A stretch of 45,558 bases of DNA from Salinivenus lutea (GTDB lineage Bacteria > Bacteroidota > Rhodothermia > Rhodothermales > Salinibacteraceae): NCBI GenBank assembly GCA_002894685.1, contig NCRC01000028.1, forward strand, positions 1 through 45,558, in the 5' to 3' direction. Position numbers and translations under genes: made by a program. The notes beneath the pieces were generated by a model. It was not told where the DNA came from, did no database searches, and saw only the letters and a list, made by a program, of their open reading frames with translations. Positions 1 through 45,558 of this stretch are shown in pieces (position 1 is the first letter of the stretch; each line of letters starts with the position of its first letter).

Positions 1-2
1 AC

Positions 3-1658
3 CCGCCCGCCGATCACGACCTCCTCCCCGCCCAGCAAAACGCCCTGAGCGCCATCACCGGCGCCGTGGACGACGGGCGCTACGGCACCTTTCTGCTGCA
101 CGGCATCACCGGCAGTGGCAAGACGGAGGTCTACATTCGCGCCCTGAAGGCCGTGCTGGCGCAGGGCCGCACCGGCATCATCCTCGTCCCCGAAATTGCC
201 CTCACGCCGCAGACGGTCCAGCGCTTCCGCGCCCACTTCGGCGACCAGATCGCCGTCCTGCACTCGCAGATGACCCCCGGCGAGCGGTACGATGCGTGGC
301 GCCAGCTGCGCACCGGCGCCGCCCGCATCGCCATCGGCCCGCGCTCCGCCGTCCTCGCTCCGGTGGAAGACCTCGGCCTCATCGTGGTGGACGAGGAGCA
401 CGAGACCTCGTACAAGCAGTTCGACCCCGCCCCGCGCTACCACGCCCGCGACGTGGCCGTGATGCGTGCCCACCAGGCCGACGCCGTGTGCGTCCTGGGC
501 TCCGCCACGCCCAGCCTGGAGTCGACGATGAACGCGCGCTGGGGCAAGTACGAGCGCCTCGAACTCCCCGAGCGGGTGCCCGACGCCTCCGGCGACACCG
601 CCGCCCTCCCCGAGGTGCACATCCTCGACCTCACCCTTCAGCGCAAAAAGCATCAGCTCGACGGCGCCCTGGCCGACCCGCTCCGCGAGGCCATCCGCGA
701 GCGGGTGGCACGGGACGAGCAGGTAATTCTTCTCCAGAACCGCCGCGGCTACGCCCCCGTCATCGAGTGCGACGAGTGCGGCTGGGCGCCCGAGTGCGGC
801 GACTGCTCGGTGACCCTCACCCTCCACCGGAGCGGCGGCCCGGCCCGCCTCCAGTGCCACTACTGCGGATACGCCGAGCAGGCGCCCCAGCACTGCCCCC
901 ACTGCGGCAGCGGCGACCTCGATCAGATCGGCGTCGGCACCCAGCAGGTACAGGCCGAGGTCGAGTCGGTGGTCCCCGACGCCACCGTCCTCCGCATGGA
1001 CCGCGACACCACGAGCCAGAAGCACGGCCACCACCGCATCCTGCAGCGCTTCAAAAACGGCGGCGACGTGCTGCTCGGCACGCAGATGATCGCGAAGGGG
1101 CTCGACTTCGGGCGCGTAACGCTGGTGGGCGTCGTTGACGCGGACGTGGGGCTCCTCTTCCCCGACTTCCGCGCCGAGGAGCACACGTTTCAGCTCCTCA
1201 CGCAGGTGGCGGGCCGCGCCGGCCGCGCCGACCTCCAGGGCGAGGTCATCCTGCAGACCCGCAACCCCGACCACCCGGCCCTCCGCCACGCCACGACGCA
1301 CGACTACGACGGCTTCGTGGAAGAAGAGCTGCCCACGCGCCGCCAGTTCGGCTATCCGCCGTTCGGGCACGTGGCCACCGTCACCTTTCGGGGGCCGGAC
1401 GAGGAACGGGTCGAACAACTGGCGCTCAACTGGACAAACCGCCTCCGCGGCCACGCCGAGGGCGTGGAGGTGATGGGCCCGGAGCCCGCCTTCATCCAGC
1501 GCGTGAAGAAGCAGCACCGCTACCGCACGCTCCTCAAGGCCCGCGGCGGCAGCGCCCGCCCGCTCCAGACGGCCCTGCGGCAGACCCGCGAGGCCCACGG
1601 CACGCCCCCGAACGGCTACCACGTGGCCATCGACGTCGATGCGCTGGATCTGCTGTAG
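3..1658 (+). CDS. priA: Primosomal protein N' (PriA helicase), 3' part only
   Basis: This is the C-terminal part of the replication-restart helicase PriA, which binds stalled forks and reloads the replicative helicase. The frame is open to the left edge, so the true start and the DNA-binding N-terminus lie outside the window; an internal GTG at 66 is not the start. Visible in order are the Walker A motif GITGSGKTEVY, the DEEH box (VVDEEHETSYK), the SATPSLES motif III, and a zinc-binding insertion with four CxxC-type pairs (CDECGWAPECGDC and CHYCGYAEQAPQHCPHCG). These are followed by helicase motifs V and VI (GTQMIAKGLDF, QVAGRAGR) and the C-terminal domain. All helicase and zinc motifs look intact. 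The next gene starts 123 bases downstream on the same strand. Confidence 0.96.
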   Translation, partial: PPADHDLLPAQQNALSAITGAVDDGRYGTFLLHGITGSGKTEVYIRALKAVLAQGRTGIILVPEIALTPQTVQRFRAHFGDQIAVLHSQMTPGERYDAWRQLRTGAARIAIGPRSAVLAPVEDLGLIVVDEEHETSYKQFDPAPRYHARDVAVMRAHQADAVCVLGSATPSLESTMNARWGKYERLELPERVPDASGDTAALPEVHILDLTLQRKKHQLDGALADPLREAIRERVARDEQVILLQNRRGYAPVIECDECGWAPECGDCSVTLTLHRSGGPARLQCHYCGYAEQAPQHCPHCGSGDLDQIGVGTQQVQAEVESVVPDATVLRMDRDTTSQKHGHHRILQRFKNGGDVLLGTQMIAKGLDFGRVTLVGVVDADVGLLFPDFRAEEHTFQLLTQVAGRAGRADLQGEVILQTRNPDHPALRHATTHDYDGFVEEELPTRRQFGYPPFGHVATVTFRGPDEERVEQLALNWTNRLRGHAEGVEVMGPEPAFIQRVKKQHRYRTLLKARGGSARPLQTALRQTREAHGTPPNGYHVAIDVDALDLL

Positions 1659-1781
1659 ACCTCTCTCGCGCCGGATGGCGTCGGAGCGGACGCGTGCGCC
1701 GGACCCGTTCCCGTAACAGCGGACCGGAGAACTCCGTGTTCTGCGTGCACATCCAGATCGTCTTTCGCCCTCCGCTCCGCC

Positions 1782-3068
1782 ATGTCTGCCTCCCGCCTCT
1801 CCCTTCTGCTTGCTGCCGCGTTCGTCTTCCTGAGCCCGTTCGAGGCCGCCGGCCAGGACGCGCTACTCGGCTCCTGGTCCGGCCCGCTGCGGGCCGGTGG
1901 GATGGAGCTCCGCATCGTCTTTCACCTCGAGGAGGCGGCCGACGGCCTCACCGCCACCATGGACAGCCCCGACCAGGGCGCGACCGGCATCCCGGCGTCC
2001 GACGTGACGGTGACCGGCGACAGCCTCACGCTCGCTGTCGACCGCATCGGGGGCACGTACCGGGGCGTCCTGTCGCCGGCGGGCGATACGCTCGACGGGA
2101 CGTGGACGCAGAGCGGGCAGTCCGTCCCCCTCACGCTCGCCGGCACCCTCACTCAACCCAAAGGTGAAGGGCCCCACCCCGCCGTGGTGCTCCTGTCCGG
2201 CTCCGGGCCGCAGGATCGAAACTCCGAGGTGTTCAACCACAAGCTGTTTCACGTCCTGGCCGACCACCTGACGCGCCAGGGCATCGCCGTGCTGCGCTAC
2301 GACGAACGGGGCGTCGGCGACTCGGGCGGGGCGTTCGAAGGCGCCACCTCGGAAGCCTTTGCCACCGACGCGGCGGCCGCCGTCCGCTTTCTCCAAAATC
2401 AACCGACCGTCGACCGGGACGCCATCGGCCTGCTGGGCATGAGCGAAGGCGGGCTCGTCGCCCCGCTCGTCCACACCCGGCACGAGCCGGTGGCCTTTCT
2501 CGTGCTTCTGGCCGGGCCCGCCGTGTCCGGCGCCGACATCATCGTGGAGCAGAGTGCCCGCATCGCCGCGGCCCAGGGCGCCTCGTCCACAGCCGCCGAC
2601 TCCATCCGCACGGTGCAACGCCGCCTCATGGACGCCGTCCGCTCGGCCCCCGACTCGGCCGCCCTCGCGGACCGAGTGCGCCCCCTCCTGTCCGAGCGCG
2701 GGGCCTCCAGCGAGCAGATTGACTCTCAGCTCGATCAGCTCGCGTCGCCCTGGTTCCGCTTCTTCGTGCAGCACGATCCCGCTTCCACGCTGCGCCAGGT
2801 CGACGTGCCCGTGCTCGCCCTCTACGGCAGCCGCGACCTCCAGGTGCCGCCCGAGCAGAACGTGTCGCCCATGCGCACCGCCCTCGGCACAAGCCCGAGC
2901 GACGACACGACGGTGCGCGTGCTCGACGGGCTCAATCACCTCTTCCAGCCCGCGGATACGGGCCTGCCCACCGAGTACGCGCAGATCGACACAACGATGG
3001 CCCCGGCCGCCCTGCAGTCCGTGTCCGACTGGATTCGCAGCCGTATGGAAGGCGACCGGGGCGACTGA
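1782..3068 (+). CDS. Secreted alpha/beta hydrolase with N-terminal beta domain
   Basis: A 428-residue exported hydrolase. Residues 1-24 form a signal peptide ending near EAAGQ. Residues about 27-120 look like a small beta-rich domain (LLGSWSGPL, LDGTWTQSG) often found ahead of Bacteroidota S9-like or dienelactone-hydrolase-like domains. The catalytic domain has the GSGPQDRN segment near residue 140, the nucleophile elbow GMSEGG (Ser221), an acid in GSRDLQVP (Asp352) and a histidine in DGLNHLF (His386), so the triad is complete. The substrate is unknown; an esterase or peptidase role in the periplasm is inference. No Shine-Dalgarno sequence precedes the ATG, as is usual in this group. Confidence 0.88.
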   Translation: MSASRLSLLLAAAFVFLSPFEAAGQDALLGSWSGPLRAGGMELRIVFHLEEAADGLTATMDSPDQGATGIPASDVTVTGDSLTLAVDRIGGTYRGVLSPAGDTLDGTWTQSGQSVPLTLAGTLTQPKGEGPHPAVVLLSGSGPQDRNSEVFNHKLFHVLADHLTRQGIAVLRYDERGVGDSGGAFEGATSEAFATDAAAAVRFLQNQPTVDRDAIGLLGMSEGGLVAPLVHTRHEPVAFLVLLAGPAVSGADIIVEQSARIAAAQGASSTAADSIRTVQRRLMDAVRSAPDSAALADRVRPLLSERGASSEQIDSQLDQLASPWFRFFVQHDPASTLRQVDVPVLALYGSRDLQVPPEQNVSPMRTALGTSPSDDTTVRVLDGLNHLFQPADTGLPTEYAQIDTTMAPAALQSVSDWIRSRMEGDRGD

Positions 3069-3086
3069 GCAAGGTGAGGAGCCGGG

Positions 3087-4712
3087 CTACTTCTTCCCGG
3101 CCAGCACGGCCTCGTCTCGCTCTTTCTCCTCCTGCTTCATCTGCCGATTGAGCTCGTACATCTCGCGGCGGCCGGCGTAGTACTCGCCGTCGTAGCGCGC
3201 CAGCACCTCCTCGCTCGGCGGCCGTCCGTACCGGATGCCAACGAACACGCCCACAATGGCCATCGCCAGCCCGATGACGCCGTAGGCCAGGCCCGAGTTC
3301 GTGAGCCAGGTCGGCAGCCAGCCCAGCATTTCGTACTTGCCCAGGAAGAAGAACACGAAGATGCCCGCCGTGCCAAAGATGATCGCCAAGTAGGCCGAGA
3401 GCGTCGTGGGCTTCTTCGAGAACACCGCCCCAATCGCCACGGCCGAGGTGGCCGAGATGAGGGCACTCGACAGGAAGTACATGTCGAACAGGCCCGGGAA
3501 CTCGAACGCCCACAACAGCGAGATGCCGATGAAGCCCGCCGTCACCACGCGCCCCACGTTCAGGCGCGTCTGCCCGCTCACGTCGTAGCGCTCAAAGACG
3601 AGCGGTTCCAGCACATCCTTCGTCAGGTTCATCGCGCACACGTTCACGTAGGTATCGACCGACGAGAGCGCCATACCCATGAGCGCCACAATGAGCGCTC
3701 CGGCCACGAAGGGATTGCTGAACAGCTCCGTAATCATCGACGAGAAGATGAAGTAGCCGTAGCTGCCCACCTCCGCCGGGATCTCGCCGCCGACGGGCGG
3801 GAAGATCACCAGCGCGGCCACTGCAATGAGCGTCGGCATACCCAGCACGATGAGCACGTTGATCGTCACGTTCCAGATCATGCTCTTGTACGCCTCGCGC
3901 TCCGTGCTGGTGGCCATCACGCGCTGCCACGCCCCCTGCAGCGTGATGAAGCCGGGCGTGTAGATGATCATCGCCGCAATCATGTAGGAGTACCCCGGCG
4001 AGTCCCAATCCCAGAAATGGTCGGCGTAGACCGGCGGCGTCTCGTTAATCTGATCGACAATCTGCCCGACCCCGCCCGAAATGCTGGCCGCCTCCATGAT
4101 GCCGTACACGGAGAGGGCGATCAGCATGATGACGGCGCACACGAACTGAATGAGGTCGGTGCGCAGGACGGAGCGGAAGCCGCCCAGGGTGACGTACGTC
4201 CCGAACGTAATGCTCACGATGACTGCCATCGTAACGACCCCGACCTCCAGGGGCTGCGAGAGCACGGCACTCAGCACGTAGATTTCGGCGGCCAGCCACG
4301 TGAGGTAGGCAAAGCTCTGCACCGGTCCCAGCAGCGCCTGCGTGGTGCGGTCGAATCGGAAGCGCAGAATCTCGGGGATCGACACGCCCGGAAACTTCCG
4401 GAACAGCTTCGGCACGAAGAGAAGGGCGATGGTGCACAGCAGCCAAGGAATCGTGAAGATCCAAATGGCCCCGACGCCATACGCGTACCAGAGGTACATC
4501 TGCCACGTCATCCACCCGACGAGGAGCCAGCCGGCCGCCAGGGACGCGGCGGTCCACCAGCCCGGGGTGGTGCCCTCTCCAATCCAAAAGTCAAACGCCC
4601 GCTCCTGGTCGTCCTGCACGGACTGGAGCCCAATGAACTGATAGATTCCGATAAATACCATGCCCGCCAAAAAGGCGATCGCAAACGCCCAGTAGATCGC
4701 TACACTGCTCAT
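3087..4712 (-). CDS. Sodium:solute symporter family protein
   Basis: A 541-residue integral membrane protein of the SSS (SLC5-like) family, which couples Na+ entry to solute uptake. About 12-13 hydrophobic segments span most of the protein. The family-typical region is visible as TYVTLGGFRSVLRTDLIQ, and a later segment reads MGMALSSVDTYVNVCAMNLT, matching the conserved SS-D-T motif on TM8 that binds Na+. A charged cytoplasmic tail (YELNRQMKQEEKERDEAV) closes the protein. The solute cannot be read from sequence. It converges with the upstream hydrolase (18 bases between stops) and is divergent from the SRP RNA and yajC region. Confidence 0.9.
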   Translation of the reverse strand: MSSVAIYWAFAIAFLAGMVFIGIYQFIGLQSVQDDQERAFDFWIGEGTTPGWWTAASLAAGWLLVGWMTWQMYLWYAYGVGAIWIFTIPWLLCTIALLFVPKLFRKFPGVSIPEILRFRFDRTTQALLGPVQSFAYLTWLAAEIYVLSAVLSQPLEVGVVTMAVIVSITFGTYVTLGGFRSVLRTDLIQFVCAVIMLIALSVYGIMEAASISGGVGQIVDQINETPPVYADHFWDWDSPGYSYMIAAMIIYTPGFITLQGAWQRVMATSTEREAYKSMIWNVTINVLIVLGMPTLIAVAALVIFPPVGGEIPAEVGSYGYFIFSSMITELFSNPFVAGALIVALMGMALSSVDTYVNVCAMNLTKDVLEPLVFERYDVSGQTRLNVGRVVTAGFIGISLLWAFEFPGLFDMYFLSSALISATSAVAIGAVFSKKPTTLSAYLAIIFGTAGIFVFFFLGKYEMLGWLPTWLTNSGLAYGVIGLAMAIVGVFVGIRYGRPPSEEVLARYDGEYYAGRREMYELNRQMKQEEKERDEAVLAGKK

Positions 4713-5185
4713 CCGTTTTCTGATTCATGCCAGGAAAACAAGCGTCGGTAGGCCCCGGCTCCGATCGACACAAGGGTGGGGGTGCTTCTTGCTAAGGACC
4801 GCCCCGAGGGTGCCGGGACGAACGCGTGCCTTTGTTCAGAGCCGCGAACAAACGTAGGGGGAGGCAGGGGGGATTTACCACCGCATTCCCGGCCAAAGAT
4901 CGGAGAGCCGATGAAATATCCCTCTTTTGCCGGAAATCCCCCCTCACCGACGGCCATATGCCCCTTCCGGCCCCGCCCAATCTCCGGGTTGGGCGCCCGA
5001 GGACCCCGTTCCCCACTCCGTTCTCCTTGCTCGTCCGCCGTCTGCGCCGGGAGAAGAAGTGGACCGCACGCCGAACCGGGCGGGCAGGGGGGGATTGACG
5101 ACATCTTTCCGCCCGTCAGCCGGAACCTCTGCGCGCCTCCCTTGTCAAAATGGATCCGACATATTGCGGGGATTCCCCGCACCGG
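4713..5185. other. Non-coding, GC-rich spacer with inverted and direct repeats
   Basis: No credible gene lies here; the open frames on both strands are shadows of GC-rich DNA. Structure is visible. TTTGTTC (4831-4837) pairs with GAACAAA (4846-4852). GGGGGGATTT (4867-4876) pairs with AAATCCCCCC (4934-4943), enclosing the hairpin ATCGG-agag-CCGAT. The motif GGCAGGGGGGATT at 4863 recurs with one extra G at 5083. A 15-base near-palindrome (GCGGGGA-T-TCCCCGC) lies at 5166-5180, just ahead of the SRP RNA. These may be leader or regulatory structures for the divergent symporter gene or the SRP RNA, but the function is unknown. Confidence 0.5.
5142..5170 (+). promoter_or_regulatory. Possible promoter of the SRP RNA
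   Basis: A TTGTCA element (5142-5147) is followed after 14 bases by TATTGC near 5162. The start of the SRP RNA stem at 5186 is about 20 bases further on, so the primary transcript would carry a short leader that is trimmed. The match to consensus is only moderate. Confidence 0.3.
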
Positions 5186-5292
5186 AAAGGGCAAGTCCCG
5201 CACGGCCAGCTCCCTCTGAACCCCGTCAGGGCCGGAAGGCAGCAGCGGTAGGAGGTCGCAGCGGCGCGCTGCGGGTCGCTTGCCCTTTTTTT
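5186..5292 (+). ncRNA. ffs: Small signal recognition particle RNA (4.5S-type) with its terminator
   Basis: The SRP domain IV hallmark is present at 5224-5247 (GTCAGG, CCGGAAGG and AGCAGC in order), the tetraloop hairpin bound by Ffh. The RNA closes with AAAGGGCAAG (5186-5195) pairing with CTTGCCC plus the T run (5279-5292), which also serves as a Rho-independent terminator. The total of about 105 nt fits the small bacterial form without an Alu domain. It guides ribosomes translating membrane proteins to FtsY and SecYEG. The next gene downstream is yajC, another Sec-pathway component. The ends are set by the terminal stem and could be off by a few bases. Confidence 0.93.
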
Positions 5293-5430
5293 CTTTGGGT
5301 CTTTGTCGCCCGACCGCCGGGCTCGTCTTGTCTGTCCCGAACCGGCGGAAGCCCCCCGCGTTTAGCCGCTCGGTCGAGCGGGCCCTGTGCCTGCTCCGCA
5401 TCGATTTGTCCCATCGTGGCTCATCCGCTC

Positions 5431-5772
5431 ATGCTTCCCTCTTCCGTCGCAACCCTCTTCCCGGTGTTTCTCATGCAGTCGAGCGGGGGCTCCGGAGGCG
5501 GGGGCCTGTTCGGGCTGTTCCTGCCGCTCATTCTGATCTTTGCGGTCTTCTACTTCTTCATCTACCGGCCGCAACAGAAGCGACAGCAGGAGCACGAAGA
5601 CATGATTGAGAGCCTGGAGCAGGGCGACAAGATCGTGACCGTGGGCGGCATCCACGGCACGATTCAGATGATTGAGGACGACAGCGTGCTGGCTCAGGTC
5701 GACAGCAAAGGCACCAAGCTGCGCTTCGACAAGGACTCGATCTCCCGCATGCAGGGGGAGGACGAGGAGTAG
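5431..5772 (+). CDS. yajC: Preprotein translocase subunit YajC
   Basis: A 113-residue single-span inner-membrane protein that associates with SecDF and the SecYEG translocon. Hallmarks are one transmembrane helix (FGLFLPLILIFAVFYFFIY) followed at once by RPQQKRQQEH, then a small soluble domain with GDKIVTVGGIHGTI. The frame stays open far upstream, but the region before 5431 contains the SRP RNA, so ATG 5431 (MLPSSVATLF) is chosen. A second ATG at 5473 (MQSSGGSGGGG) is also possible and would give 99 residues. Neither start has a Shine-Dalgarno sequence. Confidence 0.93.
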   Translation: MLPSSVATLFPVFLMQSSGGSGGGGLFGLFLPLILIFAVFYFFIYRPQQKRQQEHEDMIESLEQGDKIVTVGGIHGTIQMIEDDSVLAQVDSKGTKLRFDKDSISRMQGEDEE

Positions 5773-5932
5773 CACACGCCCCGCCTGCGAACCGGCCCGC
5801 CGGGGGCACGACAACCGGGGGATGATGATCACGAGGCACGAGGGGTAGAACCGCCCGTCTGCTGTCGCGTAACGGAAAGCAAGAAGCCCCTGCCCGCAAC
5901 TTGTCTCTCCCGACGCGTTTTCCCCGGCTCCC

Positions 5933-7186
5933 ATGACGTCCCCCGATCGCTCCGCCGACGACCGCCCCTTCGACACGATCCCCGACGCCGTCGCGGCCGT
6001 GCGGGACGGCGGCCTTGTGATCGTGGTGGACGACGAGGACCGTGAGAACGAGGGCGACTTCATCGGGGCCGCCGAGGCCATGACGCCCGAGCTCGTCAAC
6101 TTCATGACGAAGCAGGGCCGCGGCCTGCTCTGCACCGCCATCACGCCGGACCGCGCCGACGCGCTCGACCTCGACCTGATGGTGGAGTCGAACTCGGCCG
6201 CCTACGACACGCCGTTTACGGTCTCCGTCGACTACAGGCAGGGCACCACCACCGGCATCTCGGCGGCGGACCGGGCCAAGACGATCCAGGCCCTGGCCGA
6301 CCCGGACGCCACGCCGTACGACTTTGCCCGTCCCGGACACGTCTTTCCCCTGCGCGCCCGCTCGGGCGGGGTGCTGCGCCGCGCCGGCCACACCGAGGCG
6401 GCCGTGGACCTGGCCCGCCTGGCCGGGTACACCCCCGCCGGCGCCCTCGTCGAAATCATGAACGAGGACGGCACGATGGCCCGCGTGCCCCAGCTGGCCG
6501 ACCGCGCGGACGCCCTCGACGTTCCCCTGGTCACGATCCAGGACCTCATCGCGTACCGCATGCAAAACGAGCGCCTCGTGAGCCGCGAGGCCGAGATTCA
6601 GCTCGACACGGCCTTCGGGGTCTTCCGCGTGGTGGCCTACCAGGAATCGCTCACGGGCGACATCCACCTGGCGCTCCTCAAGGGAGACTGGGACGAGACC
6701 GAGCCCGTGCTGGTGCGCGTCCACTCTCAGAACGTGCTGGGCGACGTGCTGGCGGCCCGCCGCGAGGAGTACAGCGAGCAGCTTGCCAAGTCGCTCCTCC
6801 GCATCGACTACGAAGGACAGGGCGCCGTCCTGTATATGATGCAGAGCAACCACGGCGAGGGCCTCCTCTCGAAGATGAAAGACATCGAGCGCTCCCAGAC
6901 GCGCGACGACCTGGACCCCGCCGACGTGTCGCTCAACATGGACCACCGCGACTACGGCATCGGCTGCCAGATCCTGCGCGACCTCGGAATCCGCCGGCTG
7001 CGGCTGCTCACGAACAATCCCCGCAAGCGCATCGGGCTGGCCGGCTACGGCCTCGACCTCGTGGAGCAGACGCCCATCACCCTTCCGTCGAACGTGGCCG
7101 AGAATTACCTCGCCAACCCCGGCGGCAAGCTCACCTCGCTCCTCGCCGACCTCGCCAACGGCACCCGCTCGGACGCCGACGTGTAG
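5933..7186 (+). CDS. ribB: 3,4-dihydroxy-2-butanone-4-phosphate synthase fused to a degenerate GTP cyclohydrolase II domain
   Basis: A 417-residue RibBA-type fusion for riboflavin synthesis. The first half (about 1-205) is an intact RibB domain: [29 protein letters not shown] and [10 protein letters not shown] are all present, so ribulose 5-phosphate conversion should work. The second half follows the RibA fold ([29 protein letters not shown]) but has lost its active site. The zinc-binding stretch, normally HSECLTGD followed by RCDCG, reads HSQNVLGD followed by RREEY from His264. The QEGRGIGL loop reads QSNHGEGLL near residue 304. It is therefore probably inactive as a cyclohydrolase, resembling RibBX-type proteins. 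No FMN riboswitch is visible in the 160-base leader. Confidence 0.9.
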
Positions 7187-7223
7187 CCGCCCGCCCGCTC
7201 TTCTCCTTCTTCCCCTCCGCCGA

Positions 7224-7391
7224 ATGGATTCGACGCAGATCTACAAACTCATTTTCGCGGGCCTCGGCATCGTGGGGGCCTTCCTCACCGTCAGCCGGCT
7301 CCTGGACGGGGCGTGGGTGTCGGCCCTGTGGCCGCTCCTCATCACCGCCTATTGCGGCTGGCGCCTCTACACGATGCAGGAAGAGACGTAG
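7224..7391 (+). CDS. Small two-span membrane protein (55 aa), hypothetical
   Basis: A short frame begins 37 bases after ribB: ATG at 7224, stop TAG at 7389-7391. The product starts MDSTQIYKLIFAGLG and has two hydrophobic segments (about 8-22 and 32-46) separated by a short polar turn around SRLLDG, ending RLYTMQEET. Codon use matches neighbouring genes, with G or C at most third positions. It is probably cotranscribed with ribB and converges with the antiporter gene 8 bases away. The family is not recognised; a real small membrane protein is likelier than chance because of the clean architecture. Confidence 0.6.
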   Translation: MDSTQIYKLIFAGLGIVGAFLTVSRLLDGAWVSALWPLLITAYCGWRLYTMQEET

Positions 7392-7399
7392 GCCCGTCC

Positions 7400-8404
7400 T
7401 CAGGTCATGAACCGGAGGAGCCCCATCGTTTCCAACGCCACAAGCACCAGGAAGGCGCTGTAGAGGGCCAGCAGCCCCCCCGCCTCCGCCGGCTCCAGCG
7501 ACTCGTTCGTGCGTAGAATCACGAAGAGGGCAATCGTGGCCCCGGTGAGCAGCGTCATCATGGGCACGGCCGCCGAGAAGTCGACCGTGGCCGCCCCCGC
7601 AATGAGAATGCCCGCCGGCACCGCCACCAGGAGGTCGAAGACATTGCTCCCCAGCACGTTGGCGAGACTCATGGTGCCGTGGCCCCGGTGGGCGGCCCGC
7701 ACGCTCACGAACATGTCGGGCACGCTCGTGCCGGCTGCCACCACCGTGAGCCCCCACAGAAAGGGCGGCGTCCCAAACCATCCCCCCAGGCCAATGGCCG
7801 CCCGCACCAGCCCCTCGGTGCCGAGCACGATCAGGACGAGGCTCACCACGAGTCGGCCCCACTCTCGCCCCGGCCGCAGTCCCTCGGGCACCGTGGCCCC
7901 GTCATGCTCCTGCACGGCCAGAAGCTGGAGATAGAGGTACAGCCCGTAGAACAGGAACGGGATGAGGGCCAGCCCGCGCGTAACCGTGCCGATGCGGCGG
8001 GGACCGGGCACCGGGTAGTAGATGATGGCCAGGGCAAAGGTGAGAAGCAGCACGGCCACGGACAGCATGTAAAACTGCACGTCCTTAAAGACGAGCAGCT
8101 GGCCCGACTCGATGCGCCCGCCCACGAGGCCCGAGACGCCCGGGATCACCAGGATGTTGAACAGGGCCGAGCCGACGATGGAGGCGACGCCCAGGTCGAA
8201 CGTGCCGTGGACGAGCGTGGCCAGCACCGTGCTCGACAGCTCCGGGAAGCTAGACCCGATGGCCGTAATCACCGCCCCCTGCACCACGGCCGGCACCTGG
8301 TGGTACACCGACAGGCGCTGGGCCGACCGCTCCAGCATGCCACTTCCCACCCAGCAGATGGCGGTTCCGCCCACCACGTAGGCGAGATAGAGGGCCAGTT
8401 GCAT
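7400..8404 (-). CDS. Calcium/sodium antiporter (CaCA family, YrbG-like)
   Basis: A 334-residue membrane protein with two inverted halves, each carrying a cation-exchanger alpha repeat. The first repeat reads IGSSFPELSSTVLATL followed by VGSALFNILVIPG. The second reads AAGTSVPDMFVSVRAA followed by LGSNVFDLLVA. These G(S/T)SxP(E/D) and GSNxF(N/D) motifs form the ion-binding site. Around ten hydrophobic helices are visible, with a polar loop near the middle (GLRPGREWGR). Exchange of Ca2+ for Na+ is the family role. That would suit a high-salt cell, but the direction and ion specificity are inferred. Confidence 0.9.
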   Translation of the reverse strand: MQLALYLAYVVGGTAICWVGSGMLERSAQRLSVYHQVPAVVQGAVITAIGSSFPELSSTVLATLVHGTFDLGVASIVGSALFNILVIPGVSGLVGGRIESGQLLVFKDVQFYMLSVAVLLLTFALAIIYYPVPGPRRIGTVTRGLALIPFLFYGLYLYLQLLAVQEHDGATVPEGLRPGREWGRLVVSLVLIVLGTEGLVRAAIGLGGWFGTPPFLWGLTVVAAGTSVPDMFVSVRAAHRGHGTMSLANVLGSNVFDLLVAVPAGILIAGAATVDFSAAVPMMTLLTGATIALFVILRTNESLEPAEAGGLLALYSAFLVLVALETMGLLRFMT

Positions 8405-8720
8405 TCGGACGCTCTACGTGTGGGTGGAACGAACGACGGACAGAACACACGGCGGCCCTCCGGCTGCTTTTCCTCCGCCCCCTCAGGGACAGCGGCCGGT
8501 CCTTTGCCGAGGGTCCCCGATCCGGACCGACCGAGCACGGATCCAACAGTCCCCCCAAAACAGGGCCGTCGCCCAGAGTTCCAACCGCATTCGGGGGGCC
8601 GCCTCTCTGTTTTCTGTGAACGCCGGCCGGGCTTCGTATGTTGATATGGTCCCGTCTCGGCCCCGCCGTCCGCGCCGCCGAGCCCCACGTTCTATTCTCC
8701 TGTCACAGCCCCCTCCTCTC

Positions 8721-10052
8721 ATGGTTCGACTCGACGACACCCACCTTCGCCCGTTCCTCGACGACGACGCCCTGGCGGCCCTTCGCCCCCGTGTCGCCGA
8801 CGCGCACGAGGCCGTCCTTCAGAAAACCGGAGCCGGCAGCGACATGCTCGGGTGGCGCGACCTGCTGCTGGACCCCGACGACGCCCTTCTCGAAGACATC
8901 GAATCCACGGCCGCCCGGCTGCGGCGCGACGCCGACGTGCTCCTCTGCCTCGGCATTGGCGGTTCCTACCTCGGCGCCCGGGCCGTCATCGACGCCCTCA
9001 CCCCGTACGGCACCTCCCGCCGCCCCTCGTCCTCCGCCCCCGACGCCGCCGCGGACGGCGCGAGCGCCCACCCCGACCAGCCCCCCGAAATCCGGTTTGC
9101 GGGTCACCACACGAGCGGCGCCTACCTGCGCCGGCTGCTCGACGACCTGGAGGGGAAGTCCGTGTTCGTCAACGTCATCTCAAAGAGCGGCACCACCCTC
9201 GAAACCGCCCTTGCCTTCCGCGTCGTGCGGGCGTGGATGCAGGACCGGTTCGACGACGCCAACGACCGGATTCTCATCACCACCGACAGCGACCAGGGCG
9301 CCCTCAACGCCCTCCACCGTGCACACGGGTTCTACAAGAAGTACGTCATCCCCGACGACGTGGGCGGGCGCTTCTCCGTCCTCACCCCCGTTGGGCTCCT
9401 GCCCATCGCCGCGGCGGGGATCGACATCCAGTCCCTGTTCTACGGCGCAGCCTCGGCCTGCGACGCCCTCACCGACGCCGATCCCGACCACGACGCCCTG
9501 CGCTACGCCGCGCTTCGCGCCCTGCTCCTGGACGACGGGTACGACGTCGAAACGCTCGCGGTCTTCGAACCGAAGCTGAAAGGCATTGGCCAGTGGTGGC
9601 AGCAGCTCTTCGGCGAGAGCGAAGGCAAAGAGGGGACCGGCCTCTTCCCCTCGGTCGTGCAGTACACCACCGACCTCCACTCGCTGGGCCAGTACATGCA
9701 GGAGGGACAGCGCACGCTCATCGAGACCTTCCTGATGCCCGAGCGCACGCCCGACGGGCTCGACGTGCCCAAAACCGACGACGATGTGGACGGCCTCAAC
9801 TACGTCGCGGGCCGCAGCATGGACGACGTCACCGATGCCGCGTACAGCGGCACGGCCCAGGCCCACGCCGACGGCGGCGTGCCCAACATGACACTGCAGT
9901 TCGATGAAATCGCGCCGGGGCCGATCGGCGAGCTCCTCTACTTCTTCGAACACGCTGTGGCGGTGAGCGGCTACCTGCTGGAGGTTAACCCCTTCAACCA
10001 GCCCGGCGTGGAAGCCTACAAGCGCGAGATGTACGAGCGCCTCGGCCGATAA
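8721..10052 (+). CDS. pgi: Glucose-6-phosphate isomerase
   Basis: A 443-residue isomerase that interconverts glucose 6-phosphate and fructose 6-phosphate, of the compact length seen in Bacillus-type enzymes (about 450). Motifs are the N-terminal CLGIGGSYLGARAV, the phosphate-binding SKSGTTLET, GGRFSVLTPVG, and GESEGKEGTGLFPS with the catalytic glutamate. The C-terminal NPFNQPGVEAYK supplies the catalytic lysine. The frame is open upstream to 8418, but ATG 8721 matches the family N-terminus. A low-complexity Ser/Ala/Pro insertion (TSRRPSSSAPDAAADG) after residue 95 is unusual and probably a surface loop. The gene lies immediately left of the candidate replication origin. Confidence 0.94.
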   Translation: MVRLDDTHLRPFLDDDALAALRPRVADAHEAVLQKTGAGSDMLGWRDLLLDPDDALLEDIESTAARLRRDADVLLCLGIGGSYLGARAVIDALTPYGTSRRPSSSAPDAAADGASAHPDQPPEIRFAGHHTSGAYLRRLLDDLEGKSVFVNVISKSGTTLETALAFRVVRAWMQDRFDDANDRILITTDSDQGALNALHRAHGFYKKYVIPDDVGGRFSVLTPVGLLPIAAAGIDIQSLFYGAASACDALTDADPDHDALRYAALRALLLDDGYDVETLAVFEPKLKGIGQWWQQLFGESEGKEGTGLFPSVVQYTTDLHSLGQYMQEGQRTLIETFLMPERTPDGLDVPKTDDDVDGLNYVAGRSMDDVTDAAYSGTAQAHADGGVPNMTLQFDEIAPGPIGELLYFFEHAVAVSGYLLEVNPFNQPGVEAYKREMYERLGR

Positions 10053-10084
10053 CATCGTCTGATCGGGCGCCGACACACAATTCC

Positions 10085-10560
10085 GGGCGGGCCCGCCGAT
10101 TTCCTGTCCACAGTTGTTGTCCACAACGTTGTGGATAACCCGTGTACGAGTGGGGGAAAACGTCCGCCCGGTGTGGACGGCGCCGAGTCCCCCGCCGGTC
10201 CGGTGCATAAGTCCCCCACTTGTCCACCGCCCTCCCAAGCTTGTCCACAGTGTGGACGAGTGTGGAAAACTTCTCCCGCCATTTCGGGCCTCTGGCTGTG
10301 GATAGCTGTGGATACGTGGAAAACGTCCTTGGAAACGGCCTTGTGCGCCGCATACCAGCGTGTCGTCACCCTCTCACTGTGGAAAACCCTGTGCACGACT
10401 CGGAAGATCATCCACACTCGGCGTCTGTCCTTGTGGGCAACTCGGTTATCCACATTTCCACACGCCCAACAACAACAATCACTCTTTTAAATTTCCCCTT
10501 CTGCTTTATTCTAACGGGGGCCGTGGACAACTCTTCCCTCTCCACATGTACTGATAGGTG
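10085..10560. other. oriC: Candidate chromosomal replication origin (oriC) with a DnaA-box cluster
   Basis: The 593-base gap between pgi and comEC holds no gene. Two perfect DnaA boxes stand in opposite orientation: TGTGGATAA at 10130-10138 and TTATCCACA at 10446-10454. At least four one-mismatch copies are at 10117, 10241, 10297 and 10307, and another is TCATCCACA at 10408. Looser copies lie at 10104, 10172, 10220, 10251, 10261, 10315, 10378 and 10522. An AT-rich stretch at 10471-10515, unusual for this DNA, sits at one end of the cluster and could be the unwinding element. The cluster, the spacing and the AT-rich tract together are what bacterial origins look like. dnaA is not adjacent, which is common in this phylum. 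Confidence 0.78.
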
Positions 10561-10645
10561 GTGGTATATCAGAGAAAATCGCCTTTGGTAGGAGTACAGG
10601 GGTGTATATCGGGTGTGAAGAGGCTTCTACTGCACTGAGAGACAA

Positions 10646-13156
10646 TTACTTCCAGCGAATCCGCCACGTGTCCCGACCATCGGTGCGGAGCCACACCGCC
10701 CCTCTCACGGAGGTTCTGTGAACATGCTCTGCCCCTTCCTGCCATCGCCCAAGCACCTGCTCGTGGGGCATTCCGTACGGGTTGTCTTCTCCCACACTTA
10801 CGACCGCGTGTGTGTCAGTAGAGTCGGCGGCGGACTGCACAAACGAAGGCGTGCTGCTCGTCTTCGACCCATGGTGGGGGACTTTTACGACGTCGCTCCG
10901 GAGACTGGATCCGTAGGCGCGAACGAGCATCTCCTCTGCTCCGGCTTCCACATCGCCCGGAAAAAGCAATTTCACCTGTCCGTACCTCAGAAGAACGACG
11001 ACGGACCCCTCGTTGACCGAGTCGAAGGTCTCCGGGCTCGGAGGGGCCAGGAACTGAACCTGGAGGTGTGGGCTCGGTGTCCACTTCTCGCCTTGCTGAG
11101 CGGGTCGACTGGGGGTTCCACTCTCTGAGAGGAGGCTCTGGGTTTCCGCGTACAGTTCTGTGCCAACCGCCCGTCCGTTGTGGAAGACGCGCCCCACCGA
11201 CACCTCGCGGAGCACAGAGGGAAGTCCTCCCAGGTGATCCTCATCGGGATGGCTCACAATCACAGCATCCAGATGCCGGATGCCCCGCTGCTGCAGGTAC
11301 GGAAGCACGGAGTAGGAGGCCGCGCTTCCCGTAGGCGATCGGGGCCCCGTATCCACCAGGATGTGTCGGTCGAGGGGCGTGGAGACAAGAGCCGCGTCCC
11401 CATTCCCAACGTCGAAGAAGATGACGTCGAGCGTCCCCGCCTCATTCCACGCGCCGCTCCACACCGAGATTGTTGATAGCAGGAGCCCCCCGACGATACA
11501 CCGCCAGCGGACCCGAGGCCGGGGCCACTGGGCCAGAGAGACAATGCCGGCCAAAAACGCCCCTATCACCCACACATCCGGATCCGCCATTCGGAGGCCC
11601 GCCCACGAGAGCCAGTCGGCTCCCCACTCCGACGTCCAAAGCAGTCCCTGCACGAACAGGTCGGCGGCACTACCAAACGCCGCGCCCGCCACTGTAGACA
11701 TCCCACCTGCGATCACCATCGCCAGGGCGGCCGACAGCCCGAGGGCCGTGAAGGGAATTCCAGCCACGTTGAGGAGGAGTCCCCCGATCGACACCCATCC
11801 GAAGTGTAAAAGCAGCACGGGGGCGGTCGCCAGTACGGCCGCCGCGGACGTAACCACCAGCGACACAGCGTAGTCGGCCGCGGCCCAGCGCCGCCAGCGA
11901 TTGGGAATGGGGGCTGCGAACCGGGGCTGGAGCGTCACAATTCCCGCGACGGCCGACATTGAGAGCTGAAATCCCACGTCGAACAGGGCCGTCGGACGAG
12001 CCGCGATCAGCACAAGGGCCGCAACGCCCAACGTGTTCAGCGGATGAGAGGACCGCTGCAGCACAACACTCCCAATGAACAGCGTCGCCATGATGACCGC
12101 CCGAACGACCGACGGACGCCCCCCTGTAAGCACCATGTAAAACCCCAGGAGGCCAATCGTGAGCACCGACCGTCCAATCTCCATGCTCCGCCACGGAACC
12201 TGAACACGCAAAAGCAGGGGCCGAAGCAGCACGTAGACGACCATTCCGACCAGAAATACATGGAGGCCGGACACGGCCAGCAGGTGCATCAGCCCCGTGC
12301 GGGCAAAGTCGTCTCGCCGGGCGTCCGTGATGCGGCCGCGATCGCCCAGAAGCAGGGCCTGGAGTACGGCCCGCCCTCCCTCGCTGGGCACGTACCGCTG
12401 GATCTGCGCCCGAAGGTATTCACGCCCCGCCACCACCAACCGAACCGATTCGGCCTCCGCTCGCGCACGAATCGTGACATCCTCCGGGGCCCCGACATAC
12501 ATCGTGCAGCACGTGCCCCGCCGCGCCAGATACGACGCGTAATCAAATCCGCCGGGGTTGCGCTGACCCGGCGCAGGGCGGACGGTCCCGCGAAGCTGCA
12601 CCCGGTCGCCTTCCTGCAGCCGCGGGAAGGGCGCCGGCGCGTCGGCCCACGGGGGAGGACGGAGCGTCACCTGGGCCTTTCCGTCCACCGAAATCGTGTC
12701 GCGATCCGTTCCAACCTGTTGCACGGCAACCGTGAACCGCGTGTCGCGGTCTGATCGTTCGGGGGCATCGTCCACGACCCCGCGGACGGCAACCGCATGC
12801 TCCGTCGCCTCGGCAATGGGCTCCAGCGCCTGGGGAGAGGGAGCGCGGTACACTGCGTGCCGGGCGCCCCCCGCACACATCAGCAGCAGAACGACCCCCG
12901 CCACGCGCCCCAGTGGCCTCAGCGAGACCATTCGCTGATGCGCCCCCCACTCCGCCCCTGCGATCACTCCCAGCCCGAGGCCTCCGCCCACAAGCCAGAT
13001 CGACACCGGCCCTGGACCGACAACGCGGTCCAGAAGAACGCCGGCCGCAACGGCTCCGACGAGAAGGAGCGCAGGGTAGGACGACCAGTGCACGCGGGAG
13101 CCGGGCCGCATCCGACGGGAGAAAAACAGAGGGAGGCCGAACAACCGTAGACACAC
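10646..13156 (-). CDS. comEC: ComEC/Rec2 DNA-uptake channel protein
   Basis: An 836-residue membrane protein that forms the inner-membrane channel for single-stranded DNA in natural transformation. The N-terminus has hydrophobic helices and a DUF4131-like OB-fold region (VRGVVDDAPERSDRDTRF, LQEGDRVQLRGTVRP). The competence domain follows (LLLGDRGRITDARRDDFARTG, GLMHLLAVSGLHVFLVG), with about ten membrane helices. The C-terminal third is a metallo-beta-lactamase-like domain (DVGNGDAALV, VIVSHPDEDHLGGLPS, VPHHGSKTSST), so all three expected parts are present. Length and domain order are normal. It reads towards the candidate origin and is divergent from nusB. Confidence 0.95.
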   Translation of the reverse strand: MCLRLFGLPLFFSRRMRPGSRVHWSSYPALLLVGAVAAGVLLDRVVGPGPVSIWLVGGGLGLGVIAGAEWGAHQRMVSLRPLGRVAGVVLLLMCAGGARHAVYRAPSPQALEPIAEATEHAVAVRGVVDDAPERSDRDTRFTVAVQQVGTDRDTISVDGKAQVTLRPPPWADAPAPFPRLQEGDRVQLRGTVRPAPGQRNPGGFDYASYLARRGTCCTMYVGAPEDVTIRARAEAESVRLVVAGREYLRAQIQRYVPSEGGRAVLQALLLGDRGRITDARRDDFARTGLMHLLAVSGLHVFLVGMVVYVLLRPLLLRVQVPWRSMEIGRSVLTIGLLGFYMVLTGGRPSVVRAVIMATLFIGSVVLQRSSHPLNTLGVAALVLIAARPTALFDVGFQLSMSAVAGIVTLQPRFAAPIPNRWRRWAAADYAVSLVVTSAAAVLATAPVLLLHFGWVSIGGLLLNVAGIPFTALGLSAALAMVIAGGMSTVAGAAFGSAADLFVQGLLWTSEWGADWLSWAGLRMADPDVWVIGAFLAGIVSLAQWPRPRVRWRCIVGGLLLSTISVWSGAWNEAGTLDVIFFDVGNGDAALVSTPLDRHILVDTGPRSPTGSAASYSVLPYLQQRGIRHLDAVIVSHPDEDHLGGLPSVLREVSVGRVFHNGRAVGTELYAETQSLLSESGTPSRPAQQGEKWTPSPHLQVQFLAPPSPETFDSVNEGSVVVLLRYGQVKLLFPGDVEAGAEEMLVRAYGSSLRSDVVKVPHHGSKTSSTPSFVQSAADSTDTHAVVSVGEDNPYGMPHEQVLGRWQEGAEHVHRTSVRGAVWLRTDGRDTWRIRWK

Positions 13157-13324
13157 GCGCTCCTCGCCTCATAACCCACCGGTACGCACGCGCCACGGGA
13201 TCCAAGATTACAGGAATCCATCCCCCGCCCCGAACCTCCCACGGCAGCGGCAATGTAGAAATCTGACATAGGTGGTACGGCGGCTCGTTGCCGGTCATCG
13301 GTCATTCCCATCCCAGATCCTACC

Positions 13325-13807
13325 ATGAGCACTCGCCGCGAGGCCCGGATACAAGTGATGAAGGCCCTCTACGCCCACGAGCAGGCGGGCGACTCCCCGG
13401 AGCACCTGGTGGGCACCCTCCTGGCCCCGGAGCTGGTAGAGGACCAGGACACCCTCGAGTTTGCGGAGTCCCTCTTCCGAACGACGCTCGACACAAGCGA
13501 CGAGGCCGACGACGTAATTCAGGAGCACGCAACGAACTGGGATCTGCCCCGCATCACCGTCGTCGACCGGGCGCTGCTCCGCATGGCCGTCACCGAATTT
13601 CTAGAGTTCGAAGAAATTCCCCCCAAGGTGACGATCGACGAGGCCATCGAAATCGCCAAGATCTACAGCACCCCACGGAGCGATACGTTCATCAACGGGG
13701 TGCTCGACGCCATCGTCATGGAGCTTGAACGCGACGGACGACTTAACAAGTCGGGCCGCGGCCTCATCGGCATCGAGGCCATCCGCGAGCGGGCACAGTC
13801 CTCCTGA
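13325..13807 (+). CDS. nusB: Transcription antitermination protein NusB
   Basis: A 160-residue all-helical protein that with NusE binds boxA in rRNA leaders and lets RNA polymerase read through rrn operons. Family signatures are the start TRREARIQVMKALYAHEQ, the middle ITVVDRALLRMAVTEF with PPKVTIDEAIEIAK, and the C-terminal FINGVLDAI. The length is normal with a slight C-terminal extension (RGLIGIEAIRERAQSS). Its target, a boxA-like sequence, is visible in this same window ahead of 16S rRNA (22952-22963). It is divergent from comEC with a 168-base gap. Confidence 0.95.
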   Translation: MSTRREARIQVMKALYAHEQAGDSPEHLVGTLLAPELVEDQDTLEFAESLFRTTLDTSDEADDVIQEHATNWDLPRITVVDRALLRMAVTEFLEFEEIPPKVTIDEAIEIAKIYSTPRSDTFINGVLDAIVMELERDGRLNKSGRGLIGIEAIRERAQSS

Positions 13808-13917
13808 GGGCCGGCCGCCGGTGCGGGGCCCTTTCCGACGGTCCGTCCGCACCACCAAAACCCACTTCTTCGACGCTCCCTTCCGTTCTTGTCCCCTCGC
13901 TCCGACGAGGATCCGTC

Positions 13918-14580
13918 ATGGGCCTGATTGCGATTGGCGACATTCACGGTTGCGCAAAATCCTTCGATGCCCTCCTGCGCACGCTTGATCCGTCGCCCGA
14001 CGATCACCTCCTGTTTGTCGGGGATTACATCGACCGCGGCCCCGACTCGAAAGGGGTCATCGACCGCCTCCTGTCCCTTCGCGAAGAGGTGGAGTGTACC
14101 TTCCTGCGCGGCAACCACGAGGCCATGATGCTGGACTACCTCGACAATGGCACCTTCCGCCTGTGGGGCATGAACGGCGGGGTGTCTACGCTCGAGAGCT
14201 ACAGGGAGGACGAGGAGGGAAGCGTTGACATCCCCTCGGCCCACGCCCAGTTCGTCCGGGACACCAAGCTCTACCACGAGACCGACGACTTCTTTTTCGT
14301 CCACGCGGGACTCAATCCCCGCCGCACGATCGCCGAGAACCGGGCGGAAGAGGGCGAAGACACGTTTCTCTGGGAGCGCGGCCACCTGGAGGCCGAAGAG
14401 GTGGCCTGGGAAAAGACGGTGGTGTGCGGCCACACGCCCCAGCCCACCCCCATCAACCGGGACAAGCTCATCCTCATCGACACCGGCTGCGTCTACCACA
14501 TGCAGCCCGGGATGGGGCGGCTTACGGCCGTGCGCCTCCCCGAGCGCGAGTTTGCGGACGTGGCCTACGCCGACGGGTGA
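13918..14580 (+). CDS. PP1/PP2A-like metallophosphoesterase (serine/threonine phosphatase)
   Basis: A 220-residue phosphatase with the full two-metal motif set: GDIHG (residues 7-11), GDYIDRGPDS (about 40-49), GNHE (about 65-68), a His in FVHAGLNP and CGHTPQPTP near the C-terminus. This resembles bacterial PrpA/ApaH-like enzymes that dephosphorylate Ser/Thr or related substrates in the cytoplasm. The substrate is unknown. It starts 110 bases after nusB and ends 100 bases before the first ychF, all on the same strand, so a shared transcript is possible. Confidence 0.9.
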   Translation: MGLIAIGDIHGCAKSFDALLRTLDPSPDDHLLFVGDYIDRGPDSKGVIDRLLSLREEVECTFLRGNHEAMMLDYLDNGTFRLWGMNGGVSTLESYREDEEGSVDIPSAHAQFVRDTKLYHETDDFFFVHAGLNPRRTIAENRAEEGEDTFLWERGHLEAEEVAWEKTVVCGHTPQPTPINRDKLILIDTGCVYHMQPGMGRLTAVRLPEREFADVAYADG

Positions 14581-14680
14581 ACCCTGGTCGATTCCCGCCG
14601 AGGTGGAGGAACAACCCCCTTCAGCGCGCAATACACCCGGCTTGCGTCATTCTCGTAGGCCCCAAAGCATCCCACCGTTC

Positions 14681-15784
14681 ATGTCCCTCCAGTGTGGCCT
14701 CGTCGGCCTTCCCAACGTAGGCAAATCCACGATCTTCAACGCGCTGAGCAACGCCGGCGCAGAGTCCGAAAACTATCCCTTCTGCACCATTGAGCCGAAC
14801 GTGGGCGTCGTGCCGGTTCCGGACGACCGCCTCTACCGCCTCGCCGAGCTGGCCGACGCCGACGACACCACGCCGGCCACCATCGAGTTCGTCGACATCG
14901 CCGGGCTCGTGGAGGGCGCCTCCGAGGGCGAGGGCCTGGGCAACCAGTTTCTCGGCAACATCCGCGAGGTCGACCTCATCGTGCACGTCGTGCGCTGCTT
15001 CGAGGACGACAACGTCGGGCACGTCTCCGGCTCGGTCGACCCGGCGCGCGACATCGATGTGATCAACACCGAGCTTCTCCTGAAAGACATGGAGACGGTG
15101 GAGAAGCGCATTGAGACCCACCGCAAAGCCGCAACGAGCGGGGACGCGGAGGCGCAGGAAACGCTGACGGTGTTCGAGGCCCTGCACGACCACCTGTCGG
15201 ACGGGCACTGGGCCCGTACGTTTGAGGACGTCCCGCAGGGAATGGACCGCTCCATCATTGACGAGCTGTACCTCCTGACGGACAAGCCGGTGCTCTACGT
15301 GGCGAACGTGGCGGAGAACGACCTTCCGGACGGCAACGCCCACGTGGAGCAGGTGCGTGCCGTGGCCGAGGAGGAAGGGGCCGAAACCGTTGTGATCTCG
15401 GCCGACGTGGAGTCGCAGATCGTGGCGTTCGACGATCCCGACGAACGGCAACTCTTCCTGGACGACCTGGGGCTGGAGCGCCCCGGGCTGGAACGCCTGA
15501 TCCGCGCCGCGTACGACCAACTGGGACTGATTACTTTCTTCACGGCCGGGCCGTCGGAGGCGCGGGCGTGGACCATCGAGCAAGGCACGCGCGCCCCGGA
15601 GGCCGCCGGCACAATCCACTCCGACTTCGAGAAGGGATTTATTCGGGCGGAAACGATTGCCTTCTCCGACTACGACCGGCTGGGCTCCGAAGCTGCGGCC
15701 CGGGAGGCCGGGGTGATGCGGACCGAAGGCAAAGACTACGTCGTCAAAGACGGGAACGTCATGCTGTTTCGGTTTAACGTCTGA
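14681..15784 (+). CDS. ychF: Redox-regulated ATPase YchF, copy 1
   Basis: A 367-residue Obg-family P-loop protein, normal length for YchF/OLA1, which binds ATP and associates with ribosomes. Motifs are the P-loop GLPNVGKST, NYPFCTIEPNVG, the switch II region DIAGLVEGASEGEGLGN, and NVAE in place of the usual NKxD, a YchF hallmark that shifts preference to ATP. Next come the coiled-coil region (about 130-180) and the C-terminal TGS domain ending FRFNV. The frame is open upstream to 14225 inside the phosphatase gene, but ATG 14681 (MSLQCGLVGLPN) matches the family. A second full copy follows 53 bases later; two blocks are almost identical between them at DNA level. Confidence 0.95.
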   Translation: MSLQCGLVGLPNVGKSTIFNALSNAGAESENYPFCTIEPNVGVVPVPDDRLYRLAELADADDTTPATIEFVDIAGLVEGASEGEGLGNQFLGNIREVDLIVHVVRCFEDDNVGHVSGSVDPARDIDVINTELLLKDMETVEKRIETHRKAATSGDAEAQETLTVFEALHDHLSDGHWARTFEDVPQGMDRSIIDELYLLTDKPVLYVANVAENDLPDGNAHVEQVRAVAEEEGAETVVISADVESQIVAFDDPDERQLFLDDLGLERPGLERLIRAAYDQLGLITFFTAGPSEARAWTIEQGTRAPEAAGTIHSDFEKGFIRAETIAFSDYDRLGSEAAAREAGVMRTEGKDYVVKDGNVMLFRFNV

Positions 15785-15837
15785 GGACGACGCCGTTGCG
15801 CGCTTCGTCATCGTCTCACGAGAGTCTCCTGGCTGCC

Positions 15838-16932
15838 ATGTCTCTCCAGTGTGGCCTCGTCGGCCTTCCCAACGTGGGCAAATCCACGATCTTCAACGCG
15901 CTGAGCAACGCCGGCGTCGACGCCGAGAACTACCCGTTCTGCACGGTCGATGCGAACGTGGGCGTGGTGCCGGTGCCCGACGAGCGACTGGAGCGCGTGC
16001 AGGACCTCGCGGAGTCGCCCAAGGCCGTGCCCACGACCATCGAGTTCGTCGACATCGCCGGGCTCGTGGAGGGCGCCTCCGAGGGCGAGGGCCTGGGCAA
16101 CCAGTTCCTCGCCAGCATCCGGGAGGTCGATGCCATCATCCACGTCGTGCGCTGCTTCGAAGACGACAGCGTGGCCCACGTCGATGGATCGGTCGATCCG
16201 GTACGGGACGTGGACACGATCAACACCGAGCTGCTGCTGAAGGACCTCGAAACGGTCGAAAAGCGCATCGAGAAGCTGAAGCCCGCGGCAAAGAAGGGGG
16301 ACAAGGAGGCGGCGGAGCACGTGCCCCTCTTCGAGCGGCTCTACGACCACCTGAGCGGCGGACACTGGGCGCGCTCCTTCGAGGTGTCGGAGGACAACCA
16401 GGCGCTGGTGGACGAACTCTTTCTCCTGACGGACAAGCCGGTGCTTTACGTGGCCAATGTGGCGGAGGAGGATGTGCCGGACGGAAACGACTCCGTGGAG
16501 GAGCTCCGCGAACGAGCAGAAGAGGAACACACGCAGGTGGTTGTGATCTCCGCGGAGGCGGAGGCGCAGATTGCGGAGCTGGAGCCGGACGAGCGCCAGC
16601 TGTTTCTGGACGATCTCGGGCTGGAACGCTCGGGGCTGGAGCGCCTCATCCGGGCCGCCTACGACGTGCTCGATCTCATCACCTTCTTTACGGCGGACGA
16701 GAAGGGGGCCTACGCCTGGACGATCAAGAAGGGCACGCGCGCTCCGCAGGCCGCCGGCCAGGTCCATACCGACTTCGAGGAGGGGTTCATTCGCGCCGAA
16801 ACGATCCACTACGACGACTTTGACGCGGCCGGGTCCGAGAAGGCGGCCCGGGACGCGGGCCTGATTCGCACTGAGGGCAAGAACTATGTGGTGGAGGATG
16901 GGGACGTGATGCAGTTTCGCTTCAACGTGTAG
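15838..16932 (+). CDS. ychF: Redox-regulated ATPase YchF, tandem copy 2
   Basis: A second intact YchF (364 residues) directly behind the first. The P-loop (GLPNVGKST), switch II (DIAGLVEGASEGEGLGN), NVAE nucleotide motif and TGS domain are all kept. The helical insertion differs from copy 1 (ETVEKRIEKLKPAAKKGDKE). ATG 15838 is chosen by homology; an in-frame ATG at 15796 would add 14 residues. Most of the gene has diverged from copy 1. However, the first 79 bases differ at only two positions, and a 71-base block (16036-16106) is identical to 14879-14949. That patchy identity suggests gene conversion between the copies. Why two are kept is unknown, since most bacteria have one. Confidence 0.95.
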   Translation: MSLQCGLVGLPNVGKSTIFNALSNAGVDAENYPFCTVDANVGVVPVPDERLERVQDLAESPKAVPTTIEFVDIAGLVEGASEGEGLGNQFLASIREVDAIIHVVRCFEDDSVAHVDGSVDPVRDVDTINTELLLKDLETVEKRIEKLKPAAKKGDKEAAEHVPLFERLYDHLSGGHWARSFEVSEDNQALVDELFLLTDKPVLYVANVAEEDVPDGNDSVEELRERAEEEHTQVVVISAEAEAQIAELEPDERQLFLDDLGLERSGLERLIRAAYDVLDLITFFTADEKGAYAWTIKKGTRAPQAAGQVHTDFEEGFIRAETIHYDDFDAAGSEKAARDAGLIRTEGKNYVVEDGDVMQFRFNV

Positions 16933-17026
16933 CCGTTTCCCCCTGCGTCTCTGCGTCGCAGCCCTTTCCTTATGATCCCCGTCCCGTACGACTCCCCTCC
17001 TTTCCCTCACCAACCGCCTTGCTGTC

Positions 17027-17881
17027 ATGCCCCGTACTCGTCTCCTGATCGCCGCCGTCTTCCTCTGCGCTGGAGGCCTCCTCGCCGGGTGCGGCGGGGG
17101 CGGCAGCCCCTCCTCGTCCGCGTCGCCCGGGGGTACAGACACGCTCTCCGTTGACTCGAAAGCCGACTCCGTGGCGCTGCGCCTGCTGAAGGCGCACGGG
17201 GCCGATGCCTTCGCCTCGGCGCCGTACCTGCGGTTTAACTTTGGCGTCGACACCCCGCAGGGACGGCAGGTGGTTGCTCGGCACCTCTGGGACCGGTCGA
17301 CGGGCGAGTACCGTGTCGAGTGGGCGACCGGGCCGGATTCGAACTACGTGGCGCTCGTCAATGTGCGCAATGTGGAAAACCAGCGCCCCGAGGGCACGGT
17401 GTACCTCAACGGCACCGAACTGACGGGGGCGGCGGCGCAGTCGGCCCGCGAGCAGGCCTACGGGCGGTTTATCAACGACACGTACTGGCTCCTGGCCCCG
17501 CTGAAGGTGTACGACCCTGGGGTCAACCGGCAGTACGCAGCGGATTCGTCGACCGCCGAGCACGAGGGGCTGCGCCTGACCTTCGGAGAGGTGGGCCTGA
17601 CGCCCGGCGACACCTACTGGTTGTACGTGTCGAACGAGACGGGCCGCCTCGACCGCTGGAGCATGCACCTGCAGGGAATGGACGCGGACGATCCCCCGCG
17701 ATCCTACACCTGGACCGACTACGTAACCCTGGAGGCCCCGGCCGGGGACGTGACCCTTGCCACCCGACACGAGGCGATGGGCGGAGAACAGGCCATCCTC
17801 ACGAATCAACTCGCCCTTCCCGCGTCGCCCCCGGCGGGCGCATTTTCAACCACCACTCCGATGCTTTCCGCGAGCGAGTAG
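17027..17881 (+). CDS. Lipoprotein of unknown function (284 aa)
   Basis: The N-terminus is a lipoprotein signal: hydrophobic LLIAAVFLCAGG then the lipobox LLAGC, followed by a Gly/Ser-rich linker. The mature domain has repeated beta-strand patterns (YLRFNFGVD, GTVYLNGTEL, TYWLYVSNETGRLDRW, YTWTDYVTLE). These resemble Bacteroidota LolA/DUF6503-like outer-membrane-lipoprotein folds, though the family assignment is only a guess. It ends 38 bases before the LolC/E-type permease gene on the same strand, suggesting cotranscription and possibly a link to lipoprotein handling. Confidence 0.8.
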   Translation: MPRTRLLIAAVFLCAGGLLAGCGGGGSPSSSASPGGTDTLSVDSKADSVALRLLKAHGADAFASAPYLRFNFGVDTPQGRQVVARHLWDRSTGEYRVEWATGPDSNYVALVNVRNVENQRPEGTVYLNGTELTGAAAQSAREQAYGRFINDTYWLLAPLKVYDPGVNRQYAADSSTAEHEGLRLTFGEVGLTPGDTYWLYVSNETGRLDRWSMHLQGMDADDPPRSYTWTDYVTLEAPAGDVTLATRHEAMGGEQAILTNQLALPASPPAGAFSTTTPMLSASE

Positions 17882-17919
17882 CCCCATCAATCGAAAGGGT
17901 TTGACAACGGACGACCACC

Positions 17920-19176
17920 GTGGACTACCGGTTTCAAATTGCGCGCCGCTACCTCGCCAGCCGTCGCGAGGTGTCGCTCATTTCCATCATCACCGGCATC
18001 TCCATGACGGGCGTCACCCTTGGCGTGGCGGCCCTCATCGTGGTGCTGTCGGTGATGAACGGGTTCTACGACTTCGTTCGGGACCTTCTCGTCTCGGTGG
18101 ACCCCCACGTCCGGGTCGTGAGCGCCGGGGAACGGGGCATCACGAATGCCGACTCGCTCCGTCGCATGGCACGGTCGCTGGATCACGTGACGACGGCCGC
18201 GCCCTACGTGGAGGGCAAGGCGCTGTTCGTGCATCAGGGCAGCGCCGAGTCCAACCGGATCGTGCAGGTGCGTGGGGTGGAGCCGGAGGCCGCGGGCCTC
18301 GCGCCGCCGATGGTGATGGGGGCGTTCGATCTAGGGCGCAGACCAGACCGCCCGCCCGGCCTCGTGATGGATCGGGCCCTGGCCCGGCGGGCGGGCCTCG
18401 TGCCCGGCGGCGAGCAGCGCACGGCCAGCACGGTGGGGCTGCTGTCCGCCCCGGCAATCGAGCGTACGCTCACCCAGGTGTTTTCCGGTCCGCCGGTCCA
18501 CCGCTTCGAGGTGCGGGGGCTGTACGAGATGCAGGCCCCCACCGATCAGCAGCGCGTCTTTGTGGGGCTTGAGGCCGCACAGCGTCTCTTCCGTACGCAG
18601 GGGCAGGTGACGGGCCTCGACCTCCGCCTCGACAACCTGGAGCGGGCTGGGGCCGTGAAAACGCAGCTCCAGCGCCGCCTGGATCCGGAGCGCTACACGG
18701 TGCAAACCTGGTACGACCTCCAGCAGTCGCTCTACGACGTCATGCGGCTGGAGAAGTGGGGAGCGTCCCTCATTCTGGGGCTCATTATCATCGTCGCGGC
18801 GTTTAACATCGTCGGCTCCCTCACCATGGTGGTCATCGAGAAGCGACGAGACGTGGGGGCGCTGCAGGCAATGGGGGCGTCGAAGGCGGACATCCGCCGC
18901 ATTTTCCTGTTGGAGGGCGCGCTGGTGGGCACCGTTGGCACCGGGCTGGGACTGGTGCTGGGCCTGGGCCTCGCCCTCGTCCAGAAGTACTTCGAGGTGG
19001 TGCCGATGGCACAGGCCGAGTCCTTCCTCATCAGCGCCTATCCCGTGTCCATCCGCCCCCTCGACGTGGTGCTTGTCGCGGCGATCTCGTTTGGGCTGTG
19101 CGTGCTGGCGTCGGTGTATCCGGCCCGCCGGGCCGCCGCCATCGAGCCGGCCCAGGCCGTCCAGCTCGACGCGTAG
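17920..19176 (+). CDS. ABC transporter permease of the LolC/LolE (FtsX-like) type
   Basis: A 418-residue inner-membrane permease that extracts lipoproteins from the membrane together with a LolD ATPase. The start is GTG 17920 (MDYRFQIARRYLASRR), matching the conserved LolC/E N-terminus. One helix near residues 22-45 is followed by a large periplasmic domain (about 50-280) and three C-terminal helices of the FtsX domain (LILGLIIIVAAFNIVGSL, EGALVGTVGTGLGLVLGL, VVLVAAISFGLCVLASVYPA). The coupling segment VIEKRRDVGALQAMGASK is present. No ATPase gene is next door; it must be elsewhere. The gene follows a lipoprotein gene. Confidence 0.9.
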   Translation: MDYRFQIARRYLASRREVSLISIITGISMTGVTLGVAALIVVLSVMNGFYDFVRDLLVSVDPHVRVVSAGERGITNADSLRRMARSLDHVTTAAPYVEGKALFVHQGSAESNRIVQVRGVEPEAAGLAPPMVMGAFDLGRRPDRPPGLVMDRALARRAGLVPGGEQRTASTVGLLSAPAIERTLTQVFSGPPVHRFEVRGLYEMQAPTDQQRVFVGLEAAQRLFRTQGQVTGLDLRLDNLERAGAVKTQLQRRLDPERYTVQTWYDLQQSLYDVMRLEKWGASLILGLIIIVAAFNIVGSLTMVVIEKRRDVGALQAMGASKADIRRIFLLEGALVGTVGTGLGLVLGLGLALVQKYFEVVPMAQAESFLISAYPVSIRPLDVVLVAAISFGLCVLASVYPARRAAAIEPAQAVQLDA

Positions 19177-19246
19177 CCGCGACGAACGGGCGAGGGCGCG
19201 CCGCGTTCATGCGTTCGACGATTCTGTCTGTTCATTCCGCCGTGCC

Positions 19247-20068
19247 ATGATCAACGACGTGTTTGACCACCTCATCGGCCTCCCCGACCGGCCCGAAAAG
19301 CCCCGCGAGAAGGGGCTGACCCACATGCTAGACAAGGGCCTCTCGCCGGATCGGGTGGAACAGATTCTGGAGGTTGCCGCCGAAATTGTCGACCTCGTGA
19401 AGCTGGGCTGGGGCACGGCCGTCGTCACCCCCAACCTGGAACGGAAGCTCGACGTGTACCGCGCGGCCGACATCCCGTTCTTCTTCGGGGGGTCGCTGTT
19501 CGAGGCCTATTTTCTGCGCGACCAGGTCGACGACTACCGGCGCCTCCTCGATCGGCTGGACGTGCACCACCTCGAAATCTCGGCCGGGGCCGTATCGATG
19601 CCGCACGAGGACAAGCTCGAATTCATCGAGCTCTTCGCCCGGGACTTTACGGTGCTGAGCGAGGTCGGCTCCAAGGACTCCAGCGACATTATGCCTCCGT
19701 ACCGCTGGGTCGAGTTCATGCAGGCGGAGCTGGAGGCGGGGAGCTGGAAGGTGATCGCCGAGTCGCGGGAGGCGGGCACGGCGGGGCTCTTCCGCCCCAA
19801 CGGCGAGGTGCGGACCGGCCTCGTCGACGAGATTGTGACCCGCGTGAATCCCCGTGACATCCTCTTCGAGGCCCCGAAGAAAGAACAGCAGGCCTGGCTC
19901 ATTCGGAATCAGGGCGCCAACGTAAATCTGGGCAACATTCCTCCGGACGAGGTGGTGCCGCTCGAAACCTTGCGGCGCGGCCTTCGGGGCGATACGCTCT
20001 TTGAGTTCCTGACGCCGGGGGTCACGCCCCACCCCTCGGGCGGAACGCCGTCTGGGGACGGACAGTAG
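19247..20068 (+). CDS. comA: Phosphosulfolactate synthase (ComA family)
   Basis: A 273-residue TIM-barrel enzyme that adds sulfite to phosphoenolpyruvate, giving (2R)-phospho-3-sulfolactate. Family motifs are PEKPREKGLTHMLDKGL at the start, the DLVKLGWGTAVV strand, FFGGSLFEAYF, LEISAGAVSMP, SEVGSKDS, KVIAESREAGTAG and GANVNLGNI. ATG 19247 is chosen because the conserved N-terminus begins there. In methanogens this is the first step of coenzyme M synthesis. In this lineage a more likely fate is sulfopyruvate or cysteate for sulfonolipids, which is inference. No comB, comC or comDE gene is nearby. The name should not be confused with the competence comA. Confidence 0.88.
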   Translation: MINDVFDHLIGLPDRPEKPREKGLTHMLDKGLSPDRVEQILEVAAEIVDLVKLGWGTAVVTPNLERKLDVYRAADIPFFFGGSLFEAYFLRDQVDDYRRLLDRLDVHHLEISAGAVSMPHEDKLEFIELFARDFTVLSEVGSKDSSDIMPPYRWVEFMQAELEAGSWKVIAESREAGTAGLFRPNGEVRTGLVDEIVTRVNPRDILFEAPKKEQQAWLIRNQGANVNLGNIPPDEVVPLETLRRGLRGDTLFEFLTPGVTPHPSGGTPSGDGQ

Positions 20069-20208
20069 ATGCTCTGGATCGGGGCACGGTACGGGACTTG
20101 TCCCGTCTTCACGAACAAAGACGGCCCGATTGCTCTTATACAGCTTTGCCGCTGTACCGCGCGGCTCATTTTAGGCTTTTAGACCCTTCATTGATTTACG
20201 AACGTGCC

Positions 20209-20445
20209 ATGGCACGGAAAGACGACATTACCGGCGAAGGCCCCGTGACGGGCAACAGCGTGTCGGACTCGAACCAGAAGACGAACCGCCGCTTCGAGCG
20301 AAATCTGCAGAAGAAACGGTTCTACATTCCCTCGCAGGACCGCCATGTGACCCTCAAGGTCTCGGCCAAGACGCTGAAGACCATCAACAAGAAGGGCATC
20401 GAGGCCGTACTGAAGGAGGCGCGCAAGCAGGGCTACGACGTGTAG
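20209..20445 (+). CDS. rpmB: 50S ribosomal protein bL28
   Basis: A 78-residue basic protein of the large subunit. Family features are the N-terminal region GPVTGNSVSDSNQKTNRRF, NLQKKRFYIPSQDRHVTLKV and the C-terminal TLKTINKKGIEAVLKEA. The start is ATG 20209 (MARKDDITG). It leads the set rpmB-rpmG-DUF4295, spaced 70 and 3 bases, which is the usual order in Bacteroidota. Confidence 0.96.
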   Translation: MARKDDITGEGPVTGNSVSDSNQKTNRRFERNLQKKRFYIPSQDRHVTLKVSAKTLKTINKKGIEAVLKEARKQGYDV

Positions 20446-20515
20446 ACCCGTGCTGCACGGCCCTGTGGGCCCGTCGGCTCGCTACGTTCCAATTCATTAA
20501 CTCCCCCCCCACGCG

Positions 20516-20680
20516 ATGGCTCAGGGCGACCGCGTACAAGTCATTCTCGAATGCACCGAGGAGCCGGGCACGTCCCGCTACCACACGACCAAAAACCGGC
20601 GGAATGACTCGGACCGGATCGAGATGATGAAGTACAACCCCGTTCTTCAGAAACATACCCTTCACCGAGAGACGAAGTAA
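20516..20680 (+). CDS. rpmG: 50S ribosomal protein bL33
   Basis: A 54-residue protein ([18 protein letters not shown] to HRETK). The bL33 pattern is clear in [20 protein letters not shown] followed by [14 protein letters not shown]. Only one cysteine remains, so this is the zinc-free form lacking the two CxxC pairs. It stops 3 bases before the DUF4295 gene, implying tight cotranscription. Confidence 0.95.
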
Positions 20681-20683
20681 CCC

Positions 20684-20842
20684 ATGGCTGCACAAAGCAA
20701 CGACAACAGCCCGGGCTCCCGCAAAATGGCGAAGCTTGTGCTCGCTGAAAAGCGAGACAACGGGAGCTACGGGTTTCGACAGAAGATTGTCCCCCTCGAC
20801 GAGGTTGAGGACGAACTTGAGGCCGCAAAAGATCAGAGCTAA
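20684..20842 (+). CDS. DUF4295 small protein, Bacteroidota ribosome-associated
   Basis: A 52-residue protein (MAAQSNDNSPGSRKMAKLVL then GSYGFRQKIVPLDEVEDEL). The pattern of a basic start, a G-x-Y-x-F core and an acidic end fits DUF4295, which sits right after rpmG across Bacteroidota. From memory, a Flavobacterium ribosome structure assigned a phylum-specific large-subunit protein (bL38) that I believe corresponds to this family; that identity is not certain. The unusually acidic tail fits the halophilic host. The tRNA-Pro gene begins 10 bases after its stop codon. Confidence 0.8.
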   Translation: MAAQSNDNSPGSRKMAKLVLAEKRDNGSYGFRQKIVPLDEVEDELEAAKDQS

Positions 20843-20852
20843 GCTCCCCGAG

Positions 20853-20927
20853 CGGGGCGTGGCGCAGTCCGGTTAGCGCACCTGCTTTGGGAGCAGGAGG
20901 TCGCCGGTTCGAATCCGGCCGCCCCGA
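20853..20927 (+). tRNA. tRNA-Pro(TGG)
   Basis: A full cloverleaf: acceptor CGGGGCG/CGCCCCG, D arm GCGC/GCGC, anticodon stem CCTGC/GCAGG with loop TTTGGGA (anticodon TGG), and T arm GCCGG-TTCGAAT-CCGGC. The discriminator is A. CCA is not encoded. Confidence 0.97.
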
Positions 20928-20965
20928 CTAACCAGGCGCCGCCCCGGCGACGCCTTCGGCTCACC

Positions 20966-21318
20966 GCGCCCGTAGCTCAGTTGGATAGAGCAGCGGACTT
21001 CAAGGACGCCGCGTTTTCGCGAACGCGGCAAAGGAGCGCCTGTGCGGAACGAAACGCGCGGGATGACCGGCGCTGTATCGGGGAATCCCCACGTATGGGG
21101 CGGGCATTGACCCCGACCGGGCAACCCCGAGGAAACCGCCGCGTTGCGGTACTGCAGGCGACGGGATCCGTAGAGGCCATACGCGCCGCACCTGAGACGG
21201 TGAAGAGATGGTCCAGCCTTCCCTGAGTTCGATGATGCGTGTCTGTTGAACTCTCTTGGCGAAAGCCAGCTGAAGGTCGCTAATCCGCAGGTCGCAGGTT
21301 CGAATCCTGCCGGGCGTA
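20966..21318 (+). tRNA. tRNA-Arg(TCT) gene interrupted by a group I intron
   Basis: Two tRNA halves frame a 279-base insert: exon 1 is 20966-21000 and exon 2 is 21280-21318. Joined, they give acceptor GCGCCCG/CGGGCGT (with a G-U first pair), D arm GCTC/GAGC, anticodon stem GCGGA/TCCGC with loop CTTCTAA (anticodon TCT), and T arm GCAGG-TTCGAAT-CCTGC. The break falls inside the anticodon, between T34 and C35. It reads the AGA and AGG codons, rare in this GC-rich genome. CCA is not encoded. Without splicing this tRNA would be useless. Confidence 0.95.
21001..21279 (+). ncRNA. Group I self-splicing intron in tRNA-Arg(TCT)
   Basis: Exon 1 ends with T and the intron ends with G (21279), as group I splicing requires. 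The core helices occur in the correct order. P3 is CGGCGC (21068-21073) with GCGCCG (21183-21188). P4 is TCGGGG (21078-21083) with CCCCGA (21125-21130), preceded by GGGCAA. P7 is GGCCA (21175-21179) with TGGTC (21209-21213). P8 is CACC/GGTG (21189-21202). A P9 region (GAGTTC/GAACTC) and a TGGC-GAAA-GCCA hairpin follow. A guide GAG at 21034-21036 can pair with exon CTT, giving the U-G pair at the splice site. An 8-bp hairpin (21008-21029) sits in the P1 loop. P7 and the AAGAGATGGTCCAG segment resemble the Azoarcus tRNA-Ile intron, with compensatory changes. No homing endonuclease is encoded. Confidence 0.93.
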
Positions 21319-21363
21319 CTCCCTGGCTCGTTCCGCCCAACGCCCCCCCGAGAGAAAAGGAAC

Positions 21364-21390
21364 TTGACGGAAAGTAGGTTCATTTATCTA
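21364..21390 (+). promoter_or_regulatory. Possible promoter of tRNA-Cys
   Basis: TTGACG (21364-21369) precedes a TATCTA-like element (21385-21390) in an AT-richer gap before tRNA-Cys. An overlapping inverted repeat (GGAAAGTAG with CTACTTCC) is also present. Consensus match is moderate. Confidence 0.35.
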
Positions 21391-21406
21391 CTTCCGTACA
21401 TGCGAT

Positions 21407-21477
21407 GGTGACGTGGCCGAGTGGTCAGGCAGAGGCCTGCAAAGCCTCCTACGGCGGTTCGAATCCGCCCGTCACCT
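21407..21477 (+). tRNA. tRNA-Cys(GCA)
   Basis: Acceptor GGTGACG/CGTCACC, anticodon stem GAGGC/GCCTC with loop CTGCAAA (anticodon GCA), T arm GGCGG-TTCGAAT-CCGCC, and the U73 discriminator expected for cysteine. CCA is not encoded. A terminator follows 19 bases later. Confidence 0.96.
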
Positions 21478-21496
21478 CTATGTGCCCACCGAATGT

Positions 21497-21535
21497 GCCC
21501 ACCGAGCGTTTCGGCTCCGGTGGGCTTTTTTGTTT
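21497..21535 (+). terminator. Rho-independent terminator after the tRNA cluster
   Basis: GCCCACCG (21497-21504) pairs with CGGTGGGC (21518-21525), with an inner AGC/GCT pairing, and runs into TTTTTTGTTTT. It should end transcription of the ribosomal-protein and tRNA genes ahead of the oppositely oriented PASTA gene. Confidence 0.9.
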
Positions 21536-21579
21536 TGTGGGGCTTCCTTGCGACGGGACCCCCTGTCGCTCTCAGAACC

Positions 21580-22509
21580 TTATTCGTCGGAGGAGTTCTC
21601 GTCCGGGGCCGGGTTGGGAAATCGTTCCAGCCGCGTGGTGTCGGTCCTCGTCGTATCTCCCGCGGTTGTGTCGGCTGGGGACGGAACGGAGGTCGGGTCG
21701 TCCGTCGTGAAGAGACGGATTTCCGTTCCGGCCTGCACCTCGGTACCGGGGGAGCGGCCCTGCCGGCGGACGTAGAGGGAGCTCAGCGTTTGTGTGGTGT
21801 CCGACGGGCTCCGTTCTGCCGAGGAGGCGGCCGCCGTGGTATCCACCACAATAAACCGCAGCTGGTTCTTCAGGAGGAGCTGCTGCGCATCCGCCACCGT
21901 CCGGCCCACCACGTTCGGGATTTCGACCGATTGATCGCCCAGGCCCGTGCTGTACCAGAGGTCCACCGTTGCGCCACGTTGGAGAGAGTCGCCCGGGGCC
22001 GGCGACTGCCGGGTAATGGTATTTTCGTAGGGAGAGGGAATCGAGTCGGGCTGGACCGTGCCGACCTCCAGTCCAGCCGAGGAGATACGATTCTTCGCTT
22101 CGCGAACCGAGACCCCGTTTAGGTCGGGGATGTTCACCATCGGAACGTCCCCAGTATTGACGGTGAGGTATACCCGTCGGCCGGGCTTCACCGTTGCACT
22201 CGCAAGCGGCGTCTGATCGACGACAACGTCCTGGTCCACGTTCGGATTGTACCGTCCAACCTGCCGCTGCACATTCAGGCCCTTCCGTTCCATCGCAGTT
22301 TTCGCCTCGTCGAAGGGGCGATTCTCCACATTCGGGACCTGCACCGACGTGTCGTGGCGGGTGTACGACGGCATAACGAAGGAGTCGAACACAACATAGA
22401 ATCCAATCCCGACCACGAGCACCGCCCCCAGTCCGCCCCAAAAGTACGGATTGCCTCCAAGAGCGCGGATCCATCGAAGACCGGAAGGGAACGTCGAGTC
22501 CCGGGACAT
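21580..22509 (-). CDS. PASTA-domain membrane protein
   Basis: A 309-residue protein with a short cytoplasmic N-terminus, one transmembrane helix (about 24-45, GGLGAVLVVGIGFYVVF), then three extracytoplasmic PASTA repeats. They begin VQVPNVENRPFDEAKTAM, VNIPDLNGVSVREAKNRI and VEIPNVVGRTVADAQQLL. A Thr/Asp/Pro-rich tail ends the protein. PASTA domains bind peptidoglycan fragments and are usually attached to Ser/Thr kinases or penicillin-binding proteins; here there is no catalytic domain. A role in sensing or organising the cell wall is inference. Confidence 0.9.
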   Translation of the reverse strand: MSRDSTFPSGLRWIRALGGNPYFWGGLGAVLVVGIGFYVVFDSFVMPSYTRHDTSVQVPNVENRPFDEAKTAMERKGLNVQRQVGRYNPNVDQDVVVDQTPLASATVKPGRRVYLTVNTGDVPMVNIPDLNGVSVREAKNRISSAGLEVGTVQPDSIPSPYENTITRQSPAPGDSLQRGATVDLWYSTGLGDQSVEIPNVVGRTVADAQQLLLKNQLRFIVVDTTAAASSAERSPSDTTQTLSSLYVRRQGRSPGTEVQAGTEIRLFTTDDPTSVPSPADTTAGDTTRTDTTRLERFPNPAPDENSSDE

Positions 22510-22876
22510 AAGCGACAGGTTGTCTTTTGAAAAGGCCGGGCCTGTTGTGCAGGCACACCGGACACGAGAACGGCGGCTGCCAGTCTCTCTGTTCCGTACG
22601 GCATCAGAACGAACAGCGGACGAGCTGGATAGAGGAATGTGGACAAATGGTCAATCACAGAGTCCCCACACCCTATTTATTTTCGTTTCATCCAGTAGAC
22701 GGAAACCAAGCCCCGTACTCTGTGTCTAATGGGACGCTGCAATCGAGAGGGGCGACCCCCGACGGCAGCGCGATGTTCTTTACATTCTACTGAGCATGAC
22801 TCACCGGGCGGCCCAGGCCCTCGTCGGAAGACGAGATGCTCTTTCATTCAGAAAGTGTGAATTGATAGGAGCATCA
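22510..22876. other. Spacer upstream of the rrn promoter
   Basis: This 367-base stretch lies between the PASTA gene start and the rrn promoter. It is somewhat AT-richer than its surroundings and holds no supported gene. It probably carries the PASTA promoter and upstream rrn control sequences, but no specific element could be assigned. Confidence 0.4.
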
Positions 22877-22909
22877 TTTGACAATGGGCAAAATACGCCG
22901 TACTGTTTG
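22877..22909 (+). promoter_or_regulatory. rrn operon promoter of Bacteroidota type
   Basis: TTTGACA (22877-22883) is followed 20 bases after the TTTG by TACTGTTTG (22901-22909). This is close to the phylum's housekeeping consensus, TTTG at -33 and TAnnTTTG at -7, with one extra base inside the second element. Transcription would start near 22915. Confidence 0.65.
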
Positions 22910-22951
22910 AGTCCGCGCCAAACGGAAAAAGCGGAGGCGCGAGAGTAGAAT

Positions 22952-22963
22952 TGTTCTTTGACG
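22952..22963 (+). promoter_or_regulatory. boxA-like antitermination site in the rrn leader
   Basis: TGTTCTTTGACG resembles the bacterial boxA (E. coli TGCTCTTTAACA) bound by NusB-NusE. It lies about 90 bases before 16S, and nusB itself is encoded at 13325-13807. Confidence 0.6.
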
Positions 22964-23049
22964 GAATTGGAAGCATAGCGAGTCCTGGTCGATTCCTTTC
23001 TCGCCTCACGGCGGAAAGCGAGTTCGATCGATTAGATGCAAACTTTCCT

Positions 23050-24588
<1,539 letters not shown>

Positions 24589-24766
24589 AGAGTCTTTCCT
24601 TGATCGACTTGCGCTCCGCCCGTGGGGCGAGAAGATCGACCGGACTCGCTATGCTTCCCTTCCCTGAGGACAGTTGCCAGTTGGATGCAGCCCCGTTGGA
24701 AAACCCGCCAGGGTTTTACTGGCCTGCACGGTTTTCCCGAGCTGTTGGCCTGCTGACGTTACTGTT

Positions 24767-24841
<75 letters not shown>

Positions 24842-24855
24842 CTGCTTTGTCAGGC

Positions 24856-24928
24856 GGGGTTATAGCTCAGTTGGTAGAGCACCTGCTTTGCAAGCAGGAG
24901 GTCGTCGGTTCGAATCCGACTAACTCCA
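24856..24928 (+). tRNA. tRNA-Ala(TGC) in the rrn spacer
   Basis: Acceptor GGGGTTA/TAACTCC, anticodon stem CCTGC/GCAGG with loop TTTGCAA (anticodon TGC), and the T loop TTCGAAT. CCA is not encoded. It follows tRNA-Ile by 14 bases. Confidence 0.97.
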
Positions 24929-25146
24929 CAGCGCCCTGTGTATAGTGGGCGTCGTTCTTTTGACATAATGGAAAGGTCATCCGCACTGCACGGTGCGACA
25001 CGAGAATGCCTCTGGTCATCCGCGACCAAGAGCATGGGATTCGTGTTGCATACCGAGCATGCGAGCGCATTAAGCGGTGTATACACCCCGTTGCGGTGCC
25101 CTAGAGACGAGGTTTGTCTTCGTAGTGGCACATGCAAAATAGTGGG

Positions 25147-28085
<2,939 letters not shown>

Positions 28086-28211
28086 CCCTATTTTGCACGT
28101 GCCATCACGCAAGTGCATTCTAGGGCATACACACTGCCTCGCATGCATGTGTGGTGCGTTTGACCTCCATTATGTCAGACATTCGCCGACCGGCTTCGGT
28201 CGGCACCGAGT

Positions 28212-28326
28212 TTCCTGGTGACTATAGCGCGGGGGCAACACCTCTTCCCATCCCGAACAGAGAAGTTAAGTCCCGCAGCGCCGATGGTACTGGCTTCCCG
28301 CTGGTAGAGTAGGTCGTTGCCAGGAT
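28212..28326 (+). rRNA. rrf: 5S ribosomal RNA
   Basis: About 115 nt. The terminal helix is TCCTGG (28213) with CCAGGA (28320). The conserved CCCATCCCGAACAGAGAAGT core and the later GCGCCGATGGTACTG are present. A GCCGACC/GGTCGGC hairpin precedes it. It is the last gene of the rrn operon. Confidence 0.96.
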
Positions 28327-28333
28327 TCCTTTT

Positions 28334-28370
28334 AGGGGCACCGTTGCGTTTGCAGCGGTGCCCCTTTTTT
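28334..28370 (+). terminator. Rho-independent terminator of the rrn operon
   Basis: AGGGGCACCG (28334-28343) pairs with CGGTGCCCCT (28356-28365), with extra inner TGC/GCA pairing, followed by a T run. It is a strong terminator 8 bases after 5S. The 187 bases from there to the next gene hold nothing else that could be assigned. Confidence 0.95.
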
Positions 28371-28557
28371 ATTTTGTGATACGTCTTTTCCAAGACACGA
28401 CCGCGGAAGGCCTCGCTCCAACCCGATTGAAGCCCTCATTCCCAGGGTCTTCCGAGGGATCATCGCAACTACGCCTGTGTGTTGACTCCTCTCTCGCGGG
28501 GGCCGTTTCCTGGCTGCGGGAATCCTGCCACAATCTGCTCACTGCGCCGCACCGTTC

Positions 28558-30318
28558 GTGACACACGATAACGACGGGGCCCGCCGGTCGACTTCGGAAC
28601 GGGAGACCAGATCGGAAGATCGCTCACAGGAAGAGGTCTCGTCTGACGGGTCGCCGAAGGCTTCTTCCGCCCTCGCGAACTTCGATCCGCTCGCGCCTTA
28701 CCGTGGGGCGTTCCGGCGCTTTTTTACGGTCTACCGGCACGTGGCTGGGCTCTTGATGGGAGGGCACATCGCGTATGTTCGGTCCCTGCCTGCGGTGAAG
28801 AAGACGGGGCTTCGTTCTCCGGGGAAGCGGCTGCTTGCCTGGATCCTCCGCCCGTTGGTGCGCAGTGATCTGCGCGATCGCCCATTTCCGGTCCAACTGC
28901 GGCGGCGGCTCGAGATTCTGGGGCCTACGTTTACGAAACTGGGGCAGATCATGGCCATCCGGGAGGACCTGCTGCCCGAGCCCATCACGAAGGAGCTCGA
29001 CAGCCTGATGGATCATCTGCCTCCGATCCCCTTCGAGCAGGTGGTGCAAACCCTCGAGCGTGACCTCAATGCCCCGCCGGACCAACTATTCGACAACATC
29101 GAAGCGGAGCCGCTGGGATCGGCTTCGATCGCCCAGGTGCACCGGGCCACGACCCGCGAGGGAGACGAGGTGGTTCTGAAAGTCATGAAGCCCGGCATCC
29201 GGGACGTGATTACATCCGATTTGAAGCTGCTGGAGATCTTTGGGGTCTTTCTGCAGTGGATTTTGCCGCGCTACCAGCCCAGGCAAATCATCAACGAGTT
29301 CAGCGCCTACACCAAGCGCGAAATTGACTACAGCTACGAGGCCGACCACGCCGAAATCTTTTCGGCCAACTTTCAGGACATGCCCGGGGTTGTCTTTCCC
29401 GACGTGTATCGCGACCTGAGTGGCGACGATGTGCTCACGATGGAGTACCTGGAGGGAATTCGACCCGGTTCGGAGGCGGCACTGGCCCTGAATGAGGAGG
29501 AGCGGCAGCGGGTGATTGACCTCGGCGCTGGGGCCATCATTCGCATGCTGTACCGCGACGGCTTCTTTCACGCAGACCTGCACGCGGGCAACTTGCGCAT
29601 CATGCCGGGGGAAACCCCTGAGGACCTGCGGATCGGGTTCATTGATCTGGGCATGGTGGGGCGGTTTCGGGCGGACCTGAAGCGACGAATGCTGTATTAC
29701 TACTATGCACTGGTCCGCGGCGACGTGGAGAGCGCGGCCCGTTACCTGATCGACATGGCGCGCGTGGGGGAAGGGGGCGACCCGCAGGGATTTCGTCGGG
29801 CCGTTTCGGACATGGCCCGGCACTTTTTGATGCGAAGCAAACAGGGGTCGATTAGCCTCGCGCAGGTGATTCTGCGGTCCCTGAGCCTGGGCGGGCGCTA
29901 TCGGGTGTTCTTTCCCGTTGAGATGACGTTGATGGTGAAGGCGCTCGTGACGTTTGAGGGGGTCGGCCGCACGCTCGATCCGAACCTCGACGTGGTTGCG
30001 GTGTCCCGCCGGCACGTGCAACAGATTTTTCAGGAGCGGTTCAGCCCCTGGAATCTGGGAAAGGAGTTGCTGGGCAGCGCCCCCGAACTTATTGATGTCG
30101 CCCGGCAACTTCCGCAGCTCCTATCGTCCGGCACCGTGCATCTCGAAGAGGCGCTTACCGAACAGCCCCCTTCCGAATCGGTGAGCGGGATTCGGAACAG
30201 CATTTTGGCGGGGGCCTGTCTCGTGGGAGGGGTCATTGCCGTGGTCCAGGGCGGGCCGCTGTGGTTGTCGCTCCCGCTGTTTGGGGCCGGCGTGTTGCTG
30301 GCGCTGTTTGGGAGCTAG
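28558..30318 (+). CDS. UbiB/ABC1 (AarF) family atypical kinase
   Basis: A 586-residue protein of the ancient ABC1/ADCK/UbiB family, which supports quinone biosynthesis or lipid homeostasis at the membrane. Hallmarks are the KxGQ motif (FTKLGQIMAIREDLLP), an alanine-type nucleotide loop (PLGSASIAQVHRA), the VVLKVMKPGI lysine strand, HADLHAGN near residue 338 and IDLGMVGRF near 362. Two C-terminal hydrophobic helices (LAGACLVGGVIAVVQGG and LWLSLPLFGAGVLLALF) anchor it. The start is GTG 28558, since the next ATG lies well inside the conserved part. The N-terminal 40 residues are polar and acidic. Confidence 0.92.
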   Translation: MTHDNDGARRSTSERETRSEDRSQEEVSSDGSPKASSALANFDPLAPYRGAFRRFFTVYRHVAGLLMGGHIAYVRSLPAVKKTGLRSPGKRLLAWILRPLVRSDLRDRPFPVQLRRRLEILGPTFTKLGQIMAIREDLLPEPITKELDSLMDHLPPIPFEQVVQTLERDLNAPPDQLFDNIEAEPLGSASIAQVHRATTREGDEVVLKVMKPGIRDVITSDLKLLEIFGVFLQWILPRYQPRQIINEFSAYTKREIDYSYEADHAEIFSANFQDMPGVVFPDVYRDLSGDDVLTMEYLEGIRPGSEAALALNEEERQRVIDLGAGAIIRMLYRDGFFHADLHAGNLRIMPGETPEDLRIGFIDLGMVGRFRADLKRRMLYYYYALVRGDVESAARYLIDMARVGEGGDPQGFRRAVSDMARHFLMRSKQGSISLAQVILRSLSLGGRYRVFFPVEMTLMVKALVTFEGVGRTLDPNLDVVAVSRRHVQQIFQERFSPWNLGKELLGSAPELIDVARQLPQLLSSGTVHLEEALTEQPPSESVSGIRNSILAGACLVGGVIAVVQGGPLWLSLPLFGAGVLLALFGS

Positions 30319-30334
30319 CCTGGACCGAGGGGAC

Positions 30335-31609
30335 CTACGAGTGGTGGGTGCGGAGGCGGTCGAGGACCTCATCCAGCCGGTCGAGAACCTCGTCGGTCTC
30401 CTGCAGCACGTCCGTGTACGAGTGCGCCTCTTCTGTCGTCGTTGAAGCCTCTTCGTCCACGGGGAGCGAGGCGTTGTACAACGATCGGTCGTCGCGGAGC
30501 ACGTCCGTATTGAGGTGAAGCCCGTGCCGGGCGAGCAGGGGCGCGATCGTATCGGCCCGCGTGAGCAGGTGGCGCCGGGTGGCCTGGTAGGCGTGCTCGC
30601 AGACGTCGTGTCGGTTTTTGAAGCTGAAGATGTTCGAAAAGAAGAGGTCGGTGTCGTCGCATTCCGGCTCGATAAGCAGAAGGTCGGCGTCCGGGTGCGT
30701 GTGCTCATACTTCTGAAATCCCGTCTCCTTTCGTGAGTCGACGATGGCGCGGAAGGTTTGCGACATGACGGAGGGGAGGCCGCGATCGGCGAGGGAGGGC
30801 GGGGTGGGGCCGCCGTTCAGCAGCCGTCCGGCGTGTTGCTTCAGCTGCACGTTCACCGGGACGATGGGATTGATGCAGAACAGCAGGTCCGCCCCGGCGT
30901 CGAGGGCCACGCTGGCGTGCACGGTGCGGCGCGCCACGCCGTCGATGTAGTACTGCCCATCGATTTCGACCGGCACGTAGAGGCCGGGCAGGGCGGTAGA
31001 CGCCTGAATCGCCTTGGAAATGGGGACCTCGTCGTGCCCCGGCTGGCCGAAGACGACCACGTCGGCCGTGTCGAGGTGCATGGCGACGATGTAGAGCTGG
31101 CGCCGCAGGCGGCGAAAGTTGTTGGTGCGGCCGCCGGTGGAGAGGGCCCGCGCCAGAAATCGCTCCAGGGGCGTGTTGTCGAACAGCCCGGTCGGCACCA
31201 TCGACCCAAAGGTTGAGAGCAGCCCGAGCAGGGAGAGGTCGCCGGGGTTCAGGGCGTAGTAGCGAAGCGACGAGACGAGCGTGCGCGGGAGGCGCTGGAG
31301 CCGCCCAGCGTACTCGCGAACGGCGGGGCGGAAGAGCACTTCCGGCTCCAGGTTGAGGTTTGGGTCGCGCGCCTCGGATAGGATGGCGTGGCTCAGTTCA
31401 CGGGCGGAGACCCCATTGGCCAGCATCGAGCAGATGAGGCCCCCGGAACTGACGCCCACGTACATGTCGAGGCTGTGCAGGTCGATGCCGTCCACGGCTT
31501 CGTCGAGTGCGCAGAGAGCGCCGATTTCGTAGATGGCGCCCTCAATGACGCCCCCGGCACAGCCGAGGCCGATGGTGCTACGACGAGCGACAGATCCGTT
31601 CGGAGGCAT
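30335..31609 (-). CDS. Patatin-like phospholipase
   Basis: A 424-residue lipid acyl hydrolase. The oxyanion loop GLGCAGGV (14-21) and the nucleophile elbow GVSSGG (Ser54) are intact. The dyad aspartate is in YYIDGVARRTVHAS, where DGV replaces the usual DGG/DGA. The C-terminal region is charged and coiled-coil-like (DEVLDRLDEVLDRLRTHHS). It has no signal peptide, so it probably acts on membrane or stored lipids in the cytoplasm. It converges with the UbiB gene (16 bases) and lies downstream of the phasin and PhaR-like genes on the same strand. A terminator at 31721-31748 separates it from them, so it is probably transcribed separately. PHA depolymerases and granule-bound patatins are known, so a granule link is plausible. 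Confidence 0.88.
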   Translation of the reverse strand: MPPNGSVARRSTIGLGCAGGVIEGAIYEIGALCALDEAVDGIDLHSLDMYVGVSSGGLICSMLANGVSARELSHAILSEARDPNLNLEPEVLFRPAVREYAGRLQRLPRTLVSSLRYYALNPGDLSLLGLLSTFGSMVPTGLFDNTPLERFLARALSTGGRTNNFRRLRRQLYIVAMHLDTADVVVFGQPGHDEVPISKAIQASTALPGLYVPVEIDGQYYIDGVARRTVHASVALDAGADLLFCINPIVPVNVQLKQHAGRLLNGGPTPPSLADRGLPSVMSQTFRAIVDSRKETGFQKYEHTHPDADLLLIEPECDDTDLFFSNIFSFKNRHDVCEHAYQATRRHLLTRADTIAPLLARHGLHLNTDVLRDDRSLYNASLPVDEEASTTTEEAHSYTDVLQETDEVLDRLDEVLDRLRTHHS

Positions 31610-31720
31610 CGGAAAACGAGACGTTGGAGGGCAGCAGGAACAGTGGGCCGCGGAGGCGTCCGGTTGCGCCGCTCCGGACGGCAGCAGGGCCGGCCGCGTG
31701 GGAGACGGGTTGGGACGGAC

Positions 31721-31748
31721 AAAAAGGCCCCCGACGCTTCCGGGGGCC
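31721..31748 (-). terminator. Rho-independent terminator after the phasin gene
   Basis: Read on the minus strand, GGCCCCCG pairs with CGGGGGCC around a 7-base loop, followed by TTTTTGTCC. It ends the PhaR-phasin transcript before the patatin gene. Confidence 0.88.
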
Positions 31749-31768
31749 TGTGCGCCATCGATGTTGCG

Positions 31769-32218
31769 CTATTCCGACTCCTTCGTCGAAGAAGAGGACG
31801 ACTCTTCCGAAAGGGTCTTTGTGAGGTCATCGACCTGCTTCGCGAGGGTCTCCACCTTCTTCGAGAGACGATCGACCTCGGTGCGGGTGGGCACGCCGAA
31901 GCGCTCCAGCGCATTGTTTACGGTATCGGTGAGAAGCGTTTGGGTCTCCTCACTCGCTTCCTCAATCTGTTCGAGGGCCTCGTCGCGCTGTTTCTTCGCC
32001 TTCTTCCGGGCGTTCTGGAGCTCGCTGCGTCGCTCGTGCTCGAACTCCTTGCCGCGGTCGACCAGGCGGCCAAACAGCTTGCTGCCCTCCTCCTCGACGG
32101 TCGCGAGGGCCCCGAGCCCGGCCAGCCACACGTCGCGGCCGCGCTTCGTGATCTCGTCTTGAATGGAGTCGGATGCGGAGTCGGTGTGCGTGGTCGGTTC
32201 TTTGGTTGAATCTGTCAT
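31769..32218 (-). CDS. Phasin-like polyhydroxyalkanoate granule-associated protein
   Basis: A 149-residue, highly charged helical protein of the PhaF/PhaI phasin type. Features are GRDVWLAGLGALATVEEEG (the family's typical first helix), KLFGRLVDRGKEFE, a long amphipathic stretch with heptads, and GVPTRTEVDRLSKKVETLAK near the C-terminus. The ends are Ser/Thr/Glu-rich. Phasins coat PHA granules and set their number and size. It starts 32 bases after the PhaR-like gene, so the two form an operon closed by the terminator above. Confidence 0.88.
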   Translation of the reverse strand: MTDSTKEPTTHTDSASDSIQDEITKRGRDVWLAGLGALATVEEEGSKLFGRLVDRGKEFEHERRSELQNARKKAKKQRDEALEQIEEASEETQTLLTDTVNNALERFGVPTRTEVDRLSKKVETLAKQVDDLTKTLSEESSSSSTKESE

Positions 32219-32250
32219 GGGTCTGTGCTGGGTTGGGTGAAAAAAATCGC

Positions 32251-32751
32251 TCAGGAGGTCGTGCGTGGCGTCGAGGGCGTCGCCTCAGTGTGGGAGGGGG
32301 CCTCGTCGGGGACGCCGGCGGTCTCCCGCTCGTCCAGCTCGTCGAGCAGGACCGAGAGCTGGTGCTCAAGCTGGCGCAACTGGGTACGCAGCTCGTCGAG
32401 CTCCTGGGCCCTCGGGCTCTGCACCAGCCGCTTGAGGCGATCCAACGATCCCTGCATCAAGTCGTCGATCGTCGAGCGGATCTGGCCGAGGCCGGTGTCG
32501 AGCGCCGCCTCGCTTCGTCGCAACAACTGGTGGAGGAGGTCCGAGGGAATCACCTGCCGGCCGCTCCGTCCCTCCTCCAGAATGATCTGGGTGAGGGTCT
32601 GGGCCGTCAGGTCCTCGCCCGTTCCATTGTCGACCACCTCTACGGTCTCCCCCTCACGAACCAGGGCCGCGAGGTCCGAGAGCGAGACGTACTCGCTCGC
32701 CTCCGTATCGTACAGCTTTCGATTGTCGTAACGCTTGATGCGTCGGGCCAT
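32251..32751 (-). CDS. phaR: PhaR-like polyhydroxyalkanoate synthesis regulator
   Basis: A 166-residue regulator. The N-terminal PhaR DNA-binding domain is textbook: RRIKRYDNRKLYDTEASEYV then LSDLAALVREGETVEVVD and LTQIILEE. A PHB-accumulation-type middle region and a C-terminal coiled coil (ELRTQLRQLEHQLSVLLDEL) follow. PhaR represses phasin genes until granules titrate it away. Here it directly precedes a phasin gene, consistent with autoregulation. The 182-base divergent gap to the hydrolase gene should hold the operator, but no repeat was clear enough to call. Confidence 0.9.
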   Translation of the reverse strand: MARRIKRYDNRKLYDTEASEYVSLSDLAALVREGETVEVVDNGTGEDLTAQTLTQIILEEGRSGRQVIPSDLLHQLLRRSEAALDTGLGQIRSTIDDLMQGSLDRLKRLVQSPRAQELDELRTQLRQLEHQLSVLLDELDERETAGVPDEAPSHTEATPSTPRTTS

Positions 32752-32933
32752 AGGGGCACCAGCGGTTGCGCGGGAGTGTAACGCGTTGCGTCATTCTTTA
32801 GGGTTTTGACGCACTGTGTTATGGATTGATCCCGCAGGAGGCGGAAAAATGCGCGTCTCCTGAACGATTCTGGAGGGACAAGGGTACCGAACACCCTCTC
32901 CGAGGCCGTCCTGCGCCCGATCCCTTCGGTTCT

Positions 32934-33788
32934 ATGCCCTACTTCCCGGTCGACGATACGCGGCTCTACTACGATGAGCGGGGCGAGGGCCCGCCGCTCC
33001 TCCTGGTCCACGGCCTCGGGTCCAGCAGCCGCGACTGGTTCGAGCAGGTGCCTCATTTCGCGGACCGCTACCGCGTGCTGCGGATCGACCTGCGGGGGCA
33101 CGGCCGGTCGGAGCGGCCGCCCGGCCCGTACCACATCGCCCAGTTTGCGCGGGACGTTGCCGTGGGGCTCCGCCGCCTCGACGCGGCGCCCGCCCACGTC
33201 GTGGGCCTCTCGATGGGCGGGATGGTGGCCCTCGAACTGGCCGCCGCGGCCCCGGCCCTGGTGCGGAGCCTTGTGGTGACCAACAGCGTCGCCGACGCGC
33301 GCCTGCGGACGTGGTCGGACCTCTGGTTCTACGTCTCGCGTCGCCTGACGGTGAAGGCGCTGGGCATGCGCCGGGTGGGGCGCCTCCTCGCGGACCGCTT
33401 GTTTCCGAAGCCCGAACAGGAAACCCACCGGCGCGAATTTGTGAAGCGGTGGGCGGAGAACGACAAGCAGGCGTACCTCTGGTCGGTCGACGCCATCATC
33501 GGCTGGAGCGTGAGGGATCGCCTGCCAACGATTTCCGTCCCGACGCTTCTCGTATCGTCGGATCAGGACTACACGCCCGTAGCGACCAAAAACCGGATGG
33601 CGGCGCGGATGCCGAATGCCGAGCTGGCCGTGGTGTCGGATGCGCGCCACGCCCTGCCGGTGGAAAAGCCCGACGTATTCAACGCCCTGGTGGAGGAGTT
33701 TCTGTCTCGCATCGACGGCCCGGACGAAGAAGGGGCACGGCCCCCTGCCTCTTCGCCGTCGGGGGCCGAAACGGTCTCAGCGGGCTGA
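32934..33788 (+). CDS. Alpha/beta-fold hydrolase
   Basis: A 284-residue cytoplasmic hydrolase. ATG 32934 (MPYFPVDDTRLYYDERGEG) fits the fold start; the frame is open upstream to 32826, but that part lacks homology. Motifs are the oxyanion VHGLGSSSRDW, DLRGHGRSERP, the nucleophile elbow GLSMGGMVAL, an acid in VSSDQDYTP and a final histidine in DARHALPVE. It resembles 3-oxoadipate enol-lactonase or PHA-depolymerase-like enzymes; the substrate is not determined. Its 3' end overlaps the convergent GlsB-like gene by 12 bases. Confidence 0.87.
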   Translation: MPYFPVDDTRLYYDERGEGPPLLLVHGLGSSSRDWFEQVPHFADRYRVLRIDLRGHGRSERPPGPYHIAQFARDVAVGLRRLDAAPAHVVGLSMGGMVALELAAAAPALVRSLVVTNSVADARLRTWSDLWFYVSRRLTVKALGMRRVGRLLADRLFPKPEQETHRREFVKRWAENDKQAYLWSVDAIIGWSVRDRLPTISVPTLLVSSDQDYTPVATKNRMAARMPNAELAVVSDARHALPVEKPDVFNALVEEFLSRIDGPDEEGARPPASSPSGAETVSAG

Positions 33789-34058
33789 GCGGCGCCGGCT
33801 GAGGGCACCGAGGACGCCCGAAAACAGCGCCGATCCGATGATGGCCCAGAGCAGCGGAAACGTTTCCCCGCCGATGGTGATGGGGAAGGGCTCCGGCATT
33901 CCGAGCTGGCGGGCCATCCAGAGGCCCAGCAGGGCGCCGATAAAGCCGACGACGATCGACATCAGACAGCCGCCGAGGGAGTAGCCGGAGAGCGCCTGCC
34001 CGAGCCCGCCCGCAATGGCCGCGATCAGGAGGAGAAGGAGAAGCCCGAAAAAGGACAT
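33777..34058 (-). CDS. GlsB/YeaQ/YmgE family stress-response membrane protein
   Basis: A 93-residue protein of the transglycosylase-associated (GlsB/YeaQ) type with three hydrophobic helices. The pattern GGLGQALSGYSLGGCLMSIVVGFIGALLG and a late helix WAIIGSALFSGVLGAL match the family. ATG 34058 (MSFFGLLLL) is preferred; an upstream GTG at 34064 would add two residues. The family is linked to envelope stress; the exact function is unknown. Confidence 0.82.
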   Translation of the reverse strand: MSFFGLLLLLLIAAIAGGLGQALSGYSLGGCLMSIVVGFIGALLGLWMARQLGMPEPFPITIGGETFPLLWAIIGSALFSGVLGALSRRRSAR

Positions 34059-34173
34059 GGCCACCGCTGTGTTGGAAGAGAGGCGAAGGAAGTGGAGAAA
34101 AAGATAGGGGGCCGGATCTCCACAACCAAATCACCGCGACGGTAGGCCCCCGCGGCGAGCCCCGGAGCGCAGA

Positions 34174-34932
34174 TCAGTGCACGTAGCTGCCGGCATTGAG
34201 GTCGATGGTGGTGCCGGTGGCGTGGTCGGCCTGCCCGCTGGCCAGAAAGGCGACGAACGGGGCGATGTCGTCCGGTTCTGTGAGGTCCGAGAGGGCGAGG
34301 TCGCTCGTCACGTGGTCTGCGCCGTACGTGTCGATGAAGTCCTGGGCCATGTCCGTTCGCGTAAAGCCCGGGGCGAGCGTAAAGGCCTTGACGCCGTCGT
34401 CGCCAAAGCCGCGCGCCACCGAGCGGGTCAGGGCCACGAGGCCCGCCTTCGAGGCGGCGTAGCTCATGTAGTCGGGCGTGTCCCCCCGAAAGGCCGCCCG
34501 CGAGGCGATGCTAACGATGCGTCCCCCGCCTTCGGACTGAAAATGCGGGAGGGCGTGGCGACACAGAAGCTCGGGGGCCCGCAGGTTGACGTGCATGGTG
34601 TCGTTCCAGTCGTCGGCCCAGTCGGCCGTATCGGCGTCCAAAGGCATGGAGCGGGCCACGCCGGCGTTCAGGACGAGGGTGTGCAGCCGCCCGTAGACGT
34701 CGAGCACGTCGTCGACGAGGCGGTCGGTGGCCGCAAGGTCCGTGAGGTCGGCCTGGAAGGGCCGGGCGTCGGGGCCGCAGGCATCGGCGACTTCGCGGGC
34801 GGCCTGTTTGCTGTGACCGTAGTGGACCGCGACGGTCGCGCCGGCGTCGGCGAGGGCACGGGCGGTGGCGCGGCCGATGCCGCGGCTTGCGCCGGTGACG
34901 AGGATGGTTTGAGTGGACAGGTCAATGTTCAT
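34174..34932 (-). CDS. SDR-family 3-oxoacyl-(ACP/CoA) reductase
   Basis: A 252-residue short-chain dehydrogenase similar to FabG/PhaB. The NAD(P)-binding TGASRGIGRA (about 11-20), NAG in VLNAGVARS, a catalytic Ser in IVSIASRAAF, YxxxK in YMSYAASKAG, and LAPGFTRTDM are all in place. ATG 34932 (MNIDLSTQTILVTG) is the natural start, and the upstream extension is spurious. With phasin and PhaR nearby it could supply (R)-3-hydroxyacyl-CoA for PHA, but it could equally act in fatty-acid synthesis. Confidence 0.88.
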   Translation of the reverse strand: MNIDLSTQTILVTGASRGIGRATARALADAGATVAVHYGHSKQAAREVADACGPDARPFQADLTDLAATDRLVDDVLDVYGRLHTLVLNAGVARSMPLDADTADWADDWNDTMHVNLRAPELLCRHALPHFQSEGGGRIVSIASRAAFRGDTPDYMSYAASKAGLVALTRSVARGFGDDGVKAFTLAPGFTRTDMAQDFIDTYGADHVTSDLALSDLTEPDDIAPFVAFLASGQADHATGTTIDLNAGSYVH

Positions 34933-34964
34933 AACGCTGAGCGACGGAAAAAAAGAGCGACGGA

Positions 34965-36146
34965 TTACTCGTAGCGGCGGACGACGTACTCGGCGGTGCG
35001 GGCGGAGTCGGCCCGGACCACGTCGAAGCGAATGCGTCCAATGGGGCGGCGGCCGGCGGTTTCTACGGTCACGCGCCACGCGCCGGGGCGCACGTTTCGC
35101 TTAAAGGTGACGCCGCGGTAGCCCCGCCGGCGCCCGCCCACCACGCGGTAGCCGATCCGGTCGGTGTCGACCCAGGCCTCGCGCCCGGGGTGGTAGTACT
35201 GCCAGTGGTGGTACACCTGCGTTTCGAGGGTGGTGGGGGCGAAGACAGCGGCGAAGCAGTACACCGTGTCGCCGGGCGTGTAGCGGAAGGGGTCGTCGTC
35301 GGTTTGCCAGGGGCGATGCCAGGGCGGCTTTTCGTAGCGGAGCACAAACGCCTCGCCCTCGCGGTGGGCGTCGTGAAACACACCGCCGTCCTGCAGGGCC
35401 AGCGGCACGGGCGGGATCCAGTGGTTGAGGTAGAAGCCGACCATGCCGCCCAGGAGGACGAGCACCAGTCCCACGGCGCCCAAAAAGCCGCGGGGGCCGC
35501 CGAAGACGTGGTGCGCGTCCAGAAACAAGAGGAGCCCAATCACGAGTCCGGCACTCACGAACCCGCTGGCCAGAAAGACCGCGAGGCCCATTTGGCCGAG
35601 CACCACGGGCAGCAGAAACGTAAAGTAGCAGAAGACCGCCAGAAAGTAGACCCCAATCAGCAGGTAGACGCTCCACGTGCGGCGCCACACCAGCTCGTTG
35701 GCGACCAGTAGGGCCACCAGCACGAGCAGGAAGAGCGACGCCGTTGAAAACGATGCGCTCCGGGTGTAGTAGATGACGTACGCGCTGAAGAGCCCACCCA
35801 TCAGGAACTGGATCGCGCCGGTGCTCCACGCACTTAGTTTCCGCAGGGCGTCGGGGACCGGGCGGTTGGTGCGGGTGAGGGCCGCCAGCGTCACAAATCC
35901 AGTCAGGAGTACCAGGTAGACGCCCAGAATCAGGTTGTCGAGCAGGGCGTCGATGCGCTGAAGGGTGAGCACGTCCCACGTGACGCCCCCGAAGAACAGA
36001 AGAGACCCGCTCACCTCCTCGTGTCGGAGGTACCACCGGCGCGCCAGTCGGTAGCGCGGGCTCGTCTCCAGCCATTCCATCGGGGCGTCGAGGAAGGAGG
36101 GAGACGCCTTTTCCGACGCGGACGAAGAGGCGGGCGCGCTCGGCAT
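34965..36146 (-). CDS. Multi-span membrane protein with C-terminal DUF2914 domain
   Basis: A 393-residue protein with about seven membrane helices in residues 55-270. A soluble C-terminal domain follows (about 285-393) that fits DUF2914: TVYCFAAVFAP, VYHHWQYYHPGREAWVDTDRIGYRVVGG, and WRVTVETAGRRPIGRIRFDV. The role is unknown. It ends 32 bases before the SDR gene on the same strand and starts 45 bases after the DUF2480 gene stops, suggesting one transcript. Confidence 0.8.
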   Translation of the reverse strand: MPSAPASSSASEKASPSFLDAPMEWLETSPRYRLARRWYLRHEEVSGSLLFFGGVTWDVLTLQRIDALLDNLILGVYLVLLTGFVTLAALTRTNRPVPDALRKLSAWSTGAIQFLMGGLFSAYVIYYTRSASFSTASLFLLVLVALLVANELVWRRTWSVYLLIGVYFLAVFCYFTFLLPVVLGQMGLAVFLASGFVSAGLVIGLLLFLDAHHVFGGPRGFLGAVGLVLVLLGGMVGFYLNHWIPPVPLALQDGGVFHDAHREGEAFVLRYEKPPWHRPWQTDDDPFRYTPGDTVYCFAAVFAPTTLETQVYHHWQYYHPGREAWVDTDRIGYRVVGGRRRGYRGVTFKRNVRPGAWRVTVETAGRRPIGRIRFDVVRADSARTAEYVVRRYE

Positions 36147-36191
36147 ACGGGGCTCGGGACGACGGGGCCGCAGGGCGGACGGCCCGGCCTT

Positions 36192-36773
36192 CTACGCATT
36201 GGGGGAGGGAAGATCCGCGCTCACGCCAACGGCCTCGGCCTCCTCCGGCTTCTCCTCATCGGACGTCTCTTTCGGGCGGCGCCAGAGGGGCACCGACGAG
36301 CAGGGCTCGCCGTACATCAGCTTGCGGGCCACGTCCTGCAGCTTCTGCGTGGCACGGACGTACGCCATTTCGGGCACCATGTCGCTGCCGCACCCCTTGA
36401 CGACGACGGGCCGGTCCTCGTACCGCGACCAGTCGACCGAGTCGAGGGCGCGGGCGTAGTATTCACGCAGGAGGTCGTCGGCCCGGCCCATCGTGGTCGT
36501 ATGGGCCACCTCGTACAGCTTCGACGCAATCAGCATGTAGCTCCAGGTCGGCACGATGGCGTCGGTGGAGCAGTAGAGGGCCACGTGCTCGTCCGCGTAT
36601 TGCGACCAGTCGTGCGCTTTCACCGCTTCGCGGAACTCTTTTTCCTTCAGCATCAGGCCCTCCACCAGGAACGAGCTGATGTCGAGCTCCGTCACCGGGC
36701 GGTCGTCCCAGAGGTCAGCCAAGTTGAAGACCTGAATCTCACTGTCGGCCACGCGATTTTCGATCGACTCCAT
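36192..36773 (-). CDS. DUF2480 family protein
   Basis: A 193-residue soluble protein typical of Bacteroidota. The family pattern is strong: VTELDISSFLVEGLMLKEKE, HDWSQYADEHVALYCSTDAI, VPTWSYMLIASKL, VVVKGCGSDMVPEMAYV and LMYGEPCSSVPLWRR. Two conserved cysteines (in ALYCSTDA and VKGCGSDM) and a third in GEPCS could bind a metal or cofactor, but the function is unknown. An acidic tail (TSDEEKPEEAEAV) fits a halophile. It is divergent from the S9 peptidase gene. Confidence 0.88.
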   Translation of the reverse strand: MESIENRVADSEIQVFNLADLWDDRPVTELDISSFLVEGLMLKEKEFREAVKAHDWSQYADEHVALYCSTDAIVPTWSYMLIASKLYEVAHTTTMGRADDLLREYYARALDSVDWSRYEDRPVVVKGCGSDMVPEMAYVRATQKLQDVARKLMYGEPCSSVPLWRRPKETSDEEKPEEAEAVGVSADLPSPNA

Positions 36774-36937
36774 AACAGAAGAGGCATTGGAAGAGGAGGA
36801 AGACGACGCATCATGTCAACCCTTCATCGGCCGGGAAGTTTAGCCGCGCCCCGACGTTTTGACCCCGCGGCCTGCCTGTTGTACGTTGCTGTGGGCCGCC
36901 CGCCCGTTCGTCGCCCTCGCACCGATCCGTTTTCCCC

Positions 36938-38962
36938 ATGCGTCGTCTCTCCGTTCTGCTCGTCGTTCTGTTGTGCCTGCCGGGGAGTGCCCCCGGGCAG
37001 GACGCGCCCTTCTCGCGCATGGACGTGTTCGACCTCGCCTGGGCCGAGAACCCGACGCTGTCGCCCGACGGCGAGCACGTGGTGTACGAGCGGCGGGGGA
37101 TGGACGTGATGGAGGACCGTCGCACCACGGCCCTCTGGATCATGGACGCGGATGGCTCCGACCACGCGAAGCTCACGAACCGGAGCGCCGGCGAGTCGAG
37201 CCCCCGCTGGTCGCCCGACGGCACTCGGATCGCGTTCACGAGCAGCGACGAACCGCACGGCACGGAGATCTACGTGCACCGGGTCGAGAGCGGCAACACC
37301 ACCCGCATCACGCAGATGGAAACCGCGCCCGGCGGGCTGTCGTGGGCGCCAGATGGACGCCACATTGCCTTCTCGGCCCACGTGGCGGAGGACGAGCCGC
37401 AATTCGTGTCGCCGCCCGATCGGCCCGAGGGGGCCGACTGGGCCGAGGCGCCCCGCGTCGAGACGCGCCTCAACCACGAGGCCGACGGCGTGGGCCGCCT
37501 GGAGTACGGCTACGACCACCTGTTCGTGGTGCCGGCCGACGGGGGGCCGGCCCGCCAGGTGACCTCGGGCGCGTACAACTATGACAGCCGCCCGGTGTGG
37601 ACGCCCGATGGCGACACCCTCCTCTTCTCCGCCAACCGGCACGAAAACTGGGAGCGCGAGCGCCGCAACTCGGAGCTCTACGCGGTGCCGGTGGAGGGCG
37701 GCGAGATCACGCCCCTCACCGACCGCTTCGGGCCCGATTATCATCCCCGCGTCTCGCCCGACGGCGAGCAGGTCGCCTACCTCGGCTACGACGACGAGAT
37801 TCAGACCTACCAGCTCACCCACCTGTACGTGATGGACGTCGACGGCTCGGACGTGCGGCGGGTGGAGACGGGGCTCAACCGGTCGATTGCCGACGCCACG
37901 TGGGATGCCGAGGGCGAGGGCCTCTACGTGCAGTACGAGGACCACGGCCTCGGCAACGTCGCGCACACCACGCTCGACGGCGACACCACCCTCGTGGCCG
38001 ACAGTCTGGGGGGCACCACCATCGGGCGGCCCTACGGCGGCGGCAGCTTCACCGTGGCGGACGACGGCACGGTCGTCTTCACCCAGACCGACCCGCATCA
38101 TCCCGCCGAGCTCGCCGTCACGCGCCGGAACGAGGACGCCACGCAACTCACCGACCTGAGCGGTCCGCTCCTCGACCGCCGGGCGCTGGCCCCGGTGGAG
38201 GAAATCGAGTACACCTCGTCGGTCGACGGGCGCGAGATTCAGGGCTGGGTCATGCGCCCCCCCAACTACGACCCCGACCGCGACTACCCACTCCTCGTCG
38301 AGATCCACGGCGGCCCCATCACCAGCTACGGCCCCCATTTTTCGCCCGAGCTCCAGCTCTACGCGGCGGCCGGCTACGTCGTCTTCTACCCCAACTTCCG
38401 CGGCAGCACGGGCTACGGCGCGGAGTTCGCCAACCTGCTCAAAAACGACTTCTCGGGCGGGGAGTATCCCGACATCATGGACGGCGTGGACCGGTTGATT
38501 GACGACGGGGTGGTGTCGGACGACAGCCTCTACGTCACCGGCGGAAGTGCGGGGGGCACCACCACGGCCTGGATCGTGGGGCAGACCGATCGCTTCCGCG
38601 CCGCCGTCGCGCAGAAGCCCGTCATCAACTGGATCAGCAAGACGCTGGGGGCGGACAACTATTACGGCTACGCCAACTACCGCTACCCGGGCCAGCCATG
38701 GGAGAACCCGATGGACTACTGGGAGGTGTCGCCGATCTCGGTGGTGGGCAACGTCGAGACGCCGACGATGCTGATCGTGGGCGACGAGGACCGGCGCACG
38801 CCGACGTGGGAGGCGCAGCAGTTCTACCACGGCCTCCAGCTGCGCGGCATTGAGACGGCGTACGTGGAGATGCCGGGGGCCTCGCACGGCATTGCGTCCC
38901 GGCCGAGCCAGCTCATCGGCAAGGTCGACCACGTCCTCGCGTGGATGGAGCGGTACCGGTAG
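36938..38962 (+). CDS. Secreted S9-family (prolyl-oligopeptidase-type) peptidase
   Basis: A 674-residue exported serine peptidase. A signal peptide (residues about 1-21, LLVVLLCLPGSAPGQ) precedes a beta-propeller of WD40/PD40-type blades (NPTLSPDGEHVVYER, SPRWSPDGTRIAF, HPRVSPDGEQVAYL, and others). The catalytic domain from about residue 420 carries Ser537 in GGSAGG, Asp618 in GDEDRRTP and His650 in GASHG. The family is acylaminoacyl-peptidase/DPP-like and cuts short peptides in the periplasm or outside the cell. Length and triad are normal. A GC hairpin without a T run follows at 38973. Confidence 0.93.
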   Translation: MRRLSVLLVVLLCLPGSAPGQDAPFSRMDVFDLAWAENPTLSPDGEHVVYERRGMDVMEDRRTTALWIMDADGSDHAKLTNRSAGESSPRWSPDGTRIAFTSSDEPHGTEIYVHRVESGNTTRITQMETAPGGLSWAPDGRHIAFSAHVAEDEPQFVSPPDRPEGADWAEAPRVETRLNHEADGVGRLEYGYDHLFVVPADGGPARQVTSGAYNYDSRPVWTPDGDTLLFSANRHENWERERRNSELYAVPVEGGEITPLTDRFGPDYHPRVSPDGEQVAYLGYDDEIQTYQLTHLYVMDVDGSDVRRVETGLNRSIADATWDAEGEGLYVQYEDHGLGNVAHTTLDGDTTLVADSLGGTTIGRPYGGGSFTVADDGTVVFTQTDPHHPAELAVTRRNEDATQLTDLSGPLLDRRALAPVEEIEYTSSVDGREIQGWVMRPPNYDPDRDYPLLVEIHGGPITSYGPHFSPELQLYAAAGYVVFYPNFRGSTGYGAEFANLLKNDFSGGEYPDIMDGVDRLIDDGVVSDDSLYVTGGSAGGTTTAWIVGQTDRFRAAVAQKPVINWISKTLGADNYYGYANYRYPGQPWENPMDYWEVSPISVVGNVETPTMLIVGDEDRRTPTWEAQQFYHGLQLRGIETAYVEMPGASHGIASRPSQLIGKVDHVLAWMERYR

Positions 38963-38972
38963 GGGCGGCGCT

Positions 38973-38990
38973 GGGGAGCAGAGGCTCCCC
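38973..38990 (+). terminator. Hairpin after the S9 peptidase, weak terminator candidate
   Basis: GGGGAGC and GCTCCCC form a 7-bp stem with loop AGAG, 10 bases after the stop codon. No T run follows, so intrinsic termination is doubtful. Confidence 0.3.
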
Positions 38991-39892
38991 GCCAAGGCAA
39001 GGTTGCGGACGGGAGTATTACCCTGCCCGGGACGCCGTGGTAGACGAGAACGGCAACTTGGTCGGGGACCAGGAGCCGACCAAGGGGGCCATATCGACCC
39101 GTCGTCCGAGGCCTTGTCTGAACGAGCCCTCACTCCCGCTCGTCGCAGAGAGGACCCTGCTTTCGGCCTTCTTGGGGGCGACACTTAAGCTCGGCATCAT
39201 CAAGTACTCGTTCCCCTTGGCCCGAGAGTGAACTCACACACTGCGGCCGAACGTGTAAAGACAGCTGGAGCGCCGGTCAGATGATAGTGACCCCGCTCAG
39301 ATTGGATTCCCCCCTGGCCACACGTAATCTCTCCGCTCTCACAGGCCTTGCATGAGTGGAGACGCACGGTCGAAAGAGTACTACGTCCGGACTCATTGCG
39401 TCCTAGTAGACCACGTACGAGCGGCTTGCGGGCGAGAGGTGCGAATGGTCGTAGCTGTATTTGCCATCGCAGAGGATTTGTCGTTCGCGTTCGGGCCTCT
39501 CAGGCAGGGGAAACAACGCCAATGAGTTTCGCAATTGCTTCCTTGGTACGAAGGATTACCGATTATAGCCCCGAATATCAGGTCCAGGAGTCGATTTGCA
39601 CTGCTCAGTTTTGCTCTACGGGCAATAGATGAAAGTGCAGAGCACCCCCAAAACTCTGCCGCGAAGGTCAGTTGCAGAAAGGACAGATGTGTCAGAGATT
39701 GGCTATCAAACTGGAGCAAGCCACGGTACAGCGCTTTCTCAAAAAAACCGGTACAACCAAAACTGCGCTAAAACTCGGGACGATGAGATTGGTCACCCTC
39801 GGTATTAGCGTGGTGCAAGTACTAGCAGTGGAACATACCTAGTAACGCCGGTAGTGCCCGTGGCGCAGCAACCGTAGTTGTGAGACAACAGC
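38991..39892. other. Gene-poor, lower-GC stretch
   Basis: About 0.9 kb with no convincing gene. Base composition drops towards 50-55% GC from about 39300 onward, and codon structure disappears. Open frames here lack recognisable domains. One short frame (39687-39842) is listed separately with low confidence. The stretch looks like decayed or acquired DNA between the core S9 gene and the accessory genes to the right. Confidence 0.5.
39687..39842 (+). CDS. Doubtful 51-aa frame with a helix-turn-helix-like pattern
   Basis: ATG 39687 follows a GGA purine run (aaaggacag). The frame reads MCQRLAIKLEQATVQRFLKK then TGTTKTALKLGTMRLVTLGI and ends at 39842. The stretch LEQATVQRFLKKTGTTKTAL weakly recalls a Fis-type helix-turn-helix (LE-x-x-x-V-x-x-x-L-x-x-TG-x-x-KT). 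It may be a remnant of a regulator or pure chance. No homologue is known to me. Confidence 0.2.
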   Translation: MCQRLAIKLEQATVQRFLKKTGTTKTALKLGTMRLVTLGISVVQVLAVEHT

Positions 39893-40555
39893 TCACCCGT
39901 AGTACTGCCCCATAACCGAGAGGGCCCACACGAGAACGTGGGCACCGATCACTGGAAAGAGCGTTCGCCGACGGAGATATACGGCCGTAAGCACCGCCGC
40001 GACGGCAGCAACCTGGAGGAGGTTTCCAACCGGCCAGACGGCTGCGTGTGCGAGGGTGAATACGCCCCATGTGAGCCCCCCAGCGACGAGCGGACTACCT
40101 GTGTACGCAACAACCCGCTCGATTGGGTAGCCTCGAAAGAGAATTTCCTCGACGATCCCCGTCGTCACTACGCGGGCAAGGGCAAGGCCGACGCCAACTC
40201 CGGCACTCAGCTTCCCGGCATCCCCTGCCACCGGAAGTCCCAGGGCTTCTACCAGAGGATCCGTGCCTGCAAACACGAGAAGTGCCGCGACCACCGTCGC
40301 GAGCGTATATCCGAGATCACCCCACGTCGGTCGCCTGAACCCGATCTCGGCAAATGACTGATCCTCGCCTTCGACGGCGACGCCGACGACAGCAGCGACA
40401 AGTCCCCACTGCACGGCGAGTTCTGCAATCGGGCCTATCTCAACGACCCTCTCCCCCAGTAGTGCGATCAGCGGGAGGGTGAGGAGGGAGAGAGCAAGAT
40501 TGCCCGCGGTTACCAGCGGGATATCTGCAAGCCGCGAAAGAAGAACTCTCATCAA
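39893..40555 (-). CDS. CPBP-family intramembrane glutamic protease
   Basis: A 220-residue membrane protein with six to seven helices of the CPBP (CAAX protease and bacteriocin-processing) family. The motifs are VEEILFRGYPIERV near residue 135 (EExxxR), FTLAHAAV (second histidine) and GAHVLVWAL (third histidine). It may process or protect against peptides, or degrade membrane proteins. It has no obvious partner gene; the surrounding DNA is accessory in character. Confidence 0.85.
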   Translation of the reverse strand: MMRVLLSRLADIPLVTAGNLALSLLTLPLIALLGERVVEIGPIAELAVQWGLVAAVVGVAVEGEDQSFAEIGFRRPTWGDLGYTLATVVAALLVFAGTDPLVEALGLPVAGDAGKLSAGVGVGLALARVVTTGIVEEILFRGYPIERVVAYTGSPLVAGGLTWGVFTLAHAAVWPVGNLLQVAAVAAVLTAVYLRRRTLFPVIGAHVLVWALSVMGQYYG

Positions 40556-40599
40556 GGTGCACCTGAAAAGTTAGGCCAGTGAGCTTGCAGGAGATGTCT

Positions 40600-40784
40600 C
40601 ATAAAACGCAGAGCAACGACGGATTTGGGTCTCCCGTTCTGGAGCTACCGCCTCATGGACTCCCGAAGAATCAATTGGCGACAGCCGTCCCGAACGGATC
40701 GAGGAACGCCTTAGCCGCCTCGAGGATGCGATTTCTGTTCTGCAGGAGGCCACGAAGACGGGGAGCGGACATACTATATATTAG
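40600..40784 (+). pseudogene. Possible 3' remnant of a coiled-coil protein gene
   Basis: A frame on the plus strand has no start codon after its upstream stop but reads like a genuine protein end: DSRPERIEERLSRLEDAISV then LQEATKTGSGHTIY and TAG at 40782-40784. The heptad-rich helix is protein-like and the codons are G/C-ending. It could be the tail of a truncated gene whose 5' part was lost. The family is unknown. This 276-base gap between the CPBP and TPR genes holds nothing else. Confidence 0.3.
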
Positions 40785-40831
40785 GGGTCGGGAGGGCTTC
40801 TCGCCGGATGGGGAGGAAGCGATGGACGCCG

Positions 40832-41683
40832 TTAGCTCTGTTTCTCTTCGAGTTCCGGGAGAAGGACCTGCTTTACCCATCCGTAGTCGGGATTGAGATT
40901 GAGGGCCGTTTCGAAGGCCGTCCGGGCCTGCCCGTAGCGCTCCGCCTCCATGTGGGCGACGCCGACCCAGGCGTGCGACTCGGCGTGGCCCCAGCTGGGC
41001 ATCAGCGGGTCGTCGGTTGAGGCCTGCTCCGCGAGGCGCGCGGCCTTCTTGAACTTCTTCAGGGCCTTCTCTTTGTCCCCGCCAAACATGCTGGGCGTGT
41101 AGAAGTCCGACGTTCCACTTATAATCCATACGCGTGGGTTTTCGGGCCCGTGCTTTTTCGCTTTTTCCATGGCTTCGTCGGATTTTGGACCCAGCGACAT
41201 GGCCTTCATCGGGCTCATGCCCATCATTTGCCCGTAGCACCCCGACAGCAGAGCCCAGGCGTCGGCCATCGTTCCGTTGATCTCCGTGGCGCGCTTGAGG
41301 TGGCCGATGGCGTCTTCGATCACGCGCTCGCGCCGGTCTTCGTCGTCTTCGGGGAGCCGGTTCGACATGCGGTAGTCGGCGAGGGCGGCGTAGTAGTGGG
41401 CCAGCGCCTCACGCTCGCCCCCGGTGGCCTGCTTGGCCAGGGCGCGGGCCTGCTTCAAGGAGTCGAGGGATCCCTTGTCGGTGGCCTCCCGAATCCGGGT
41501 TTTGACCTGCTGGAGAAGCGAGTCGGTCGTTGCGGATCCGAGGGCAGAGGAGGTCGACGACGCAGGGGCCATCGGTGTGCTCGACCCGCAGGCCACGAGT
41601 CCGACCAGAAGAAAGCCGCCGAGGAGGAAAGTGAATGTCTTTAGAGGGAGCGTCGGAGTCGGAAGCATGGGGCGTTGGGTCAT
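40832..41683 (-). CDS. TPR-repeat lipoprotein
   Basis: A 283-residue exported lipoprotein: hydrophobic FTFLLGGFLLVG then lipobox LVAC, and a Ser/Thr-rich linker. The mature part is helical with TPR-like units (ALAHYYAALADYRMSNRL, IGHLKRATEINGTMADAWALLSG, AWVGVAHMEAERYGQARTAF, ALNLNPDYGW). It is probably a periplasmic or outer-membrane scaffold with an unknown partner. It lies 24 bases downstream of the amidohydrolase pseudogene on the same strand, suggesting a former operon. Confidence 0.85.
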   Translation of the reverse strand: MTQRPMLPTPTLPLKTFTFLLGGFLLVGLVACGSSTPMAPASSTSSALGSATTDSLLQQVKTRIREATDKGSLDSLKQARALAKQATGGEREALAHYYAALADYRMSNRLPEDDEDRRERVIEDAIGHLKRATEINGTMADAWALLSGCYGQMMGMSPMKAMSLGPKSDEAMEKAKKHGPENPRVWIISGTSDFYTPSMFGGDKEKALKKFKKAARLAEQASTDDPLMPSWGHAESHAWVGVAHMEAERYGQARTAFETALNLNPDYGWVKQVLLPELEEKQS

Positions 41684-41707
41684 GGGTTGGTGCGTTTTGG
41701 ATGAGGG

Positions 41708-42878
41708 TTATTCGTCGAGGGGTGTGCGTTCCGCGTTCTGACGACTGTCGTCGGAGCGGTTCAGCGAACGGGTGGGGGCGGAGGGGAGCGCACTTCCAGT
41801 GTCGTCGAGGAGGGCGGGGCGGTCTACGACTCGTCCGTGGTGGATCACGTGCCGCACGGACTGGGTGTGTCGGACGTCGTCGAGCGGGGAGGCATCCAGG
41901 ACGAACAGGTTGGCGCGGTCGCCGCGCTGCAGGCCAAAGGGGGCGTCGAGGAACCGGCCGGCAGTTGTCGTGGCGGCGGCGAGGGCGTCCCAGTTCGCCA
42001 GCCCGGTCTGCGTGGGGAGGACGAGCTCGCGGTGCAGCGAGGAGGACCGAATCCGTAACGGCCCGGAGCAGATCTTTTTCAGGGGCTTCGGGCGCTGAGT
42101 CAGGTTCGACAGCTCGGTGTGGACGGTGAGAGTTGGAATCCAAGCGGTGCCCTACTGCCGCATCGCCGCCCAAGTCTCGGCGTGGACCACCGTCGTGAGT
42201 TCGTGGGTCTGGGGGGGCTCAATGCCTGCCTCCATCGTGGCACAGCCCGTTGAAGGGTAACGGTCGTTGTTCGGGTTGGAGATAAGCTTTGCGACGTCGG
42301 GCTGCCTGGCAGCGAGAGAGTCCATCCTCTGGCGAGCCTCCCGGGGCGAGGTAGCAGTCCGAGTGGAAGAGCCTGGGTACTGCGTGCCGTGACCGTTGGG
42401 ATGCGTGAGAGGGCCGCCGGCGGCGTAGAGGTCCACCCCCAGAAAGCCGCGCGACCGCTGCCGATTGCGGAGATTAAGGATGTAGTCTTCCGGAGAGGCC
42501 AAATCGAGGAAGGCCGATACGCCTGAATAGAGCATCCTCTTGGCCGTCCCCGTCGTCGGTAGCATCTGCTGCTCCTGGAAGGTCGGGCCAGCGTTGCCCC
42601 ACGAATGCACGTGAGCGTCCACGAGGCCTGGCAGGACCCACTTGCCGTCGAGATCGAGAATATGACCGTCGAAGTTGGCGGGGGCCTCCTCAAGCACAGT
42701 AGCGATTCGCTCCCCTTTGATCCGGAGAGCACCGCGCTCGACCGTCTGCGTTTCTGGGGCGACGAGACGGGCGTCGGCAAGAAGTAGTTGATGAGTTGAG
42801 TCCGGCGTGGTCGGGAATGTGCGTAGCGGGGGGCTAGAACTGGACAGATCGGACCCACGCAGCGATCAGAACGATCAT
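41708..42878 (-). pseudogene. Decayed amidohydrolase gene
   Basis: On the minus strand an amidohydrolase can be followed in pieces. A signal-like start, MIVLIAAWV at 42878, runs into a stop, while the continuing frame (LLLADARLVAPETQTVERGA, LDLDGKWVLPGLVDAHVHSW with the metal-binding HxH) lies one frame away. That frame continues to VVHAETWAAMRQ, meets TAG at 42152-42154, and then resumes in the same frame as GTAWIPTLTVHTELSNL. It finally reaches TGLANWDALAAATTTAGRFL and RGDRANLFVLDASPLDDVRH, the family's C-terminus, ending at 41708. A middle stretch (APEKDLLRAVTDSVL) reads better in another frame. The barrel parts with the second metal histidine and the catalytic aspartate are missing. It is non-functional. 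Confidence 0.82.
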
Positions 42879-42978
42879 CCCTTTTTCGGACCGGCACGCT
42901 TGGGAAACGAGCGCGGTCCTGAAAGCTGCACAACCCAGCGTCTGAGGGTCCAGGAGGACGGGCCCGCACTGGGGGGGT

Positions 42979-44124
42979 TTATCCTTGCCCGTCCCCCTCT
43001 GTGTTCGTCAATACCGTGTCGAGAAGGGCAAAGCCCATCTCATCCAACCCTCCCTGGGCGACGTTGCTGAGGACCACGACACCTGCGTCCCGTTCGGGAT
43101 TGAACCCGATAAAGGATTTAAACCCTTCCGTCTCCCCATTATGCCAGAACACAATGTGCCCGTTCTGTTCGCGGACGTGCCATCCGTACGCGATGGGCCC
43201 CGCGCCCTGTCGGTCATACAGCGTTGTGTGGGATCGTTCGATCGCCCGGCGCAGCGGGGACGGAGCGCCGGCCTGTCCCAGCTGGGCCTTGAGGTAGGTC
43301 ACCATATCGCGGGCTGAGGACCGCAGGGCCCCGGCCCCGGCCATACTCTCCCGCCAGTGCCAGTGCGGCGCGACGCTCCCGCCTGAGCGGTGTCCCGTGG
43401 CCAAACGTTGTTTGGGACCTTCTGGCAGTTCGCCCCAGGTATCCTCCATGCCGAGACGGGCTGAGATGCGGTCCCGAATGAGGGCCCGGTACGTCGTGTC
43501 CGACCGTCGGGCAAGCACATGACCAAGTAGGCCGACCCCAAAGTTGGAATACTGGTACGCTGTGCCTGGCGGATGCAAGAGGGTCGTCCCGTCGAGCCCC
43601 CGATGCAGCTCCGCCACCGAGTAGGCCGCATAGGGATCGGTCGACTCGAACTCGGGCTCCTCGCCGAAATTGGGAGGAAGCCGCGGCATGCCGGCGGTGT
43701 GGGTGACCAGCTGCTTCAGGGTAATCGACTCCTCGTTCTGCCCCGGACCGTCGACCGAGTCGGGAAGGGAGGCCGCGACGCGCGCGCCGAGCCGGACGGC
43801 TCCCTGCTCGACGCGATCGGCCAAAGCGAGGCCTGTGAACGTCTTTGTGATGGAGCCAATCTCGAACACCGTGTGCTTGTCGACCGAGTCCCCTTCTGCG
43901 CGGGTGACGCCCCGGGCCAGTGTCTGTTGGTCCGATTCGTCGACGATGCCCACGACGACGCCTGTGCCGCCGGGCTGCTCGTTATGGCGTTCTTGCACCA
44001 GCGAGGCAACCTTCGTTGTGTCGCCCTGCCCAGCGCCTTCGTTTTCTAAAAGATCACACCCCAGGAGCAGCAGCCCAGTAGCGAGAACCAATACTGAACG
44101 GTAACGGGAAGAGGACAAAATCAT
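42979..44124 (-). CDS. Beta-lactamase-family serine hydrolase, lipoprotein
   Basis: A 381-residue exported protein. The N-terminal signal ends in the lipobox LLLLGC (Cys23). The class C beta-lactamase/penicillin-binding fold shows the SxxK motif SITK (Ser91, Lys94), YSN near residue 190 in AYQYSNFGVGLLGHVL, and a C-terminal HNG in VFWHNGETEGFKSF replacing KTG. This set is typical of esterases and D-aminopeptidases rather than antibiotic-resistance enzymes. The substrate is unknown. It lies just upstream of the dead amidohydrolase on the same strand. Confidence 0.9.
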   Translation of the reverse strand: MILSSSRYRSVLVLATGLLLLGCDLLENEGAGQGDTTKVASLVQERHNEQPGGTGVVVGIVDESDQQTLARGVTRAEGDSVDKHTVFEIGSITKTFTGLALADRVEQGAVRLGARVAASLPDSVDGPGQNEESITLKQLVTHTAGMPRLPPNFGEEPEFESTDPYAAYSVAELHRGLDGTTLLHPPGTAYQYSNFGVGLLGHVLARRSDTTYRALIRDRISARLGMEDTWGELPEGPKQRLATGHRSGGSVAPHWHWRESMAGAGALRSSARDMVTYLKAQLGQAGAPSPLRRAIERSHTTLYDRQGAGPIAYGWHVREQNGHIVFWHNGETEGFKSFIGFNPERDAGVVVLSNVAQGGLDEMGFALLDTVLTNTEGDGQG

Positions 44125-44230
44125 GGTGAGGAAGTGTGAACAGAAATTTTTGAGCCTAAATAACGCGGCCTGTGCCCGAGCCGGAACGACCTCGTCAACC
44201 GGCGGCCGGTCCGGTCATTGATCTCGCCCA

Positions 44231-44752
44231 TCATTGCTCGGGTCGGATCAGGTACTTGACGACGCCCCACCCCTCGCGCCCCTTGTATACGGTCACCGTT
44301 TCGAGCCCAGACCGGACGCCACGGCTTGTCTCGTACATCGATCGGTACTGCACGACGACCGCGTCGTCGCCTTCCGGCAGCTCCGGATGAGTGGTCGTGT
44401 GCCGGGCGGCGACGAGCGTCCGGTCGTGCAGCGAGTCGAGCGAGGCATGGGCCCCACGCACCCGGGCGGCCCATTGCTTGGCGGTAAAACCGGACTTCAG
44501 ATAACTGGACGCTTCCGTCCAGGAGGCCTCATATTTCCCCCGATCGATGAAGCCCAGCCAGCGCCGCGCTTCTGCCTTCGCCCGCTCGACCATGGCGTTC
44601 TGGGAAGACGCTCTTGGCTCCGTCGTGTCCGGCGACTGGGCCCTAGTGGGCGCCGCCCCCACAAGCAGGACCGCCGCAGCGATCACGAGGAGGGTTGAGC
44701 GCGCTTTTTTCGGAAACGGGGAGGCAGCGTCCATGAGAAACGCAGGGTTCAT
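44231..44752 (-). CDS. Exported DUF4019-domain protein
   Basis: A 173-residue secreted protein. A signal peptide (hydrophobic LLVIAAAVLLVGAAPTRAQ) is followed by a DUF4019-like domain: AKAEARRWLGFIDRGKYEASW, AASAxL-like FTAKQWAARVRGAH, VVVQYRSMYETSRG, and VTVYKGREGWGVVKYLI. The start could be ATG 44752 or the internal ATG at 44734; the latter leaves a shorter n-region. The function is unknown. The 106-base gap to the beta-lactamase-like gene suggests possible cotranscription. Confidence 0.82.
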   Translation of the reverse strand: MNPAFLMDAASPFPKKARSTLLVIAAAVLLVGAAPTRAQSPDTTEPRASSQNAMVERAKAEARRWLGFIDRGKYEASWTEASSYLKSGFTAKQWAARVRGAHASLDSLHDRTLVAARHTTTHPELPEGDDAVVVQYRSMYETSRGVRSGLETVTVYKGREGWGVVKYLIRPEQ

Positions 44753-44988
44753 TGGTAGAACAGGATTTGTTAAATGGATCGCATAAATGAGTCACGGAAA
44801 GTCCCAGGCGTGGGAGGTCGCAGAGTGCAGAGGACAGAATAGAGCCTGTCCTTTAGGATCACATGCCACTCACAAAGCCCATTCCCCGCCTGCCAATCGG
44901 GCGTTTCATTTCTGCGCCTGTGCCTGCATTATAGGTTTCCGAAGACACTTCCTCCCGCCCGTCTCCGCGCTCGTTTTTACCTTTTGCA

Positions 44989-45465
44989 ATGGCGACGACC
45001 AGCATACCCTCTCTGGCAGGCGCAGACGCCCCTGTCCAGGAGGATCCAGTCTTTTCGTTTCGGACGGCGCTTCCTCTCGGTCTACAGCTTCTCTTCTGGA
45101 CGATCTACGGCGTTGTCTTCTACGGAAAGCTGGTCCGCTATCTGCCGTTTCCGTCCGTTGCCCAGCACATGGCACTCTGGGCGGCCGGGACGGGGCTCGT
45201 TATAAGCAGCTTCGTGGGGTTTGGGCTTCACCTCCTGCTGGACACGACCCTTCATCCGATTGGAAAAACCGCCGGTGTCCTCGGCACCGTTGCAGGGAGT
45301 GGAGCCGGGTGGGGTGGGCTATACTACTGGGGCGCGGAGGCGCTCAATCCATTCGCGGGCCCCGTGCTCAATCTGACAGCTACGCTGCCGGGTCAGGGGG
45401 CCCTTCTCACCTGGCCCCTCGCTTTTCCCTTCCTCCTTCTGTTGTGGAGCGGATTGGCCCTAGTA
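44989..45465 (+). pseudogene. Membrane-protein gene truncated by an IS630 insertion (possibly a sensor-kinase N-terminus)
   Basis: The frame starts at ATG 44989 and encodes four membrane helices (about 27-47, 60-82, 91-108, 136-160). It looks like the membrane module in front of LytS-type histidine kinases, but no kinase part is present. At the TA near 45464 the sequence changes into an IS630-type end, and the frame runs on 9 meaningless codons (LCQSSIFG) to a stop at 45492. Function is therefore probably lost. Just before the ATG, TACCTTTTG resembles a -7 element, hinting at a leaderless transcript. The kinase idea is inference. Confidence 0.6.
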
Positions 45466-45558
45466 CTGTGTCAGTCGTCAATCTTCGGGTAGAGTCGCTT
45501 CAGTTTGATACGAGCGTCGGCGGTGGTGAACTGCCAGTCGACTGAGGCTCCGCTTCGA
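45466..45558 (-). mobile_element. IS630-family insertion sequence, right part cut by the window edge
   Basis: The element begins just after a TA dinucleotide (45464-45465), the target IS630 elements duplicate. Only the end carrying the transposase 3' terminus is inside the window. Continuation beyond 45558 is expected. Confidence 0.8.
45471..45558 (-). CDS. IS630-family transposase, C-terminal end
   Basis: Read on the minus strand, the last codons give SGASVDWQFTTADARIKLK followed by RLYPKIDD and a stop (45471-45473). The phrase VDWQFTTADARIKLKRLYP is the conserved C-terminus of IS630-type transposases, which cut and paste DNA through a DDE active site. The catalytic part lies outside the window. 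The element cuts the membrane-protein gene on its left. Confidence 0.88.
   Translation of the reverse strand, partial: RSGASVDWQFTTADARIKLKRLYPKIDD

Follow-up and report, generated by a model that had tools for sequence, protein, structure and literature searches.

We find that the tRNA-Arg(UCU) gene of Salinivenus lutea at positions 20966–21318 of the window (the whole 45,558-nucleotide stretch of DNA analysed) is split in its anticodon by a group I intron, as an earlier note on this DNA had proposed, and that this identification is supported by exact junctions, by covariation, and by homology to introns that Rfam recognises. We hold with high confidence the fuller reading that the intron is self-splicing, that it interrupts the only tRNA-Arg(UCU) gene found, that the product is an AGA-reading tRNA, and that the intron is an endonuclease-free member of a homing family; self-splicing itself is a prediction from sequence, and a very likely one.

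The two halves of the gene lie on the plus strand. The 5' exon (20966–21000; GCGCCCGTAGCTCAGTTGGATAGAGCAGCGGACTT) ends ...GGACUU and runs through U34, and the 3' exon (21280–21318; CTAATCCGC...GGGCGTA) opens CUAAUCC and runs from C35; joined, they give a perfect tRNA-Arg(UCU) with loop CUUCUAA and anticodon UCU. The 279-nt insert (21001–21279, plus strand) lies between anticodon bases 34 and 35, is preceded by T/U, begins with C, and ends with G; the tRNA halves, insert length, preceding T, and terminal G first read from the sequence are confirmed to the base. Two placements of the insert, differing by a one-base slide, are compatible with the exons, and the group I rule (U before the intron, G as its last base) leaves a single placement, 34/35. 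ARAGORN in intron mode, the kind of intron-aware tRNA finder that the earlier note had suggested as a check, calls the split gene and its intron exactly, as tRNA-Arg 20966–21319 (tct) i(36,279); in default mode it calls no gene at this locus. Intron mode also reports two doubtful further intron-bearing tRNAs in the window (41417–41546 and 43085–43287) and is therefore of limited specificity. The neighbours, called by ARAGORN on the same strand, are tRNA-Pro(UGG) upstream (20853–20928) and tRNA-Cys(GCA) downstream (21407–21478), and the Pro-Arg-Cys order recurs in relatives.

The insert has the group I order P3, P4, P6, P7, and P8, with P7 crossing P3, again on the plus strand. The strands of P3 (21068–21073 with 21183–21188), the strands of P7 (21175–21180 with 21208–21213, the latter followed by CAG), and the P8 hairpin (21189–21202, CACC/GGTG) are placed by covariation, and the P7 3' strand by sequence as well. 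P4 (21079–21083 with 21125–21129) is placed by alignment; P5, with an enlarged loop (21087–21121), and the P6/P6a region (21131–21169) have pairs, 21087–21088 with 21120–21121 and 21131–21132 with 21168–21169, that are invariant in alignment A1. The 8-bp P2 hairpin (21039–21062), the P9 hairpin (21225–21253), and a second P9 hairpin with a GAAA tetraloop (21256–21269) are read from the sequence. The canonical layout described in the earlier note, P3, P4, P7, P8, and a P9 region in group I order, is present, with two hairpins in the P9 region; the description was incomplete in that the P1 loop of the insert also bears an additional hairpin of 9 bp (21008–21029), identified by sequence comparison. 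This hairpin otherwise occurs only in the near-identical copy in Salinivenus iranica; long P1 loops in a few further introns have a sequence unlike it. Free folding of the 353-nt precursor is not significant (z = −1.39; equalled by 9 of 100 shuffles), and comparative evidence was therefore used instead.

The internal guide sequence GGAG (21033–21036, plus strand, just 5' of P2) is placed by its pairing with the exons: its GAG can pair with the CUU of exon 1 as P1, giving the expected U·G pair at the splice site, and GGAGC occurs near the intron start in all 92 distinct relatives. The guide lies 5–13 bases into the intron in 87 of these 92 and 32 bases in for the window intron. The AG at 21032–21033 can pair with the CU of exon 2 as P10, which amounts to 2 bp only in the window intron; across the 92 distinct introns P10 potential is 3 bp in 72, 2 bp in 15 (window included), and 1 bp in 5, and the first intron base is C in 69 and T in 23. 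Because the U/G rule itself selects a terminal G, it cannot serve as a check of that G, and the last base was freed instead; in a selection with no demand on it, the last base is G at 105 of 105 loci. According to the mechanism that we propose, the precursor RNA would fold with P3–P8 and P4–P6 around P7, the guide GGAG would pair with the exon 1 end CUU, and guanosine would cleave after U34. With help from P10, the freed U34 would then attack the junction behind the terminal G279, so that the exons would be ligated into a tRNA predicted to read AGA.

In the Salinivenus lutea genome (3.55 Mb in 76 contigs, completeness 99.6%) a tRNA model search gave 48 matches. ARAGORN named 46 of these from 30 loci and 16 fetched stretches; of the remaining two, one is a tRNA-like gene carrying an insertion and the other is truncated. 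Arg anticodons among the named tRNAs are CCG, TCG, GCG, and CCT, with no uninterrupted TCT in the 76-contig assembly. A pattern for an uninterrupted Arg(UCU) arm, run with up to three mismatches on 16 genomes chosen from the family, found a clean arm in 0 of 9 interrupted genomes and in 7 of 7 clean genomes (one copy each); three of the nine are assembled in 2–3 contigs. Pattern matches in G005, G013, and G023 read CTTTTAA, that is, Lys and not Arg(UCU), and were rejected. A second intact tRNA-Arg(TCT), which the earlier note had named as a finding that would count against it, is thus found neither among the 48 tRNA matches nor by the arm pattern in this assembly. We know of no anticodon other than UCU that reads AGA, and the locus offers an example of a ribozyme persisting in the sole AGA tRNA gene detected.

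It is improbable that the intron has decayed and no longer self-splices, the gene being a pseudogene with the true AGA tRNA missing from the assembly, or a protein being needed for splicing. Such decay would fit the unusual P1-loop insertion and the short P10, the 76 contigs of the assembly, and the rarity of AGA codons (0, 1, and 0 in three Pfam-confirmed genes of this genome); moreover, tRNA-Lys(UUU) is likewise not seen among the 48 tRNA matches, so an assembly gap is possible. It is opposed by the perfect exons and intact catalytic helices, by the Salinivenus iranica copy, which is 99% identical over 391 bases and keeps both exons and helices, and by the lack of a clean copy in all nine interrupted genomes, including the three in 2–3 contigs.

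Two minor tRNA-like loci were met in the same genome. The first (C2:94676–94785, minus strand; L072 577–686) has intact acceptor, D, and T arms and an insertion of ~40 nt in the anticodon arm; the 26 remaining genomes of the family yielded no more than two partial matches to it, each of 28 bases. The second (C2:54076–54137, minus strand; L076) is truncated, resembles the 3' portion of a tRNA-Lys(CUU), and may be what is left of an attachment site.

Comparison of the same locus in relatives, also suggested in the earlier note, was made by a DNA search of 27 family genomes, which found the site interrupted in 9 and clean in 13, with 5 without a call; the family introns are 279, 279, 232, 404, 259, 631, 210, 210, and 629 nt long. 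Named kin of the window intron are those of Salinivenus iranica, Longimonas halophila, and a Salinivenus bin. The window intron, as had been stated, has no endonuclease: no gene, ORF, or remnant motif was found inside it. A full PF11645-type gene, as judged by motif, is present in 19 of the 92 distinct introns, a remnant motif in 27, and neither in 46, the window intron included; of the 20 distinct introns longer than 600 nt, 19 contain a full endonuclease ORF, again by motif, and the gene is placed in the P6 region. The relatives' ORFs show the D...QxK motif and match the PF11645 profile, which is matched by the first two example ORFs and by 9 of 9 endonucleases in alignment A2. A profile search of the PDB gave 2ost as the sole match (E 1e-4), and phmmer of one endonuclease against the PDB gave nothing. 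We take 2ost to be I-Ssp6803I, of PD-(D/E)XK type; in Synechocystis I-Ssp6803I sits in the tRNA-fMet intron. By PF11645 and 2ost the relatives' intron ORFs are of this type, whereas the window intron lacks such an ORF. As a separate observation, the endonuclease reading frame terminates in 19 of 19 introns (e.g., L171, L190, L208) at the UAG within the conserved CCGUAGAG; the frame thus ends inside a ribozyme stretch, and gene and catalytic core share sequence.

The homing cycle is a known model, and with clean sites and full, broken, and absent endonuclease genes the class shows all of its stages. The question of spread raised in the earlier note gains a clue: relatives carry a homing-endonuclease gene, and the window intron carries none. 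The window intron is probably inherited with the chromosome and may have lost an endonuclease gene earlier. That it is still mobile, spread by an endonuclease acting in trans, is a reading to which we give very little weight: intact PF11645-type genes do occur at the same site in relatives such as Longimonas halophila and a Salinivenus bin, but the window intron has no gene inside it, and a model built from eight Arg 34/35 introns (R1) finds a single place in the Salinivenus lutea genome, this intron. Given close relatives with clean sites and with intact-looking, broken, and absent homing genes, the homing cycle lends itself to testing in bacteria where the tRNA gene is single.

Covariation was assessed in two sets. 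In the first, eight intron cores with 25 pairs of P3, P4, P5, P6, P7, and P8 compared with 500 shuffles, 99.0% of cells are standard pairs and 7 pairs have two-sided changes, values reached by 0 of 500 shuffles in each case; the count of further pair types is not outstanding (381 of 500 shuffles as high). In the second, 62 distinct rows (from 79) with 1302 cells compared with 300 shuffles, 97.1% of cells pair versus 91.6% in the best shuffle, and 99 cells have two-sided changes versus at most 34 in shuffles; the number of pairs with a two-sided change, 9, equals that of the best shuffle (9). P7 changes as a unit, from GGCCAT/ATGGTC to GACTAT/ATAGTC, its sixth pair often open. The choice of letters in the P7 5', P3 3', and P8 5' strands was fixed or narrowed by the scan signature, and the row-cutting anchors fixed the GTC of the P7 3' strand and most of P4, so that P4 is weak evidence in the 62-row set; the P3 5' and P8 3' strands are free of both constraints. 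The closing pairs of P5 and P6 never vary and are thus uninformative. We conclude that in these alignments P3, P7, and P8 covary, which supports group I identity.

The Rfam group I model RF00028, from which the earlier note had expected a match and whose silence it had listed among the findings that would count against it, gives none in the window at gathering level, in the region at E ≤10, or in the whole genome. (Rfam also gave a YrlA match, at 28.2 bits against a gathering threshold of 69; as it lies across two tRNA genes, we dismissed it as an artefact.) The silence seems to reflect the Rfam model and not the absence of a group I intron, because the RF00028 threshold is reached by 0 of 18 sampled relatives of the window intron and the model also misses 5 of 5 other Arg 34/35 loci. 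R1 matches 38 of 244 genomes of the class and, in phylum-wide sampling, 27 of 394; one match (L143, 24.6 bits) was judged chance. Among 20 loci found by R1, RF00028 reaches threshold in eight, which are Arg(UCU) 36/37, Leu(UAA), Met(CAU), and 23S introns, matches below threshold in four (L095, L125, L140, L086), and gives no match in eight, which include all five Arg 34/35 loci among the 20. A second model, R2, derives from five introns, four of Bacillota and one of Desulfobacterales, none of them from Bacteroidota or Rhodothermota. It picks up the window intron with E 1.9e-20 (21067–21218) and nothing else in the 45.6 kb at E ≤10, a score that is partly built in, since the R2 members were found by a 25-nt signature that comes from the group of the window intron and occurs in the window. 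Free of this bias are the R2 matches to loci with RF00028-recognised introns, 6 of 8, the two misses being 23S introns. The window intron may belong to subgroup IC3. It is scarcely credible that the insert is a protein-spliced archaeal bulge-helix-bulge tRNA intron or a chance ribozyme-like insertion, as its anticodon-loop position, typical of such introns, and the silence of Rfam might suggest, given the preceding U, terminal G, and guide sequence, the P3/P7 covariation that contradicts it, and models that match recognised group I introns.

The window intron, a group I intron, is part of a wide family overlooked by the Rfam model and the default tRNA finder. Because both miss these introns, genomes that have them seem to lack an AGA tRNA; a required tRNA is thus hidden from common annotation here and in many genomes, and a genome reported to be without tRNA-Arg(UCU) may have been misjudged.

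A scan of the genome collection with the 25-nt signature, CCGTAGAGRCYNNACGYRYYRCRCC, found it in 99 stretches from at least five NCBI phyla; among the 80 named stretches listed are Bacillota, Bacteroidota, Rhodothermota, Chloroflexota, Desulfobacterales, Ignavibacteria, and others, with many metagenome bins in the set. By ARAGORN, 96 of the 99 lie within an intron-split tRNA; of the three without a spanning tRNA, L168 and L174 are near a locus end and L227 looks like chance. Since the exon-intron border can slide, ARAGORN gives genes of one kind varying anticodon labels (Ser, Leu, SeC), and we therefore relied on the U/G rule to place the insertions: 85 of the 99 stretches qualify strictly as Arg(UCU) 34/35, and four (L144, L210, L218, L225) fit the 36/37 site. 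In a core tree of 79 of the 92 distinct introns (13 dropped, their anchor not matching), the 34/35 rows bear five NCBI phylum labels and the introns of this class fall into three groups, which suggests several intron lineages in the class; AU tests reject no single-clade arrangement of the class introns (p 0.154, 0.072, 0.293), and an AU test on three endonucleases does not reject a single clade either (p 0.243). Transfer between phyla is no more than plausible; several of the records are metagenome bins. We consider it moderately probable that these introns make up a homing-intron family, as yet without a name and specific to the 34/35 site of tRNA-Arg(UCU), whose members have crossed between at least five bacterial phyla, escape both Rfam and the default tRNA finder, and show every stage of the homing cycle within one class.

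The cyanobacterial tRNA-Leu(UAA) intron lies after U34 and resembles the window intron in this position and in its exon, ...CUU; it differs in its tRNA and in being recognised by Rfam, and the Leu(UAA) gene of Salinivenus lutea is uninterrupted. Leu(UAA) 34/35 introns occur in this class (e.g., G014/G015), are matched by R1, and in L089 and L107 are recognised by RF00028. The Azoarcus tRNA-Ile(CAU) intron is small and inserted after base 36, with GUAGAG, P7, and UAGUCCAG; the window intron is like it in small size, GUAGAG, P7, and UAGUCCAG. A tRNA-Arg-TCT intron, called group I, is described in PMC4853749 for the giant sulfur bacteria Maribeggiatoa (BOGUAY) and Ca. Thiomargarita; it has the same isoacceptor as the window intron in another phylum, and the two are compared here by isoacceptor and group I label. 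The available parts of PMC3984707, PMC6125680, and PMC5733544 name no tRNA-Arg(UCU) intron in this phylum, and the literature, as far as accessible, yielded no description of the Arg(UCU) 34/35 family in Bacillota, Bacteroidota, or Rhodothermota, which is weak evidence of absence.

Several other introns were met in the course of the analysis, and genomes of family f3 have two or three R1 matches each. A second intron type in tRNA-Arg(UCU), at U36^A37 and ~200 nt long, occurs in L093, L094, L102, L105, L106, L109, L110, L113, and L121–L123; eight of these were placed by rule and three by eye, and RF00028 recognises the three tested. We take the 36/37 Arg(UCU) introns of f3 to be an Azoarcus-like form distinct from the 34/35 intron. 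Also in f3 are tRNA-Lys(UUU) group I introns at U34^U35 (~315–394 nt; L126, L128–L142), which adjoin tRNA-Leu(GAG) where the contig reaches; the last intron base rules out an Asn(GUU) reading in just two of them, L135 and L140, and no description of tRNA-Lys(UUU) as an intron host was found in the literature. Group I introns of tRNA-Met(CAU), probably the initiator, lie at U33^C34 in f3 (L095, L098, L099, L101, L103, L111, L112, L116–L120), and tRNA-Leu(UAA) 34/35 introns occur in five f1 genomes (L086, L089, L092, L107, L108), the Leu intron of L096 fitting 33/34. Finally, RF00028 identifies group I introns of 23S rRNA in L104, L125, and L127 (in L125 slightly under threshold), with a downstream ORF that looks LAGLIDADG-like by eye.
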